From Roseomonas aeriglobus (GTDB taxonomy: Bacteria > Pseudomonadota > Alphaproteobacteria > Sphingomonadales > Sphingomonadaceae), in the NCBI GenBank assembly GCA_016937575.1, contig JAFHKN010000002.1:1984001-2048000 (forward strand): a stretch of DNA of 64,000 nt. Direction: 5' to 3'. Numbering within the stretch: position 1 is the first letter of the stretch; the number at the start of each line of letters is the position of its first letter. The notes under the pieces were generated by a model that made no database searches, was not told the origin of the DNA, and worked only from the letters and a program-made list of their open reading frames with translations. This document shows positions 1 to 64,000 of this stretch, piece after piece. Position numbers and translations under genes: made by a program.

Positions 1-1
1 C

Positions 2-1207
2 GGCCGCGGTTTCACCTGGCTGAGCGAACGGGACGGCTGGCGGCACCTCTATGTCGGCTCGCGCGACGGCAAGGCCATGGACCTGCGCACGCCGGGCGAC
101 TTCGACGTGATCGGCGTGCTGAATATCGACCCCAAGAGCAACTGGGTGTGGTTCACCGCGGCGCCGGGCGATCCGACACGCCGCTACCTCTACCGCGCAA
201 CGCTGACCGGCAAGAAGCGGGTCGAGCGGGTGTCGCCGGCAGGACAGATCGGAACCCACGACTATGACATGGCGCCGGGCAGCCGATACGCGCGGCACAT
301 CTTCTCGACCTACGACACCGCACCATCGACCGAGCTGGTCGACATGACCACCAACCGCGTCGTGCGCACGCTGGCGACCAACCAGCCGGTCACCGACTTC
401 ATCGCATCGCGCGGGCTCGGTAAGACCGAGTTCACCCGGCTCGACATCGGCGGCGGCACCCAGCTCGACGCGTGGATCATCAAGCCCAAGGGCTTCGACC
501 CGTCGAAGAAATATCCGCTGTTCGTCCATGTCTACGGCGAACCCTGGGGTCAGACCGTCGCCGATCGCTTCGGCGGGCGCAACGACATGTGGCACCGGAT
601 GTTGGCGGAGCGCGGCTATATCGTCGCGAGCATTGATCCGCGCGGCACCGCGTCGCCACGCGGGCGAGCGTGGCGCAAAAGTATCTATGGGCAGGTCGGC
701 ATTCTCGCGTCCGCCGATCTGGCGGCGGGCGTGCGCAAGCTGATCGCGACCCGCAGCTATGTCGATTCCGATCGCATCGGCGTCTGGGGCTGGAGCGGCG
801 GCGGGTCGATGACGCTGAACGCGCTGTTCCGCTATCCCGATCTGTACAAAACCGGCATCGCCGTCGCCGCGGTGTCCGACATGACGCTCTACGACACCAT
901 CTACCAGGAACGGTACATGGGCCTGCCCTCAGGCAACGCGAAGGGCTATCGCGACGGATCGCCGATCAATTTCGCGCAGAATCTGAGGGGCAATCTGCTG
1001 ATGATCCATGGCACCGGCGACGACAACGTCCACTACCAGAACCTGGAGCAGGTCGTCGACAAGCTGGTCGCGAACAACAAGCATTTCGATATGATGGCGT
1101 ATCCGGATCGCGCCCACGGCATCTACGAAAAGCCGGGCACGAGCCTGCATCTCTACACGCTGATGACCCGCTATCTCGAAGAGAAGCTGCCCCCCGGCCC
1201 GCGCTGA
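2..1207 (+). CDS. S9 family peptidase (dipeptidyl-peptidase IV-like), 5' truncated by window edge
   Basis: C-terminal ~400 residues of a serine peptidase of the prolyl oligopeptidase/DPP IV family, which cleaves dipeptides or short peptides, usually in the periplasm. The frame is open from base 2. The ATG at 77 is internal, because the residues before it (WLSERDGWRHLY) already match the end of the DPP IV propeller. The alpha/beta hydrolase domain carries the nucleophile in GWSGGG (Ser codon 794-796), the acid in GTGDDNVHYQN and the histidine in DRAHGIYE, so the triad looks complete. The gene ends one base before the stop of the convergent symporter gene. Signal peptide and true start lie outside the window. 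Exact substrate unknown. Confidence 0.9.
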   Translation, partial: GRGFTWLSERDGWRHLYVGSRDGKAMDLRTPGDFDVIGVLNIDPKSNWVWFTAAPGDPTRRYLYRATLTGKKRVERVSPAGQIGTHDYDMAPGSRYARHIFSTYDTAPSTELVDMTTNRVVRTLATNQPVTDFIASRGLGKTEFTRLDIGGGTQLDAWIIKPKGFDPSKKYPLFVHVYGEPWGQTVADRFGGRNDMWHRMLAERGYIVASIDPRGTASPRGRAWRKSIYGQVGILASADLAAGVRKLIATRSYVDSDRIGVWGWSGGGSMTLNALFRYPDLYKTGIAVAAVSDMTLYDTIYQERYMGLPSGNAKGYRDGSPINFAQNLRGNLLMIHGTGDDNVHYQNLEQVVDKLVANNKHFDMMAYPDRAHGIYEKPGTSLHLYTLMTRYLEEKLPPGPR

Positions 1208-1208
1208 C

Positions 1209-2513
1209 TTAGGCGGGCAGCGCGCCGGCGGGCTGCTGGTCGGCCGGCGCGGTCAGCAGCCCTTCGCGCTTGGCGACGATCGTCGGGACCAGCATCTGCC
1301 CGGCGACGTTGACCGCAGTGCGCCCCATATCGAGGATCGGATCGATCGCCAGCAGCAGCCCTGCCCCTTCGAGTGGCAGGCCGAGCGTGGTGAGCGTCAA
1401 TGTCAGCATGACGGTCGCGCCGGTCAGCCCTGCGGTCGCCGCCGACCCCAGCACCGACACCATCACGATCAGCGCATAATCGCCCGCGTGCAGCGCCAGG
1501 CCGAAGAATTGCGCGACGAAGATCGCCGCCACGGCCGGATAGATAGCAGCGCACCCGTCCATCTTCGTCGTCGCACCTAGCGGCACGGCAAAGGCCGAAT
1601 AGGCGCGCGGCACACCCAGCGCGCGCTCGGTCAGGTCCTGTGTCACCGGCAAGGTACCGACCGACGACCGGGTGACGAAACCCAGCTGGATTGCGGGCCA
1701 TGCGCGACGGAAGAACCACAGGGGATCGACCCGATGCACGGCCAGGAGCAACGGATAGACGACCAGCAGGACGATCCCCAGCCCGACATAGACGGTCGCC
1801 GCGAACGCACCGAGCGAGGACAGCGTACTCCAGCCATAGCGGACGATCGCATCGCCGATCAGTGCGGCCGACCCGATCGGCGTCAGTGCGATCACCCAGC
1901 GGAGCAGACGGCGCAGGATCGCCAGCAGTGAGGCGTTGAACGCCAGAAACGGTTCGCCCGGTGCCCCGACGCGAACGGCCGCCGCGCCGATCGCAATCGC
2001 AACGACGATGATCTGCAGCACGTTGAACCCCAGGGCCGTCGTCGTCGTCCCTGCAGTCGTGGTCGTCGTCGCGGTCAAGCCGAGCATGTTGGCCGGGACC
2101 AGGCCCTTCAGGAAATCGAGCCACGACCCGACCGTCGTCGGCGCTGCGGCCGCCGCCGCGATCGACGCACTGCTATGGAGTCCCGGCTGCAGGGTCAGCG
2201 CCAGCACGATGCCGACCGAAACCGCGATCAGCGCAGTGATGGCGAACCACAGCAACGTCTGACCAACCAGCCGCGCGGCGTTGGGCAGATCTCGCAGCGC
2301 CGCGATCGAGCTGACGATCGCGGTGAAGACCAGCGCAGGCACCAGCGCCTTGAGCAACTGCACGAATATCTGACCGACCGTGTGAAGCGCGACTCCGACC
2401 GCTCCGTCCGCGCCGCCCGTCCGACTGGCGATCAGGCCAAGCCCGACGCCCGCGGCCATGCCGACCGCGACCTGAACGCCGAACGACGGACGGAATCTCG
2501 ATGTGTGCTGCAT
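1209..2513 (-). CDS. Dicarboxylate/amino acid:cation symporter (DAACS family)
   Basis: Inner-membrane secondary transporter of the GltP/DctA family, which takes up C4-dicarboxylates or acidic amino acids with protons or sodium. The 434-residue protein is almost wholly hydrophobic and shows the family's serine-rich re-entrant signature (SSVGTLPVT) and the downstream NxDG-like segment (ATTKMDGCAAIYPA). I start it at the ATG at 2513 (MQHTSRFRP); the frame stays open upstream, but the extra residues look non-native. No clear Shine-Dalgarno is visible. It converges with the S9 peptidase, with one base between the stop codons. Aspartate/glutamate versus C4-dicarboxylate specificity cannot be settled by eye. 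Confidence 0.88.
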   Translation of the reverse strand: MQHTSRFRPSFGVQVAVGMAAGVGLGLIASRTGGADGAVGVALHTVGQIFVQLLKALVPALVFTAIVSSIAALRDLPNAARLVGQTLLWFAITALIAVSVGIVLALTLQPGLHSSASIAAAAAAPTTVGSWLDFLKGLVPANMLGLTATTTTTAGTTTTALGFNVLQIIVVAIAIGAAAVRVGAPGEPFLAFNASLLAILRRLLRWVIALTPIGSAALIGDAIVRYGWSTLSSLGAFAATVYVGLGIVLLVVYPLLLAVHRVDPLWFFRRAWPAIQLGFVTRSSVGTLPVTQDLTERALGVPRAYSAFAVPLGATTKMDGCAAIYPAVAAIFVAQFFGLALHAGDYALIVMVSVLGSAATAGLTGATVMLTLTLTTLGLPLEGAGLLLAIDPILDMGRTAVNVAGQMLVPTIVAKREGLLTAPADQQPAGALPA

Positions 2514-2640
2514 ATGCGAAGATGTCGGTTCCCCGACCCTTTGCAACAACGAAGCTTTTCTTCGATCGACCAAATCGGCGTTTGCCTGCGACATGCAGGG
2601 TACCGCCGCTTATTCGGGGCGACGGGGGCGCCCGTGTGCG

Positions 2641-3021
2641 TCAGTGCCGCAGGCCGGCCTTCAATTCGTACCGCCCGTCGTTCATTTCGCCGAACAGGTC
2701 GCCGATCGCGGGATGATCGACCGGCTCGTCGCTGTCGTCGCGGATCAGGTTCTGCTGGCTGACATAGGCCGTGTAGGTCGATTCGTCGTTTTCGGCGAGC
2801 AGGTGATAGAAGGGCTGGTCCTTGCGCGGGCGAATGCCTTCAGGAATTGCCTGATACCATTCCTCGCTATTGGCAAAGACCGGATCGACGTCGAAGATCA
2901 CGCCGCGGAAATCGAACATGCGATGCCGCACGACTTCGCCGATCCCGAACCGCGCTGTCGAGACGCTGGGCATCGGTACGCCGGCGTCGAGTATGTCATC
3001 GGTGGAAATGCTGCGATCCAT
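2641..3021 (-). CDS. hspQ: Heat shock protein HspQ (YccV-like, hemimethylated-DNA-binding domain)
   Basis: 126-residue protein with the YccV/HspQ fold. The core runs from ARFGIGEVVRHRMFDFRGVI through the conserved stretch NSEEWYQ and the PFYHLLAENDES motif to VSQQNL. In enterobacteria HspQ binds hemimethylated DNA, slows DnaA turnover and acts as a specificity factor for Lon protease. Alphaproteobacterial members are slightly longer at the C-terminus, as here. ATG start at 3021; the first ~17 residues are not conserved, so MPSVSTARFG is an alternative start. It stands alone, divergent from tRNA-Ser. The family call is firm; the role in this organism is inferred. Confidence 0.85.
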   Translation of the reverse strand: MDRSISTDDILDAGVPMPSVSTARFGIGEVVRHRMFDFRGVIFDVDPVFANSEEWYQAIPEGIRPRKDQPFYHLLAENDESTYTAYVSQQNLIRDDSDEPVDHPAIGDLFGEMNDGRYELKAGLRH

Positions 3022-3155
3022 GCATCCAAGGTAAGCAGCTTTTCGCCCTGCACAAGCATGACGCTTGCCACGCCCAAATTCCTTCGCTAAGCGCGCCCCT
3101 CACGACCCGCCCCGGGGCCTTTTCAGGAAGGTGACGCCCGGCGCAAACCCCTCGC

Positions 3156-3245
<90 letters not shown>

Positions 3246-3317
3246 CTTACCTTTTGATGTTCAGACGGTGCGCGAGCTTCGCGTTCAGGTCTGTCATGTG
3301 TCCGCCACGACGTCAGA

Positions 3318-3387
3318 CGGGGCCGGCTCTCGCCGACCCCGCTGCCCGCCGTGGCGACTCCTGCGCTTGGCTTTCGCCAAGCGCAGG
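3318..3387. terminator. Two strong hairpins between tRNA-Ser and the TonB receptor gene
   Basis: Hairpin 1 (3318-3341) pairs CGGGGcCGGC with GCCGaCCCCG around a TCTC loop. Hairpin 2 (3360-3387) is a perfect 12-bp stem, CCTGCGCTTGGC with GCCAAGCGCAGG, around TTTC. They lie where the tRNA transcript (plus) and the receptor transcript (minus) converge, so a bidirectional stop is the likely role. Neither has a good T-run, so Rho-independent termination is not certain. Confidence 0.4.
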
Positions 3388-3396
3388 GCGCCCGCG

Positions 3397-6039
3397 TTAG
3401 AACTGAAAAGCAACCCGCCCGTACAGGAACCGCCCGTTGAAGCCGAACGGCGACAACTGGCTGTACGGCAGGAAGTAGCTGTTGGGCGTGAAGCCCGGAG
3501 CGCCCGTCGCGCCGCCGGTCGGCAGGCGATCCGGATAGGTGTCGAACACATTGTCCGCACCGACCGCCAGCGTGACCTGCTGGATCGGGTGCACGCGCAC
3601 TTCGACGTCGGTCACCCACTTCGGCGTCAGCTTGAAGTCGCCGGCGACCGTGCCGAGCGGCGCGGTGAGCGCTCCGTTGACTGCGGTCCAGACCGAACCG
3701 AAGCGGTTGGCGCGCACGGTCGCGCCGACGATTCCCAGATCCCAGTCGGCCGACAGGTTCAGCTTCGTCCGCGGCTGCGAGTCGGTCAGACGATAGGATT
3801 CCTGACGACCGAACAACGGCGAACCCTGAAGCAGCGGGTTGGGCAGAACGGCGCGATCGGTGATCTTCGTGGTGTTGTAATTATACCCCGCGGTCAGCAC
3901 GAAGCGGCCCGCACCGAATTCGGGCACGCGGTAGGTGCCGATCACATCGACGCCCTGCGTGCGCGTATCGACGCCGTTCACGAAGAATCGTGCCGATGTC
4001 ACGCCGTTGATGCCCGCGCCGGTCAGCAGGTTGACCACCGCCGTGCCGGTCAGATTCTCGGTCAGCGTGACACGATCCTTGATGCGGATGTTGTAGTAAT
4101 CCGCGGTCAGGCTGAAGCCGTTGAACGGATTGAGCGTGATGCCGCCCGCTAGGTTCAGCGCCTTTTCCGGCTCCAGCTGCTTGCCGCCGAGCGCCGCCGC
4201 AACGCGGCTGGTCGCCGGCACCGTCACGATGTCGATCAGCACCGGAGTATTAACGACCGTTCCATTCGGCTGCGTCACCGCAACGATGGTGTTGTTGGTC
4301 GACGTGGTCGTGAAGAACTGCTGCGCCAGGCTCGGCGCGCGGAAGCCGGTCGACACTGAGCCGCGGATCGCGATGCCCTGGATCGGTTCGAAGCGCGCAG
4401 CGACCTTACCATTCCAGGTATCACCGAAGTCCGAATAATGCTCGTACCGGCCCGCGGCCTGCACGGTGAAAGCATTGGTCACATCGGCATCGAGTTCGAC
4501 ATAAGCGGCATAGCTATTGCGCGACACGTCGGTGGCGTTCGACGGCTGGAAGCCCGGGAACACCTGTGCGCCCGGTGCCGCACCATTGGCCGTGTACCGC
4601 CCGCCGATGTAGCTCGCCGTGTTGCCGGGACGGATCTTGAAGTTCTCGTTACGATATTCCCCGCCGAGCGCGAAGCCAAGGCTCGAGAGGAAACCGACGT
4701 CGAGCTTGCGGCTGAGATCGAGGTTCACGACCGTCTGGCCGAACGCAATACCGCCCGCGTCGAAGCGCCGCGGCGAATCCACCCCGCCCAGCGACACGTT
4801 GAAGCTGTCGATCGTCTGGTAATCGAGCTGGTTCGACCCGTAGACGACCGACAGGTCGGCCTTGAACCCGCCGACGTCGGTCCGGATGCCGGCCGCGCCC
4901 GACACGTCCTCGATCTGACTCTGGATCTTGGGCAGGAAGCCATCGGCATAATAGGGCACGAAGGTCGTGGTCGACGCGGCCCAGTTGCGGTTGCGCGCGT
5001 CGTTCGGACGGCGGAAGAAGCCCGCGCCGATGCCGTCGCGAATGCCGTAGGTGCCGAAGGCATAGAGCTCGGCGTTGGCGCCGATGTCGTAACCCGCATT
5101 GACGATGACGTTGTAATCGACCGTCTTGCCGTCGCCGTAGCCGTGGTTGAAGCGGTTTGCGGCGAGTTCCTTGGCATTTTCGCCGACCTGATACTGGCGA
5201 CGCGGGTCGGCACCCGAACGCTGGGTCGGATCACGATCGCGGAACTGCGCGGAGAAGGTGAAATACCCATTCTCGCCGATCGGCAGGCCCAGACGCGTGG
5301 CGAGCGTCAGCGTGTCGCCGTCATGGCGCTTCACTTCCTCGCCGTAGTTCAGCTGAAGGATGTCGTTCGCGCCGCCGTTGTTGGTCAGCACGTTCGGCAC
5401 GCCGTTCGTCGCCGACACGCCCAGCACTTCGTTCACGCCGCTCTGCGTCGTGCGATACTGCCCGAAGGTGACCGAGCCCGACACGCCTTCGCGCTTCGAC
5501 AGCTGGATATTGATGACACCGGCGATCGCGTCGGAACCATATTGCGACGACGCGCCGTCGCGCAGCACTTCGATGCGGTCGATCGCGATCGGCGGAATTT
5601 CGTTGAGGTCGACTGCGCCCGACCCACGGCCGACCGAACCATTGAGGTTGAGGAGCGCCGCCTGGTGACGACGCTTGCCGTTCAGCAGCACCAGAGTCTG
5701 GTCGGGCGCCAGACCACGCAGCGTTGCCGGACGCAGCGAATCGGTGCCGTCGGTCAGCGATGGCTGGGGGAAGTTGAACGAGGGCACGAGCTGGTTGAGC
5801 ACCTTGTTCGTCTCGGTCTGACCACTGTTTGAAAGCTGGTCGCCGCCGATGACGTCGATCGGCACCGGGCTCTCGGCGATGGTACGGCCGCCGATACGGC
5901 TGCCGGTGACCACGACCGTGTCCTCGGTGATCGGCGCGTCGTCGGCCGGCGCGGCCGGCACAGTCTGTGCCGATGCCGGCATGGCCAATGCCGCCGCCGA
6001 AACAGAAATTGCAAGCACGCTAAGCAATTTAAGGCGCAT
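3397..6039 (-). CDS. TonB-dependent outer-membrane receptor
   Basis: 880-residue outer-membrane transporter. A signal peptide (MRLKLLSVLAISVSAAALA..ASAQT) is followed by a TonB-box-like segment (EDTVVVTGSR), a plug domain with LRGLAPDQTLVLLNGKRRH and EVLRDGASSQYGSDAIAGVI, and a beta-barrel ending in the aromatic terminus GRVAFQF. Such receptors bring siderophores, sugars, cobalamin or peptides across the outer membrane using the proton motive force through TonB. No neighbouring transport or sensor gene indicates the ligand, and no N-terminal STN signalling domain is seen. ATG start at 6039. Sphingomonads carry many paralogues of this kind. Confidence 0.93.
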   Translation of the reverse strand: MRLKLLSVLAISVSAAALAMPASAQTVPAAPADDAPITEDTVVVTGSRIGGRTIAESPVPIDVIGGDQLSNSGQTETNKVLNQLVPSFNFPQPSLTDGTDSLRPATLRGLAPDQTLVLLNGKRRHQAALLNLNGSVGRGSGAVDLNEIPPIAIDRIEVLRDGASSQYGSDAIAGVINIQLSKREGVSGSVTFGQYRTTQSGVNEVLGVSATNGVPNVLTNNGGANDILQLNYGEEVKRHDGDTLTLATRLGLPIGENGYFTFSAQFRDRDPTQRSGADPRRQYQVGENAKELAANRFNHGYGDGKTVDYNVIVNAGYDIGANAELYAFGTYGIRDGIGAGFFRRPNDARNRNWAASTTTFVPYYADGFLPKIQSQIEDVSGAAGIRTDVGGFKADLSVVYGSNQLDYQTIDSFNVSLGGVDSPRRFDAGGIAFGQTVVNLDLSRKLDVGFLSSLGFALGGEYRNENFKIRPGNTASYIGGRYTANGAAPGAQVFPGFQPSNATDVSRNSYAAYVELDADVTNAFTVQAAGRYEHYSDFGDTWNGKVAARFEPIQGIAIRGSVSTGFRAPSLAQQFFTTTSTNNTIVAVTQPNGTVVNTPVLIDIVTVPATSRVAAALGGKQLEPEKALNLAGGITLNPFNGFSLTADYYNIRIKDRVTLTENLTGTAVVNLLTGAGINGVTSARFFVNGVDTRTQGVDVIGTYRVPEFGAGRFVLTAGYNYNTTKITDRAVLPNPLLQGSPLFGRQESYRLTDSQPRTKLNLSADWDLGIVGATVRANRFGSVWTAVNGALTAPLGTVAGDFKLTPKWVTDVEVRVHPIQQVTLAVGADNVFDTYPDRLPTGGATGAPGFTPNSYFLPYSQLSPFGFNGRFLYGRVAFQF

Positions 6040-6198
6040 AGAAATCCCCCATCATGAAATGTCCGCCCGCTTTGGACCGGCATCGCGCAACATCTTATGT
6101 TACGGCAACGATGGAACAAGGATGTCGCAGGGCGAGGCGTGCACTTAAGGTCACGCTGTTGCCCTCACGCCACAATGGCGCCCGAAGGATTCCTTTGG

Positions 6199-6227
6199 TT
6201 GACAGCCCCCGCCCCTTTCGGTAGCAG
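6199..6227 (+). promoter_or_regulatory. Putative sigma70-type promoter of rplU-rpmA
   Basis: A perfect -35 hexamer TTGACA (6199-6204) is followed by 17 bases and TAGCAG (6222-6227), about 65 bases before the rplU start. It lies in the 252-bp divergent gap between the TonB receptor gene and rplU. The -10 hexamer is weak, as is common in GC-rich alphaproteobacteria. Confidence 0.5.
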
Positions 6228-6291
6228 CGCGCCTTCATCCCGCCCGGCATGCCGGCGCGGGCCCGAATTTTTGATGAGAGTTTGAAACGCC

Positions 6292-6672
6292 ATGTTCGCA
6301 GTCGTGCGCACGGGCGGCAAGCAGTATCGCGTTGCCGCCGGAGACAAGATCGTCGTCGAGAAGATCGAGGGCGAGGCCGGTTCGTCGGTCACCCTCGGTG
6401 ACGTGCTGCTCGCTGGCGAGGGCTCGGACCTCAAGTCGGTTGCCGGCCTGACGGTCGCTGCCGAAATCGTCGCGCAGGCTAAGGGCGAGAAGGTCATCGT
6501 CTTCAAGAAGCGTCGTCGCCACAATTATCGTCGCAAGAACGGCCATCGCCAGAACCACACGATCCTGAAGATCGTGTCGATCGGCGGCTCGAACGAGCAG
6601 AAGGCGAAGGCGACGAAGGCCAAGAAGGCTGATGCCGCTCCGGTCGAAACCGCCGCCGCTGCTGAAGCGTAA
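6292..6672 (+). CDS. rplU: 50S ribosomal protein L21
   Basis: Large-subunit protein that binds 23S rRNA domain I. The 126-residue product has the canonical N-terminus [18 protein letters not shown] and the L21 signature [19 protein letters not shown]. After the usual ~103-residue core there is a Lys/Ala-rich tail ([20 protein letters not shown]), a length variation typical of alphaproteobacteria. ATG start at 6292. It is followed after 43 bases by rpmA, the conserved rplU-rpmA pair, and obgE lies on the same strand 2.5 kb further on instead of immediately after as in many bacteria. Confidence 0.98.
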
Positions 6673-6715
6673 GCGCGCGCCCCGAACAGACGATACGAAG
6701 AAGAGAGTTTAGGTC

Positions 6716-6985
6716 ATGGCACATAAGAAAGCAGGCGGTTCGTCGCGTAACGGTCGTGATTCGGCCGGCCGTCGCCTTGGCGTGAAGAAGTTCGGTGGTG
6801 AGCAGGTCATCGCCGGCAACATCATCATCCGTCAGCGCGGGACCAAGGTGTACCCGGGCGCGAACGTCGGCATGGGCAAGGATCATACCCTGTTCGCGCT
6901 GACCGACGGCCGCGTTGCGTTCAAGGACGGCAAACTCGGCCGAAAGTTCGCGACCGTAGAAATTATGGCCGAAGCGGCCGAATAA
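6716..6985 (+). CDS. rpmA: 50S ribosomal protein L27
   Basis: 89-residue ribosomal protein whose N-terminal tail reaches the peptidyl transferase centre. It begins [16 protein letters not shown] and contains the signature [18 protein letters not shown]. Second gene of the rplU-rpmA operon; a strong intrinsic terminator follows at 7053-7084. There is no N-terminal cleavable extension of the Firmicutes type. ATG at 6716. Confidence 0.98.
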
Positions 6986-7052
6986 CGGGCAACCGATGAC
7001 GGGTTGCCCACCAGGGCGACCCGGCGTTCCGTCACAGGAACCAGCCAAACAA

Positions 7053-7084
7053 GGGAGGACGGGTCGCCCCGGACTCCCTTTTTT
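7053..7084 (+). terminator. Rho-independent terminator after rplU-rpmA
   Basis: The stem GGGAG-GA-CGGG (7053-7063) pairs with CCCG-GA-CTCCC (7068-7078) around TCGC, with an internal loop of GA on each side, followed by six Ts (7079-7084). An upstream sequence GGGCGACCCG (7014-7023) is fully complementary to CGGGTCGCCC (7060-7069) inside this hairpin and could compete with it. Confidence 0.85.
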
Positions 7085-7163
7085 ACTGCTCCCTCCTTCG
7101 CGACTGTCGCGACCACGTCATATCTTCGTGGTTGGGCGCTCGCGCGACACGAGGAGAGTGGAC

Positions 7164-7712
7164 ATGTTCGCACGCACCCGCCGTCTGACGCTCCGGCCCG
7201 GCTGGATCGAGGACGCCCCCGCCCTCACCCGCGCCGTCGCGCACGAGTGCGTGGCGATGAAACTCGCCCGTCTGCCCTGGCCGTACGATCTGGTCGACGC
7301 GGAGACGTTCCTGACAATGCCGGTCGCTCGCGACGAGGCGCGGTGCCTGATCTTCGCGCACGATCTGGGCGACGCACCGGTGCTGGTCGGCGGTTGCGGC
7401 ATCAGCCGCGACGAGGGCCAACCCAATCTCGGCTATTGGCTGACGCCGGACGCCTGGGGCCGCGGCTATGCGACCGAAGCCGGTCGAGCGATGCTCGGCA
7501 TCGCGCGCTGGGGGCTTGGCCATCGGCACCTCGCAGCGCACCACCACCTCGACAATCCCGCTTCGGGCCATGTCCTGCGCAAGCTGGGCTTCGTGCCCAC
7601 GGGCGTCCGCGAACCGCGGGCGAGCCGTGCGCGGGGCGAAGCGGTGCCGAGTGCGAGCTATGCGCTGTCACTGGATGATGGGGATATCGAAGCGCCGCGT
7701 ATGGCGGCGTGA
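7164..7712 (+). CDS. GNAT family N-acetyltransferase (RimJ/RimL-like)
   Basis: 182-residue acetyltransferase. It opens with RTRRLTLRPGWIEDAPAL, as RimJ/RimL-type enzymes do, and has the acetyl-CoA-binding region around GYWLTPDAWGRGYATEAGRA and the C-terminal HHHLDNPASGHVLRKLGF. Substrate unknown: ribosomal protein N-termini, antibiotics or small amines are all possible for this family. The ATG at 7164 is chosen because a purine-rich GAGGAGAG lies at 7151-7158; the frame is open further upstream but runs through the rpmA terminator. Monocistronic. Repeat family A follows it. Confidence 0.85.
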   Translation: MFARTRRLTLRPGWIEDAPALTRAVAHECVAMKLARLPWPYDLVDAETFLTMPVARDEARCLIFAHDLGDAPVLVGGCGISRDEGQPNLGYWLTPDAWGRGYATEAGRAMLGIARWGLGHRHLAAHHHLDNPASGHVLRKLGFVPTGVREPRASRARGEAVPSASYALSLDDGDIEAPRMAA

Positions 7713-7740
7713 GGGTGCCTCATCTGCCCACCTGAGATCC

Positions 7741-7836
7741 GTCGCCCCCCGCGGAGGCGGGGGTCAATTCTGGCTGACCTGACGTTCTAAGCCGAAAGGT
7801 CAGCCAGAATGTATCTCCGCCTTCGCGGGGATGACG
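7741..7836. repeat. Palindromic repeat, family A (CCCCGCGGAGGCGGGG type)
   Basis: About 96 bp between the acetyltransferase and the hydrolase. Outer arms contain GTCGCCCCCCGCGGAGGCGGGGG and the inverse CTCCGCCTTCGCGGGGATGACG; inner arms TCTGGCTGACCT and AGGTCAGCCAGA form a perfect inverted repeat. The same family recurs at 37022-37117 and 61087-61219. Widespread intergenic palindrome of unknown function, likely also forming a bidirectional terminator-like structure. Confidence 0.8.
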
Positions 7837-7854
7837 AATTCGGCCTTAGGACCG

Positions 7855-8700
7855 TCAGGCAGCCGCGAGCCGCGCCGCTTCGAACTCGCTGTCGACCAGC
7901 CCGATCAGCTTGCGATCATCGTGGTTCCACGGATGGAAACCGGGGAGGAAAAACGCGAAATACTGACCCAGCACTTTGCGGGCCATGCCCGGTCGGCCGA
8001 AGGCATATTTGAACAGCCGCCACTTCACGCCCGCACCGGTGAAGCCGTCCTGCCGCAGCAGCTCCAGCATCCCCTTGGTCCGACCGTTGAAGAACCGCCC
8101 GGTGACGATCAGCATCACCAGCGCCTTGATGCGCCAACGCTTGAACCGGGGCCAATCCTTCGTCGCATGAAGCCAGGTGTCATAGGCGACGCCCTTATGC
8201 TCGATCTCCTCGACCGCGTGCCATTTCCAGAGCGCGACCGCATCCGCATCACCACCCTCGAGATGCGAGGGATCGGCGATCAGCTGGTGCGCCAGGATCG
8301 CGGTGAAATGCTCGAGGCACATCGTCGCGGCAAGGCTCGCGATCGGCGGACGGCCCTTCGTCAGCGCCAGCACGCGATCAACCTCGGCGTCGAGCGGGCG
8401 GATGTCATAGCCCTGGTCGGTGACGTGGCGGTTGAACGCGACATGCTCGCGGGTGTGAATCACCTCCTGCTTGGTGAAGGCGGCGATTTCCGCGGCCAGA
8501 CGCGGGGGCGCGCCATCGCGGAACTTGCGGACCGAATCGATGAAGAAGCCTTCGCCCTTCGGGAAGGTCACCGACAGCGCATTGTAGAACGCCGTCGCGA
8601 CGGGATCGTCGTTCAGCCACCACCGGCGATAGGTCGCACCCCGCCCGAAGCGCATGTCGCACGGCGTGATCGTCAGGTCAGCGGGAGTCTTTGCGTTCAC
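7855..8700 (-). CDS. Metal-dependent hydrolase family protein (PF10118 type)
   Basis: 281-residue protein resembling the predicted metal-dependent hydrolases once grouped as YbfF/PF10118. It is rich in paired His/Glu motifs that could bind a di-metal site: KQEVIHTREHVAFNRH, CLEHFTAILAHQ and KWHAVEEIEHKGVAYD. The GTG at 8700 is chosen as start because TGGAGGAATTCGATC directly precedes it on the minus strand (GGAGG with 9-base spacing); an open frame further upstream would overlap the divergent tetR. The adjacent TetR regulator probably controls it. Reaction unknown; a ferritin-like or hydroxylase role is also conceivable. Confidence 0.75.
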   Translation of the reverse strand: MNAKTPADLTITPCDMRFGRGATYRRWWLNDDPVATAFYNALSVTFPKGEGFFIDSVRKFRDGAPPRLAAEIAAFTKQEVIHTREHVAFNRHVTDQGYDIRPLDAEVDRVLALTKGRPPIASLAATMCLEHFTAILAHQLIADPSHLEGGDADAVALWKWHAVEEIEHKGVAYDTWLHATKDWPRFKRWRIKALVMLIVTGRFFNGRTKGMLELLRQDGFTGAGVKWRLFKYAFGRPGMARKVLGQYFAFFLPGFHPWNHDDRKLIGLVDSEFEAARLAAA

Positions 8701-8740
8701 GATCGAATTCCTCCAATCAGGACGATCTAACTGGCGATTA

Positions 8741-8760
8741 CTTACACACATGTCAATAAG
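8741..8760. promoter_or_regulatory. Possible operator/promoter between the hydrolase and tetR
   Basis: In the 49-bp divergent gap and first codons of tetR there is an AT-rich imperfect palindrome, CTTACACACATGTCAATAAG, centred on ACATGT. Read on the minus strand it contains TTGACA, a consensus -35 hexamer for the hydrolase gene. A TetR dimer site here would block both genes. This is inferred from position and partial symmetry only. Confidence 0.35.
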
Positions 8761-9334
8761 TCCTATCCGCAAGCGACTGAGCCCCGCCGAATCCCGCGAT
8801 GCCGCGCTCGACGCCGCGCGCGACCTGCTCGTCGAGTTCGGCCCCCAGGCGGTGACGCTGAAGGCGGTCGCGACGCGGATCGGGCGGACGCATGCCAATC
8901 TCCTCCACCATTTCGGCTCTGCGGCAGGGCTTCAGAAGGCGCTGATCGAGACGATGGCCAGCCGGATCACCGGCCGCATCGGCGAAGCGGTCCTGCGCGC
9001 ACGCGCCGGTGACCAGGATCCGCAGGAGGTGGTCGATCTCACCTTCGACGCCTTCGACGAGGGCGGCGCGGGCGCCTTGGCCAGCTGGATGATCCTGTCG
9101 GGCAACGAGGATGCGCTCGACCCGATCCTGAGCGCGATCCACGATCTGGTCGATCAGTTGACCGCAGCGGATACCGATGGCGAGCCGATCCATGACCAGA
9201 CGCTCCAGCTGGTACTGATGGCGCTGGGGGATGCGCTGCTGGGCGGGCCGATGGCCAAGGCGCTTGGCCTGCCGCGTGGCCGTGCGCGGGAGCTGGCGGC
9301 GCGGGGACTGCTGGCGGGGCGGAAGAGCGACTGA
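8750..9334 (+). CDS. TetR/AcrR family transcriptional regulator
   Basis: 194-residue repressor-type protein. The N-terminal helix-turn-helix includes RDAALDAARDLLVEFGPQAV and TLKAVATRIGRTHANLLHHF, with GSAAGLQKALI completing the TetR DNA-binding domain; the remainder is an alpha-helical ligand/dimer domain. ATG at 8750 gives the standard short N-terminus (MSISPIRKR). Divergent from the metal-dependent hydrolase gene, with an AT-rich palindrome over its start, so local autoregulation plus control of the neighbour is likely. Inducer unknown. Confidence 0.88.
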   Translation: MSISPIRKRLSPAESRDAALDAARDLLVEFGPQAVTLKAVATRIGRTHANLLHHFGSAAGLQKALIETMASRITGRIGEAVLRARAGDQDPQEVVDLTFDAFDEGGAGALASWMILSGNEDALDPILSAIHDLVDQLTAADTDGEPIHDQTLQLVLMALGDALLGGPMAKALGLPRGRARELAARGLLAGRKSD

Positions 9335-9382
9335 TTCCTTCCCGTTCGGGCTGAGCCTGCCGAAGCCCTGCCCCTCTGATCG

Positions 9383-10527
<1,145 letters not shown>

Positions 10528-10557
10528 CAGCGACCGCCGACCTGCTATATTTGCGAC

Positions 10558-11115
10558 ATGGCGACCCAAACTGTCTATCCGCTGCTGACCGCAAGGGAGT
10601 TCCTCGAAATCGATTTCGGGGATCGGAAGGCCGAACTTGATAACGGCGTCATCCGTATGATGGCCGGCGGAACGGTCCGTCATGCTATGGTGCAGGGCAA
10701 TATTTTCGCATGGCTTCGACTGCATTTGAGGGGGAGCGGCTGTCGTCCCTATGGGTCGGATATGGCAACGCAAACCCACGATCTCTCGGTGCGCTATCCC
10801 GATGTCAGCGTGTTCTGCGGAGAGCGCGACCCTCTAGCCGACACGTATCGTGCCTTCGACGACCCGAAAATCATTGTCGAAATCCTGTCGGCCAGCACCG
10901 CGCGAACTGATCTTAGGGTTAAATTGCCGGAATATATGGCCCTTCCCAGCGTCGACACGATCGTCTTCGTCGATATCGCGAGTGAAAGGCTGCGGATCGT
11001 CCAGCGAACCGGTCCGCACGGCTGGAACGACGTGCAATATGACGGACCGATCGATCTGATTCTGCCCTCGCTCGACCTTACCATCCCTCACGACGAGATC
11101 TTCGCGCGCGACTGA
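10558..11115 (+). CDS. Uma2 family endonuclease-fold protein (DUF820)
   Basis: 185-residue member of the Uma2/DUF820 family, which has a PD-(D/E)XK nuclease-like fold and is very abundant in cyanobacteria but sporadic in proteobacteria. Family motifs are YPLLTAREFLEIDF near the start, VRHAMVQGN, the acidic RYPDVSVFCGE with the putative catalytic Asp, and DDPKIIVEILSAST followed by KLPEYMALPSV. It starts 30 bases after obgE and precedes proB by 43 bases on the same strand, and looks like a stray insertion between two housekeeping genes. Biochemical role undetermined. Confidence 0.85.
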   Translation: MATQTVYPLLTAREFLEIDFGDRKAELDNGVIRMMAGGTVRHAMVQGNIFAWLRLHLRGSGCRPYGSDMATQTHDLSVRYPDVSVFCGERDPLADTYRAFDDPKIIVEILSASTARTDLRVKLPEYMALPSVDTIVFVDIASERLRIVQRTGPHGWNDVQYDGPIDLILPSLDLTIPHDEIFARD

Positions 11116-11158
11116 GGTGATTGGCGGACGGCGGCGCGCACGCTAACGAGCCTGCGCG

Positions 11159-12262
11159 ATGAGCCTGTTTCCGCCCGACACCTGCCCGCGCCTGATCGTC
11201 AAGATCGGGTCCGCGTTGCTTGTCGATCCGGACGGCAGCGTGCGGCGTAACTGGCTGGCCGGGATCGCTGCCGACATAGCGGCGCGGGTGCGGGCCGGGC
11301 AGCAGGTTGCTGTCGTATCATCGGGGGCAATTGCGCTCGGGGCGCGGCGGCTCGGCCTGGCAAAGGGCGGGCGCGCCAGCCTGGAGGACGCGCAGGCCGC
11401 TGCCGCGACCGGACAAATCGCACTCAGCCAGACCTGGGCCGAAGTGCTTGGAGCGGAGGGGCTGACCGCGGCGCAAATGCTGGTGACGCTCGATGATCTG
11501 GAGGACCGGCGCCGCTATCTGAACGCCGCCGCCACGCTCGATCGATTGCTCAGCCTCGACGTCGTGCCCGTACTGAACGAGAACGACAGCGTCGCGACAG
11601 CGGAGATCCGCTTCGGAGACAATGACCGGCTCGCCGCGCGGGTGGCGCAGGCGGCGGGCGCACAGGGCGTCGTCTTGCTGAGCGATATCGACGGCTTGTA
11701 TGACCGCAACCCCGCCCTGCCCGGCGCCATCCATATCCCGCGCGTCGAGCGGATCGATGCCCAGATCGCAGATATGGCCGACACCGGCTCCGCGTCCGGC
11801 ATGGGATCGGGCGGCATGGTGTCGAAGATCGCCGCAGCGCGCATCGCCGCTGCTGCGGGCACGCATCTCGCCATCGCCTCGGGACGGATCGACCGGCCGC
11901 TCTCGGCCGAGGCCCGGCACACGATCTTCGTCGCGGAAAGGGCCGCGCCGGCGCGCAAGGCGTGGCTGGCCGGCGGGCTGACCGCGCGAGGCACGCTCCA
12001 TGTCGATGCAGGTGCTGCCAGAGCGCTGGCGGGCGGCGCGAGCCTGCTCGCGGCCGGCACGACTGCCATCGATGGCGACTTCTCGCGCGGCGACCTGGTT
12101 GCCATCGTCGGGCCCGACGGACCCATCGCCCGGGGCCTCAGCGAATATGACGCCGACGACGCTCGCTGCCTGTTGGGGCACAAACGCGAAGAGCACGCGG
12201 CCATCCTCGGCTATGCGCCGCGCTCCGCACTCGTTCACCGCAACCACATGGCGCTGACATGA
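11159..12262 (+). CDS. proB: Glutamate 5-kinase
   Basis: First enzyme of proline synthesis: phosphorylates L-glutamate to gamma-glutamyl phosphate. The 367-residue protein has an amino acid kinase domain (RLIVKIGSALLVD, VAVVSSGAIALG, PVLNENDSVAT, LLSDIDGLYD, GMVSKIAAARIA) followed by a C-terminal PUA domain from about residue 280, matching the E. coli enzyme (367 aa). Its stop overlaps the ATG of the epimerase-like gene by 4 bases (ATGA), so the two are translationally coupled. proA is not in the window. Confidence 0.96.
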   Translation: MSLFPPDTCPRLIVKIGSALLVDPDGSVRRNWLAGIAADIAARVRAGQQVAVVSSGAIALGARRLGLAKGGRASLEDAQAAAATGQIALSQTWAEVLGAEGLTAAQMLVTLDDLEDRRRYLNAAATLDRLLSLDVVPVLNENDSVATAEIRFGDNDRLAARVAQAAGAQGVVLLSDIDGLYDRNPALPGAIHIPRVERIDAQIADMADTGSASGMGSGGMVSKIAAARIAAAAGTHLAIASGRIDRPLSAEARHTIFVAERAAPARKAWLAGGLTARGTLHVDAGAARALAGGASLLAAGTTAIDGDFSRGDLVAIVGPDGPIARGLSEYDADDARCLLGHKREEHAAILGYAPRSALVHRNHMALT

Positions 12263-13161
12263 GACTGGCGATCACCGGTGCGACGGGATTCGTCGGCAAG
12301 CGACTGGTCGCACTCGCGCTGCGGCAGGGCCATGCCGTCACCGCGCTGACTCGCCGCCCGCGAACGGGCGGGGACGGCGTGAACTGGGTGTTCGGTACGC
12401 TCGAGACGCCGAACGCGCTTCAGAGCCTGATGCGCGGCGCCGATGCTGCGATCCATGTCGCGGGCGTCGTCAACGCGCCGGACCGGCCGGGCTTCGTCCT
12501 CGGCAACATCGACGGCACTCGCAACGTACTGACCGCCGCACAGCAGATGGAGGTGCGGCGGTTCATCCATGTCTCGTCGCTTGCCGCGCGCGAGCCGGGA
12601 TTGTCCAACTACGGCTGGTCGAAGTCCGCGTCGGAGGGGCTGGTCATCGGCTCGGACACCGACTGGGACATCGTCCGCCCGCCCGCCGTCTATGGCCCGG
12701 GCGACTTGGATATGCTTGAGATCTTTCGCATGGCGAAGTTCGGCCTCGCGCTGCTGCCGCCGGGTGGGCGCATGTCGGCGATCCATGTCGATGATCTTGC
12801 TCGCCTGCTGCTCGCACTTGCCGAAGCGCCGGCCAGCCGCACCATCCTGGAGCCCGACGATGGCCGCCCCGGCGGCTGGAGCCACCAGGGCTTCGCCCGC
12901 GCAGTCGGCGACGCGGTCGGCAGGCGCGTGCGGCCGGTCGCCCTGCCTCGAAAGCTGATGGCGATCGGCGCGCGCATCGATGGATTGGTGCGAAAGGGCG
13001 GCGCGCGGCTGACGCCCGACCGTGTATCCTACATGTGCCATCCCGACTGGGTGTCCGATCCGCTGCGCCGCCCGCCGCAACAGCTGTGGCGCCCGCAGAT
13101 CCCGACGCCCGAGGGCCTTAGCCAAACCGCGGCATGGTATCGCGCCGAGCGCCTGCTATAG
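12259..13161 (+). CDS. cerR: NAD(P)-dependent epimerase/dehydratase; candidate 3-keto-ceramide/sphinganine reductase (CerR-like)
   Basis: 300-residue extended short-chain dehydrogenase. The Rossmann motif GATGFVG occupies residues 7-13 and the catalytic YxxxK is Y118-GWS-K122, with the Ser pair at HVSSLA. In Caulobacter an SDR of this type beside spt (CerR) reduces the 3-keto group made by serine palmitoyltransferase and is needed for ceramide. Here it lies immediately before an acyl carrier protein and spt, which supports the same role. It overlaps proB by ATGA. The reductase assignment rests on family and gene order; another NDP-sugar or steroid substrate is possible. Confidence 0.75.
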   Translation: MRLAITGATGFVGKRLVALALRQGHAVTALTRRPRTGGDGVNWVFGTLETPNALQSLMRGADAAIHVAGVVNAPDRPGFVLGNIDGTRNVLTAAQQMEVRRFIHVSSLAAREPGLSNYGWSKSASEGLVIGSDTDWDIVRPPAVYGPGDLDMLEIFRMAKFGLALLPPGGRMSAIHVDDLARLLLALAEAPASRTILEPDDGRPGGWSHQGFARAVGDAVGRRVRPVALPRKLMAIGARIDGLVRKGGARLTPDRVSYMCHPDWVSDPLRRPPQQLWRPQIPTPEGLSQTAAWYRAERLL

Positions 13162-13204
13162 CGACGCCCAATCCCGGCCGCATTTGCCGACCAGAAGGAC
13201 CGCC

Positions 13205-13450
13205 ATGACCGACCGCGCCCAGATTTTCGACACCGTCGCCGCCCAGATCGAGCCGTTCAACAAAAAGGGTGTCGCGCTGACCGAGGCGACCACCTTTCAG
13301 GGTGACCTGGAGTGGGATTCGCTCACGGTCATGGATTTCGTCGCGGCGATCGAAGACGAATTCGACATCATCATCACGATGAACATGCAGGCCGAGATCG
13401 AAACGGTCGGCCAGCTGGTCGATGCCGTCGCCAAGCTGAAGAACGACTGA
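13205..13450 (+). CDS. Acyl carrier protein dedicated to sphingolipid synthesis (probable)
   Basis: 81-residue acidic protein with the phosphopantetheine attachment motif EWDSLTVMDF (Ser39), followed by the usual ACP helix (AAIEDEFDIIITMNM). It sits 43 bases after the reductase-like gene and 29 bases before spt. In Caulobacter a special ACP beside spt supplies the acyl chain, and the same arrangement here suggests it delivers palmitoyl thioester to Spt. It is not the fatty-acid-synthase AcpP, which normally lies between fabG and fabF. ATG at 13205 with AAGGA upstream. Confidence 0.87.
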   Translation: MTDRAQIFDTVAAQIEPFNKKGVALTEATTFQGDLEWDSLTVMDFVAAIEDEFDIIITMNMQAEIETVGQLVDAVAKLKND

Positions 13451-13479
13451 CCCTCCCCTTTTCCTTGTCCGAGCAGACC

Positions 13480-14742
13480 ATGACCGAAACCGGCCTCCAG
13501 CCCGAAGCCCTGCCCGCAAACCCGACGGCGGGGCCGGCGACCCGCGACCTGATGTCGAAGTTCGACGCGCTCATCGCCGAACGACAGGCGCTGATCGATA
13601 CGGGCGTGACTGATCCGTTCGCGATCGTGATGGATGAGGTCCGCTCGCCGACCGAAGCGGTCATCAAGGGCCGCGAGACCATCCTGCTCGGCACGTACAA
13701 TTACATGGGCATGACGTTCGACCCGGACGTCATCGCCGCCGGTCATGCGGCGCTCGACCAGTTCGGGTCGGGCACCAACGGCAGCCGCATGCTCAACGGC
13801 ACCTTCCGCGACCATATGGAGGTCGAGGAGGCGCTGCGCGATTTCTACGGCGTCAGCGGGGCGATCGTGTTCTCGACTGGCTACATGGCCAATCTCGGCA
13901 TGATCTCGACGCTGGCCGGCAAGGGCGATTATGTCATCCTCGACGCCGACAGCCATGCGTCGATCTACGACGGTTGCAAGCAGGGCGTCGCGGAAATCGT
14001 CCGCTTCCGCCACAACGACGTCGCCGATCTCGACAAGCGCCTGGGCCGCCTGCCCGCCGACGCCGGCAAGCTCGTCGTGCTGGAGGGCGTCTATTCGATG
14101 CTCGGCGACATCGCACCGCTGAAGGAGATGGTCGCGGTCGCCAAGAAGCATGGCGCGATGGTGCTGTCGGACGAAGCGCATTCGATGGGCTTCTTCGGCC
14201 CCAACGGCCGCGGCGTGTACGAGGACCAGGGGCTCGAGGGGCAGGTCGATTTCGTCGTCGGCACCTTCTCCAAATCGGTCGGTACCGTCGGCGGCTTCTG
14301 CATTTCGGATCATCCGAAGTTCGAGGCGATCCGCCTAGCCTGCCGCCCCTATATCTTCACCGCCAGCCTGCCACCGTCGGTGGTCGCGACCGCAGCCGCG
14401 TCGATCCGCAAGCTGGCGACCGCGCATGAGAAGCGTGCACGGCTGTGGAATAACGCCCGCACACTCCACGCTGGGCTGAAGGCGCTGGGCTTCCGCCTGG
14501 GTACGGAGACATGTGACAGCGCGATCATCGCGGTGATCCTGGAGGATCAGACGCAGGCGGTCGCAATGTGGCAGGCGCTGCTCGACGGCGGACTGTACGT
14601 CAACATGGCGCGACCTCCGGCGACCCCGGCCGGCACCTTCCTGCTGCGCTGCTCGCTGTGCGCCGAGCACACGCCTGAGCAGATCGAACGCGTTACGGCC
14701 ATGTTCCGCACAGCGGGCCAAGCCGTGGGCGTGATCGGCTGA
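13480..14742 (+). CDS. spt: Serine palmitoyltransferase (alpha-oxoamine synthase family)
   Basis: PLP enzyme that condenses L-serine with palmitoyl-CoA or palmitoyl-ACP to 3-ketodihydrosphingosine, the committed step of sphingolipid synthesis. At exactly 420 residues it matches the soluble homodimeric Sphingomonas paucimobilis enzyme, and the known active-site positions are all present: His159, Asp231 and His234 (DEAH), the PLP lysine Lys265 in GTFSKSVGT, and Arg378 in NMAR. ATG at 13480, 29 bases after the ACP stop. Forms a run with the CerR-like gene and ACP. The near-exact numbering makes this one of the surest calls in the window. Confidence 0.97.
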   Translation: MTETGLQPEALPANPTAGPATRDLMSKFDALIAERQALIDTGVTDPFAIVMDEVRSPTEAVIKGRETILLGTYNYMGMTFDPDVIAAGHAALDQFGSGTNGSRMLNGTFRDHMEVEEALRDFYGVSGAIVFSTGYMANLGMISTLAGKGDYVILDADSHASIYDGCKQGVAEIVRFRHNDVADLDKRLGRLPADAGKLVVLEGVYSMLGDIAPLKEMVAVAKKHGAMVLSDEAHSMGFFGPNGRGVYEDQGLEGQVDFVVGTFSKSVGTVGGFCISDHPKFEAIRLACRPYIFTASLPPSVVATAAASIRKLATAHEKRARLWNNARTLHAGLKALGFRLGTETCDSAIIAVILEDQTQAVAMWQALLDGGLYVNMARPPATPAGTFLLRCSLCAEHTPEQIERVTAMFRTAGQAVGVIG

Positions 14743-14788
14743 GCGCCGCTTCCCAACCCGCTGAGCCTGCTGTAGAATCGCCGTCGGC

Positions 14789-16759
14789 ATGAACGACCGG
14801 GGCGGGTCCGACATCGCGGCGATACTCCATGCGCATTGGCGTGCGATCCTGCTTGCGGTCGTGGCGACGCTTGGTGCGGGCGTGTTCGCGGCGGTCATCA
14901 TCACGCTGGGCGAGGCGAACCGTCAGCGTGACCGCGCGCTCGACCTGCAGTCGCACAGCTTCGAAGTGATGCTGCGAACGCGGGCATTGGCCGAGACGAT
15001 GGCACGGGCGGAGGCGACCCTTGGGCGCTACGTCATCAGCGCCGACAAGAAGATTGGTCAGCGATATTCGGAGGAATGGCAGCAGGCCGGTCGCCAGATC
15101 GATCGTCTGGCGACGCTGACCCGCGATACGCCGCAGCAAAACCGCCGGGTCGATGCGTTGCGGGCCGCCTATGAGAGCCGCGGAGCGGAATTGTCGGCCA
15201 TCGCGCTGAACACCAGCTACAAAAAAAATCAGCAGGCCCTGTCGCGTTTTTACGCCGCCGCCGATGCCGAAGCGCTGCACCGGACCGGCCGGTTGCTGCA
15301 GGAATTTCTCGACAGCGAACGCAGCTTGCTGGAGCGCCGCACTGCGGTGGCAGAGGCGAGCGTCGCCAGTTCCAATCGGGCGGCGGCTGTGCTGGCGATA
15401 TTCGGCGCCGCGATCGTGCTCGGCGCCATCCTGCTCGGCTGGCTCACCGTCCGCGCGCAAACCGCTCGCGCGGTCGCATCCGCAGAGGCCGAGGATGAGC
15501 GCGAACGAGCCGAACTGCTCGAAGTCGCGGTTCGCACCACCACGGAGGAATTGGAAGCCGAAGCGCGCGAACGCGCCGCGGCGGAGGCCAAGCTCCGCCA
15601 GATGCAGACGCTCGATGCGATCGGTCAGCTGACCGGCGGTATCGCGCATGATTTCAACAACATGCTAGCGGTCGTTATCGGCGGGATCGAACTCGCCAAA
15701 CGACACAGCGCCGATCCGGGCGAAGTCGTTCGCCACCTCGATAGTGCGACCGAAGGCGCCGACCGCGCCGCCGCGCTGACCCGCCGCCTTCTGAGTTTCG
15801 CGCGGGCGGAGGCCCTGCAACCCGTTGCCGTCGAGGCGGCATCGGTCATCGCCGGCATGTCCGATCTGATCGATCGGACGCTCGGCGACCTCGTTACCGT
15901 GGAGGTAAAGGACGACAGCGCGGGCTGGCAGGTGTTCGTCGACCGTCACGGGCTGGAAAATGCGGTGCTGAATCTGGCGGTCAACGCGCGGGACGCGATG
16001 GACGGACGCGGCACGCTGACCATCGCGACCGGTCACGAGACGCTTGCCGCGCATCAGGTCGACCATTGCGCAGCGGGCGACTATGCGACGATCGCAGTCG
16101 CCGACACCGGTTGCGGGATGAGCGAGGCCGTGATCGCCCGCGTGTTCGAGCCGTTTTTCACGACCAAGCCGATCGGCAAGGGCACCGGCCTCGGCCTCAG
16201 CCAGATTTTCGGATTCGTCCAGCAATCGGGCGGCGCGATCGCGATCCGGTCGGCACCTGGCGAGGGTTGCACCGTCACGCTGTACCTGCCCCGCCATAGC
16301 GCTGCAGCGGCCACCGCCGGCGACGCGACCGAAGGTCCGGCCGCCGCACAGCCAACGGGCGCGACAGCGCTCGATATCCTGGTCGTCGAGGACGATCCGC
16401 GGGTATTGTCCGCGACGATGGGTGCATTGGAAGCACTCGGCCACCGTCCCGTCGCCTGTGCCGACCCGCTGGGCGCGGAAGCGGTGGTGGCCGACCATGA
16501 CGCGCGTTTCGACCTCATCCTGTCGGACGTGCTGATGCCGGGGCGCACCGGCCCCGAACTCGTCGCCGATCTTGCCCCGCTGCTGCCGAGCGCGGCGGTG
16601 GTGTTCGTGACCGGCTTTTCCGGCGACGCCGGCGAACAGGGCGCGCTTGCTGGCCGACAGGTGCTACGCAAGCCCTTCACCATGGCCGCGCTGGCAGCGG
16701 CGATCGATACCGCGGTCGCCGCCCGGCCTGCGTCGGAGCCAATCCGTAACGCCGCCTGA
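14789..16759 (+). CDS. Hybrid sensor histidine kinase/response regulator (CHASE3-like sensor)
   Basis: 656-residue inner-membrane kinase. TM1 is at residues ~18-41, a helical periplasmic region of the CHASE3 type follows (~42-195), then TM2 at ~199-221, a coiled coil (~228-270), and an HisKA domain with the phospho-acceptor His287 in GGIAHDFNNML. The ATPase domain carries N box NLAVNARDAM, G1 VADTGCGM and G2 KGTGLGLS, and a C-terminal receiver domain has its Asp in LILSDVLMPG and Lys in VLRKPF. It lies 46 bases after spt and 55 before lptF, so envelope or lipid status is a plausible signal. No output partner is encoded nearby. Confidence 0.9.
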   Translation: MNDRGGSDIAAILHAHWRAILLAVVATLGAGVFAAVIITLGEANRQRDRALDLQSHSFEVMLRTRALAETMARAEATLGRYVISADKKIGQRYSEEWQQAGRQIDRLATLTRDTPQQNRRVDALRAAYESRGAELSAIALNTSYKKNQQALSRFYAAADAEALHRTGRLLQEFLDSERSLLERRTAVAEASVASSNRAAAVLAIFGAAIVLGAILLGWLTVRAQTARAVASAEAEDERERAELLEVAVRTTTEELEAEARERAAAEAKLRQMQTLDAIGQLTGGIAHDFNNMLAVVIGGIELAKRHSADPGEVVRHLDSATEGADRAAALTRRLLSFARAEALQPVAVEAASVIAGMSDLIDRTLGDLVTVEVKDDSAGWQVFVDRHGLENAVLNLAVNARDAMDGRGTLTIATGHETLAAHQVDHCAAGDYATIAVADTGCGMSEAVIARVFEPFFTTKPIGKGTGLGLSQIFGFVQQSGGAIAIRSAPGEGCTVTLYLPRHSAAAATAGDATEGPAAAQPTGATALDILVVEDDPRVLSATMGALEALGHRPVACADPLGAEAVVADHDARFDLILSDVLMPGRTGPELVADLAPLLPSAAVVFVTGFSGDAGEQGALAGRQVLRKPFTMAALAAAIDTAVAARPASEPIRNAA

Positions 16760-16814
16760 CGCGCACCGCAATTATCGCTGGCGCGCGCCGTTCGCGCCGA
16801 TATAGCCGGCCCCC

Positions 16815-18017
16815 ATGAAGTCGATCGATCGCTACCTCGCGCGCCTGATCGCCGTGCCGTTGATCTCGACGCTCGTGATTGCGGCGATGCTGCTGGTGCT
16901 CGATCGCATGTTGCGCCTGTTCGACTTCGTCGCGACCGAAGGCGGACCCGTCAGCGTCGTATGGAAGATGTTGGCGAACCTGCTCCCTGAATATCTGGGC
17001 CTCGGCATTCCGATCGGATTGATGCTCGGCATTCTGCTCGCCTTCCGCCGTCTGGCGACCACGTCGGAACTCGATGTGCTGCGCGGTGTCGGAATGAGCT
17101 ACGCCCGGCTGCTGCGCGTGCCGTACTACTACACCATCGTGCTGGCGGCGGCGAACCTGGCGATCGTCGGCTTTGTCCAGCCCTATGCGCGCTACGCCTA
17201 TGAAGGCTTGCGGTTCGAGCTGCGGTCGGGCGCGCTAGGTGCGTCGATCAAGGTCGGGGAGTTCACCAACCTCGGCGACAAGATGACGCTCAGGATCGAA
17301 CAGAGCCTGGACGACGGGCGCCGCCTGAACGGCATCTTCGTCCATGCGACGCCGCGGCCCGGACAGGAAGCGTCGGTTACGGCCGAGAGCGGCCAGTTTC
17401 TCCGCACCGACGACCCGGACGTCATCATCTTTCGCCTGACCAACGGCACGTTGGTCCACAATGGCCCCGGTTACCGGGCGCCGCGCGTCCTGACCTTCAC
17501 CAACTACGACCTGCCGATCGATCTGCCGCGGTTCGAGCAGTTCCGCCCCCGTGGGGAGCGCAACATCGAGCGCAACCTGATCGAGCTCGCGCGTCTGGGC
17601 CGCGACCGCAGCGCGACCGAGGAAACCCGCGACACCAGCCGCTCCGCCTTCCATTTCCGCCTGGCAGAGGTCGCGACGATGTTCCTGCTGCCGCTGCTCG
17701 CGGTCGCGCTGGGCGTGCCGCCCAAACGATCGACCTCGGCGCTGGGCGTGTTCCTGTCGATCGTGATCATCGTGACCTATCACAAGATCAACCAATATGG
17801 CGAAAGCGTCGGCGGTCTCGGCCGGATCGATCCGATCATCGCGCTATGGGGGCCCTTCGTGCTGCTGACCGCGCTGATCGGCTGGATGTTCTATCAGATC
17901 GCCTATGTCCCCGGCGGCCAGCCGATCGGCGCGCTGGAGCGCGTGTTCGGCAAGGCGCTGAAGGCAGTGAAACGCTGGATTCCGGGCATGAACCGCCGGC
18001 GGGGGGCAGAGGCATGA
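16815..18017 (+). CDS. lptF: LPS export ABC transporter permease LptF (YjgP/YjgQ family)
   Basis: 400-residue inner-membrane permease. With LptG and the LptB ATPase it extracts lipid from the inner membrane and hands it to LptC and the periplasmic Lpt bridge. It has the family start SIDRYLARLIAVPLISTL, transmembrane segments at each end, and the central periplasmic beta-jellyroll (~120-270). It overlaps lptG by ATGA. Its location 2.1 kb after spt, in a lineage reported to replace LPS with glycosphingolipid, suggests the cargo may be a sphingolipid; that is inference. Confidence 0.92.
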   Translation: MKSIDRYLARLIAVPLISTLVIAAMLLVLDRMLRLFDFVATEGGPVSVVWKMLANLLPEYLGLGIPIGLMLGILLAFRRLATTSELDVLRGVGMSYARLLRVPYYYTIVLAAANLAIVGFVQPYARYAYEGLRFELRSGALGASIKVGEFTNLGDKMTLRIEQSLDDGRRLNGIFVHATPRPGQEASVTAESGQFLRTDDPDVIIFRLTNGTLVHNGPGYRAPRVLTFTNYDLPIDLPRFEQFRPRGERNIERNLIELARLGRDRSATEETRDTSRSAFHFRLAEVATMFLLPLLAVALGVPPKRSTSALGVFLSIVIIVTYHKINQYGESVGGLGRIDPIIALWGPFVLLTALIGWMFYQIAYVPGGQPIGALERVFGKALKAVKRWIPGMNRRRGAEA

Positions 18018-19114
18018 GCAGCGCGACCTCGTTCTTCCCGTCGCGGACGATAACGCTGTACATGGCGCGGCTCTTCCTGACGCGGACGTTCGCGATCCTG
18101 CTCGCGCTGGTGGTCGTGCTCCAGGCGCTCGACCTGCTGAGCGAGAGCGGTCGCATCCTCGCCCGCGCCGGCAACGGCGAGCCGGAGATCTGGCGTTACG
18201 TGGGCCTGCGCGCGCCGCAGATCATCGCGCGCTTCCTGCCTTTCTCGGTCCTGCTCGGCACCATCATCACGCTGACCACGCTCAACCAGAACAGCGAAGT
18301 GATCTCCATGAAGGCGGCCGGGCTGTCGGCACATCAGGTGCTGGCGCCGCTGATCGTCGCCAGCCTGGGCGTCGCGGCGATTTCCTTCGCCTTCAACGAT
18401 CGGATAGTGTCGCGCGCGACTGCGACGCTCGACCAGTGGCAGAAGGTCGATTACGGCCCCATGCCGATCGATCGCGGCGACCGCGCCAACGTGTGGGTTC
18501 GCGAAGGCGACGACCTAATCCAGGCGCGGCAGATCCGCGGTCGCGGCGACGCAGCGACCCTCGGCGGCGTCAGTGTGTTCGAACGTGATGGCGGGCGGCT
18601 CATTTCGGTCACGTCGGGCACGACCGGCCGGCGCGATGGCGACGGATGGCGGATCGACGGTGCGCAGCGCTTCGACGTCGCATCCGGCACCGTCACGCCG
18701 CTGGGCAGCACGGTCGTCGGCCGCGGCGTACGGCCGGATCAGTTCACCTTGTCGAGTGTCGATCCGGACGGTCTGTCGTTCCGCGAGCTCAGCAGCGCGA
18801 TCGACGACCTGAGCGCCGCCGGCCGCCCGACCAAGGCACTCGAAGGCTCGCTCTGGCACAAATTGTCCGGCCCGCTGTCATCGGTGCTGATGCCCCTGCT
18901 CGCCGCCGTCGCTGCATTCGGCGTCGCTCGGTCCGGCAAATTGTTCGTCCGCGCAGTCATCGGCATGGCGCTGGGCTTCGCCTATTTCGTCGCCGACAAT
19001 TTCGCGCTCGCGATGGGCAATCTCGGCGCCTACCCGCCTTTTCTCGCCGCCTGGGCGCCGTTCCTGCTGTTCCTGATGGTCGGCGAGGCGGTGCTGGTGC
19101 GAACGGAGGAGTAA
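18014..19114 (+). CDS. lptG: LPS export ABC transporter permease LptG (YjgP/YjgQ family)
   Basis: 366-residue partner of LptF with the same architecture: N-terminal TM pair beginning ITLYMARLFLTRTFAILLAL, a periplasmic jellyroll (~110-255), and C-terminal TM helices (LPFSVLLGT near the first cluster and LFVRAVIGMALGFAYFVAD near the end). ATG at 18014 overlaps the lptF stop by 4 bases, so the two subunits are translated together. A DUF6891 gene begins 2 bases after its stop. As with LptF, the exported lipid in this organism may not be LPS. Confidence 0.92.
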   Translation: MSSATSFFPSRTITLYMARLFLTRTFAILLALVVVLQALDLLSESGRILARAGNGEPEIWRYVGLRAPQIIARFLPFSVLLGTIITLTTLNQNSEVISMKAAGLSAHQVLAPLIVASLGVAAISFAFNDRIVSRATATLDQWQKVDYGPMPIDRGDRANVWVREGDDLIQARQIRGRGDAATLGGVSVFERDGGRLISVTSGTTGRRDGDGWRIDGAQRFDVASGTVTPLGSTVVGRGVRPDQFTLSSVDPDGLSFRELSSAIDDLSAAGRPTKALEGSLWHKLSGPLSSVLMPLLAAVAAFGVARSGKLFVRAVIGMALGFAYFVADNFALAMGNLGAYPPFLAAWAPFLLFLMVGEAVLVRTEE

Positions 19115-19116
19115 CG

Positions 19117-19764
19117 ATGCGGCGGCTCTTCGCTCTTTTCCGCACACGTTCCGCCGCGCCGGTCGAGCCGGAGCCGGCATCGCCCCCTGCCGCGCCGCTA
19201 CCGATGCTCGACGACCTGCGCGACTTCATCCGTCGCGATGTCGCTGGTGGCTTCTTCGACGACGACGCGGTGCTGCGAAACGCGGTGGAGGTCTACGCCG
19301 ACGAGATCGACGCCGACACGCTGCGCGTCAGCGCCCAGGCCTATCTGCGCGACGCGCTACGCGACCACCGCGCCGCGCAGGCGGGGTGGCCGGAGGAAAC
19401 CGACTGCGACCGGCTCGACGCGGCGTTTGAGGCGTTGGAAGCGCAGGGTATCGTTTGCCGTCAGAACTTCACGTGCTGCGGCACCTGCGGTGCGGCGGAA
19501 ATTCGTGATGAGATGGACGCGATCGAAGCCGCGGGGTTCGACGTCCGCGGTTACGCTTTCTACCACGCCCAGGACACGGAAGCGGCCGTGGACGGCGATG
19601 GGCTGTACCTGAACTATGGCGCGATCGACGACGACGACGACCAGGCGGTGGCGGTCGGACGGCTCGTCACCCAGGAACTCTCGGCGCACGGGCTCAAGGT
19701 CAGCTGGTCCGGCGACCTCGCAAAGCGGATCGGCGTCTTCCTCGATTGGAAACGCCGCCGCTGA
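19117..19764 (+). CDS. DUF6891-type protein of unknown function
   Basis: 215-residue cytosolic protein without signal peptide or membrane segment. After a low-complexity N-terminus it has acidic helical sequence, a cysteine cluster (VCRQNFTCCGTCGAAEI) that could bind metal or form disulphides, the conserved GYAFYHAQDTE, a Gly-rich YLNYGAI followed by four Asp residues, and a C-terminal KVSWSGDLAKRIGVFLDWKR that recurs in DUF6891 proteins. It begins 2 bases after lptG, so is presumably cotranscribed. Its stop directly abuts the stop of the convergent desaturase gene. Function not known. Confidence 0.8.
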   Translation: MRRLFALFRTRSAAPVEPEPASPPAAPLPMLDDLRDFIRRDVAGGFFDDDAVLRNAVEVYADEIDADTLRVSAQAYLRDALRDHRAAQAGWPEETDCDRLDAAFEALEAQGIVCRQNFTCCGTCGAAEIRDEMDAIEAAGFDVRGYAFYHAQDTEAAVDGDGLYLNYGAIDDDDDQAVAVGRLVTQELSAHGLKVSWSGDLAKRIGVFLDWKRRR

Positions 19765-20877
19765 TCACCGCTGGCCGAAGGTCGAGCGCACCAGCCGGTC
19801 GAGCAGCCCCGGCAGGCCGGCATAGCTCGCCTTGTGATAGAGCGAGTTGGCCTCCAGCGTCGCAGTCAGGCGACGATGCGCCTCGCCCAGCGAATGATAG
19901 GGGACGCCCGGCAGCAGATGGTGCAGCGCGTGGTAGCGAAGGCCGACCGGCGCCCACAGCATCGGCAGCATGGCCGGCGGTGGCACGTTGACCGAATCGA
20001 GATATTGCGCGGTCACGCTCATCTGCTCGCCGTCATTCTCCCACAAATGAGCAACGAGGGTACGGACCTGATTGAGCACCATCGTTGCTGACAAGATGCC
20101 GAGGTAGATCGCCAGCGCGCGTAGCGGCACGACGCCAGTGGCGACCAGCGCGAGCACCGCGATCGCCCAGACGCTCGTCGCGATCTCGAGTCGCACCCAC
20201 AGCTTGCGATAGTCGTCCCTCATGTCGCGGCGACGGAAGGCGGGATTGATCGCGAGTGCCGAAAAGCGTGCGGCGATCGTCCGGCGCAGCGCCGGGACTG
20301 CCAGGGACAGCGGCGACAGGATCGCAAAACGGAACAGCAGCGCGATCGGTGCGAGCGCGGAAGCGACGACGAACAGCGGCACGGACCAGGGCTTCATCAG
20401 CGCGAGCGGCAGATATTCGGGATCGTCGACCGTGCCGTAGCGCGTCTTCGCATGGTGCAGGTTGTGCACGCCCTCGTACATGAAGGACGGAATCATCAGC
20501 GGGATACCGACCAGCAGATTCCAGCCGAGTCGGAAGCCCGGCACCTGCGCGTGCTTCATGTGGCTGACTTCGTGAATGAAGCTGCCCGCCCGATACAGCG
20601 CGAAGATCGCGACGATGCCGCTGACGATTGCCACGGCCAACGATGGTGCGAGGATCGCGCCCGCCAGGCCGGCATAGCCAAGCGTCGCAGACGCAAGCAT
20701 GTCCGCCCAATAGATTTTCGGGTTCGCCGCATGCAGGTCGCGCGACAGCTCGGCAGCCGTCCGCAGCAACGCTTTGTCATCGGCGATCTTTTCCGCGGCA
20801 GCGCGCGGCTGAACCCCGGCCCAGGCGCCCGGCGCCCGGCGGTCGAGAGTGGCAGTCGTGGTCATCGCGTGTTCCAT
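19765..20877 (-). CDS. Membrane fatty acid desaturase / hydroxylase family protein
   Basis: 370-residue integral-membrane di-iron enzyme. The three histidine boxes are intact: HEVSH (102-106), HNLHH (138-142) and HALHH (316-320), with hydrophobic segments around 65-98, 118-135 and 165-255. Family members introduce double bonds or hydroxyls into acyl-lipids, acyl-ACP, carotenoids or sphingoid bases. Its position between the lptFG operon and the candidate ceramide synthase makes a sphingolipid or acyl-chain substrate attractive, but the sequence alone cannot decide. ATG at 20877; a second ATG four codons in is possible. Confidence 0.88.
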   Translation of the reverse strand: MEHAMTTTATLDRRAPGAWAGVQPRAAAEKIADDKALLRTAAELSRDLHAANPKIYWADMLASATLGYAGLAGAILAPSLAVAIVSGIVAIFALYRAGSFIHEVSHMKHAQVPGFRLGWNLLVGIPLMIPSFMYEGVHNLHHAKTRYGTVDDPEYLPLALMKPWSVPLFVVASALAPIALLFRFAILSPLSLAVPALRRTIAARFSALAINPAFRRRDMRDDYRKLWVRLEIATSVWAIAVLALVATGVVPLRALAIYLGILSATMVLNQVRTLVAHLWENDGEQMSVTAQYLDSVNVPPPAMLPMLWAPVGLRYHALHHLLPGVPYHSLGEAHRRLTATLEANSLYHKASYAGLPGLLDRLVRSTFGQR

Positions 20878-20999
20878 TGCCCTAAAATAGTGGCTGCATG
20901 GTGGCGACGCGAGGGCTCCGACGCCCGGAAAACTCGCTTGCTATGATCGATTCCGCTCGTCACACCGACGCCGCAAAGCCGTCCTAGCGAAAGCCGATC

Positions 21000-22151
21000 A
21001 TGGCCGACATCACCATCCGTCCGATATCGTCGAAGGCCGATTACAAGCGCTTCGTCGACCTGCCCTTCCGCCTCTACGCCGACGACCCCAACTGGGTTCC
21101 GCCGTTGAAGGGCGAGGCGCTGGGGTTGCTTCTTCCGGAGAAGAACGGGTGGTTCAGCCATGCCAAGGCGCAGCTGTTCCTGGCCGAGCGCGGTGGTGAG
21201 CTGGTCGGGCGCATCTCCGCCCACATCGATACGCTCGCGCTGACGATGCCGCCCGAACAAGGCTTCGGCCCCGGTGTAGGGCAATGGGGCCTGTTCGATG
21301 CGGTCGATGGCGAGGTCGCCGCCAAGCTGATCGCGACCGCGGAAGACTGGCTGCGCACCCAGGGCATGACCCGCGCGCTCGGCCCCATCTCGATGTCGAT
21401 CTGGGAAGAGCCGGGATTGCTGATCGACGGCTACGATCATCCGCCGACGATCATGATGGGCCATGCCAAACCCGAATATCGCGGCTGGATCGAGACGGCG
21501 GGCTATAGCGGCGTCAAGCAGCTGATGACCTATGACCTGGACATTACCCAGGACTTCCCGCCGATCGTCCGCCGCATCATCCAGTCGGGCGAGCGGAACG
21601 AACGCATCCGCGTGCGCGAGGTCGACAAGTCGAAGTTCGACCAGGAAGCCGCAATCATCCTGGACATACTGAACGACGCGTGGTCGGACAATTGGGGCTT
21701 CGTCCCCCTCACCCCGCCCGAGATCAAGGACGTCGGCGTCAAGCTGAAGCCGATCGTCTTCAACGACCTGATCCGCATCGCCGAGCTGGACGGCAAGCCG
21801 GTGGCGTTCATGATTACGCTCCCCGACCTGAACGAAGCGATCAAACCGCTGAAGGGCAGCCTGCTTCCGTTCGGCTGGGCCAAGCTGTTGCTGTGGCTGC
21901 GTCGACCCAAGGTCCGCACCATGCGCGTCCCGCTGATGGGCGTGGTCAAGGAACTGCAGGCCTCGCGCATGGCGAGCCAGCTCGCCTTTATGATGATCGA
22001 ATATATCCGCCGCGCCTCCGTTCAGCATTATGGCGCGACCCGCGGCGAGATCGGCTGGATCCTCGACGACAACCAGGGCATGCGCTCCATTGCGGAGACG
22101 ATCGATAGCAAGGTCAACAAGGTCTATCAGGTCTACGGCAAGGACCTGTGA
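21000..22151 (+). CDS. GNAT-fold N-acyltransferase; candidate bacterial ceramide synthase (bCerS-like)
   Basis: 383-residue protein of a family annotated as GNAT acyltransferase. It begins ITIRPISSKADYKRFVDLPF and RLYADDPNWVPP, has a central NWGFVPLTPPEIKDV and the GNAT-like C-terminal EIGWILDDNQGMRSIAE. In Caulobacter a GNAT-type enzyme (CC_1154/bCerS) near spt performs the N-acylation step of ceramide synthesis, and this protein has comparable size and genomic neighbourhood. No signal peptide is visible. Alignment to bCerS would decide. ATG at 21000, divergent from the desaturase gene. Confidence 0.65.
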   Translation: MADITIRPISSKADYKRFVDLPFRLYADDPNWVPPLKGEALGLLLPEKNGWFSHAKAQLFLAERGGELVGRISAHIDTLALTMPPEQGFGPGVGQWGLFDAVDGEVAAKLIATAEDWLRTQGMTRALGPISMSIWEEPGLLIDGYDHPPTIMMGHAKPEYRGWIETAGYSGVKQLMTYDLDITQDFPPIVRRIIQSGERNERIRVREVDKSKFDQEAAIILDILNDAWSDNWGFVPLTPPEIKDVGVKLKPIVFNDLIRIAELDGKPVAFMITLPDLNEAIKPLKGSLLPFGWAKLLLWLRRPKVRTMRVPLMGVVKELQASRMASQLAFMMIEYIRRASVQHYGATRGEIGWILDDNQGMRSIAETIDSKVNKVYQVYGKDL

Positions 22152-22199
22152 TCGGGCGAGGTGGCCGGTTCGCCGACCACCCCGCCGATCGACCCGAGC

Positions 22200-22448
22200 T
22201 CAATTCGGCGCGATCGGATCGAAGCCCTGTGCCATCCACTGCGCACGTGTCCGGCAGGATGTGCGAGGGATACGGCTGCCTGTCAGCGTGTCCTTGATGC
22301 AATAGAGCGTCGGCTTCTGCACCTTGGTTTCCCGCGCTGCCGTCGTTGCGCTCATCCCCGTCAGCGCGGCGATGTCGGGCGAGGCCCGGCCGGCGTCCGA
22401 CGAACCGGTCGCAGCGAGGGCAAGGGCGAAAAGGGTGGTCGTGATCAT
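22200..22448 (-). CDS. Small exported protein of unknown function
   Basis: 82 residues with a short N-terminal hydrophobic signal (MITTTLFALALAATG). The C-terminal half has two cysteines in LYCIKDTLTGSRIPRTSCR, then TRAQWMAQGFDP, a pattern recurring in small secreted proteins of sphingomonads. The cysteines could form one disulphide. ATG at 22448. The 243-bp gap upstream (22449-22691) is AT-richer than its surroundings and presumably holds its promoter. Function unknown. Confidence 0.65.
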   Translation of the reverse strand: MITTTLFALALAATGSSDAGRASPDIAALTGMSATTAARETKVQKPTLYCIKDTLTGSRIPRTSCRTRAQWMAQGFDPIAPN

Positions 22449-22691
22449 GATGTGTCTCCCGTCATTCCGGACAAGGGGGCCAGCCCGGTAAGCGTGTTAG
22501 TGCATTGAGCATGCCAAACACTCAGATGACGCGATTTCAAACACTTACTCTGCGACTACGCATGTAGTTATCGCTGACTCTCGGCGTTCCCCGCCAAATG
22601 ATCGCAAGCTTGGCCAAGCTGCACGGACGCGCAGGTCAGCTCACAACGACAACGGCCGCCCCTGCCCCGCCTTCGTAAAAAACGGACGATT

Positions 22692-23462
22692 TTACCGCAG
22701 TTTCACCCATGTCGGCGCGTGGTCGCTGGCCTTTTCTCGCCCGCGATATTCCTTGTCGACGCCCGCGCCGACGAAGCGGTCTGCCGCGAGCGGGCTGAGC
22801 AGCAGATGGTCGATCCGGAACCCGGCATCGCGTTGCCAGGCGCCGGCCTGGTAATCCCAGAACGTCCATACGCCGCCCCGCGGGAATTGCGTGCGTAGCG
22901 CGTCGGTCCAGCCCTGCGCGAGCAAGGCGCGGTAGCCTTGGCGGCTCTCGGGTTGCATCAGCGCATCGTCCTGCATCGCGCGGACAGAGAAGGTGTCGTC
23001 ATCATTCGGGATGACATTGTAATCACCTGCAAGCACGACAGGCATCTCCTCGGCCAGCAACGCTTGCGCACGCGCGGCCAGGCGATCGATCCAGCGCAGC
23101 TTGTAATCGAATTTCGGCCCCGGCTGCGGGTTTCCATTGGGTAGATAGATCGACGCGATCACGACGCCGTTCACCTCCGCCTCGATATAGCGGCTGTGCT
23201 CGTCATCAGGCTCGCCGGCCAGGCCCTTCTGACGCTCGATCGGCTGGGTATCGCGAGCGAGAATGGCGACGCCGTTGAAGCCCTTCTGCCCGTGCCACAC
23301 GGCGCCGTAGCCGGCGGCTTCGATGTCCTTCGCCGGCAGCGTGTCGTCGGACGATTTCAATTCCTGCAGGCAGACGACGTCAGGCTTGGCTTCATCGAGA
23401 TATTCGAGCAGCCGCGGCAGACGGGCTTTGATCCCGTTCACATTGTAGCTGACGATCCGCAT
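22692..23462 (-). CDS. xth: Exodeoxyribonuclease III (AP endonuclease)
   Basis: 256-residue metal-dependent nuclease of base excision repair, cutting at abasic sites and degrading 3' ends. Motifs: RIVSYNVNGIKARL (start), VCLQELKS (metal Glu), SIYLPNGNP, VLAGDYNV (catalytic DxN) and the C-terminal SDHAPTWVKL. Length is typical of the Xth branch. Its ATG shares one base with the erpA stop (TGATG), so translation is coupled. Confidence 0.95.
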   Translation of the reverse strand: MRIVSYNVNGIKARLPRLLEYLDEAKPDVVCLQELKSSDDTLPAKDIEAAGYGAVWHGQKGFNGVAILARDTQPIERQKGLAGEPDDEHSRYIEAEVNGVVIASIYLPNGNPQPGPKFDYKLRWIDRLAARAQALLAEEMPVVLAGDYNVIPNDDDTFSVRAMQDDALMQPESRQGYRALLAQGWTDALRTQFPRGGVWTFWDYQAGAWQRDAGFRIDHLLLSPLAADRFVGAGVDKEYRGREKASDHAPTWVKLR

Positions 23463-23800
23463 CAGATCGAGAAGCTGGAGCCGCAGCCGCAGCCCGATGC
23501 CGCCTGCGGATTGGTCACGCGGAACGCGGCGCCGCCCAAGCTCTCGACATAATCGACACTGGCGCCCCGGACGAGATCGAGACTGACCGAGTCGACAACG
23601 AGCCGCACGCCGTCGGTCTCCGCAGTGACGTCATCGGCCGCCGGCGCCTCGGCGAGCTCGAACTTGTACTGAAACCCCGAGCATCCGCCGCCATCGACGG
23701 CAAGGCGCAGGATGGCGGGTTTGTTCTGGCGCGATGCGATCGCGGCGACCCGCGCCGCAGCGGACGGGGTCAGTGAAATATCGGGAGCGGCAGTGGCCAT
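23462..23800 (-). CDS. erpA: Iron-sulfur cluster insertion protein ErpA (A-type carrier)
   Basis: 112-residue HesB/IscA-family scaffold that passes Fe-S clusters to apo-enzymes, including those of isoprenoid synthesis. The three cluster-binding cysteines are present: Cys40 in GGGCSGFQY, and Cys104 and Cys106 in SGCGCGSSF. ATG at 23800. It sits directly before xth with a one-base overlap, an arrangement common in sphingomonads and other alphaproteobacteria. Confidence 0.93.
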   Translation of the reverse strand: MATAAPDISLTPSAAARVAAIASRQNKPAILRLAVDGGGCSGFQYKFELAEAPAADDVTAETDGVRLVVDSVSLDLVRGASVDYVESLGGAAFRVTNPQAASGCGCGSSFSI

Positions 23801-23837
23801 GCCGGGGAGATAAGCCCGCCCAGCCCTCGCGGCAAGC

Positions 23838-24539
23838 TTAGCGGTCGGAAACCGGCAGCGCCGGGCCGCCGACGCCGCCCGTGTCCATCGACATCGGCGT
23901 ACCCGGCAGCATTTTCATGTCGGCGACCTGCAGATACGGCGCCGGATTCACGGCGTGGCCATCGATGCGGACTTCATAATGAAGGTGGCTGCCGGTCGAA
24001 CGCCCGGTCGAGCCCATCAGGCCGATCAGCTGGCCGCGCGACACGCGAGTATTGGGGGCCACGAGGATCTTTGACAGATGGCCGTAACGCGTCTCGATCC
24101 CCTTGCCGTGGTTGATCTCGACGAGGTTGCCGTAGCCGCCGGCACGTTCCGCGCGGTTAATCACGCCATCGGCGGTGGCATAGACCGGCGTGCCGATCGG
24201 GCCTGGAATGTCGACTCCGGCGTGCATCGCCGCGGTGCCGCGGAACGGATCCGAACGGACGCCGAAGTTGCTGGTGAAGGACAGGCTGGCGACGGGATGT
24301 GCCGAAGGGATCGAAATGACAGTGGATTCGGTGGTGTCAAGCTTCTTCCAGGTCTGAAACAGCGCCTGGAACTGCTGGTCACTCGTCGCAGCAGTGGTGC
24401 CGGTTTCGGCCGCGGCCACGGTTTCGAACGGGCCACCTACTGCGGGCTTCTCTTCAGCCTGGACCAGCGTCGGCGTGATCACCGTGGCAGCGAAAAGGCA
24501 GGCTCGAGCAATCTGGCCCGTGAACGTCGAAAAAGTCAT
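23838..24539 (-). CDS. M23 family metallopeptidase (LytM-domain endopeptidase)
   Basis: 233-residue exported zinc peptidase expected to cut peptidoglycan cross-bridges or to activate amidases. A signal peptide (TGQIARACLFAATVITPTLV..A) precedes ~65 linker residues. The LytM domain has the zinc motif HAGVD, the RYGHLS segment and the second ligand motif HLHYEVRI, so it looks catalytically competent. I start at the ATG at 24539, preceded by TGGGGATCG; an ATG at 24551 is also in frame. It may work with the dcw machinery elsewhere in the window, but no contact is evident. Confidence 0.9.
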   Translation of the reverse strand: MTFSTFTGQIARACLFAATVITPTLVQAEEKPAVGGPFETVAAAETGTTAATSDQQFQALFQTWKKLDTTESTVISIPSAHPVASLSFTSNFGVRSDPFRGTAAMHAGVDIPGPIGTPVYATADGVINRAERAGGYGNLVEINHGKGIETRYGHLSKILVAPNTRVSRGQLIGLMGSTGRSTGSHLHYEVRIDGHAVNPAPYLQVADMKMLPGTPMSMDTGGVGGPALPVSDR

Positions 24540-24649
24540 CGATCCCCACATATCCAAAGCGCCCGCGCGCCCTGAAGCGCGAACGAGAAAACACTGTCGA
24601 GAGTTGGAGCCCCCTCCGCTTCCTGACGATCGTGGGGATGCAGGGAAGC

Positions 24650-25453
24650 TCAGCCTTGAGCAATAGGCGCGTAATATTCGCGGGTCAGACCGGCAGTCTC
24701 GCGCGCCGAGTCGTTGAACGGGGGCTTAAGCGTACCGCGAAAATGCGTTTTCACCCGGTCCTGCCATGTCGCGATCGGCTCCAACCCCTTTGCCGCACAA
24801 CCGAATCCGAACCAGCGCGCCCCCGCCGCGACGTGCCGGACTTCATCCTTCAGGATTCGGGCGAGGATGGCGGCAGTGGCATCGTCCCCGACGGCTGCAA
24901 AACGGTCGCGCGTAGCCGGCGTCACGTCCAGCCCGCGCGCCTCCAGCACCATCGGTACGATCGCCAGCCTGGCAAGCGGATCCTGCGCCGTTTCGGCCGC
25001 GGCTTCCCACAATCCATCATGCGCGGGCATCGCACCGTAGAAACTGCCGAAGCCACGCAACCGCCGGTCCAGCAAAGCGAAGTGCATCGCCTCGTCCGCA
25101 CCGACCGCCATCCAGTCATCGACGAATGCACGAGGGAAATCGGCGCCGAACCGCCCGACGACGTCGAACGCCAGGTCGATCGCACCGAATTCGATATGCG
25201 CAAGAGCGTGTATCAGTGCGACGCGCCCGCGTTCGGACCCGCCCTTGCCCCGCTTGGGCATCCGATTCGGCGGCAAAAGCTCGGGACGGTTGGGACGGGC
25301 CGGACGATCGGGCATCGCCACGTCGAAATCATGCGCCAGCCGACCGAGCCGCCAGTCGCGCGCGGCGGCCCGCGCCAGGCGAATTTTCGCGCGCGGGTCG
25401 GCCGCCAGCAGAACGTTGCGCACCGCCGCGGCGATGCTCGGGGCCGGAGTCAC
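24650..25453 (-). CDS. DUF455 ferritin-like protein
   Basis: 267-residue cytosolic protein of the DUF455 family with a ferritin-like four-helix pattern. Potential di-metal ligands lie in ALAHIEFGAIDLA, GADEAMHFALLD, MVLEARGLD and ILKDEVRHVAAG, the E..H/E..H spacing of di-iron carboxylate proteins. MiaE-type tRNA hydroxylases are distant relatives; function of DUF455 itself is not established. Its GTG start overlaps the bcp stop (GTGA) in a glnE-bcp-DUF455 operon. Confidence 0.83.
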   Translation of the reverse strand: MTPAPSIAAAVRNVLLAADPRAKIRLARAAARDWRLGRLAHDFDVAMPDRPARPNRPELLPPNRMPKRGKGGSERGRVALIHALAHIEFGAIDLAFDVVGRFGADFPRAFVDDWMAVGADEAMHFALLDRRLRGFGSFYGAMPAHDGLWEAAAETAQDPLARLAIVPMVLEARGLDVTPATRDRFAAVGDDATAAILARILKDEVRHVAAGARWFGFGCAAKGLEPIATWQDRVKTHFRGTLKPPFNDSARETAGLTREYYAPIAQG

Positions 25454-25908
25454 AGCGTTTTGGCGGCGGCCAGTACGGCTTCGGCATGGCCGGGCACTTT
25501 CACCTTACGCCAGGACTTCACCAGTGTGCCGTCGGCGTCGAACAGGAAGGTCGACCGATCGATGCCCATATACTTCTTGCCGTACAGGCTCTTTTCGACC
25601 CAGGCGCCGAACGCCTGCAGCACCGTTCCATCGTCATCGTCGCTCGCCAGCGGAACGGTCAGGCCATGTTTGGCGGTGAATTTTGCATGTTTGGCGGGCG
25701 GATCCTTCGACACGCCCAGCAGAGCGACACCGGCGGCCGCAAAATCGGCGGCGCGTTCCGAAAAGTCCTGCGCTTCACGGGTGCAGCCGGGAGTATCGTC
25801 CTTCGGGTAGAAATAAAGGACGAGCGGCTTGCCCCGATAGTCGGCCAGCCTGATGGGGCCGTCCGCACCGGCCAGGGTCAGATCGGGGATGGCATCGCCT
25901 TCGGTCAC
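25450..25908 (-). CDS. bcp: Thioredoxin-dependent peroxiredoxin, BCP/PrxQ type
   Basis: 152-residue peroxiredoxin reducing organic hydroperoxides and H2O2. The peroxidatic Cys42 lies in PKDDTPGCTREAQDF. The resolving cysteine five residues later in E. coli BCP is replaced (TREAQ), and the protein has no other cysteine, so it should act as a 1-Cys enzyme. The GTG start at 25908 overlaps the glnE stop (GTGA), and its own stop overlaps the DUF455 start. Confidence 0.92.
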   Translation of the reverse strand: MTEGDAIPDLTLAGADGPIRLADYRGKPLVLYFYPKDDTPGCTREAQDFSERAADFAAAGVALLGVSKDPPAKHAKFTAKHGLTVPLASDDDDGTVLQAFGAWVEKSLYGKKYMGIDRSTFLFDADGTLVKSWRKVKVPGHAEAVLAAAKTL

Positions 25909-28592
25909 GTCGCGTCTCCTTGTGCCGCCGCCCAGGCCGCGCGGACGCCTTGGCGGGTCGTGTCGAGCCGTTCAAGCACCGCGTCGAAGCTGTCGATCGT
26001 CAGCGCCCTGGCGAGCAGCCCGCGCGTCGCCTCCGATGGCGGCTGCGCATCGGGTGTCACCAGGCGCGCGGTGACGAGCAGGCGGGTAAGAAAATCATGC
26101 GCTTCCCGCATTTCGGGCGCGATCAGCCCATCCGCGACCAGCGCATCGATCGCGCGTCCGAGATGCGGATGGAAACCGCTGCGATGCACAAGCTGCAACG
26201 TATGGACCGCAAATTCGAGGTCGACGAGCCCGCCATCGAGCAGCTTTGCATCGAGCGGACCCGACGGAGGTTTATGCGCCGCCATGTCGGCGCGCATCTT
26301 CATCGCATCGGCCCGGATGTCGCGGTCGGGCCGATCGCCCGCCAGCACCCGATCGATGATCGCCTGCACCGCACCCCGTGCCTCCGGCGATCCGAAAATC
26401 GGCCGCGCGCGGGTCAGCGCCATATGCTCCCATGTCCAGGCGCTCTCGCGCTGATAGCGTTCGAATCCGTCGAGCGAGACAACCAGCGGCCCGGACGCCC
26501 CCGACGGCCGCAGCCGCGTGTCGATCTCGTACAGCGGCCCCGACGCGGTCGGAACCGACAGTGCCGCCGACACCCGCTGCGCGAGACGATTGTAATAGAG
26601 CACCGCACCAAGCGGTTTGGCGCCGTCCGATTCGCTCGCGAAATCTCCGGTAAATAGGTAAATCAGGTCGAGATCGGATGCATGGGTCAGTTGCGCGCCG
26701 CCCATGCGGCCGAGCGCCAGGATGACGAGCTCGCTGTCGGGCACCCGACCATGCGCCGCGACAAAGGACTCCACTGCGGCGCCGGCAAGGACATCGATCG
26801 CGGCTTCGGCCACGCGGGCATAGCCAGCAGACACGTCGAGCGGGTCGCTCGCGCCCGCCAGGATCTGGACACCGAGCGCGAAACGCTTCTCGTTTACGAC
26901 CTTGCGCACCCGGTCGAGCACGCGTTCGTAATCGTCGCCCCGCTCGCCCGCACGCATCTCGGTGGCGAGCGCCGCGACGTCGCCCGGCAGGTCGAGCGCG
27001 GACGCATCGATCAAGCCGTCGAGCAGATGCGAGCGCCGTCCGAGCTGGTCCGCCAGCGTCGGGGCATGCGCGAGGATCGTGGCGAGCAGTGCGAGCAGCG
27101 CCGGACGCGCGGCAATCAGGCGCAGCACGTTGATCGCGGTCGGCAAACGGGCGAAAATCGCATCGAGCCGCAGCAGCGCGCGGTCAGGGTCGGGCGCATC
27201 GCCGATCGCAGTGATCAGGGCAGGCAGGACGGCATTCAACGCCTCGCGCGCCGCCTCGCTGCGCAAGGCAGGATAGCGGCCGTCCCGCCAGCTGGCGATG
27301 CGCGCTTCTGCAGCCTCAGGGTCCGCAAAGCGGCCGGACACGGGGCGGCTTTCCGCCACCGGCGCCGCTGCGACCTGGGCCGGCCGGTCACCATCCAGCG
27401 CATCGTAAACCCGCCCCACCCGCTCGACATGCGGCCGCAGCAGGTCGATCAGCTCGGCGCCGTTGGTCAGCCCATGCAGCCGCGCGACGCGGTCGAGCGA
27501 TCCCGGCTGCTTGGGGAGCGCATGGGTCTGACGATCGTCGATCATTTGCACGCGGTGTTCGATCGTTCGGAACAGCGTGTACGCCTCTGACAAGGCGGTG
27601 GCATCGTCGGGGTCGATCCGCCCCGCCCCGGCCAGCGCCGCCAGGGCGTCGCGCGTCGCCGGGGTTCGCAGTTCGGGCTCGCGACCGCCGTGGATCAACT
27701 GGTGGATCTGCGCAAAGAATTCGACTTCGCGAATACCGCCACGCCCACGTTTCAGGTCGAAACCCGGGCCGAAAGCCTGTCCCTGCGCATGGTGCTCGCG
27801 AATGCGGCGCGAGATGCCGCGGATCTCGCCGATCGTCCCGAAATCGAGCGCGCGACGCCAGACGAACGGACGGATGGTCGTCAAGAAATCGTCGCCTAAC
27901 GCCTGATCGCCCGCGCAGGCTCGCGCCCGAATGAACGCTGCCCGCTCCCATGGCAGGGCCTGCGATTCATAATAGCCGATCGCCGCCTCGACCGGCAGGA
28001 CGATCGGCGTGACCTCGGGCGATGGGCGCAGCCGCAGGTCGACACGTAGGACATAACCATCGCCGTCGCGCGCTTGGAGCAGCTCGACGACGCGCCGGCC
28101 CACGCGCACCGCCGCTTCATCGACCTCGTCGCGCTCGCGGTGCGCCAGCCGCGCGGGGTCGAAGATCAGGATCGGGTCGATATCCGACGAATAGTTGAGT
28201 TCGCGGCTGCCCTGCTTGCCGAGCGCGATTGCGGCGAAGCCGTCCGCCGTAGCACCGGGCACGCGCTCGGCAACCGCGACGCCGATCGCGCGGTCGAGCG
28301 CGCGATCGGCGAAGTCGCTCAGCAACTGCGTGGTGCGGGTTAGATCGTACCGGCCCGATAGATCGCCGATCGCCACTACCAGGGCCAGCCGCCGCCGCGC
28401 CATGCGCAGACCGCGCGCCGCGGGCTCGTCGACGATCTCGTCCAGCAGGACCAGCGGATCGTCAAGCAGCGTATCGAGCCGCGCGACCGTGTCGGTCTCG
28501 CGGCGGATCAGGTTGGCGAGGAAGTCGGACTCGGCTTCAGCCGCCGCCAAAGCGTCGGACAACCCGCGTGCGCGGGGCAGCAGCACTGTCAT
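25905..28592 (-). CDS. glnE: Bifunctional glutamine synthetase adenylyltransferase/deadenylase
   Basis: 895-residue nitrogen-control enzyme that adds and removes AMP on glutamine synthetase in response to PII. It has two nucleotidyltransferase domains, the N-terminal deadenylase with GSRELNYSSDID (~128-139) and the C-terminal adenylyltransferase with GGAQLTHASDLDLIYLF (~650), separated by the PII-responsive linker. Start chosen at the ATG at 28592, which has GAGGTG about 10 bases upstream; the frame is open further up only through a TTG. Heads a coupled glnE-bcp-DUF455 operon, divergent from a NepR-like gene. Confidence 0.95.
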   Translation of the reverse strand: MTVLLPRARGLSDALAAAEAESDFLANLIRRETDTVARLDTLLDDPLVLLDEIVDEPAARGLRMARRRLALVVAIGDLSGRYDLTRTTQLLSDFADRALDRAIGVAVAERVPGATADGFAAIALGKQGSRELNYSSDIDPILIFDPARLAHRERDEVDEAAVRVGRRVVELLQARDGDGYVLRVDLRLRPSPEVTPIVLPVEAAIGYYESQALPWERAAFIRARACAGDQALGDDFLTTIRPFVWRRALDFGTIGEIRGISRRIREHHAQGQAFGPGFDLKRGRGGIREVEFFAQIHQLIHGGREPELRTPATRDALAALAGAGRIDPDDATALSEAYTLFRTIEHRVQMIDDRQTHALPKQPGSLDRVARLHGLTNGAELIDLLRPHVERVGRVYDALDGDRPAQVAAAPVAESRPVSGRFADPEAAEARIASWRDGRYPALRSEAAREALNAVLPALITAIGDAPDPDRALLRLDAIFARLPTAINVLRLIAARPALLALLATILAHAPTLADQLGRRSHLLDGLIDASALDLPGDVAALATEMRAGERGDDYERVLDRVRKVVNEKRFALGVQILAGASDPLDVSAGYARVAEAAIDVLAGAAVESFVAAHGRVPDSELVILALGRMGGAQLTHASDLDLIYLFTGDFASESDGAKPLGAVLYYNRLAQRVSAALSVPTASGPLYEIDTRLRPSGASGPLVVSLDGFERYQRESAWTWEHMALTRARPIFGSPEARGAVQAIIDRVLAGDRPDRDIRADAMKMRADMAAHKPPSGPLDAKLLDGGLVDLEFAVHTLQLVHRSGFHPHLGRAIDALVADGLIAPEMREAHDFLTRLLVTARLVTPDAQPPSEATRGLLARALTIDSFDAVLERLDTTRQGVRAAWAAAQGDAT

Positions 28593-28663
28593 CGAGCCGC
28601 CACACCTCGACAAGGTGGTGCAGCCCTGGAGCAACAAATCGTCGGTGAAGGTGTTTCAGCACC

Positions 28664-28834
28664 ATGGTTTCCGCTGCGCACGATACGAATGCCCCTTACG
28701 TCGTGGCTTCGCCGCGCGACGGCGACGGCATCGGCGCAGCCCTGCGGACGGCCTACACCGACCACCGTCTCCCCGACGATATGCTGGCCTTGCTCGGGAA
28801 ACTCAACGGGCGCGCGACCGGAAAACAGCACTGA
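28664..28834 (+). CDS. Short NepR-like anti-sigma factor (second copy in the locus)
   Basis: 56-codon gene that short-ORF cut-offs would miss. Residues 21-48 (DGIGAALRTAYTDH, then LPDDMLALLGKLN) fit the two-helix NepR core, which binds EcfG sigma factors and is titrated by PhyR. Compared with the other NepR copy at 30860, the loop between the helices is four residues shorter. It lies 28 bases from the 3' end of the sigma gene on the opposite strand, so the two converge. ATG at 28664 with GAAGG about 12 bases upstream. No EcfG-type promoter was seen for it. Confidence 0.72.
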   Translation: MVSAAHDTNAPYVVASPRDGDGIGAALRTAYTDHRLPDDMLALLGKLNGRATGKQH

Positions 28835-28862
28835 TCGAGCGCGGCGGCGGCGCCGCTCGCAC

Positions 28863-29516
28863 TCAGTTGCGGGTTTCGCGGCTCAGGTCGTCGACCTCGT
28901 CCATGATCGCGTCGAGCGCGCTCTTCTCACCATCGTCGTGCTCTCGACGCGACGGCAGGCGACCTTCGTTCAATATGCCTTCCAGCGCCACGCGCCCACG
29001 CGCGACACGGCTCTTGATCGTGCCCACCGCGACGCCGCAGATATCGGCGGCTTCTTCATATGCGAAGCCACCCGCACCGACGAGGATCAGCGCCTCGCGC
29101 TGCGGCTGTGGCAGATGCAACAGCGCGCGCTGCATGTCGGTCAATTCGACATGGCGGTCCTGACTTGCCGGCGCGGCGAGAAGCCGGTCGGCGACCAGAT
29201 CGTCCCACTCACCCTTGAAGCGCGCGCGACGCATCTGCGACAGATATAGGTTGCGCAGGATGATGAAGGTCCAGGCGCGCATGTTGGTGCCGGCCTGAAA
29301 CCGCTGACGCGCCGCCCAGGCCTTAAGCAGCGTTTCCTGAACAAGGTCGTCGGCCAGGTCGCGGCTTCCCGACAGCGACCGTCCGAACGCGCGAAGGTGC
29401 GGGATGACCAGCGCCAGCTGCGCCTTGAATTCGGGATCGCTGAGCGCGACGTGCGGCACGGGTTCGGCCGCGACGGCCGAGCCGGTCTCTTCGTCGTCAT
29501 GCGCAGTCTGTATCAT
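28863..29516 (-). CDS. ecfG: EcfG-type general stress response sigma factor
   Basis: 217-residue ECF sigma factor. Region 2 spans residues ~30-95 with SRDLADDLVQETLLKAW and the -10-binding WTFIILRNLYLSQMRRARF; region 4 spans ~120-175 with ALILVGAGGFAYEEAADICG and the recognition helix VGTIKSRVARGR. It is followed by an acidic tail. PhyR, two NepR-like genes and EcfG-type promoter sequences (GGAAC-N16-CGTT) within 4 kb identify it as the general stress response sigma factor. It should be held by NepR and released when phosphorylated PhyR binds NepR. Confidence 0.93.
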   Translation of the reverse strand: MIQTAHDDEETGSAVAAEPVPHVALSDPEFKAQLALVIPHLRAFGRSLSGSRDLADDLVQETLLKAWAARQRFQAGTNMRAWTFIILRNLYLSQMRRARFKGEWDDLVADRLLAAPASQDRHVELTDMQRALLHLPQPQREALILVGAGGFAYEEAADICGVAVGTIKSRVARGRVALEGILNEGRLPSRREHDDGEKSALDAIMDEVDDLSRETRN

Positions 29517-29595
29517 GGATGTCCGATCGGGAACGGGTCTTCAAGATAATGCGCCGCCGCCCGATTACGAGCAACGACGCAGATTATCCCGTTCG

Positions 29596-29745
29596 TCAGG
29601 TCAGGAAGTAGATCAGGGCGAAGATCACGACAACCAGCGCCAGCGAAATGGCGAGGATATACCGCGTCATCCCGGGCGTCGCGCCCGCCCGGGCGCGATC
29701 GGTGTCGATATGCTGCTGACCTTTGGAATCGATATGGTTCGACAT
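29596..29745 (-). CDS. Small single-pass membrane protein between phyR and ecfG
   Basis: 49 codons, below the usual ORF length limit. A hydrophilic N-terminus (MSNHIDSKGQQHIDTDRARA) is followed by one transmembrane helix at residues ~29-48 (YILAISLALVVVIFALIYF) and ends LT. ATG at 29745. It lies between phyR and ecfG on the same strand, so is presumably cotranscribed with them. Orientation and role unknown; a stress-induced membrane peptide or a modulator of PhyP are possibilities without direct support. Confidence 0.62.
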   Translation of the reverse strand: MSNHIDSKGQQHIDTDRARAGATPGMTRYILAISLALVVVIFALIYFLT

Positions 29746-29803
29746 ACGCGATCAACCCCCCAGAACCGTTTTGGGTCCGTAATTTTCTGAAGCGTCGGCG
29801 GCC

Positions 29804-30607
29804 TCAGGCCGCCGGCACCGTCGCCTCGTCAAAGAACAACGCCTGGCTGATCGCTGCCTTCACCGTCGACCGCTGGAACGGCTTGGTGATGAGGAAGGTC
29901 GGCTCGGGCCGTTCGCCGGTCAGCAGACGCTCGGGGAAGGCGGTGATGAAGATGACCGGCACGTTGAATTCGGCCAGAATGTCCTTCACCGCGTCGATGC
30001 CCGAGCTATCGTCAGCGAGCTGGATGTCGGCGAGCACCAGGCCCGGCCGATCTTCCATCGCCAGCGCCACGGCCTCGTCGCGGGTCACGGCAACGCCGGT
30101 GACTTCATGGCCCTGGTCGCGAACGATCGATTCGATGTCCATCGCGATGATCGGCTCGTCCTCGATGATCAGGACCCGTGCGCGGGTCTGCTTGTCGATT
30201 TCCGACAAGGCGTCGGCGACCAGATCGTCGACTTCTTCCGATGTCGCGTCGATCAGATAGGCAGTATCCTCGGTCGAGAAACCTTCCATCGCGGTCAGGA
30301 GCAGCGCCTGGCGCGATAGCGGCGCGACGCGGGCAAGGCGGCGGCGGGCGATCGCCTCGTGCCCGCTCGACCCGTCATCTTCGGGCAGCGCCCGATTATC
30401 TGCATGGGTCGACGACCAGATCGCCTGGAATGTGCGATACAGGCCGAGGCGCGGATCGACGTCCTTGGGAAATTCTTCCGGGGCCGCGACGATCGCTTCC
30501 AGCGTCGCACGGACATACTGGTCGCCCTCGGACTGGCTGCCGGTCAACGCACGGCCGTAGCGCCGCAGGAAAGGGAGGTGCGGCGAGAGCTGCTGTCCAA
30601 GCGACAT
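29804..30607 (-). CDS. phyR: Response regulator PhyR (sigma-like domain fused to receiver)
   Basis: 267-residue anti-anti-sigma factor of the alphaproteobacterial general stress response. The N-terminal half mimics an ECF sigma factor (LSPHLPFLRRYGRALTGSQ, LSRQALLLTAMEGFSTEDTA) and binds NepR. The C-terminal receiver has acidic pocket EDEPIIAMD, the phosphorylated Asp in VLADIQLADDSSG, and the FAT GUY-type PVIFITAFPE and TKPF. Phosphorylation exposes the sigma-like domain. ATG at 30607 (MSLGQQLSPH) gives the normal PhyR length; an upstream in-frame start adds nine unconserved residues. Divergent from the nepR-phyP pair. Confidence 0.95.
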   Translation of the reverse strand: MSLGQQLSPHLPFLRRYGRALTGSQSEGDQYVRATLEAIVAAPEEFPKDVDPRLGLYRTFQAIWSSTHADNRALPEDDGSSGHEAIARRRLARVAPLSRQALLLTAMEGFSTEDTAYLIDATSEEVDDLVADALSEIDKQTRARVLIIEDEPIIAMDIESIVRDQGHEVTGVAVTRDEAVALAMEDRPGLVLADIQLADDSSGIDAVKDILAEFNVPVIFITAFPERLLTGERPEPTFLITKPFQRSTVKAAISQALFFDEATVPAA

Positions 30608-30716
30608 GTTCGATCGAAACTCCTTATTGGGCACCCTAAGGTGTGGCGGCGCCCGGTCCTTTGCAATCGTTCAGAAAGCCGCTCGTCGGCCCCCTCCCCG
30701 ATATTTTGCACGGTCT

Positions 30717-30741
30717 GGAACAAACGAGGCGGTCTTTGGTT
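30717..30741 (+). promoter_or_regulatory. EcfG-type promoter upstream of nepR-phyP
   Basis: GGAAC at 30717-30721, 17 bases, then GTT at 30739-30741 (GGAAC-N16-GGTT, one mismatch to the GGAAC-N16/17-CGTT consensus of EcfG promoters). It lies 118 bases before the nepR start, inside the 252-bp divergent gap to phyR, and would give autoregulation of the anti-sigma factor. Confidence 0.6.
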
Positions 30742-30859
30742 TCATCGCCGTTCCGATCCGGATATGCGCACGCACCGGAAGGGGTGCCCGCATGTCGCCG
30801 GGCTTATTTTTTATGGTTCGCGTATCCGTCCCGCCCGCCGGGACGCTCAGGGGGACGAG

Positions 30860-31021
30860 GTGGTTTCCAAGACGGACGACGAGAAGACGCCCGGACGTAA
30901 GGGCGGCAAAGCTGGTGGGCAGGAGCGAGACGTCGGAGAGGCGTTGCGCGCGGTCTATCATGATGCCGCATCCGAAACCGTGCCCGACGAGATGCTGGAA
31001 CTCCTGAAGAAGCTGGGATAG
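30860..31021 (+). CDS. nepR: Anti-sigma factor NepR
   Basis: 53-codon gene. After a basic, disordered N-terminus (SKTDDEKTPGRKGGKAGG) comes the NepR core DVGEALRAVYHDAASE followed by TVPDEMLELLKKLG: two amphipathic helices joined by a short loop. NepR sequesters EcfG until PhyR-P binds it. The GTG at 30860 is chosen because GGGGGA lies just upstream; in-frame starts further up would add unconserved residues. It is preceded by an EcfG-type promoter and followed after 10 bases by the histidine-kinase-like gene. Confidence 0.85.
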   Translation: MVSKTDDEKTPGRKGGKAGGQERDVGEALRAVYHDAASETVPDEMLELLKKLG

Positions 31022-31031
31022 TCCGTCGCAG

Positions 31032-32618
31032 ATGACGGACGCTTCGCACGAGCAGCCGGCCCCGGTCCTGACCGGCGTGCCGGCCGGCCGGTTTGCCCGG
31101 TTGCCGACCGGCGCCAAACTTTTCCTGATCCTTAGCGTAGCGCTGTTGCCGTTTGCGCTTATCATCACTTTCGCCGCCTACCAGACGACCCGCGTATCCG
31201 ACAGCGAGAACCGCGCGCGGTTGCGCGTCGCCGCGACAGAAGGCGCACGCACGCTGACGATCGAACTGGTCGGCGACATGACGGCGCTGCGTTCCGCTCT
31301 CGATACGATCGAGCGCGATCCTGAGGACGCGCTCAGCTGCGCGCGAGTCAGCGGTGTCTTCGCGCCCGATCTCGGCGCCGGCGGCAGCTTCGGCATTCAT
31401 GACGCCGCCGGGCGGCTGCGTTGCGGCCGCGACATTCCGCAGGCCGAAGGCGCCACCGGCACGACGGTGGCGACCACCATCATGCCCGATCGCGGGCTGA
31501 CGATGACGATTCGCGGCTCAAATGGCCTCGCGCGCGCCACTGCCTTCTTTCCTACCGCCTTTCTGAGCAGCGTCAGTCGACCGAGCGGTTTCGTTCCCGA
31601 ATATGGCTCTGAACTGCACGACGATGACTCGACGCTGCAATTGCGGCGTCTCGATGGACCGCTGCTTGCGCGCCGCGACACGCTGACGGTCCCGGTCGGC
31701 CTGTCCGACCTCGAATTCGTCATGACGATGGCCAGCACGCCGATCACCTCGCCGGTTCTGATCGCGATGCTGCTGCCGCTGCTGATGTGGGCGGTCGCCG
31801 CGAGCGTCGGCTGGTTCGTCGTCGATCGCATGCTGATCCGTCCGCTGCGTCGGCTGCGCACCAGCGTCGTGCAATATCGGCCCGGCAATTCGTTCGACGT
31901 CATGTCGATCGGGGCCGTGCCCGCGCACGAAATCCGGGAGCTAGACCAGGCCTTCCTCGGTCTCGGCCGCACGGTCCAGGCCCACGAAAGCGACCTTGCT
32001 GAAGGTCTCGTCCGCCAGACCCGACTGACCCGAGAGGTCCATCACCGCGTCAAAAACAACCTGCAAGTCATTGCAAGCCTTATCAACTTTCACGCCCGCG
32101 GATCGGCGTCGAAGGAGGCGAGTGCGGCCTATGCCTCGATCCAACGGCGCGTCGATGCGCTGGCGGTCGTCCATCGTCATCATTTCGCGGAAATGGAGAT
32201 CAACCGCGGCCTCGGGCTACGCTCGGTGCTCGGCGAGCTGTCCGCGAACCTGCGCGCGACGGCGCCGGAGGGTGGCGGACGGCTGTCGCTGGTCCTGGAC
32301 ATCGACCCCTTCTATGTCAGCCAGGACACAGCGGTAGCGGTCGCGTTTCTGACGACCGAACTGGTCGAACTGGCGATGACAATCGCGCCCGCCTCGCAGG
32401 TTCGCATCTCGCTGAAGCCCGAACCGGGGTCCGAGGACCGCGCCATCTTGAGGATCAATTCGCCCGCCCTCGTCGAAGGCGACACGCTGCGCGACCTGCT
32501 CGCCACGCGCTATGGCCGCGTGATCGAAGGCCTGTCACGCCAGCTGCGGACAAAGCTGCATCACGATCCGCTGGTCGGCGCGTTCGAAGTCGTGATCACC
32601 GTCGTGGGTCGCGATTGA
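31032..32618 (+). CDS. phyP: HisKA_2-type membrane histidine-kinase-like protein, PhyP-like, with degenerate ATPase domain
   Basis: 528 residues. TM1 (~28-50), a periplasmic domain (~51-240), TM2 (~243-265), a HAMP-like stretch, then a HisKA_2 box EVHHRVKNNLQVIASL with His337/His338. The following domain does not show a normal HATPase: where the N box ELxxNA should be it reads TELVELAMTIAP, and no DxGxG or GLGL glycine box is found (LRINSPALVEG and RYGRVIEG instead). In Sphingomonas sp. Fr1 the locus-encoded PhyP is a negative regulator and likely phosphatase of PhyR, which fits loss of ATP binding. Cotranscribed with nepR. Confidence 0.75.
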   Translation: MTDASHEQPAPVLTGVPAGRFARLPTGAKLFLILSVALLPFALIITFAAYQTTRVSDSENRARLRVAATEGARTLTIELVGDMTALRSALDTIERDPEDALSCARVSGVFAPDLGAGGSFGIHDAAGRLRCGRDIPQAEGATGTTVATTIMPDRGLTMTIRGSNGLARATAFFPTAFLSSVSRPSGFVPEYGSELHDDDSTLQLRRLDGPLLARRDTLTVPVGLSDLEFVMTMASTPITSPVLIAMLLPLLMWAVAASVGWFVVDRMLIRPLRRLRTSVVQYRPGNSFDVMSIGAVPAHEIRELDQAFLGLGRTVQAHESDLAEGLVRQTRLTREVHHRVKNNLQVIASLINFHARGSASKEASAAYASIQRRVDALAVVHRHHFAEMEINRGLGLRSVLGELSANLRATAPEGGGRLSLVLDIDPFYVSQDTAVAVAFLTTELVELAMTIAPASQVRISLKPEPGSEDRAILRINSPALVEGDTLRDLLATRYGRVIEGLSRQLRTKLHHDPLVGAFEVVITVVGRD

Positions 32619-32655
32619 TCCGATTCATTTTTTTTGACGTTTTTGACTCTCCGCT

Positions 32656-32680
32656 GGAACCCTGAAGCCAAAGGGCCGTT
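32656..32680 (+). promoter_or_regulatory. EcfG-type promoter (consensus) in the phyP-entericidin gap
   Basis: GGAAC at 32656-32660, 16 bases, CGTT at 32677-32680: an exact match to the EcfG consensus. It starts 37 bases after the phyP stop. Directly downstream are two C-rich-loop hairpins (candidate small RNA) and, 215 bases on, the entericidin-like gene. Confidence 0.68.
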
Positions 32681-32686
32681 CTGCTC

Positions 32687-32792
32687 CACGGATAGTGACC
32701 TTTTGCCCCCCCGCTCTCGCTATCCAAGACATAGGCCCGGAAGCGTCCACCCCTCCCCCCCCCCGGTGACGCTTCCGGGCCTAAATTCTTTT
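32687..32792 (+). ncRNA. Candidate EcfG-dependent small RNA with two C-rich hairpin loops
   Basis: About 105 nt from the expected start of the EcfG promoter to a T-rich end. Hairpin 1 (32690-32725): GGATAG with CTATCC around a 24-nt loop containing seven consecutive Cs. Hairpin 2 (32733-32782): a perfect 15-bp stem, AGGCCCGGAAGCGTC with GACGCTTCCGGGCCT, around a 20-nt loop holding CCCC-T-CCCCCCCCCC, followed by AAATTCTTTT. C-rich loops of this kind pair with G-rich Shine-Dalgarno regions; Caulobacter GsrN, a stress-sigma-dependent sRNA, works through such a loop. Start and end are inferred. It could instead be a leader or terminator structure. Confidence 0.5.
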
Positions 32793-32894
32793 CGGGGCTC
32801 TCGACATCGCCGACCCCCTGCCCGCCGCGACGGCGGAACGATCGCCGATGTCGATCATTGAGCCAGCGCAACCAATCTTCGGGAGTTATCGTCC

Positions 32895-33029
32895 ATGCGT
32901 AAGATCCTGACCGCGCTGACCCTTGTCGGCGCCCTGGCGGTGAGCGCCTGCAATACCGTCGAGGGCGTCGGCCGCGACGTGGCATCGGCGGGCAACACCG
33001 TTGCGAAGACCGCCGACAAGTCGAAGTAA
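32895..33029 (+). CDS. Entericidin-like small lipoprotein
   Basis: 44 residues, below the usual ORF length limit. The lipoprotein signal MRKILTALTLVGALAVSAC has a lipobox with the acylated Cys19, and the mature part NTVEGVGRDVASAGNTVAKT matches entericidin A/B-type peptides. In E. coli EcnB is a stress-induced membrane-active lipoprotein. ATG at 32895; upstream CGGGAG lies about 14 bases away. The leader contains an inverted repeat (32801-32809 with 32846-32854) and a CCGCCG-CGA-CGGCGG hairpin. EcfG control is plausible from location. Confidence 0.82.
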   Translation: MRKILTALTLVGALAVSACNTVEGVGRDVASAGNTVAKTADKSK

Positions 33030-33053
33030 TCTCCGGCCCGACCGGCATGACAG

Positions 33054-33094
33054 AAGGGCCGCGATCCACCCCGGATCGCGGCCCTTTCGTTTTG
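33054..33094. terminator. Bidirectional terminator between entericidin-like gene and tatC
   Basis: Perfect 14-bp stem AAGGGCCGCGATCC (33054-33067) with GGATCGCGGCCCTT (33073-33086), loop ACCCC, followed on the plus strand by TTCGTTTT. It separates the convergent entericidin-like and tat transcripts; on the minus strand the A/T-rich tail is shorter. Confidence 0.85.
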
Positions 33095-33112
33095 GCAGTG
33101 CGGTAGATCAGG

Positions 33113-33874
33113 TCAGGCGTCGCTGTCCGCTGTGACCTTGGCTCGCTTGCGCTCGGTGAACCAGATACCGATCAGCGCAAGTTCGTAGAGTAGCACCAGC
33201 GGCACCGCCAGCATCAGCTGCGACCCAACGTCCGGCGGCGTCAACACGGCGGCGATGCCGAATGCCCCGACAATGGCGTACCGGCGGGCACCGACCAGTT
33301 GCTTCCGGGTGACGATGCCGGCACGCTCCAGCAGCATCAGCAGAATCGGCAGCAGAAAGGAAATGCCGAACGCGAACAGGAACTGCATCACGAACGACAG
33401 GTACGGCCCCACAGTCGGAATCGCTTCCTGCTGCACGCCGCCCAGGTCACCCTGGTAACTCAGCAGGAAATGCACCGCGATCGGGATCGCCATGTAATAA
33501 GCGAGCGCCGCCCCCATGGTGAACAGCACCGGTGTGGCGAGCAGGAAGGGCAGCAGCGCCTTCTTCTCGTTGCGGTAGAGCCCCGGCGCGACGAACTGCC
33601 ACAGCTGCATCGCGATGACCGGGAAAGCCAGCATCATCGCCGCAAAGAACGCGACTTTGATTTGGACGAAGAACGCCTCGAACAGCTGCGTGAAGAAGAT
33701 CTTGTTCTGCCCGGCCTCGACCAGCGGGTGGACCAGAAACGAGAAGATCGGCCGCGCAAAGTAGAAACAGACGGCAAAGCCCAGAACGATCGCGAGGACG
33801 CAATACAGCAAGCGCCGGCGCAACTCGATCAGGTGGTCGAGCAGCGGGGCCTGGGTATCGTCGATGTCTCTCAT
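33113..33874 (-). CDS. tatC: Twin-arginine translocase subunit TatC
   Basis: 253-residue six-helix membrane protein that recognises twin-arginine signal peptides and nucleates the Tat pore. Family motifs: [16 protein letters not shown] at the start, [46 protein letters not shown] (read as two segments) and [21 protein letters not shown] at 33874 overlaps the tatB stop (ATGA). Last gene of a long minus-strand operon argS to tatC. Confidence 0.96.
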
Positions 33875-34323
33875 GACGGCGTCTTGTCGGCCGGCGGCGG
33901 GGCCGCGTCGGCGGGGGCGGGTTCGACGACGGGCTTTTCGACCATCACCGGCGGGTGCGGATGATCGTCGACCGTATCACGGACCGGATCGGCATCGGCG
34001 GGCGCGCTGTGGAAGACGGGCGCTTGCCCCGGCGTATGCGCGTCGACGCTGTCCTCCGGCGCCGGGAGCGCGGCGGGCGTGGGCGTCGCGGGATGCTCGC
34101 GCATGATCCGCGCATTCTCCTCCGCCCATTTCTTTTCCATCTCGGCCAATTCGGCCTCGCGCACCATCGAATCGAAGCCGGAGCGGAATTGTCGCGCGAC
34201 GCCGCGCGCCTTGCCGACCCAGTGGCCGACAAACCGCATCGCTTTCGGCAAATCCTTCGGTCCGATCACCAGCAGCGCGACGATCGCGACCAGCAGAAGT
34301 TCGGTAGGAGCTACGTCGAACAT
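33871..34323 (-). CDS. tatB: Twin-arginine translocase subunit TatB
   Basis: 150-residue Tat component: one N-terminal TM helix ([20 protein letters not shown]) including the Gly-Pro hinge, an amphipathic helix ([15 protein letters not shown]), and a long charged, Pro/Ala-rich C-terminus typical of alphaproteobacterial TatB. With TatC it forms the signal-peptide receptor. ATG at 34323; its stop overlaps the tatC start. Confidence 0.94.
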
Positions 34324-34379
34324 TCAGACGCCCGACCGCGCCGGACACGGGCCGGCGCAGTGCTTCAGGAGGAGTGGAA

Positions 34380-34619
34380 TCAGCGGTCTTCGCGGACGCG
34401 CTCGGCCTCGGACTTGTAGGCGGGCTCGGCGGCCTTCTGTGCCTCGATCCGGGTGGGTTCCTTCGACGACGGCGTCTCGTCGTCCTCGGCCATGCCCTTC
34501 TTGAACTGCTTGATGCCCTTTGCGACGTCGCCCATCATGTTGGAGAAGCGGCTGCCGCCGAACAACAGGATGACGATCACGGCGACGACCAGCCAGTGAA
34601 CCAGACTCATGCTACCCAT
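34380..34619 (-). CDS. tatA: Twin-arginine translocase subunit TatA
   Basis: 79-residue pore-forming subunit: TM helix SLVHWLVVAVIVILLFGG, hinge, amphipathic helix SRFSNMMGDVAKGIKQFKKG, then a short acidic tail. The ATG at 34619 is chosen because AAGGAG lies six bases upstream on the minus strand. Genes lie in the order tatA-tatB-tatC after scpB. Confidence 0.95.
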   Translation of the reverse strand: MGSMSLVHWLVVAVIVILLFGGSRFSNMMGDVAKGIKQFKKGMAEDDETPSSKEPTRIEAQKAAEPAYKSEAERVREDR

Positions 34620-34645
34620 GATCAACTCCTTAAGTTGGGCTCCAC

Positions 34646-35221
34646 TTAGTCGTCCTCGTCGCTCTTTTCCACGGCATTCTCGAAGGCGAGGTCGACAGGA
34701 TCGAGCAGGCCCGCCGCGCGCAGGTCGTCCAGCCCCGGCAAGTCGCGGCGGCTGGCGAGGCCAAAGTGGCTGAGGAAGCCGGCCGTCGTTGCATAGGTTA
34801 GCGGTCGGCCGGGCACTTCGCGGCGGCCGGCGGGACGGATCCAGCCCGCCTCCAGCAGCACGTCGAGCGTGCCCTTGGCGACCTGAACCCCGCGGATCGC
34901 CTCGATTTCCGCGCGACTGACAGGCTCATGATAGGCGATGATCGCCAGCGTCTCGATACCTGCGCGGCTGAGCTTGCGCGTCTCTTCGCGGTCGCGACGC
35001 AGCAGATGGGCGAGATCCGCTGCGGTCTGAAAATGCCAGCGCCCACCGCGCTCGACCAATTCGATGCCCCGCCCCGCATAGCGTTCGACCAGGGCGGCAA
35101 GCGCGCCCGCCACGTCCGCCTGCGTACCGACATGCAGTCCGATGTCGTGCGCCGTCAGCGGCGCCTCCGCAGCGAACAGCACCGCTTCGACCGCGCGTTC
35201 GAGCGAGTCGGCCGGTGTCAC
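34646..35221 (-). CDS. scpB: Segregation and condensation protein ScpB
   Basis: 191-residue winged-helix kleisin partner of the SMC-ScpAB condensin. Motifs include VEAVLFAAEAPLTAHDIG, the LSRAGIETLAIIAYHEPVSR hallmark and EAIRGVQVAKGTLDVLLEAG, YATTAGFLSHFGL. The GTG start at 35221 overlaps the scpA stop (GTGA), coupling the two kleisin subunits. Confidence 0.94.
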   Translation of the reverse strand: MTPADSLERAVEAVLFAAEAPLTAHDIGLHVGTQADVAGALAALVERYAGRGIELVERGGRWHFQTAADLAHLLRRDREETRKLSRAGIETLAIIAYHEPVSRAEIEAIRGVQVAKGTLDVLLEAGWIRPAGRREVPGRPLTYATTAGFLSHFGLASRRDLPGLDDLRAAGLLDPVDLAFENAVEKSDEDD

Positions 35222-35943
35222 GAGGCGGCCCGCAGGTACAGCGGTGCGAAGGGCGCGGCCTGGCGCAAGTCGACCTTACCCTGTTTGGCGAGTTCGAGGG
35301 CAGCCACGAAGCTGGAGGCGAGCGCGGACTTGCGATAGGCGCCGGTTGCCTCGCCAGGCAGGAATTTCTCGATCATCGCCCATGTGACATGAGTTTCGAG
35401 GAGGGCAGATACGCGGGCCAGCGCCTCCTCCAGCGTCATGACATCACGATGAGCGACGACGTGCATCACCGGCCGGGATCGTGCACTGATCCGCCCGTAA
35501 GCCGTTATTAAGTCATAGATTTCCGCTTCCCACGTCGCATGCCGGACGGTGCGCAATCCTTCGGGCGCGCCGCGGCGGAAGACGTCGCGGCCGAGCCGAT
35601 CGCGGGTCATCAGCCGGGCACCGGCCTCCCGCATCGCATTCAGCCGTTCGAGGCGGAGTTGCAGGCGCAGCGCCAGATCTTCGGGGCTCGGCGTTTCCTC
35701 CGGGTCGCGCGGCAGCAGCAGCGCCGACTTGAGATAGGCGAGCCATGCCGCCATCACGAGATAATCGGCCGCGACCTCGAGCTTCAACGACCGCGCCTGG
35801 TCGAGGAACGCCAGATATTGCTCGACCAGCGCCAGGATCGAAATCGCCTTCAGGTCGACCTTCTGGTTTCGCGCGAGCGCCAGCAGCAGGTCGAGCGGCC
35901 CTTCCCACCCGTCGAGGTCGAGTGTGAGGGTGTCAGCGTCCAT
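35218..35943 (-). CDS. scpA: Segregation and condensation protein ScpA
   Basis: 241-residue kleisin that bridges SMC heads. N-terminal signature LDLDGWEGPLDLLLALARNQ and QYLAFLDQARSLKLEVAADY, a middle acidic stretch (RDPEETPSPEDLALRL), and a C-terminal winged-helix ending SSFVAALELAKQGKVDLRQ. ATG at 35943 (MDADTLTLDL); an upstream extension of the frame overlaps nagZ and is rejected. It begins 4 bases after nagZ. Confidence 0.94.
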   Translation of the reverse strand: MDADTLTLDLDGWEGPLDLLLALARNQKVDLKAISILALVEQYLAFLDQARSLKLEVAADYLVMAAWLAYLKSALLLPRDPEETPSPEDLALRLQLRLERLNAMREAGARLMTRDRLGRDVFRRGAPEGLRTVRHATWEAEIYDLITAYGRISARSRPVMHVVAHRDVMTLEEALARVSALLETHVTWAMIEKFLPGEATGAYRKSALASSFVAALELAKQGKVDLRQAAPFAPLYLRAAS

Positions 35944-35947
35944 CGTG

Positions 35948-36952
35948 TCAGGCAAGCGCCAGGAACGAGTCCCGCCGTGCGATCGCCTCGGCAAAGTCGA
36001 CGCCCCCGGGCGCCGCGACACTCGCCATCGCGCGGTCGAGGCGCGCACGCGCCGCATCCGAAATTTCGTCGACCCGCCCGGCGATCTCGACCATCTCGTC
36101 CATCCGCGCCCAGCAGTCGAGCACCACGTCGCACCCCGCCGCCAACGCTGCCGCCGCCTTCTCGCCCGGCGTGCCCGACAAGGCCTTCATATCGATATCG
36201 TCGGTCATCAGCAGACCGTCGAAGCCGATCCGGCTGCGGATGACGTCGGCGATGACCGTCGGCGACAGCGTCGCCGGATGCTCGGCGTCCCAAGCCTTGA
36301 ATACGACGTGGCAGGTCATGCCCATCGGGGCGTGAGCGAGCGTGCGGAACGGCCGGATGTCTTCCTCCAGTTCGGCGTCCGACGCGTCGACCACGGGAAG
36401 TTCGTAATGGCTGTCGACGCCGGCGCGACCGTGGCCCGGCATATGTTTGATGACGCCCACCACGCCCGCCTTTGCCAGCCCGTCGAGCATCGCCCGACCG
36501 AGCGCGGCGACCTGCATTGCGTCGCCACCATAGGCGCGGTCGGCGATGGCACCGACGGTGTCGGGAAATCGCCGGTCGAGCATGGGCGCGCAATCGACGG
36601 TGATTCCGACCTCCGCCAGCATTGCGCCCAGCGCCTCTCCGTTCGCGCATGCAGCGGCGATGGCCGAGGCGGGTGCGGTGTCGTACAGCGCGTCGAACGC
36701 CGGGCCGGCGGGAAAAGCGGGCCATTCAGGCGGCTTCATCCGCGCGACGCGGCCGCCCTCCTGATCGATCAGGATCGGCAGGCGGTCGTTGCCGGAAAGC
36801 TCCCGCAATTCTGCCGTCAACGCAGAGAGTTGCGCCCGGTCCTGAACATTGCGTCCGAACAGGATGTAGCCGACCGGATCGGCCTCGCGAAAGAAGGCGC
36901 GTTCGTCGGCGGTAAGCGTCAGGCCCGACAGGCCGTAGATGACTGGCTTCAT
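35948..36952 (-). CDS. nagZ: Beta-N-acetylhexosaminidase NagZ (GH3)
   Basis: 334-residue cytosolic glycosidase of peptidoglycan recycling, releasing GlcNAc from GlcNAc-anhydroMur-peptides. GH3 motifs: GYILFGRNVQDRAQL, PILIDQEGGRVARM, the general-acid loop KHMPGHGRAGVDSHYELP, and the nucleophile Asp in FDGLLMTDDIDM. ATG at 36952 (MKPVIYGLSG) chosen over an upstream extension that would run through repeat family A. Placed in the argS-SPOR-nagZ-scpAB order conserved in alphaproteobacteria. Confidence 0.94.
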   Translation of the reverse strand: MKPVIYGLSGLTLTADERAFFREADPVGYILFGRNVQDRAQLSALTAELRELSGNDRLPILIDQEGGRVARMKPPEWPAFPAGPAFDALYDTAPASAIAAACANGEALGAMLAEVGITVDCAPMLDRRFPDTVGAIADRAYGGDAMQVAALGRAMLDGLAKAGVVGVIKHMPGHGRAGVDSHYELPVVDASDAELEEDIRPFRTLAHAPMGMTCHVVFKAWDAEHPATLSPTVIADVIRSRIGFDGLLMTDDIDMKALSGTPGEKAAAALAAGCDVVLDCWARMDEMVEIAGRVDEISDAARARLDRAMASVAAPGGVDFAEAIARRDSFLALA

Positions 36953-37021
36953 GACAGCGGCTTTAGCGGGGAAGTGCTTGGGCAGGCAAATCGGTTGAGG
37001 GGGTCGTGCCCCCTTCCCAAA

Positions 37022-37117
37022 CGTCATCCCCGCGCAGGCGGGGATCAATAGTCGCTGAGCGTCGTGAGACTCATCGCCGTCAGCCAGAATTTATCCCCGC
37101 CTCCGCGGGGATGATGA
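37022..37117. repeat. Palindromic repeat, family A
   Basis: Copy in the 342-bp gap between the SPOR gene and nagZ. Left arm CGTCATCCCCGCGCAGGCGGGG and right arm CCCCGCCTCCGCGGGGATGA, with CCGTCAGCCAGAATTTAT in the middle. Orientation and size match 7741-7836. No gene is visible in this gap beyond this repeat and the family B copy. Confidence 0.8.
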
Positions 37118-37180
37118 TGATGGACGGAATGCCAGGGTGAGCGGCTTTGGGACGATCAGGCTAAAAAAGCCCAACCCAGC

Positions 37181-37276
37181 CGTTCGCCCTGAGCTTTTCG
37201 AAGGGCCGTTCTTTAAACCGCAAGCTTCTCGCTCCGGGCACAAAGAACGGTGCTTCGACAAGCTCAGCACCAACGG
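37181..37276. repeat. Palindromic repeat, family B (GCCCTGAGC..TTCGAAGGGC type)
   Basis: Left arm CGTTCGCCCTGAGCTTTTCG..AAGGGC (37181-37206) and right arm GTGCTTCGACAAGCTCAGCAC..CAACGG (37250-37276) are imperfect inverted copies. Inner arms CCGTTCTTT (37206-37214) and AAAGAACGG (37242-37250) are perfect. A degenerate copy precedes obgE near 9351. Function unknown. Confidence 0.75.
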
Positions 37277-37294
37277 GGAGAAGGACTCAACCCC

Positions 37295-38035
37295 TCAATT
37301 CGGAACGAAGCAGGCCTCACCCGCGACCTTCAGCCGCCCGCAGATCGTCGTTGCATTGCCGTTGCTGCCGGCATTCACCCGCAGACGATACACGGTTGCG
37401 CCCTTCACATCGGCCTTTTCGATCGACTTGCCCAGGTTCGCGACATAGGCGAACCGCTTCGACAATGCCTCCCAGGCGGTGTTCGCCGCTGCCTCGGACG
37501 GGAAGGAGCCGAGCTGGACCAGCGCACCGCCACCGCCGCCGGTGTTCGACTTGGGCAGCGGGACGCCCGGTGCTTGCGCGGTCAGGCGACCGCTGGGCGC
37601 CGGCGGAACGGCGGCGACGACGCGGGCCGCCCCTTCGGTCGGCTTCACCTTCGGCGTCGCGGTCTTGCCGGCAACCGGCGCTTCGGGCACCGCGCGGGTG
37701 TCGATCGCGCCGGTCGCGGTCGCCCCTTCCGACGTTCGAAACACGCTATCGCCCTGGCCATCGACCTTCATGCCGCCAGGCGTGTCGGGCTTGACCTTGT
37801 AGTCGCCGTCCTGCGCCGTGATCAGTTCGCCGGAGCCGGTGGTGCCCGAGCTGCCGCCATAACGCTGATAGGCCCATACGCCGGTCGCGATCAGCGCCAG
37901 GACGATAACGGCGATCGCCAGGATGCGAAGCAGCGACGGCCCCTCGCTGTAATTGTCGTCGGCGGACTCGAGCCAGGGGAGCCGATCGTCCTCGGCAAGA
38001 ACCGGGCGACCGCTGCTCTCGTTACCGATGCTCAC
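37295..38035 (-). CDS. SPOR domain-containing membrane protein
   Basis: 246 residues: acidic cytosolic N-terminus, one TM helix at ~29-51 (LRILAIAVIVLALIATGVWA), a Pro/Ala/Thr-rich periplasmic linker, and a C-terminal SPOR domain (~170-246: ALVQLGSFPSEAAANTAWEA, RLRVNAGSNGNATTIC). SPOR domains bind denuded glycan strands at the division septum. GTG start at 38035 overlaps the argS stop (GTGA). Comparable to the FtsN/DedD-like SPOR proteins of alphaproteobacteria, though without certain orthology. Confidence 0.85.
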   Translation of the reverse strand: MSIGNESSGRPVLAEDDRLPWLESADDNYSEGPSLLRILAIAVIVLALIATGVWAYQRYGGSSGTTGSGELITAQDGDYKVKPDTPGGMKVDGQGDSVFRTSEGATATGAIDTRAVPEAPVAGKTATPKVKPTEGAARVVAAVPPAPSGRLTAQAPGVPLPKSNTGGGGGALVQLGSFPSEAAANTAWEALSKRFAYVANLGKSIEKADVKGATVYRLRVNAGSNGNATTICGRLKVAGEACFVPN

Positions 38036-39765
38036 CCGCCCATCTCCTCGACTGCCTCGACCCCCATGATCGCAAGCCCGCCCCGGATAACCTGACCGAC
38101 CGCGTCGGCCAAGAACAGTCGCGCCGCCGTGGTCTCGACGTCGTCGACCAGCAGGAATCGCCGCGACGGATCGTCATTACCCTGATTCCACAGAGCATGA
38201 AACTCCGCAGCCAAGTCATAGAGATAAAAAGCGATTCTATGCGGCTCGCGCGCCGCCGCCGCCCCTTCGGCGACACGTGGGAACTGCGCCATGCGCTTCA
38301 CCAGCGCGAGCTCCGCCGTATCAAGCCGGGACAGATCGGCCTGTGCCGGCAGCGTGATCCCCGCCTCTTTCGCGCGGCGGTGCAGCGAATGGATGCGCGC
38401 GTGGGCGTAGTTCACGTAGAAGACCGGATTGTCCTTCGACGCCTCCACCACCTTGGCGAAGTCGAAATCCATCTGCGCATCGGCCTTGCGGGTCAGCATG
38501 GTGAAGCGCACCACGTCCTTGCCCACTTCGCGCACGACGTCGGCCAGCGTCACGAAATTGCCCGCGCGCTTCGACATCTTCACCGGCTCGCCCGCCCGCA
38601 GCAGGCGCACCATCTGGACCAGCTTCACGTCGAAGCGCGTCTTGCCTTCGGTCAGCGCGGCGACCGCCGCCTGGATGCGCTTGACGGTGCCGGCGTGATC
38701 CGCGCCCCAGATGTCGATCAGCTGGTCCGCGCTCTGCGCCTTCTGGAAGTGATAGGCGAGGTCCGCGCCGAAATAGGTCCAGGTCCCGTCCGACTTCTTG
38801 ATCGGGCGGTCCTGGTCGTCGCCGAACTTCGTCGAGCGGAACAGCGGCAGCTCGACCGGCTCCCAATCCTCGGGCGTTTCGCCCTTCGGCGCCTCGAGCA
38901 CGCCGTCATAGACGAGGTCGCGCGCGCGCAGCCACGCCTCGGCGGCCTCGGGCTTGCCGGCGGCCTGCAGCTCGGCCTCGGACGCGAAGACGTCGTGATG
39001 GATGCCGAGCAGCGCGAGGTCGGCCTTGATGAGATCCATCATCGCGTCGACGGTCTTCACGCGGAACGTCGCGAGCCATTCGCTCTCCGGAGCATCGACA
39101 TAACGGTCGCCGAATTCGGCAGCGAGCGTCTGCCCGATCGGGATCAGGTAATCGCCCGGATACAGCCCCTCGGGCACGGCACCGACGTCCTCGCCCAGCG
39201 CCTCGCGATACCGTAGATGCGCCGAGCGGGCGAGCGTCTGCACCTGGCTGCCCGCGTCGTTGATGACATATTCGCGAATGACCTTGTGCCCGACGAAGGC
39301 GAGCAGGTTGGCGAGCGCATCGCCCACCACCGCCCCGCGGCAATGGCCCATGTGCATCGGCCCCGTGGGGTTGGCCGACACATATTCGACGTTGACGGTA
39401 ATGCCCGCACCGACGCTCGATTTGCCGTAGTCGTCGCCAGCCGCGACGATGCCCGCAAGCTCGTCGCGCCATGTCGCGTCGTCCAGCGTCAGGTTGATGA
39501 AGCCCGGCCCTGCCACCGTGACGCTCGACACGCCGGGGATCGCGCGCAGTTCGCCGGCCAGGGCCTCGGCCAGCGCGCGCGGATTGGTGCCGGCGGGCTT
39601 GGCCAGCACCATCGCGGCGTTGGTCGCGAGGTCACCGTGGCTCGCATCGCGCGGCGGCTCGACCGTGATCGCGCGTCGCTCCAGCCCCGCCGGCAGCTGT
39701 CCCGATGCGACGAGGGCATCAAGAGCGGAATCGATATGGGCGGCAAAGCGCGGATAGAGTGTCAT
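38032..39765 (-). CDS. argS: Arginine--tRNA ligase
   Basis: 577-residue class I aminoacyl-tRNA synthetase. N-terminal Add1 domain, HIGH-type motif SANPTGPMHMGHCRG, the catalytic KMSK-type motif PVKMSKRAGNFV, and a C-terminal DALR anticodon-binding domain (FYLYDLAAEFHALWNQG). Start at the ATG at 39765 (MTLYPRFAAHID), giving the usual length; an upstream extension is unconserved. First gene of the minus-strand run to tatC; its stop overlaps the SPOR gene start. Confidence 0.97.
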   Translation of the reverse strand: MTLYPRFAAHIDSALDALVASGQLPAGLERRAITVEPPRDASHGDLATNAAMVLAKPAGTNPRALAEALAGELRAIPGVSSVTVAGPGFINLTLDDATWRDELAGIVAAGDDYGKSSVGAGITVNVEYVSANPTGPMHMGHCRGAVVGDALANLLAFVGHKVIREYVINDAGSQVQTLARSAHLRYREALGEDVGAVPEGLYPGDYLIPIGQTLAAEFGDRYVDAPESEWLATFRVKTVDAMMDLIKADLALLGIHHDVFASEAELQAAGKPEAAEAWLRARDLVYDGVLEAPKGETPEDWEPVELPLFRSTKFGDDQDRPIKKSDGTWTYFGADLAYHFQKAQSADQLIDIWGADHAGTVKRIQAAVAALTEGKTRFDVKLVQMVRLLRAGEPVKMSKRAGNFVTLADVVREVGKDVVRFTMLTRKADAQMDFDFAKVVEASKDNPVFYVNYAHARIHSLHRRAKEAGITLPAQADLSRLDTAELALVKRMAQFPRVAEGAAAAREPHRIAFYLYDLAAEFHALWNQGNDDPSRRFLLVDDVETTAARLFLADAVGQVIRGGLAIMGVEAVEEMGG

Positions 39766-39944
39766 AGCACGCAGGCGCTTACGGGCGGTGGCGTCGCATC
39801 GCAAGCACCGGCCGCTCCGCAGTTGCAGGAATTGCAATCGCGATCGCAACACGTGCGATTGTCCCTATGTTGCAGTGCAATATGATCCAGATGTCAGACG
39901 GGAACCGCGATCGACGCTTCCCCGACATCATTCGGAGACCTGCT

Positions 39945-40253
39945 ATGTTCAAGCTGCTCAGCATCATCGCGACCCCTGCTCTCGCCCTTGTTGCCACCGC
40001 TGGCATCGCCGGCGAGCCGACGAAGAGCTTCACGCACGACGGCGTCACCTATCGTTACGAAAGCACCAAGACGGCAGACGGGGCTACCGTTCTGACCGGC
40101 ACCGCGCTGCCGCAGGGCGACGCGTTCCGCCTGGTCGTCCGCAACGGTGTCGTCACCGGCCACGCCGGCGCCCGCCCGGTCCGCTTCTCGGTCGCATCGG
40201 CCAAGGGTGCCCTCGCCCGTGGCACCGCCGACCGCACCGCCAGCGCGGACTGA
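39945..40253 (+). CDS. Small exported protein of unknown function
   Basis: 102 residues. An N-terminal signal (FKLLSIIATPALALVATAGI-AGE) is followed by a basic/polar mature domain (KSFTHDGVTYRYESTKTAD, LPQGDAFRLVVRNGVVTGHA) with beta-strand character. ATG at 39945, with GGAGA about 9 bases upstream; upstream in-frame codons are less likely. Divergent from argS, followed by a palindromic repeat. No family recognised. Confidence 0.65.
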   Translation: MFKLLSIIATPALALVATAGIAGEPTKSFTHDGVTYRYESTKTADGATVLTGTALPQGDAFRLVVRNGVVTGHAGARPVRFSVASAKGALARGTADRTASAD

Positions 40254-40256
40254 TCC

Positions 40257-40441
40257 CCCTCCTCCCCTGCCAGGGGAGGTCGCAGGCCAAAGGCCTGACG
40301 GAGGGGAACGGCAGGTCGATCCCGCCCCGCGGGACCTCAGATTGCCGGGGGCAATCTAACCTGCCGTCCGCTCGCGATAGCGGGACACCCCTCCACCATG
40401 CTGCGCGCGGGCCCCCTCCTCTTGCCGGGGAGGATCGCGGT
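40257..40441. repeat. Palindromic repeat, family C (composite copy)
   Basis: About 185 bp between the small exported protein and the DUF1501 gene. It contains CCCCTCCTCCCCTGCCAGGG, GGCCAAAGGCC, the inverted pair AACGGCAGGT / ACCTGCCGT, a CAGATTGCCGGGGGCAATCT hairpin, CGCTCGCGATAGCG, and the terminal half of a family C unit (ACCCCTCCACCATGCTGCGC, then GGGCCCCCTCCTC). Apparently two fused or nested family C elements. Confidence 0.7.
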
Positions 40442-40453
40442 CCCCGTTCGAGG

Positions 40454-41596
40454 CTACGCCAGCCCCTCGACCGCCTTCACCGCTCCCGCCTTCGGGAAGA
40501 GCGCTGCGACGGTGCGGGCCGGATCGATCCCGAAGTGCGACGCCGCAGCGCCTGCGATGAAGCCGTCCAGGCTGGTCGTCGGCTTGAGGTCGCGGCCTTC
40601 GAACAAGTTCGCCGGCGTAAGTCCCGGCCAGTCGGCCAGCACCCGGCCGCCCTTCACCCCGCCGCCGAACAGCATCGCCGCCGATGCCGTGCCGTGATCG
40701 GTGCCGCCGGTGCCGTTAACGGCGACGGTGCGGCCGAATTCGGTGGCGACCAGCACCATCGTTTCCTTCCACGCCGGGCCCATGCCCGTCTTGATGGCGG
40801 CGATCATCGCGTCGAGGCCCCGCAACTGCCCTGCGAGCCGGGCTTGCTGGCCGCTGTGCGTGTCCCAGCCGCCTGTCTCTATCATCGCGATGCGCGCCCC
40901 GTCGGGCGGAGCGAGCAGCTTGGCTGCCAATGCGCCGGTCGCCGCCGCGTTGCGGCCATCGTCGGCGGCGATATCTCCAGTCAGGTTGCGCGTCGCCATC
41001 GCCTGTTCCCACAAGCCATGCAGTTGCGCGTCGCCGGCGTAGAGGTGTGTCACCCGCGCCAGCAGGTCGTCGGTCGCATCGGGCAGCACGGACGGGGCAT
41101 AGGACGCGACCTCGACCCGCCCCCGGAGCGCCATCGGCACCGTCGCCGCGATGGCGATGGCACGCGTATCGCCCTGCGGCAGGACCGTCAGCAGGCGGTT
41201 GAGCCATCCGTCCTTGACCGCATAGGCCTGCGCTCCGCCGGTCTCGAGTACATTCTGACCGTCGAAGTGCGAACGGTCACGGTATGGCGATGCGATGGCG
41301 TGTGCGAACAGCGCCTCGCCGCTGCGGTACATGGCCGCCGATTGCGCGAGCATCGGATGCAGCCCGAACATGCCGTCGAGCTTCTGAAACGGCCCGTCGG
41401 CGAGCACGCCCCGCGCCGCGGCATAGGCCGGGTCGGCATAAGGCACGAGCGTGCCGAGCCCGTCGGCGGCACCGCGCTGAATGACGAACACGAAGCGCCT
41501 GGTCGTCGGCGCGGCGGCGAAAGCGATCCGCGGGGCGAAGGTCGCACCCAGCATGGCGAGGCCCGCGGACGAAACGACATGTCGACGCGTGACCAT
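40454..41596 (-). CDS. DUF1501 domain protein, probable Tat substrate
   Basis: 380-residue exported protein of the DUF1501 (alkaline-phosphatase/sulfatase-like) family. The N-terminus MVTRRHVVSSAGLAMLGATF contains a twin-arginine signal (TRRHVV), so export through the TatABC system encoded in this window is expected. Family motifs: VFVIQRGAADGLGTLVPY, IALTETGGWDTHS-like MIETGGWDTHSGQQ, EFGRTVAVNGTGGTDHGTAS. It follows the DUF1800 gene by 4 bases; the two are usually paired. Biochemical role not established. Confidence 0.88.
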   Translation of the reverse strand: MVTRRHVVSSAGLAMLGATFAPRIAFAAAPTTRRFVFVIQRGAADGLGTLVPYADPAYAAARGVLADGPFQKLDGMFGLHPMLAQSAAMYRSGEALFAHAIASPYRDRSHFDGQNVLETGGAQAYAVKDGWLNRLLTVLPQGDTRAIAIAATVPMALRGRVEVASYAPSVLPDATDDLLARVTHLYAGDAQLHGLWEQAMATRNLTGDIAADDGRNAAATGALAAKLLAPPDGARIAMIETGGWDTHSGQQARLAGQLRGLDAMIAAIKTGMGPAWKETMVLVATEFGRTVAVNGTGGTDHGTASAAMLFGGGVKGGRVLADWPGLTPANLFEGRDLKPTTSLDGFIAGAAASHFGIDPARTVAALFPKAGAVKAVEGLA

Positions 41597-41600
41597 GGGC

Positions 41601-43103
41601 TTATCTCCGCATGAAATCGGGGGACACCAGCAGCAGCGCGAGGCCCTGCGGCGGACTTTCGGCACGCGCGATGGCCTGGGTCGTCGCCGGGCTGGCGCCG
41701 CCGGGAAACAGCTCGGCCGCGCGTTCCCGCGGGTCGATGATCTGGCCGGCACGGTTTGCGAACCGCTCCGCCGCTTCGACGCGGCGCAGGACCGCATCGG
41801 GACCGGCCCAACTTGCGGCCACGTCGTCCCACCCCGCGGGCGACCCCGGCCGCCACACCGGCTGCCCGAGCTGCTGGAGCAGGCCGACGGTCTGCGGCGT
41901 GCCGAACTCGCTCAGACCCAGCCCACGAAGCGTCGAGACGGACCAGTCCCACGGGGTCTTGAACTTCGCGGCCTGCGGCACCCAGGCCTCCGGCGCCGCG
42001 ATCAGCGCACGATAGACGGTCGGCAGATCGCCGTCCGATTGCAGGAACGCCGCCTCCACCCGCGCGACCGCGGCCGGGGGCGGATCGTCGGCAACGAAAT
42101 GGCGGACGAGCTTGGTCGCGATATGTCTGGCGGTTGCGGGATGCGCGGCGAGCATGTCGAGCACCGCGGACGCCTGGGCCACGCCCGCCTGTGCATAGCT
42201 CCTGCCGAGGATCGTGCGCGTCCCCGGTTCGTGCAGTCGCTCGGCGAACAGGAAGCTGCCCGGCGCGGCGCCCGGCGCGCGCCCGACGCCGCGCCCGAGC
42301 CCCGCGACCGTCCAGCCGGTCATCGCGCGGGCGAACTCGGTCACGTCGGCCTGGGTATAGCCGGTGCGCGCGCCCAGCGTGTGAAGCTCCATGATCTCGC
42401 GCGCGAGATTCTCGTTCAGCCCGAACTTGCGCTGCGCCGCCGCCGGGCGCTGCGCGGCGACCGTCGCAAACGCCGAGTTCGGCCCGACCGACTGCGCCTG
42501 ATCGAGGAACAGCAGCATCGCCGGGTGCCGCTCGACAGCGAAAAGCATGTCGCGGAAGCTGCCGAGCACATGCGGTCGGATCGCCTCGAATTCGAACGGG
42601 CCGGCAAAGGGCGCGACGCGCAGGCCATCGGCGGACACGGCGAAGTGGTTCGCCCAGAAATGCACCAGCCGCTCGACGAACGGTGCGGGCGTCGTCAGCG
42701 CCGCGTTCATCCTCAGGCCGATCGAACGCGTGTAGAGGCTTTGCCCCTGACGGCGAAGCGCGACGCGCATCCGCTCCGCCTCGCTCGGCAGCGTATCGTC
42801 GGCCTGCGCGACCTGACGCGGTCCGGCGGGGCGCCGGTCGGTTGGTGCCATCGCAGGCTCGGCCATCATCGCCGCAGCAGGGGCCTGCGCACGGCGTTCC
42901 TGCCGCACGTCCTGGCGGATCGCCTGATATTGCTGGATCTGCTGCGCCGCCTGGGCCCCGGTGGGCGCATCGGCCAGCACCGCAGGACGCGGCTGGTAGC
43001 GGTCGAATTGCGCGACCAGCCATTTGCGGGGATCAGCGGGCGGCGCCTCGCCGGGCCGGGCGCCCAGGCCGAAGCGATTCAAGGCAACGACGGTATCGGA
43101 CAT
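41601..43103 (-). CDS. DUF1800 family protein
   Basis: 500-residue protein of DUF1800, the usual operon partner of DUF1501. Motifs: ALNRFGLGARPGEAP at the start, ERLVHFWANHFAVSAD, the catalytic-looking NENLAREIMELHTLG followed by GYTQADVTEFARAMTGWT, and HIATKLVRHFVADDPPP. No clear signal peptide. A Gln/Ala-rich insert lies around residues 45-100. ATG at 43103. Function unknown; the pair is often found in bacteria with complex envelopes. Confidence 0.88.
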   Translation of the reverse strand: MSDTVVALNRFGLGARPGEAPPADPRKWLVAQFDRYQPRPAVLADAPTGAQAAQQIQQYQAIRQDVRQERRAQAPAAAMMAEPAMAPTDRRPAGPRQVAQADDTLPSEAERMRVALRRQGQSLYTRSIGLRMNAALTTPAPFVERLVHFWANHFAVSADGLRVAPFAGPFEFEAIRPHVLGSFRDMLFAVERHPAMLLFLDQAQSVGPNSAFATVAAQRPAAAQRKFGLNENLAREIMELHTLGARTGYTQADVTEFARAMTGWTVAGLGRGVGRAPGAAPGSFLFAERLHEPGTRTILGRSYAQAGVAQASAVLDMLAAHPATARHIATKLVRHFVADDPPPAAVARVEAAFLQSDGDLPTVYRALIAAPEAWVPQAAKFKTPWDWSVSTLRGLGLSEFGTPQTVGLLQQLGQPVWRPGSPAGWDDVAASWAGPDAVLRRVEAAERFANRAGQIIDPRERAAELFPGGASPATTQAIARAESPPQGLALLLVSPDFMRR

Positions 43104-43200
43104 CGCGGTCGATCTCCCGGTCTCCCGAGCGGGACTACGCCTGTCCTGTCGCAGAACTGTGTCAGGCGCGCGGTTCGTCGCAGCAGCGGCTCGGCTGGCG

Positions 43201-44367
43201 TCAGAACCCTTCGGGTAATGCGACCGGGCCGGCGATGTCCTGGAACCGGCGGATGGCGTAGCGATCGGTCATGCCCGCGATGAAGTCGGCGATGTGGCGA
43301 CTGCGGAACGGCTCTGTCTCCGGCATGCGCTCGCGCCACTCGGGCGGCATTGCGGACGGATCGGCACGATAGGTCTCGAACAGCCCGCTGACGATCGTGC
43401 GCGCGGTATCGGCGGCGGCCAGCTGGTTCGGGTGGTGATAGAGATTGGCGTACATGAAACGCTTCAGCGTGCGTTCGTCCTCGCGCATCGCGTCGGAGAA
43501 GCGGCCGAGCGTGCGGCCCGCGGCGCGGACGTCGTCGACCGTCTCCACCCCCGCCTCCGCCACCGCGGCGCGAGTCGTCTCGATCAGGTCGTTGACCATC
43601 GCGCCGATTTGCGAGCGGATCAGTTCGCCGATCAGCCGCTCGGCCGGTACGCCGGGGAAGCGGCTGCACACCCCCTGCCAGCCGCGCGCGACCAGCGGCA
43701 CGGCGAGCAGCTGGTCGAGCGTCAAGAGCCCGGCGCGCAGGCCGTCGTCGATGTCGTGATTGTCATAGGCGATGTCGTCGGCCAGCGCCGCGACCTGCGC
43801 CTCGAGGGAGGCGTGGCTGGTCAGGTCCAGCGGCATCTCGGCATCGACCGCGGCCAGCGCCCAGCCGGGTTCGTGAACCGGGCCATTGTGTTTGGCGAGC
43901 CCCTCCAGCGTGTCCCAGGTCAGATTGAGGCCGGGCCACATCGGATAGGGCGAATCGAGCCGGGTCAGCGCACGCAGCGTATGGCCGTTGTGATCGAACC
44001 CGCCATGACCCACCAACGCGGCCTCCAGCGCATTCTCGCCCGCATGGCCGAACGGCGGATGGCCGATGTCGTGGGCCAGGCACAAGGCCTCGGTCAGATC
44101 CTCGTTCAGCCCCAAAGCACGCGCGATCGTCCGACCAATCTGGGCGACCTCGATGCTGTGCGTCAGCCGGACGCGGAAATGATCGCCATCGGGCGCCAGA
44201 AACACCTGCGTCTTGTGGCGCAAGCGGCGAAAGCTGATCGAATGGATGATGCGGTCGCGGTCGCGCTGAAACGCGTCCCGGGGCCCGCGCGCCGATCCGC
44301 CCGGTTCCGGATGGAGCCGCCCCCGGGTCGCGTCCGGGTTTGCGGCCCAGCTGGCACGGGCGATCAC
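43201..44367 (-). CDS. dgt: Deoxyguanosinetriphosphate triphosphohydrolase-like protein
   Basis: 388-residue HD-domain phosphohydrolase, expected to hydrolyse dNTPs to nucleoside and tripolyphosphate. HD motifs: [13 protein letters not shown] (first His), [16 protein letters not shown] (HD pair) and [17 protein letters not shown] (distal Asp), with the family signature [20 protein letters not shown]. The GTG start at 44367 overlaps the stop of the TPR-SPOR gene (GTGA), so the two are coupled. Belongs to the shorter, dGTPase-like subgroup. Confidence 0.92.
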
Positions 44368-46229
44368 TTGGTCGCGAGCCTGCTGACCTTCTGTCCTGCC
44401 GGGCTCTGCCACGCGAACGCGGATGTGCCATCCTTCTTGAGGGTATTGACGAGGGCCATGGCCTCTTCTTGCGATTTGAACGGCCCCGTCAACAGCCGGT
44501 TCGTCGCGCGTAGCGGCGTGGTATAGGCGCCCTTGCCCTTCAGCGCGGCGGACTTGGCCGTCACGCGCTTCCAGTCCTTGTCCAGATCGTCCTCGTTCGC
44601 ACCGCCCGCGACCTGCACCCACCAGCGCTGTGGCTCCGCCTTGGTGGGGTCGGGCTTCTTCGCATCGGCGACCTTCTTGGCTTTGGCCTCAACGTCTGCC
44701 TTCGCCTTGGCGTCTGCAAGCTTCTTCGCCTTGAGGTCCGACAGTTTCGCGTCGGCCTGCGCCTTCGCTTCCGCCTTCTTGTCGACAGGGACCTTCTTCG
44801 CGTCGGCTGACTTCGTTGCCTTTACTTCGGCTTCGGCGGCCGCAGTCTTCGATGCGCGCGTAGGCTTGGCGGTCGACCGCGGGGCGGCCACCTCGAGTTC
44901 GGCGGCGGGCACGTCGATCTTCTCGATGATCGAGGCGAGCAGTTGCGTGTTTCGCCGTGCGACCTCGGGCGTGCGCACCGTCGGCACCGGGCGGGCGACG
45001 GCTTGTTGCACGACGGGGACCGGCGTGGGGGTCGGACTCGGCGCCGGTGCCTGCGCCACCCGGCGGGTCGGAAGGGTCACGACCTCGACGGGAACCGGTT
45101 GGGTCGGGACCGGCGCCGGCGGCTCTGCAACCGGCGTCGGTGTCGCAGCGGTGACGACCGGGGCCGGAGTCGGTGTGGGTGCCGGTGTCGGTAGCGGCGA
45201 AGGTGCGGGCGCTGCGGCTGTCGTGAAGCTTGATGAGGCGCGCACCACGGTCGGCGACGCCGCCCCCGACGCGGTCAGGCCCGAGGGCACCGTGGTAGAA
45301 GCCGCCGCCGCTACCTGTACCGGCGCGGGCGTCGGCGCTGCAACCTGTACCGGCGCGGGAGTCGGCGCAGGGGTCGGCGCTGGCGCCGGTCGCACGAGGG
45401 GCAGGACCGGCGCGCGCATTTCGCGACTCGCCACCTGAACCCCCGCCTGCCCGCCCGGCGCCGGCGCCATTCGGGCATCGGCCATTCGCGCCGCGCTCGG
45501 CGACAACTGGCCGAAATGCACCGCAAAGGCGCGATCGGTTGCCGGCAGGGTCGTCAACCGCGCAAGAAACGGCGCCAGCGCGGAGCCGCCGGCCATCATA
45601 TTCGTGGCGATTTGCCGCGCCTGCGGCTGGTCCCCCGCCATCGCCAGCACGAACGCCCAGGCACGCCATGCCGCGCGGTCGTTGCGACGCAGCAGCGGGT
45701 CAAGCAGCGTCAGCGCCTCGTCGCGCTTGCCGGCAATGCCGAGCGACAGGCCGAGCCGACGAACCGTCTCGTCATCGGGCGACAGCGTCAACGCGCGACG
45801 ATAATCGGCCTGCGCCAATGCGCCCTGGCCGGTCAGGTCGTACGCCAGCCCGCGCTGTCCCAGATAGCTGTCCATGCCGACGCCGGCACGCTCGGCCTGC
45901 CCATAGAGGCGCAGCGCCTCCACCGGCCGTTCCATCGCCACCAGGATCGACGCACGCGCCGCCTGCAACCGCGGGTTGGTGGCATCGACCGTCTGCGCCC
46001 GCGCAAGAAAACCCATCGCCGCCGCCGTGTCGGCCAGCCGAACACTCAATTCGCTTGCCTGGAGCAGCGCCGACACGTCGCGCGGGTTCTGCGCCAGAAC
46101 GCGCATCTGTGCTGCCAGCGCATCGGCCGTCGGCGTTGGCGCTGGCATCAGATGCTGGGCCATGACGCCCGCCGGAACGACGGCAAGCGCGATCGCCGCG
46201 ACGCCGGAACGGAAATGTCGAAGTCTCAT
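44364..46229 (-). CDS. Exported TPR and SPOR domain protein
   Basis: 621 residues. Signal peptide ([20 protein letters not shown]), TPR-like repeats (~30-220; [40 protein letters not shown]), a long Pro/Ala/Thr-rich region with repeated PTPAPVQVA units (~265-400), a Lys/Ala-rich helical stretch (~440-535) and a C-terminal SPOR domain (~545-621: [39 protein letters not shown]). SPOR should target it to septal peptidoglycan. ATG at 46229 chosen; the frame is open upstream only through the repeat array. Cotranslated with dgt. Confidence 0.88.
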
Positions 46230-46448
46230 CTGTGACCGTACCTGAGCGCCCGCGCGCCTGAACCTGCGCTGTCGACGCCGCAATCTTGCGTCGAACCGTC
46301 TGAAAATACGGATGAAATCGACGGATGGGACGTTCGGCGGACGCGCATTGCAGGCTCTGCCTAGCAGGTCGGCGCGGAAACGGGGAGTCGGGAGGGGGGC
46401 GGCTTCGTCGCCGATTTGTGTCGGGATGGCGCGGTTGGGGCTCTGTGG

Positions 46449-47187
46449 ATCCTCCCCGGCACGGGGAGGCGTGTTGGCGCCCGCTCGCCACGCCGATCCT
46501 CCCCGGTACGGGAGGGGGCCATGCGCAGCATGGTAGAGGGGGCGGGCCGCGAGCGAGTCGCCTGCGGAAGCCCCCCTCCACCACCGCCTGCCGCGGCGGT
46601 CCCCCTCCCCTTGCAGGGGAGGAGTGTTGGCGCCCGCTCGCCATGCCGATCCTCCCCGGTACCGGGAGGGGGACCATGCGCAGCATGGTGGAGGGGGCGG
46701 GCCGCGAGCGAGTCGCCTGCGGAAGCCCCCCTCCACCACCGCCTGCGGCGGCGGTCCCCCTCCCCTTGCAGGGGAGGAGTGTGACGGCGCCCGCTCGCCA
46801 AGCCGATCCTCCCCCTGCAGGGAGGAGTGTGATGCCGCCCGCTCGCCATGCCGATCCTCCCCGGTACGGGGAGGGGGACCATGCGCAGCATGGTGGAGGG
46901 GGCGGGCCGCGAGCGAGTCGCCTGCGGAAGCCCCCCTCCACCACCGCCTGCGGCGGCGGTCCCCCTCCCCTTGCAGGGGAGGAGTGTGACGGCGCCCGCT
47001 CGCCATGCCGATCCTCCCCGGTACCGGGAGGGGGACCATGCGCAGCATGGTGGAGGGGGCGGGCCGCGAGCGACTCGCCTGCGGAAGCCCCCCTCCACCA
47101 CCGCCTGCGGCGGCGGTCCCCCTTCCCTTGCAGGGGAGGAGTGTGACGGCGCCCGCTCGCTACGCCGATCCTCCCCGACACGAGGAC
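46449..47187. repeat. Tandem array of family C palindromic units
   Basis: The 1,024-bp gap between the TPR-SPOR gene and ftsZ holds ~740 bp of near-identical units. The boundary ATCCTCCCCGG (or variant) recurs at 46449, 46496, 46649, 46806, 46854, 47011 and 47168, giving unit lengths of 47, 153, 157, 48, 157 and 157 bases. Long units contain nested palindromes: CCTCCCCGGTACCGGGAGG, CCATGCGCAGCATGG, CCGCCTGCGGCGG and CTCCCCTTGCAGGGGAG. Many frames are open through it because of base composition; I find no support for coding. The rest of the gap (46230-46448) shows nothing else. Confidence 0.9.
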
Positions 47188-47198
47188 GACTTTGGCCG

Positions 47199-47230
47199 AA
47201 AACAAAACGGGCGCCGGTTGCCCGACGCCC
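47199..47230 (-). terminator. Rho-independent terminator of the dcw operon after ftsZ
   Basis: On the minus strand GGGCGTCGG (47230-47222) pairs with CCGGCGCCC (47217-47209) around GCAA, with one G-T pair, followed by TTTTGTTTTC. It lies 24 bases after the ftsZ stop and before the repeat array. Confidence 0.85.
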
Positions 47231-47253
47231 GCTTTCGATTTCTCCAACCAGTC

Positions 47254-48768
47254 TTACTGGTTGTTCTGGCGGTGCAGGAAGCGGGGGATGTCGACCGGCG
47301 ACTTGCCGTCGGTATCGTCCTCTGCCTTCGGACCGCGGCCCGACATGCGTTCGAACAGCGTACCGCCCATCTTCACGCGCGGGGCCGGTTCGGCCGGGGC
47401 CGCAGGCTCGTCAGCCGCGCCAGTCAGCCAGCGGCGACGGATCGCCGGTTCCGGCGGGACGTCGCCGTAACCCTGCGGCTGCGGCTGCGGCTGCGCCGGC
47501 GCCTGTGACGGCGGCACGTCCATCATCGCATCCGAGCCGAGCACGAGCTCATCGTCTTCCGCACGCGCCGCGACGGCAGCCGGCGAGGACACATGGGTCG
47601 GCTCGTCATAGCCGCCGGCATCGACCTGGGTCGGGACCGGCGCCGTCGTGCCATAGGTGTCTTCCGGCGCAGGCGCCGGTGCCGGCTGTGCCGCGACCGG
47701 AGCGGCGACCGGGGCCGCAGCGGGCTCCGGACGGCGCGGGGCGTTGAACGAGAAGACACGCGGCGCTTCGGCGACCGGCGCAGGCGGCGCTTCGCCTTCG
47801 GCCATCGCCTCTATGCCGGTCGCGACGACCGACACGCGGATCTTGCCTTCCAGGTCCGGGTTGAAGGCCGACCCCCAGATGATGTTCGCGTCCGGATCGA
47901 CCAGTTCGCGGATATGGTTCGCGGCTTCGTCGACTTCGAGCAGGCGCATGTCGTCGCCGCCGGTGATCGACACGATGACGCCCTTGGCACCGCGCATCGA
48001 CACGCCGTCGAGCAGCGGGTTGGCGATCGCCTTCTGCGCCGCTTCGATCGCGCGGGCATCGCCCGAGCTTTCGCCGGTACCCATCATCGCCTTGCCCATC
48101 TCCTGCATCACCGAACGGACGTCGGCGAAGTCGAGGTTGATGAGACCCGGCATGACCATCAGGTCGGTGATGCCGCGCACGCCCTGCTGCAGCACTTCGT
48201 CGGCCAGCTCGAACGCTTCCTTGAAGGTCGTGTTGGCGTTGGCGATCAGGAACAGGTTCTGGTTCGGAATGACGATCAGCGTGTCGACGAACTTCTGCAG
48301 TTCCTCGATGCCCGCTTCGGCCGACTGCGCGCGGCGCTTGCCCTCGAACGCGAACGGCTTGGTCACCACGCCAACGGTCAGGATGCCCATGTCGCGGGCC
48401 GCCTTGGCGATGACCGGGGCCGCACCCGTGCCGGTGCCGCCGCCCATGCCGGCGGCGATGAAGCACATATGTGCGCCCTCAAGGCTCTTCTGGATCTGCT
48501 CGATCGTTTCCTCGGCCGCGGCGCGACCGATCTCGGGCCGCGAACCGGCACCCAGGCCCTGGGTGATCTTGGTGCCCAGCTGGATGCGCGTCGGCGCCTC
48601 CGACTGCTTCAACGCCTGCGCGTCGGTATTGGCGACAAGGAACTCGACCCCCTGCACATCGGCGCGGATCATGTTCGCGATCGCGTTGCCGCCCGCGCCG
48701 CCGACGCCGATCACGCTGATGCGCGGCGTCAGCTCATCGACGTCGGGGGGAAGGAATTCGATGCTCAT
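47254..48768 (-). CDS. ftsZ: Cell division GTPase FtsZ
   Basis: 504-residue tubulin homologue that forms the Z-ring. The GTPase domain has [15 protein letters not shown] near the start and the tubulin signature GGGTGTG at residues 109-115. A long Pro/Ala-rich linker (~335-490) ends in the conserved C-terminal peptide [15 protein letters not shown], which binds FtsA and other partners. ATG at 48768 ([10 protein letters not shown]); eight upstream in-frame codons are unlikely. Last gene of the dcw cluster, 114 bases after ftsA. Confidence 0.98.
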
Positions 48769-48882
48769 GCCCTGGTCTCCCAAGGACCCCAATTACTCCG
48801 GGGCCCACCTGTTTACTGTCCCGTTTTGCACCAACACTCGAGTTTCGACTAGGGCCAAAACGGGGAAAGCCGTCGCAAAACG

Positions 48883-50145
48883 TTAATAATTCGCCCGAAA
48901 TGCCGACATCAGCCGTTGCAGCAGCGCGCCGCCCTTGGGTCGCGCGACCAGCTGGCCACCGCTCGGCTCGATCGCGCGCAGGTCGATCGGGTCGGATGCG
49001 GCAAAGGCGGCGAGCCCTGCAAGCGTCGCGAACGCCGGCCCTGAATGCGCATCCGGCAAGGCCGACAACCCGCGCGGCCGCCCGACGCGGACCGCCCGCC
49101 CCAGCGCCTGCTGTGCGTAATCGGCGATGCCGCGCAGTTCCGATCCGCCGCCCGTCAGCACGATCTGCCGCCCGACCGGATCGTCGAAGTTCAGCCGCTT
49201 CAGCTCCTTGGTGACCTCCGCCATCAGCCGTTCGAGCCGCTGGCGGATCACGGTGTTCAATTGGGCGCGCGTGATGCGGGTCACTTCCGCATCGCCGTCA
49301 TGGCTGATCGGCGCGACGTCGATCATCTCGTGGTGATCGCGCGGACTCATGTTGGCCGAGCCGTGGAAGCATTTCATCCGCTCCGCCTGCGCGCGACGGG
49401 TGCCGAACGCCGAGGCGATATCGTCGGTGATGTCGGCGGCGCCCATGCCGATCGACGCCAGGCTGGCGAGGACGCCTTCGCGGAACACGCTGACGTTGGT
49501 CACGCCCGCGCCGATTTCGACCAGCGCGACGCCCAGCTCGCGCTCCTCCTCGGACAGGCACGACAGGCCGGTCGCGACGGGGGCGGCGATGATCGACTTG
49601 ACCTCAAGATGCGCCGAGCGGACGCACAGGTCGAGATTGCGGACCGGCGAGCCGTCGGTCGCGACGACGTGGATATCGACGCCCAGCTTGTCGGCATGCA
49701 GCCCCAGCGGGTTGCGCACGCCGTTGCGCCCGTCGAGCGTGTAGCGCATCGGCTGGGCGTGGAGCACCATCCGCCCGCCGGGATCGATCGCGTTGCGCCC
49801 GGCGCGCAGCAGGTCGTCGATATCGGCCTGTTCGACACGGTGGCCGCCTAGGTCGACTTCCAGCTTCACGACGTCGCTGACCAGGCCACCGGCCGAGAAG
49901 CTGACCCAGACATCCTCGATGTTGAGGCCTGCGATCCGCTCGGCCTGCTCGACCGCCTCGCGCACCGCGGCTTCGGTCGCGTGCATGTCGCTGATATAGC
50001 CACGCTGGACACCGCGGCTTTCGCGCTGGCCGGTGCCGAGCACGACCAGCTCACCGCCGTCGCCCTTCTGCGCGATCAGCGCCGATACCTTCGACGACCC
50101 GATGTCGAGTGCGGTGATGAGTTCTTCAGGCCCTGCCTTCGCCAT
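48883..50145 (-). CDS. ftsA: Cell division protein FtsA
   Basis: 420-residue actin-fold protein that tethers FtsZ to the membrane and recruits later division proteins. Motifs: ITALDIGSSKVSALIAQ, EIGAGVTNVSVFREG, QIVLTGGGSELRGI, and a C-terminal amphipathic tail (ALLQRLMSAFRANY) that would bind membrane. ATG at 50145, 24 bases after ftsQ. Confidence 0.97.
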   Translation of the reverse strand: MAKAGPEELITALDIGSSKVSALIAQKGDGGELVVLGTGQRESRGVQRGYISDMHATEAAVREAVEQAERIAGLNIEDVWVSFSAGGLVSDVVKLEVDLGGHRVEQADIDDLLRAGRNAIDPGGRMVLHAQPMRYTLDGRNGVRNPLGLHADKLGVDIHVVATDGSPVRNLDLCVRSAHLEVKSIIAAPVATGLSCLSEEERELGVALVEIGAGVTNVSVFREGVLASLASIGMGAADITDDIASAFGTRRAQAERMKCFHGSANMSPRDHHEMIDVAPISHDGDAEVTRITRAQLNTVIRQRLERLMAEVTKELKRLNFDDPVGRQIVLTGGGSELRGIADYAQQALGRAVRVGRPRGLSALPDAHSGPAFATLAGLAAFAASDPIDLRAIEPSGGQLVARPKGGALLQRLMSAFRANY

Positions 50146-50169
50146 TGCCTTGCCCCTGTGTGACGCCGC

Positions 50170-51066
50170 TCAGGCGCCGTCCCCCGTCATCGTCTTGGCG
50201 TTGGTCGCGCCACCCGGCAAACGCAACACCATTCGTGTCGGATCGCGCAAGTCAAAGCTCAGATAGCCGCGCCCGAGCAGTCGGTCGCGCGCGTCGAGCT
50301 GCGAAAACTTGGCCAGCGCCCTCGCCGCGGCCTCCTCGCCCTCGGGCAGCGACAGCTTCTCGCCGCTCGCGAACAGCAGGTCCCAGCGGCGATCGCCGAC
50401 CCAGGTCGCGGCCTTCACGATCCGCTTGAACTGCGGCGCGGCGTTCATCAGCGTCTGATACTGCGGCTCGCGTTCGTTGGCACCGTCGCCGATCACGAGC
50501 GGCAGCGGCGGCATCGCGTCGGGCGACACCGGCTCCAGCGGCTTGCCGGTGACGTCGATCAGCATCAGCTGGCCGTGGTTCTGCCAGATCGCGACGGGCT
50601 CGCGCTCGACGATGTCGATCACCAGCATGTCGGGCAGTCGGCGCGACACGCGTGCATCGGCAATCCAGGGATAATCGAGCAGCTTGCTGCGCACGCCCTC
50701 CAGATCGATCAGCGGCATCGCCCGGCTGCGCTGGTCGAGGGCGACGGCGTAGATCGTCATCCGGTCCATGCGATTGGTGCCGGTGACCTCGATCCGATCG
50801 ACCTTCAGCCCCGCACGCCCGACCGTTTCGGCCAGCGCCGTACCGATCGTACCGGGAATGCCCAGCCACGCGGCCATGACGATCAGCACGCCGAGCGCCG
50901 CGGCGAACATCGACCAGCCGGTCGCCTTGCGCAACGTCTGTTCGCTGACCGGAATCGCCGCGACGGCGCGGTCCAGCAGGCCGACCTTCTTCGCCGGCTT
51001 GCGACCGCCGCGGCCGCTCGTCTGCGGGCGACGCTTCAGCGTGCGTTTGGCGGGTGCGCGGCTCAT
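50170..51066 (-). CDS. ftsQ: Cell division protein FtsQ
   Basis: 298-residue bitopic division protein: basic cytosolic N-terminus, one TM helix at ~52-69 (SMFAAALGVLIVMAAWLG), a POTRA domain (~85-155: VDRIEVTGTNRM, PLIDLEGVRSKLLDYPWIADARVSR as separate segments) and the FtsQ domain. Bridges early and late divisome. ATG at 51066 overlaps the ddl stop (ATGA). Confidence 0.94.
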   Translation of the reverse strand: MSRAPAKRTLKRRPQTSGRGGRKPAKKVGLLDRAVAAIPVSEQTLRKATGWSMFAAALGVLIVMAAWLGIPGTIGTALAETVGRAGLKVDRIEVTGTNRMDRMTIYAVALDQRSRAMPLIDLEGVRSKLLDYPWIADARVSRRLPDMLVIDIVEREPVAIWQNHGQLMLIDVTGKPLEPVSPDAMPPLPLVIGDGANEREPQYQTLMNAAPQFKRIVKAATWVGDRRWDLLFASGEKLSLPEGEEAAARALAKFSQLDARDRLLGRGYLSFDLRDPTRMVLRLPGGATNAKTMTGDGA

Positions 51067-51992
51067 CGGCGACCGAGGGCCTCGTCGACGATCCACTGGA
51101 CCAGGTCCGGGTAGCTGATCCCGCAATGCGCGGCCTGTTCGGGCACGAGGCTCAGCGGCGTCATGCCCGGCTGGGTATTGACCTCCAGCAGGAACAGCCC
51201 GTCGACACCGCGTTCGTCGTCCCAGCGAAAGTCGGAGCGTGACGCGCCCTTGCAGCCGAGCAGGCGATGCGCGTCGGCGGCGATGCGCTTGCAGGCATCG
51301 GTGATCTCGTCGGGGATCGCAGCAGGGAAGACATGTTCCGTCATCCCGTCGGTGTATTTCGCGTCGAAATCGTACCAGCCGGACTTGGGCCGCAGTTCGG
51401 TGACGCCGAGCGCGCGGTCGCCGAGCACCGCGGTCGTCAGCTCGCGCCCGCGGATGTACGGCTCGGCCAGGAGTTCGGCGAAATCCTGCCACGGGCCCGC
51501 CACGTCGCGACCGATCGGCGAGCCGTAATTGCCGTCGTCGGTGACGATCGCCACGCCCAGCGACGACCCTTCGTTGACCGGCTTGACCACATAGGGCCGC
51601 GGCAGGGGGTCGCCCTCGAACAGCTCGGCCGACTTCATCATCCGCCCGCCGGGCATCGGGATGCCGTGGGGGACGAGCTGGTTCTTGGTCAGCACCTTGT
51701 CGACCGCGATCACGGACGTCGCAAGGCCGCTATGCGTATAGGGAATGCCCATCAGGTCGAGCATGCCCTGCACGGTCCCGTCCTCCCCCGGTGCGCCGTG
51801 AAGCGCGTTGAAGACGAGATCGGGCTTCGCCTCGCTGAGGCGCGCAGCGACATTGCGGTCCATGTCGATGCGCGTGACGCGGTGACCGAGCGATTCCAGC
51901 GCGTCCGCAACGCCGGCGCCGGACATCAGCGATACGGGGCGCTCGCCCGACCAGCCGCCCATGAGGACCGCGATGTGCAGGGGAGCGGTCAT
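51063..51992 (-). CDS. ddl: D-alanine--D-alanine ligase
   Basis: 309-residue ATP-grasp enzyme making the D-Ala-D-Ala dipeptide for MurF. Motifs: AVLMGGWSGERPVSLMSG, HGAPGEDGTVQGMLDLMGIPYTHSG (as two segments), PYVVKPVNEGSSLGV and LFLLEVNTQPGMTPLSL. I use the ATG at 51992, whose GGGGAGAGGG Shine-Dalgarno lies inside a palindromic repeat (51995-52018). An in-frame ATG at 52061 would add 23 repeat-derived residues and overlap murB. Confidence 0.95.
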   Translation of the reverse strand: MTAPLHIAVLMGGWSGERPVSLMSGAGVADALESLGHRVTRIDMDRNVAARLSEAKPDLVFNALHGAPGEDGTVQGMLDLMGIPYTHSGLATSVIAVDKVLTKNQLVPHGIPMPGGRMMKSAELFEGDPLPRPYVVKPVNEGSSLGVAIVTDDGNYGSPIGRDVAGPWQDFAELLAEPYIRGRELTTAVLGDRALGVTELRPKSGWYDFDAKYTDGMTEHVFPAAIPDEITDACKRIAADAHRLLGCKGASRSDFRWDDERGVDGLFLLEVNTQPGMTPLSLVPEQAAHCGISYPDLVQWIVDEALGRR

Positions 51993-51994
51993 AG

Positions 51995-52099
51995 CCCTCT
52001 CCCCTTCAGGGGAGAGGGTTGGGAGAGGGGCAGTGCCGCGAGCGAAGGCTTCATTGGTCATGCCCCTCTCCCCGGCCCTCTCCCCTGAAGGGGAGAGGG
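51995..52099. repeat. Palindromic repeat, family C variant, at the ddl/murB junction
   Basis: Two copies of the palindrome CCCTCTCCCCTTCAGGGGAG (extended to 24 bases; right copy has CTGAAG) at 51995-52018 and 52076-52099, separated by TTGGGAGAGGGGC..GCCCCTCTCC. The left palindrome supplies the ddl ribosome-binding site; the right copy and inner arms encode the last ~17 residues of MurB, whose stop is at 52051-52053. Confidence 0.85.
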
Positions 52100-53112
52100 A
52101 GACTTATCCCCACCCGCTGGATTTCCCACTCCAGCTCGACCCCGCTGGTTGCCTTCACCCGTGCCCGCACGTCTTCGCCCAGTCCTTCGATATCCGCGCT
52201 CGTCGCGTCGCCGGTGTTCAACAGAAAATTGGTATGTTTCTCGCTGACTTGCGCCCCGCCCCGCGTCAATCCGCGACAGCCGGCGGCGTCGACCAACGCC
52301 CAGGCCTTGTGACCGTCCGGGTTCTTGAAGGTCGATCCGCCGGTCTTGCTGCGCAGCGGCTGCGACGCCTCGCGCGCGGCAGCGATGCAGTCCATCTCCG
52401 CCTGAATCGCGGCAGGCTCGCCCGCCTCGCCGCGAAACGTCGCACCGACCACGATCGCGCCATCGGGCAGCGTCGAGTGGCGATAGGTGTAGCCCAGCTC
52501 TTCGACCGCCAGCGTCCGCCGCTCGCCCGATCGCAGGATCACGTCGGCGGATACGAGTACGTCGGCGGTCTCCTTGCCGTACGCGCCGCCGTTCATCCGC
52601 ACGAAGCCGCCGACCGTGCCGGGGATCGAACGGAGGAATTCGACGCCCGCGATACCCGCGTCGCGTGCGGTGGAGGACACGAGGATGCCGCTCGCCCCGC
52701 CGCCGCAGGTCAGCGTCAGGCCATCCGCCGCGACCTTGGCGAACGGCTTGCCGAGACGAATGACGACGCCGGGGACGCCGCCATCGCGGACGATCAGGTT
52801 GGAGCCGAGCCCGAGCGCCATCACCGGCACATCGGGCGCGAGCGCGCGGAGGAAGTCGCAGAGGTCCTGCACGTCGGCCGGCTCGAACAGCCACTGCGCG
52901 GCGCCACCGGACTTGAACCAGACGAGGGGTGCGAGCGGGGCATTGGGGGTCAGACGGCCGCTGACGCTAAGCTCCTCCCCGGCACGGGGAGGGGGACCAG
53001 CCGCAGGCTGGTGGAGGGGGCTCTCCGCGAGGGCTGCACCAAGAGGCGCCCCCCCTCCACCACCGGCTACGCCGGCGGTCCCCCTCCCCGTGCCGGGGAG
53101 GATTTCGGTCAC
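52051..53112 (-). CDS. murB: UDP-N-acetylenolpyruvoylglucosamine reductase MurB
   Basis: 353-residue FAD enzyme completing UDP-MurNAc. Core motifs: APLVWFKSGGAAQWLF, ALGLGSNLIVRDGG, SIPGTVGGFVRMNGGAYGKE, YTYRHSTLPDG and KTGGSTFKNPDG. The core begins only around residue 51 (SGRLTPNAP); the first ~49 residues are encoded by a family C repeat, and the last ~17 (SLPLPFRGEGRGEGHDQ) by another. GTG at 53112 is chosen because it forms a GTGA overlap with the preceding gene, a junction used repeatedly here; ATG at 53124 is the alternative. No start codon exists between repeat and core. Confidence 0.9.
   Translation of the reverse strand: MTEILPGTGRGTAGVAGGGGGAPLGAALAESPLHQPAAGPPPRAGEELSVSGRLTPNAPLAPLVWFKSGGAAQWLFEPADVQDLCDFLRALAPDVPVMALGLGSNLIVRDGGVPGVVIRLGKPFAKVAADGLTLTCGGGASGILVSSTARDAGIAGVEFLRSIPGTVGGFVRMNGGAYGKETADVLVSADVILRSGERRTLAVEELGYTYRHSTLPDGAIVVGATFRGEAGEPAAIQAEMDCIAAAREASQPLRSKTGGSTFKNPDGHKAWALVDAAGCRGLTRGGAQVSEKHTNFLLNTGDATSADIEGLGEDVRARVKATSGVELEWEIQRVGISLPLPFRGEGRGEGHDQ
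52974..53101. repeat. Family C palindromic element within the 5' end of murB
   Basis: 128-bp element bounded by 25-base inverted ends: TCCCCGGCACGGGGAGGGGG-ACC (52976-52998) and its exact complement (53077-53099), plus flanking CC/GG. Inside are CCAGCCGCAGGCTGG, GGAGGGGGC with its complement, and CCGGCTACGCCGG. It is translated in murB frame as MurB residues ~4-46. Confidence 0.88.
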
Positions 53113-53303
53113 TTCCAACCCCATAGCTTTGCCCAGGCCTGGAATGCCTTCACATTCGCCTCGGCCGCCTTCTGCGTTACGTCCTGCGCGGCGGCGACCT
53201 GCTTGCCGGCATCGAGCATCTTCTGCGCGGCATCGAGCTGCGCCTTTTGCGCCAGCAGGATCTCGCGCTGCATGTCGATCGCGATCGAAAAGAAATCGCT
53301 CAT
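53109..53303 (-). CDS. Small coiled-coil protein between murC and murB
   Basis: 64 residues with no cysteine, no membrane segment and a strongly helical, Gln/Ala/Lys-rich sequence ([40 protein letters not shown]) ending KLWGWK. Heptad-like spacing suggests a coiled coil or amphipathic helix, reminiscent of phasin or ATP-synthase-stalk fragments. Its ATG overlaps the murC stop (ATGA) and its stop overlaps the murB GTG (GTGA), so it is translated in step with both. Not one of the known dcw proteins; function unknown. Confidence 0.75.
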
Positions 53304-54706
53304 GCCCGCTTCCCTTCGATTGCTGACGCCAGACCGGCGGCCCATTTGGTGATGTCGCCCGCGCCCAGGCAGATGACCTGGTCGCCGGGGGCAAGGTCAT
53401 TCGCCAGCACGCCTGCCAGATCGTCGGCGTCCGCCACGGTCGCGGCCTGGCGGTGTCCGCGACGCTTCAGCCCCTCGACCAGCGCATCGGCATCGACGCC
53501 CTCGATCGGCGCCTCACCCGCGGCGTAGACCGGGGTCACATAGACCGCATCGGCGTCGTTAAACGCCCCCTGGAAGTCGTCCATCAGATTGCCGAGCCGC
53601 GAGAAACGGTGCGGCTGGACGACTGCGATCACGCGGCCCTGCGCACTCTCGCGCGCCGCCGACAGCACCGCGCGGATTTCGACCGGGTGGTGGCCGTAAT
53701 CGTCGATGATCGTCGCACCGGCCACTTCGCCGACCTTGGTGAAGCGCCGCTTGACGCCCGAGAAGCGCTCGAACCCCTTCTGGATCGTCGCATCGTCGAT
53801 GCCCAGTTCCAGCGCGACGCCGATCGCCGCCAGCGCGTTCTGGACGTTGTGGCGGCCGGGCATCGGCAGTTCGATGCCCTCAATCGAACGGACCGAGCCA
53901 TCGCGGTGGCGGATCAGCGCCTCGAACCGGTTGCCGCCGGGATAGGGCTGGACGTTGACCCCGCGTACGTCAGCGCTTGCCGCGAAACCATAAGTCACGA
54001 TCCGCCGATCACGGACGCGCGGGATTAGCGCCTGCACTTCCGGATGGTCGAGGCACAGCAATGCCGCGCCGTAGAAAGGGACGTTCTCGACGAACTCGAC
54101 GTAAGCGTCCTTGGCACGCTCGAAGCTGCCATAGTGGTCGAGGTGTTCGGGATCGATGTTGGTGACGACCGCGATCGTGCCGTCGAGACGCAGGAAGCTA
54201 CCGTCGCTCTCGTCGGCCTCGACGACCATCCAGTCGCTCGCACCCAGGCGGGCGTTGGAGCCATAGCTGTTGATGATCCCGCCGTTGATGACGGTCGGAT
54301 CGACGCCGCCCGCATCGAGCAGCGCGGCGACCATCGACGTCGTCGTGGTCTTGCCATGCGTGCCGGCGACCGCGACGGTCGACTTCAGCCGCATCAGCTC
54401 GGCGAGCATTTCCGCGCGACGGACGACCGGGATGCGGTTGCTGAGCGCGGCTTCGACTTCGGGGTTACCGCGCTTGACCGCGGTCGAGGTCACGACGACC
54501 GCGGCGTCGGTGACGTTCTCCGCCGCATGGCCGATCGTGACCGCGATGCCGCGCTTGCGCAGGCCTTCGATCACATAGCCCTCGGCCACATCACTGCCCT
54601 GCACCTGGTAGCCGAGGTTGTGCATCACCTCGGCAATGCCCGACATGCCGATGCCGCCGATGCCGACGAAGTGGATCGTCCCGATGTCGGTCGCGACGCC
54701 TTTCAA
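53300..54706 (-). CDS. murC: UDP-N-acetylmuramate--L-alanine ligase MurC
   Basis: 468-residue Mur ligase adding L-Ala to UDP-MurNAc. N-terminal [20 protein letters not shown] loop [13 protein letters not shown], central EADESDGSF, and C-terminal [10 protein letters not shown] plus [13 protein letters not shown] at 54706 is taken as start: it has GGAGG eight bases upstream and gives the standard N-terminus; longer in-frame versions run into repeat 54714-54830. ATGA overlap with the following small gene. Confidence 0.95.
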
Positions 54707-54713
54707 AGCTCGT

Positions 54714-54830
54714 TCCTCCCCTGCAAGGGGAGGTGGCGCGCGGAGCGCGACGGAGGGGTGTCCCCCCCATCGATAGCGCGACACCCCTCCGTCAGGCCTG
54801 CGGCCTGCCACCTCCCCTTGCAGGAGAGGA
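54714..54830. repeat. Family C palindromic element between murG and murC
   Basis: 117 bp with near-perfect 24-base inverted ends: TCCTCCCCTGCAAGGGGAGG-TGGC (54714-54737) and GCCACCTCCCCTTGCAGGAG-AGGA (54807-54830), one mismatch. Inner pair ACGGAGGGGTGTC / GACACCCCTCCGT. It nearly fills the 139-bp gap and provides the GGAGG that serves as murC ribosome-binding site. Confidence 0.87.
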
Positions 54831-54845
54831 TCGTAAACTCGCCGC

Positions 54846-55991
54846 TCACGCGAAGGCCTCCTTGCGCTGGGGACTCACCACCGGCGGCCGTGCCGGCTGG
54901 GCATCGATGCTCTCCACCAGATCGGCCAGATCGCGCGCCGCATGCGGGCGGCCACAACTGCGCGCGCGGGTGGCGGCGTTGGCCAGGCCGTCGGTGTCGA
55001 GGCCCAGGCGCTGCATCTGCTTGGCGAGTTCGGCTGCGGTGAAGGCCGGTTGGGCGATGGTGCGCGCACCGCCCGCTTTGGTGATCTCGCGCGCGTTGGC
55101 GGTCTGGTGGTCGTCGGTCGCGATCGGCAGCGGGACCAGAATTGCGGGACGACCGGCGGCGGTCAGTTCGGCAATGGTCGATGCACCTGCGCGCGCGATG
55201 ACCAGATGCGTCCACGCGAGATGCTCGGGCATGTCGGGCAGATAGGTCGCGGTTTCGGCCGGGATGCCGTGCTCGGCATATTTCGCCCGCACAGCGTCGA
55301 TATCCTCGATCCGCGCCTGATGCGTCACCTGCAATCGGCGGCGGAAGTGAACGGGCAGCAGCGCAAGCCCATCGGGTACCACCTGGCTGAGGATGGTCGC
55401 CCCCTGGCTGCCGCCGGTGACGAGCACGCGGAACACCCCGTCTTCATCCAGCATCGGATAGGGCCGCTCGCGGATCTCGAGGATCGCGTCGCGCACGGGA
55501 TTGCCGACGAGGTGAGTCTTGGCCTTGTACGCCGACTTCAGCCGCGCGACGTCGGCGTAGGAGGTCGCGATGCCGGCGACCCTGCCCGCCACCAGCCGGT
55601 TGACGCGGCCGAGCACGGCGTTCTGCTCGTGAATGATCGTCGGAATGTTTTCCGCGAACGCCGCCAGCAGCGCCGGGAAGGCAGGGTAACCGCCGAAGCC
55701 GATCACCGCTGCGGGTTTGAAGTTCCGGTATAGCTCACGCGCCATCGCCCGGCCGGCGAGCATCTTGCGCCCCGCCTTCAACCAACCGACCGGCCCGCCG
55801 GCGAAACGGCCGGCCGGCAGCACATGCGTCTGGATACCGTCGAACAGGTCGGGAAAGCGCACGCCGCGATCGTCGCTGACCAGCGCGACGCGGTGGCCCC
55901 GACGGGTCAGTTCGGCCGCCAGCGCCGCGGCGGGCACCATATGGCCGCCCGTTCCGCCGGCGGCGAGGACGTAGTGACGAGACTTGGGCAT
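54846..55991 (-). CDS. murG: UDP-GlcNAc:lipid I N-acetylglucosaminyltransferase MurG
   Basis: 381-residue peripheral membrane glycosyltransferase that makes lipid II. N-terminal [44 protein letters not shown], and C-terminal [36 protein letters not shown] at 55991, 10 bases after ftsW. The C-terminus runs ~20 residues past the usual end. Confidence 0.96.
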
Positions 55992-56001
55992 CTGGGTGGA
56001 C

Positions 56002-57216
56002 TTACCGAACGATGTAGGGTGATCGGTGCAGATACGGGTTCCGGCGGGTAAAGGCGAGCAGCAACCCCATGCCGATCGACAGCGCGATCATCGACGATCC
56101 GCCGTAGCTGATGAACGGCAGCGTCATGCCCTTCGATGGCGCCAGCCCCGTGTTCACCGCCATGTTGATGGTCGCCTGCACGCCGAACTGCGACGCGAGA
56201 CCGGCGGCGGCGAGCAGGCGGAAAGCGTCTTCCTCGTCCAGCAGCTTCACGAACACGCGCGCGACGATGGCGAAGAACAGGATAGCGATGACCGCGCAGG
56301 CGAGCAGGCCGAATTCCTCCCCCACCACCGAATAGACGTAATCGGTATGCGCTTCGGGCAGGCGGAACTTCACCACCCCGCCGCCCGGCCCCGTGCCGGT
56401 CAGCCCGCCGGCGGTGATCGTCGCATGGGCCATGTCGGTCTGATAATGGTCCGCGCCCGGCCCGCCGTGGTCGGGGAACAGGAAGTTGTCGATGCGGATG
56501 CGCGCCGTGTCGTAGAACACATAGGCCGCGACGATGCCGACCAAGCCAGCCCCGATCATGCCGCCGATGATCTTCGGGTTCACGCCGGCAACCATCAGCA
56601 GGATCAGCCACACGCTGCCGAAGATGATCGTCTGGCCGAAATCGGGCTGAAGCATCAGCGCGCCGCCGACGACCGCGGTCAGTGCGAAGGTGACCGGGAC
56701 CATCGGCAGGCTGGGGTCGCGTGCGCGCAACGACAGCATCCATGCGATGGTGACGATGAAGACGGGCTTCAGGAACTCCGACGGCTGGAATTGGGCGATG
56801 CCCGCGCCGATCCACCGCCGGGCGCCGTTCACTTCGACGCCGACGAACGGGGTGACGAGCAGCAACAGGCCGAAGAAGACGCAGGCCCCCAAGGCGAATC
56901 GCCGCGCCGCGACGGGGGGCAGCATGGAGAATAGCAGCAGGACCGGGATCGACACCGCGACCCACATCACCTGGCGCCAGAAATAATACATCGGCGCCAG
57001 CTGATGGTTGAGGCCCGAATAGCGCTGTGCCGTCGCCGGGCTGCCCGCGGCGACCGCGATCAGGCCGATCGCGATCAGCAGGAACGCGAGCAGCAGCAGG
57101 ACGCGGTCGAGTTCCCAGAACCACATCGCGATGGGTCCGCGGTTGCCGCGACCGAGCCGTTCGTCGACCCGACTGCGAAAACCCTTGGAAGAGGAGGAGC
57201 GCGCCATGTCGGTCAT
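56002..57216 (-). CDS. ftsW: Septal peptidoglycan glycosyltransferase FtsW (SEDS)
   Basis: 404-residue polytopic SEDS protein that polymerises lipid II with its partner PBP FtsI. Hallmarks: GVEVNGARRWIGAGIAQFQPSE (two segments), the MLQPDFGQTIIF motif, AHTDYVYSVVGEEFG and PFISYGGSSMI. About ten TM helices; N-terminal cytosolic tail is basic. ATG at 57216 overlaps the murD stop (ATGA). Confidence 0.96.
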   Translation of the reverse strand: MTDMARSSSSKGFRSRVDERLGRGNRGPIAMWFWELDRVLLLLAFLLIAIGLIAVAAGSPATAQRYSGLNHQLAPMYYFWRQVMWVAVSIPVLLLFSMLPPVAARRFALGACVFFGLLLLVTPFVGVEVNGARRWIGAGIAQFQPSEFLKPVFIVTIAWMLSLRARDPSLPMVPVTFALTAVVGGALMLQPDFGQTIIFGSVWLILLMVAGVNPKIIGGMIGAGLVGIVAAYVFYDTARIRIDNFLFPDHGGPGADHYQTDMAHATITAGGLTGTGPGGGVVKFRLPEAHTDYVYSVVGEEFGLLACAVIAILFFAIVARVFVKLLDEEDAFRLLAAAGLASQFGVQATINMAVNTGLAPSKGMTLPFISYGGSSMIALSIGMGLLLAFTRRNPYLHRSPYIVR

Positions 57217-58613
57217 GCTAGCGCCTCGACAGCGACACGGAAACGGGCGCCGCGGTCTTCATAGTCCTTGAACTGGTCGAACGAGGCGCAGGCCGGGGAC
57301 AACAGCACCGTCTCCCCCGCTCGCGCATTCGCCGCGGCATCGCGAACGGCTTGTTCAAGCGTCCCACTTTGGGACACCGGCATGTCGCGTTCGAGCAACC
57401 GCGCGAACAAAGGCGCCGCCTCACCGATGACATAGGCGTGCGCGACATGGCCAAAGCCTGCACGGCACGCGTCGAGATCGTCGGTCTTGGCCTGCCCGCC
57501 GACGATCCAGTGGATGCGGTCGAACGCCGCCAGCGCGGGCGCGGTCGAGGTCGGGTTGGTCGCCTTGCTGTCGTTGACGTAGAGTACGCCGTTAACGGTC
57601 GCGACGCGTTCCATCCGGTGTGGCAGGCCGGGAAAGCTCTCGAGACCCCGGTCGATCGCGGCATTGTCGATGCCCAGCGCCTCGCACGCGGCGATCGCGG
57701 CAAGCGCGTTCTGCGCATTGTGCGGGCCCTGTAGCGCCGGCCAACGCGACTGATCCATGCAGACGCCGGGCGCGATCTTGGCCACGTCTTCGGCGCGGCC
57801 GGCGCGCGCGACCTGCTTGGCGACCGCTGCGGAGGCCTCGTCGCCGATACCGATAATCGCGGCATGGCCGGTCGACTGCATCGCGAATAGCCGCGCCTTC
57901 GACGCGGCATAGCCCTCGAACCCATCGTAGCGGTCGAGGTGGTCGGGCGTGACGTTCAGCAGCACCGCGACGTCGCAGTCGAGGCTGTGCGTCAGGTCAA
58001 TCTGATAGCTCGACAGTTCGAGGACATAGACCCCGCCCTCGGGCAGCGGGTCTTGTTCGAGGATCGGAAGCCCGATGTTGCCACCCAACCGCGTCGGCAG
58101 CCCCGCCGTCTCGCAGATATGGGCGATCAGCGCGGTGGTGGTCGACTTGCCGTTGGTGCCGGTGATGCCGACGACCTTGTGCGGCGGCAGCTCGGCGCGC
58201 GCCTGAGCGAAGAGTTCGATGTCGCCGATGATCGGGACGTCACCGGCGTGGGCAACGATCGGGTGACGGTTGAGCGGCACGCCCGGCGACACGACGACGC
58301 CGGCGAAGCCGGTCAGGTCGATGGTCAGCGGGTCGGCGAGCACGAGATCTTCCCCGGCACGGGGAGGGGGACCAGCCGCAGGCTGGTGGAGGGGGCTATC
58401 CACGAGAGACGCACCATGAGGCGCGCCCCCTCCACCGGCTTCGCCGGTCCCCCTCCCCGTGCCGGGGAGGATTTGGGTGCGGCGACCTTCGTTCGCGTCC
58501 CAAGCGACCACCTCCGCCCCGCTCGCCACCAACGCACGCACCGTCGCGGCGCCCGAGCGGGCCAGGCCCAGGACGGCGTATTTCCTATCAGCCCAGGCGC
58601 TGCTCGTAATCAC
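57213..58613 (-). CDS. murD: UDP-N-acetylmuramoylalanine--D-glutamate ligase MurD, with a repeat-encoded insert
   Basis: 466-residue Mur ligase adding D-Glu. N-terminal Rossmann-like start [23 protein letters not shown] loop [41 protein letters not shown] and [19 protein letters not shown] all present. Between [11 protein letters not shown] and [14 protein letters not shown] lies a ~42-residue insert (residues ~48-89; [16 protein letters not shown], then [16 protein letters not shown]) that is wholly translated family C repeat. It falls in a loop of the N-terminal domain and keeps frame, so the enzyme may still work. GTG start at 58613 overlaps the mraY stop. Confidence 0.94.
58351..58468. 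repeat. Family C palindromic element inside the murD coding sequence
   Basis: 118 bp with perfect 23-base inverted ends (TCCCCGGCACGGGGAGGGGG-ACC at 58351-58373; complement at 58446-58468), inner palindromes CCAGCCGCAGGCTGG and CCGGCTTCGCCGG. The ends are identical to those of the murB element. Insertion with its flanks is a multiple of three and contains no stop in murD frame. Confidence 0.9.
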
Positions 58614-59680
58614 CGCAGCTTCAGCGTCGACAGGCCGGCCAGCGCCAGCACGAGGCTGATGATCCAGAAGCGGATGACGACGGTCGGCTCCGACCAGCCG
58701 AGCTGTTCGAAATGATGGTGGATCGGCGCCATGCGGAACACGCGTTTGCCGGTGCGCTTGTAGAAGAACACCTGAATGATGACGCTCATCGCCTCGACGA
58801 CGAACAGCCCGCCGACGATGCCCAGCACGATCTCGTGGTGCGCCGTCACCGCGATGGTGCCGAGTGCGCCGCCGAGCGCGAGGCTGCCGGTATCGCCCAT
58901 GAACACCGCCGCCGGGGGCGCATTGTACCAGAGGAAGGCGAGCCCGCCGCCGATGACCGCCCCGCAGAAGATGGCAAGATCGCCGGCGCCCAGAACATGC
59001 GGAATCCCGAGATACGCGGCGTAGCGTGCGTTACCTGCCAAATAGACGATGATCATGAAGGTCACGCTGGCAATAATCACCGGCATCGTCGCCAGACCAT
59101 CCAGGCCGTCGGTCAGGTTCACCGCGTTGCCGAAGGCGACGATCGTGAAGGCGGCGAACACAATGTAGAGCGGCCCGAGGTCGACCGAGAAATAGCTGAA
59201 GAAGGGCACGTACAGGTTGGTGCCGTTGTAGCGGGTGATGACCCAGGCGGCCGCCGCTGCAATCACGAATTCGCCCAGCAGGCGGACCCGGCCCGAGACG
59301 CCCGCGGTGCTCGCTTTGCGCACCTTGTCATAATCGTCGAGGAACCCGATCATCCCGAAGCCGAGCGTCACGAACAGGCAGGCCCACACATAGGGGTTGC
59401 GCAGGTCCATCCACAGGAAGACGCTCAACGACAGCGAGGTCAGGATGAGCAACCCGCCCATCGTCGGCGTGCCGACCTTCGCGAGATGGGTCTGCGGCCC
59501 ATCGAGGCGGATCGGCTGCCCCTTGCCCTGGCGGACGCGCAGCCAGCCGATGAACTTCGGCCCGATCAGCAAACCGATCAGCAGCGCGGTCGCCACCGCC
59601 CCGCCCGAACGAAAGCTCAGGTAGCGGACGAGGTTCAAGACCCCGGGAAAGCCGAGCTGTTCGGCGATCCAGTAGAGCAT
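58610..59680 (-). CDS. mraY: Phospho-N-acetylmuramoyl-pentapeptide-transferase MraY
   Basis: 356-residue integral membrane enzyme that makes lipid I from UDP-MurNAc-pentapeptide and undecaprenyl phosphate. Motifs: [28 protein letters not shown] (catalytic Asp pair), [14 protein letters not shown] and the C-terminal [17 protein letters not shown] at 59680 shares one base with the murF stop (TGATG). Confidence 0.97.
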
Positions 59681-61068
59681 CAGTCCCCCGTCCCTGCCAT
59701 TGCCGGGGTCTTGAGCGCGGCGACCACCGCCGACAACCCGATCCCGTTCGAACCCTTGATGAGCACCGCGTCCCCCGGCGCGAGCACGTCGATCAGACGC
59801 GCCCTTGCCGCTGCGGCATCGGGCACATGGACGAAATCCATCCGCCCCTCAAGCGCTTGCGCCAGCGGCAGCATCTCCGCACCCACCAATATGGCGTGGG
59901 AAATACCCGCTTCGTCGATAGGTCCGACAAGTGCGGCATGATAGGCGGCGCTGTCGTCGCCCAGTTCCCGCATGCCGCCGAGCACGGCGATGCGGCGGCG
60001 ATCCTCCTGGGCGATGACCGCCAGCGTCGCGCGCATCGAACTGGGATTGGCATTGTAGCTCTCGTCGATCACCAGCGCCTCGCCACCGGCCACCCGCGCG
60101 AGGAAGCGCTGCCCGCGCCCGGGCAAGCCGGCCAAGTCGGCAAGCGCCAGGCCGGCGAAGCCCAGGTCGCCGCCCGCCGCATCGACCGCGGCGAGCACGG
60201 CCAGCGCATTCGACACCCAATGCACGCCGGGATGGGCGATGGTGAAGCTCAGCTCGCGATTATGGACGCGCGCCGTGACGAAGGTTCCGCCACTTTCGAC
60301 GCGCATCGTCTCCACGGCGCGGACATCGGCGCCCGCCCCGCTGCCAAAGGTGACGATCCTGCCGGCATAGGGCCGCGCCGCCGCCAGCAGCCGATCGCGG
60401 TGCGGGCTGTCGAACGGCACGATCGCGGTGCCGCCGGGTTGCAGGCCTTGGAAGATCTCGCCCTTCGCGTCCGCAATCGCTTCCTCGCCCGAGAAGAAGG
60501 CGGTGTGCGCCGGTGCAATGGCGGTCACGATGGCGACGTGCGGACGAACCATGCTGGTCAGGACCGACAGCTCGCCCGCGTGGTTCATGCCCATTTCGAA
60601 CACGCCGAACCTGGTCTCGCGCGGCATGCGGGCGAGCGACAGCGGCACACCGGTATGGTTGTTGTAGCTCTTGACCGACCAGTGGACCCGGCCCGGCATC
60701 GCGCGGTCAAGGGCGGCGGCCAGCGCTTCCTTCGTGCCGGTCTTGCCGACCGATCCGGTGACGCCGATGATGGTCGCGTCGACCCGGTCGCGTGCGGCGC
60801 GGCCCAGATCCTCCAGTGCCGCCATCGTGTCATCGACCCGCACCGCGGGATAGGTCACGCCCTCGCTGGTTACCGCGCCGGCCGCACCGTTGGCGAAGGC
60901 GCCGCCCAGGAAGCGGTGGCCGTCGGTCGCCTCTCCGGTCAGCGCGAGGAACAGGTCGCCCGGGCCGACTTCGCGCGAGTCGAAGGTGACGCCGGTGACG
61001 CCGAAGTCCTGGTTCGCCCGGCCGGAGGTAGCGGCGGCGATTTCGGTGGAGGTCCAGAGGGGAGTCAT
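59680..61068 (-). CDS. murF: UDP-MurNAc-tripeptide D-alanyl-D-alanine ligase MurF
   Basis: 462-residue Mur ligase adding the D-Ala-D-Ala dipeptide. N-terminal [21 protein letters not shown] loop [46 protein letters not shown] [12 protein letters not shown], and [18 protein letters not shown] at 61068; a family A repeat fills the 166-bp gap to murE. Confidence 0.96.
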
Positions 61069-61086
61069 AGCCCCTCCCTATAAACC

Positions 61087-61219
61087 GTCACCCCCGCGAA
61101 GGCGGGGGTAAATTGGCGCAGGTGGCCGTTTTGAGTCGAGAAGCCAGCCAGAATTGATCCCCGCCTCCGGGGCACCCCACGAAGTAATAGTTCGTGGGGG
61201 CCCCTACGCGGGGATGACG
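61087..61219. repeat. Family A palindromic repeat with a second hairpin element nested inside, between murE and murF
   Basis: Arms GTCACCCCCGCGAAGGCGGG and CGCGGGGATGACG with CCAGCCAGAATTGATCCCCG between. Unlike the copies at 7741 and 37022, the right arm is split at 61169-61206 by a hairpin: CCCCACGAA-GTAATAG-TTCGTGGGG (61175-61199) flanked by GGGGC/GCCCC. This looks like one small palindromic element inserted in the loop of another. Confidence 0.8.
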
Positions 61220-61234
61220 ATCGAGGGTGGCGGG

Positions 61235-62650
61235 TCACGCCGCCACCTCGCGCGCGACCTGGACATCATCGAACGGCAGGACGAGATCGCCGACGATCTG
61301 GCCCTGCTCGTGCCCCTTGCCTGCGACCAGCACGATATCCTGCGGCCCCGCCATCCGCACTGCCTCCGCGATCGCCGCGCGGCGGTCGCCGATCTCGATC
61401 GCACCCGGCACGCCCTTGAGCACGTCGGCTCGGATCGCGGCCGGATCTTCCGAGCGCGGGTTGTCGTCGGTCACGATCACGACGTCCGCGCCGCGTGCCG
61501 CAGCCTCGCCCATCGGTTCGCGTTTGCCGGTGTCGCGATCGCCGCCGGCACCGAACACGACGATCAACCGGCCCGCGACATGCGGTTTCAGCGCAGCGAT
61601 CGCGGCATCGAGCGCGTCGGGGGTGTGGGCATAATCGACATAGACCGGCGCGCCGCCGGCGGTGATGACCGCGCGCTCCAATCGCCCGCGCACCGGTTGC
61701 AGCCGGCCGAGCGCCGCGATCGTCGCTGCCACATCGCCGCCGGTCGCGATGACGAGGCCCGCCGCGGTCAGCGCGTTCGCGGCCTGGTAGGCACCGATCA
61801 ACGGCAGCATCACCGTGTGCGTCTTGCCACCGGCCTCAATCGTCAACCCCTGCCCGAGCAGGGTCGGTTCGCGCCCGATCATCCGCAGCGTGTCGCCATG
61901 TTCGCCGACGGTCAGCAATTTCAGACCGCGCGCACGGGCCAGGTCGATCACCCGCTCCGAATTCGGGTCGTCGGCCCACACCACCACCGCACCGTCGTCG
62001 GCAACGACTTCGGCGAACAATCGCAGCTTGGCAGTGAAATAGGCCGCCATGTCGCCGTGATAATCGAGATGATCGCGGCTCAGATTGGTGAAGGCGGCAG
62101 CGCGCACCGGCAGACCTTCGGTGCGGTACTGGGTGAGCCCGTGGCTCGACGCCTCGAACGCGACATGAGTCACGCCTTCGCGCGCGAGCCCGGCGACGTT
62201 CGACAGGAAGGTCACGACATCGGGCGTGGTCAGCCCGGTCGTCACGCGATCATCGGCGGTCGTCACCCCCAGCGTCCCGATCGATGCCGCATGATAGCCG
62301 GCAAAGCGCCACAGCTGGCGGGTCAGTTCGACCGTGGAGGTCTTGCCGTTGGTGCCGGTGACCGCGACGGTCGTCTGGGGGAACGGGGCGAAGAAGCGCG
62401 CGGCTAGTTGCGCGAAACGCTCACGCGGATTGTCCGCGGCGATGTGGACCGCGCCCTCGACCGTCACGCCCGGCCGCGCGACAACCGCGATCGCGCCGGC
62501 GGCGACGGCGGCGGGGATGAAATCCTCGCCATTCACCCGCGCGCCTTCGAACGCGCCGAAGATGGTGCCGCGCGCGACCTTGCGGTGGTCGATCGCAAAA
62601 CCGGTGACGGTCGCGTCCTCGGCATCGCCGGTGAGCGCCCCGAGCTTCAC
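61235..62650 (-). CDS. murE: UDP-MurNAc-L-Ala-D-Glu:meso-diaminopimelate ligase MurE
   Basis: 471-residue Mur ligase for the third peptide residue. N-terminal FAIDHRKVARGTIFGAFEG, ATP loop VTGTNGKTSTVELT, FEASSHGLTQYR, and the substrate motif DDNPRSEDPAAI, whose DNPR box indicates meso-diaminopimelate. GTG start at 62650 overlaps the ftsI stop (GTGA). Confidence 0.96.
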   Translation of the reverse strand: MKLGALTGDAEDATVTGFAIDHRKVARGTIFGAFEGARVNGEDFIPAAVAAGAIAVVARPGVTVEGAVHIAADNPRERFAQLAARFFAPFPQTTVAVTGTNGKTSTVELTRQLWRFAGYHAASIGTLGVTTADDRVTTGLTTPDVVTFLSNVAGLAREGVTHVAFEASSHGLTQYRTEGLPVRAAAFTNLSRDHLDYHGDMAAYFTAKLRLFAEVVADDGAVVVWADDPNSERVIDLARARGLKLLTVGEHGDTLRMIGREPTLLGQGLTIEAGGKTHTVMLPLIGAYQAANALTAAGLVIATGGDVAATIAALGRLQPVRGRLERAVITAGGAPVYVDYAHTPDALDAAIAALKPHVAGRLIVVFGAGGDRDTGKREPMGEAAARGADVVIVTDDNPRSEDPAAIRADVLKGVPGAIEIGDRRAAIAEAVRMAGPQDIVLVAGKGHEQGQIVGDLVLPFDDVQVAREVAA

Positions 62651-64000
62651 TCCGCCTCGCCGTGCTTGTCGGCGGGCGCGCGCCAGATCAGCGGCTTCAT
62701 GTCCGACAGGTCGACGTCGCGGGTCAGGCTCGGCTGGACGCCCAGCAGGGAGCCCGTGCGGCTGATGACACGGCTGACGACCGGCGCGGCGGTATAGGCC
62801 GCGGTCGTCTGGAACGAATTCGCTTCAACGCGCTGGGACGAATCGAGCATCACGATCACCACATAGCGCGGCGCGTCCATCGGGAAAGCCGCAGCGAAGG
62901 TCGAGACGTTGACGTGCTTCGAATAGCCGCCGACGCCAGGCTTTTCCGCGGTGCCGGTCTTGCCGCCGACGCGGTAGCCCGCGGCCTCGCCCTTCTTGCC
63001 GGTGCCATCGGTGACGATCAGGCGCAGCAACTGGCGCATCCGCGCGCTGGTCGCTTCGCTGATGACGCGTCGACCGGCCGGGGCCTGGCCGGGGTCGATC
63101 TTCATCATGGTCGCGGGACGCCACACGCCGCCGTTGACCAGCGCAGCATAGGCGCTCGCCAGGTGCAGCGGCGTGACGGCGATGCCGTGGCCATAGGCCG
63201 TCGTCATCGTCGTCGCGCGTCCCCAGTTGACCGGCCAGAGCGGCTTGGCCTTCTCGATTTCGATATCGGGCGCGGTGTCGAAGCCCATCTTGCGGAACAT
63301 CGCCTCCATGCGATCGCGGCCGATTTCGTCGGCGATGCGCGCGGTCGCGATGTTCGACGAATAGATCAGCGTCTCCGGAATGTTCAGCCAGCGCTTCTGG
63401 GCGTGGTCGTCCTTGATGTGAAAGCGACCGATCGGCAGCGGCTGGGTCGCGTCGAAGCGGCGCGACATATCGGTGACCACGCCCGAATCGATCGCCGCCG
63501 CCATCGCGATCGGCTTGAACGCCGAACCGAGTTCATAGCGGCTCTGCGTCATGTTGTTCATGCCGCCGTCGCCCGACTGGACCTTGTTCGGGTTGAAGGT
63601 CGGGAGCGACGACATCGCCATCACTTCGCCGGTGTGCACATCCAGGATGACGCCGGCGGCGCCCACGGCATGATAGGCGACCATCGCGCGGGTGAGTTCA
63701 CTGTCGAGCGCCCCCTGCACGCGCGCGTCGATCGACAGCGCGACCGGCTGTGCGCGACTGGCGTCGGCAGTCAGCCGCTCGTTCAGCACGCGTTCCATGC
63801 CACGCACGCCCTGACGGTCGGCGTTGACATAGCCGATGGCCTGCGCCGCCAGGCTCGACTGCGGATAGAGCCGCTCGGGCTCCCGCGCGAAGATGATGCC
63901 CGGGTTGCCCAATGCATTCACCGCGCTGACCAGTTCGGGCATCGCGCGCTTCTTCAAATACACGAACCGCGAGGATGACGTGAGCATCCGGTAATAGGCG
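62647..64000 (-). CDS. ftsI: Penicillin-binding protein 3 / FtsI, 5' end beyond the window
   Basis: C-terminal ~450 residues of the septal transpeptidase; the frame is open to the right edge, so the true start and TM anchor lie outside. The dimerisation domain ends with YPQSSLAAQAIGYVNADRQG. The transpeptidase motifs are intact: SxxK in GSAFKPIAM, SxN in YSSNIATARI and KTG in GGKTGTAEK. A methionine near 63987 is internal. Partner of FtsW; heads the visible dcw operon and overlaps murE by GTGA. Confidence 0.95.
   Translation of the reverse strand, partial: AYYRMLTSSSRFVYLKKRAMPELVSAVNALGNPGIIFAREPERLYPQSSLAAQAIGYVNADRQGVRGMERVLNERLTADASRAQPVALSIDARVQGALDSELTRAMVAYHAVGAAGVILDVHTGEVMAMSSLPTFNPNKVQSGDGGMNNMTQSRYELGSAFKPIAMAAAIDSGVVTDMSRRFDATQPLPIGRFHIKDDHAQKRWLNIPETLIYSSNIATARIADEIGRDRMEAMFRKMGFDTAPDIEIEKAKPLWPVNWGRATTMTTAYGHGIAVTPLHLASAYAALVNGGVWRPATMMKIDPGQAPAGRRVISEATSARMRQLLRLIVTDGTGKKGEAAGYRVGGKTGTAEKPGVGGYSKHVNVSTFAAAFPMDAPRYVVIVMLDSSQRVEANSFQTTAAYTAAPVVSRVISRTGSLLGVQPSLTRDVDLSDMKPLIWRAPADKHGEAE

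Follow-up and report, generated by a model that had tools for sequence, protein, structure and literature searches.

A conserved, predicted RNA gene with two C-rich hairpin loops behind an EcfG-type promoter in the general stress locus of Sphingomonadaceae

In the genome of Roseomonas aeriglobus, a stretch of the general stress locus lies between a histidine kinase gene and a small lipoprotein gene, which raises the question what this stretch encodes. In the window (the whole stretch of DNA that was analysed, 64,000 nt long), the locus consists of ecfG, phyR, nepR, a HisKA_2/HWE kinase gene, the stretch in question, an entericidin gene and tatC (Table 1). A preliminary description had proposed a GsrN-like small RNA driven by the general stress sigma factor EcfG at this position.

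The gene order in the window is that of S. melonis Fr1, where phyT, nepR, phyR and ecfG are numbered #1443, #1444, #1445 and #1447 and #1442 is listed as a 'predicted small secreted protein' (PMC6599016). Based on this synteny, the kinase upstream of the putative RNA is called PhyT-like here (formerly PhyP); its best model in NCBIfam was PhyK, with 102.7 bits at a cut-off of 750. An ORF of 56 amino acids (28664-28834, plus strand) adjoins ecfG. By eye its C-terminal part resembles NepR, and it is placed like nepR2 (#1448) of S. melonis Fr1; searches of Pfam and NCBIfam gave no match for it.

Table 1. Features of the general stress locus, in positions of the window
Feature	Position	Strand	Basis or remark
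ecfG-type ECF sigma factor gene	28863-29516	-	Pfam Sigma70_r2 and r4_2; EcfG identity from locus context
phyR	29804-30634	-	NCBIfam PhyR family, 375 bits, cut-off 240
EcfG-type box of nepR	30717-30741		
nepR (anti-sigma factor)	30863-31021	+	Pfam NepR
PhyT-like HisKA_2/HWE histidine kinase gene	31032-32618	+	Upstream of the sRNA; Pfam HisKA_2, HWE_HK
EcfG-type promoter of the sRNA	32656-32680	+	-35 GGAAC 32656-32660, 16-nt spacer, -10 CGTT 32677-32680
Predicted sRNA, about 107 nt	32687-32793	+	5' end inferred from promoter, 3' end from hairpin 2 and T-rich tail
Hairpin 1	32690-32725	+	9 bp with one G-U, 32690-32698 / 32717-32725; loop 32699-32716, C7 at 32706-32712
Hairpin 2	32732-32783	+	Perfect 16-bp stem, 32732-32747 / 32768-32783; loop 32748-32767, C10 at 32755-32764; candidate terminator stem
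T-rich tail AATTCTTTTC	32784-32793	+	After hairpin 2
EcfG-type box GGAAC-N16-CATT	32835-32859	+	Before the entericidin gene; -10 CATT rather than CGTT
Entericidin-family small lipoprotein gene	32895-33029	+	Downstream of the sRNA; Pfam Entericidin 23.7 bits, cut-off 23.3
tatC	33113-33874	-	Named from reading of the translation

Promoter, structure and covariation

The exact GGAAC-N16-CGTT promoter of the preliminary description was found at the beginning of the stretch, followed by the two hairpins for which loops with 7 and at least 10 consecutive Cs had been described. The second stem had been given as a perfect 15-bp stem with a T-rich end; it is indeed perfect and followed by a T-rich end, but comprises 16 bp. 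The 137-nt stretch folds at -57 kcal/mol compared to -35.4 ± 3.7 for shuffled sequences (z -5.8, 0 of 200 as good), and the predicted 107-nt transcript folds at -50.1 compared to -23.2 ± 2.7 (z -10.1). The T-tract after hairpin 2 is weak, and a terminator scan, which considers loops of 3-8 nt, made no call at this hairpin with its 20-nt loop. On the plus strand of the window the pattern GGAAC-N15-18-NGTT occurs four times and on the minus strand never; further matches lie at 36346 (+) and 51191 (+).

When 28 same-genus loci were aligned (own included; 30 were fetched, and the two missed by the script pattern also carry the element and the promoter), the mean pairwise identity was 32% upstream, 100% in the -35 box, 34% in the spacer, 94% in the -10 box, 48% in the discriminator, 86.5% in the RNA and 34% downstream. 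Since only the two boxes and the RNA are conserved, with flanks and spacer at 32-34%, a transcription unit of about 107 nt is outlined.

Selection acts on the structure of the RNA. Of the cells in the 29-sequence genus alignment, 98.8% are paired (100% in helix 1), and two-sided changes occur in 9 of 24 pairs. These amount to 31 cells compared to 6.5 ± 2.1 after shuffling (0 of 500 shuffles reached 31), and the signal was lost when the pairing partners were slid. Across the family (61 sequences), two-sided changes were observed in all 24 pairs, 9 in helix 1 and 15 in helix 2 (the model holds 15 pairs for helix 2), amounting to 203 cells compared to 46.2 ± 5.2; this alignment had been fitted to the covariance model and is biased in its favour. 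For 19 members, hand-picked for diversity, a free MAFFT/RNAalifold analysis also yielded both helices, 16 of 21 pairs showing two-sided changes. Lack of hairpin conservation in related species had been named beforehand as a refuting finding; the hairpins are in fact kept, with compensatory changes, in both genus and family. C-runs are present in all 61 members, with 6-10 Cs in loop 1, 5-13 in loop 2 and at most 3 in the linker.

It had also been stated that no gene fits this stretch, and we agree that it is unlikely to be coding. The three reading frames of the core hold a stop in 25, 15 and 16 of 29 relatives, respectively, and an ORF of at least 15 amino acids starting with ATG, GTG or TTG is present in 15 of 29. 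By itself this test does not settle the matter; the length of the C-runs also differs among relatives and shifts the reading frame. Overall, a coding reading is disfavoured.

Distribution and genomic neighbourhood

The predicted RNA gene is conserved across much of the Sphingomonadaceae. BLASTN detected the element in 36 of 37 genomes of the same genus, own included, and in none of 24 genomes from other families of the order; the one genome of the genus that gave no match is an 84% complete draft in about 610 contigs. A covariance search over the family, as had been suggested, was run with a model called R1. It gave matches at E <= 0.001 in 69 of 199 family genomes (39 of 96 genera); 64 genomes in 35 genera (genera counted from rows) score at least 44 bits. 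In the order and class samples matches were found in 76 of 296 and 3 of 385 genomes, respectively. The number of candidates scored per genome was limited to 19 in the family, 12 in the order and 9 in the class search, so absences should be read with caution. One genome (G102) found in the family search, for example, was missed in the order search. The sole match outside the family in the order sample (G038, 29 bits) and one in the class sample (G605, 27 bits; the other two matches are from the genus of the window) are terminator-like hairpins lacking a promoter and were rejected as members.

The covariance models exclude the promoter, which makes it an independent check on the hits. Among 66 strong hits, 65 are directly preceded by the pattern GGAAC-N15-18-NGTT, which in most cases ends 3 nt ahead of the model start; none of 11 weak hits is preceded by it. 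These 66 hits represent 63 of the 64 family genomes and three from the order search, one hit cut at a contig end being left out. A pattern scan of named genomes yielded at least 120 loci, one too near a contig end and 119 evaluable; the promoter pattern is present in 117 of these (104 with CGTT), and the other two carry GGAAC-N16-CATT. The density of the pattern in the named loci is about 0.16 per kb, true sites counted in. Among the matches listed (80 titles), Sphingomonas prevails, together with Stakelama, Sphingomicrobium, Sphingorhabdus, Hephaestia and Sphingosinicella.

A laxer search with model R2 (E <= 0.01) was run on 34 genomes for which there had been no convincing match and yielded 12 matches, spread over 10 genomes. 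An EcfG-type promoter is present upstream of five and absent from seven. Four of the five promoters end 2-3 nt ahead of where the model begins, the fifth 12 nt ahead; the five elements behind them differ widely in their stems and have kept C-runs in both loops. The C-runs persist where the stems change.

The search for another copy in the own genome found none that was accepted, the next matches being the antisense strand of the element itself (25.8 bits) and a hairpin lacking an EcfG-type promoter (L255, 20.8 bits), followed by two of 14.7 and 14.6 bits. The promoter strings of S. melonis Fr1 had no match among the fetched loci, so that the RNA of this strain was not seen.

The neighbourhood is conserved as well. 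By tblastn, a relative of the kinase lies upstream of the RNA in all 29 genus loci, own included, with 50-62% protein identity to the copy in the window in the other loci. TatC was detected nearby in 27 of 29 genus loci and 57 of 66 family loci, and at least one of kinase, phyR, entericidin and tatC in 65 of 66 family loci. The promoter motif, covariation, conservation and genome position, which like the structure were shown by computation, support the earlier proposal of an EcfG-driven small RNA embedded in the stress locus. Judging from the promoter motif, the RNA gene is probably switched on by the stress sigma factor.

Hairpins with C-rich loops were also observed elsewhere. Five weak matches in the family (L243, L244, L246, L249 and L473) are terminator-like hairpins with a C-rich loop (runs such as CCCCTCCCCC), and the genes before them have a common C-terminus; the one tested, in L244, encodes an AhpC/TSA peroxiredoxin (Pfam). 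As these ahpC-type hairpins have no EcfG-type promoter, C-rich loops are not unique to the RNA described here, and the hairpins may constitute another source of C-rich hairpins, located in 3'-UTRs and linked to oxidative stress. Among terminator-like hairpins in the window and 60 fetched loci, 19 of 45 carry a C-run of at least 5, a weak control because the loci were fetched for this RNA. By eye these 19 are mostly this RNA, two lie after ahpC-like genes and one is without assignment.

Possible function and alternative explanations

We consider it likely that the stretch is the gene for a non-coding, EcfG-dependent small RNA of about 107 nt that pairs through its C-rich loops with G-rich mRNA sites. 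EcfG-RNA polymerase would transcribe it within the general stress locus, starting at a promoter of its own; transcription would end at hairpin 2, and the RNA would build up under stress. The two C-rich loops would be its working parts: one or both may pair with mRNAs where these are rich in G, be it in the leader or at the ribosome-binding site, and this pairing would alter translation or stability of the mRNAs, with both the direction of regulation and the targets presumptive. We infer the pairing from the C-runs that outlast the stems and from the reported role of such loops in pairing or regulation in GsrN and PmaR (PMC5869019, PMC6234868). EcfG would in this way gain a post-transcriptional arm, as SigT has via GsrN in Caulobacter.

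Target prediction at G-rich sites, which had been suggested as a check, was performed and returned no conserved target. For katG, 22 genus loci could be evaluated, with the start taken as the in-frame ATG or GTG lying farthest upstream, a choice that may be wrong in some loci. A GGGGG run occurs in the 160 nt before this start in 2 of them; the own genome has none there. Lacking a conserved G-run in its leaders, katG is unsupported as a conserved target, though a weaker pairing with the leader may still occur. In the own genome CGGGGGG-N2-14-ATG has 100 matches compared to 32 for the reversed pattern, and GGGGAGGGG-N2-12-ATG has 30 compared to 4, an excess that ribosome-binding sites alone may explain. 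From 75 candidate starts in the own genome (70 of the 75 listed), two with a GAGCGGGGGG match to loop 1 were followed, one TonB-receptor-like (L325) and one thiolase-like (L405), both named by eye. The L325 site was absent from the 17 orthologue starts listed (three more gave no start) and the L405 site from six same-genus relatives, which leaves both unsupported as conserved targets.

That no conserved mRNA target was found, for katG or for these two genes, would also suit an RNA that is real and EcfG-dependent but whose C-rich loops capture a protein or else act as a decoy or sponge by titrating a G-rich RNA, for instance another small RNA. Two similar C-rich loops on variable stems would fit such a role, and a sponge RNA, CrfA, has been described in Caulobacter (PMC12559287). 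On the other hand, the C-rich loops of GsrN and PmaR are reported to pair with mRNA (PMC5869019, PMC6234868), and no G-rich small RNA partner is known here, though none was sought; we regard this explanation as unlikely. The stretch could also be mainly the 5' leader of the entericidin gene, with a start at 32687, read-through, and hairpins acting in cis as attenuator or stabiliser. The RNA and the entericidin gene are on the same strand, the T-tract is weak, and an entericidin gene was detected near the RNA in most loci (27 of 29 in the genus, 53 of 66 in the family). However, the RNA is kept in the remaining 13 of 66 loci (by tblastn, so some entericidin genes were possibly missed), and identity falls to 34% directly after it. 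Moreover, the entericidin gene has its own GGAAC-N16-CATT box, and 44 of 66 family loci have a box GGAAC-N15-18-N[AG]TT in the 420 nt that follow the RNA.

In S. melonis Fr1, #1442, which we infer to be the entericidin gene, is listed as EcfG-regulated with a log2 ratio of -4.7 and the box GGAACGAATGGCCCGACCGATCATT (PMC6599016). Together with the own box of the entericidin gene, this suggests that RNA and entericidin are two neighbouring EcfG-type units. A primary transcript continuing into entericidin, which had been named as a finding against a separate small RNA, is made less likely by the second box, and a leader function appears highly unlikely to us. It is hardly credible that the stretch is only the terminator region of phyT, with hairpin 1 and the promoter match being incidental. 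Hairpin 2 does resemble a terminator and shares its strand with phyT, which lies upstream of it, but this reading would leave the conserved GGAAC and GTT boxes at fixed spacing, the covarying hairpin 1 and the C-runs in both loops unexplained; the scan also places another candidate directly at the end of phyT (32605-32622), though 0.6 would be expected by chance.

The stress response of Sphingomonadaceae has been studied so far at the protein and mRNA level (S. melonis Fr1, Sphingopyxis granuli). A term search of the main texts of the transcriptome papers on these two organisms found no stress-response small RNA named, and the terms sRNA, ncRNA, non-coding and small RNA are absent from the main text of the S. 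melonis Fr1 paper (PMC6599016). No description of this RNA was found in the parts covered of the literature on the general stress response and small RNAs of Sphingomonas and Alphaproteobacteria (including PMC5869019, PMC6599016, PMC7083833, PMC12559287 and PMC6234868), in which subscription journals are mostly not represented. The stress response may have an RNA arm that has been overlooked, given a predicted gene that is unannotated, conserved and probably under the control of the stress sigma factor. Such an arm in the locus could explain effects of EcfG on genes that have no EcfG site, and public RNA-seq data of S. melonis Fr1 wild type and its delta-ecfG, delta-phyR and delta-sdrG strains (PRJEB30300, PMC6599016) are relevant to it.

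Comparison with known RNAs

At the gathering threshold, Rfam 15 placed no family over the stretch, and its sole match in the window was a tRNA at 3156-3242; a permissive search of 32500-33100 gave five sub-threshold matches. CcsR1 (RF02791, conserved CCUCCUCCC motif stress-induced RNA) is likewise a stress-induced RNA named for a C/U-rich motif. Membership in this family was ruled out, as the score was 13.5 bits compared to a gathering score of 65.3 and covered hairpin 2 only.

GsrN of Caulobacter crescentus (ccna_R0081) is described as pairing through a C-rich loop with G-rich mRNA, including the katG leader, and as being cleaved to a stable 5' isoform of 51-54 nt (PMC5869019). According to the same source, its homologues typically lie near ecfG-nepR-phyR, which is not the case in C. 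crescentus itself. Like GsrN, the RNA described here has a GGAAC/CGTT-type promoter, at motif level, and a predicted length of about 100 nt with an exposed C-rich 5' loop, C7 in loop 1. At its 3' end, where GsrN has an intrinsic terminator hairpin, it has a strong covarying hairpin that was not called as a terminator, and its gene lies beside ecfG, nepR and phyR. In contrast to GsrN, for which only a C-rich 5' loop is described (PMC5869019), both loops are C-rich, and the pairing site in katG was not found. The earlier designation 'GsrN-like' thus holds as an analogy drawn from descriptions of GsrN in promoter, size, 5' loop, 3' hairpin and position, and fails for the katG G-run. Homology is unproven, and in the order and class samples the model finds nothing convincing outside the Sphingomonadaceae.

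The RNA also resembles the GsrN-like RNAs predicted in Rhizobiaceae, as far as their description goes, which are intergenic, near stress genes, and have a near-consensus EcfG site and a C-rich 5' loop (PMC5869019). As far as that source goes, Sphingomonas is unmentioned, and no apparent gsrN-like gene is reported for Erythrobacter litoralis. PmaR of Agrobacterium tumefaciens, again by its description, is a small RNA in which a long stem carries an accessible, partly C-rich loop, and this loop mediates target regulation, mostly positive; it differs in being one spoon-like hairpin, and no mention of EcfG or a stress locus was seen in the parts covered of its description (PMC6234868). A conserved RNA arm would bear on the question whether small RNAs with C-rich loops are a general part of the alphaproteobacterial stress response. 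As a tentative idea, which we hold to be rather doubtful, the two-headed C-rich RNA might be a general post-transcriptional output of EcfG in Sphingomonadaceae, with anti-Shine-Dalgarno-like, interchangeable loops. GsrN, the rhizobial RNAs and this RNA might then represent one ancient RNA of the alphaproteobacterial stress response, which has stayed next to the stress genes although its sequence has changed beyond recognition.
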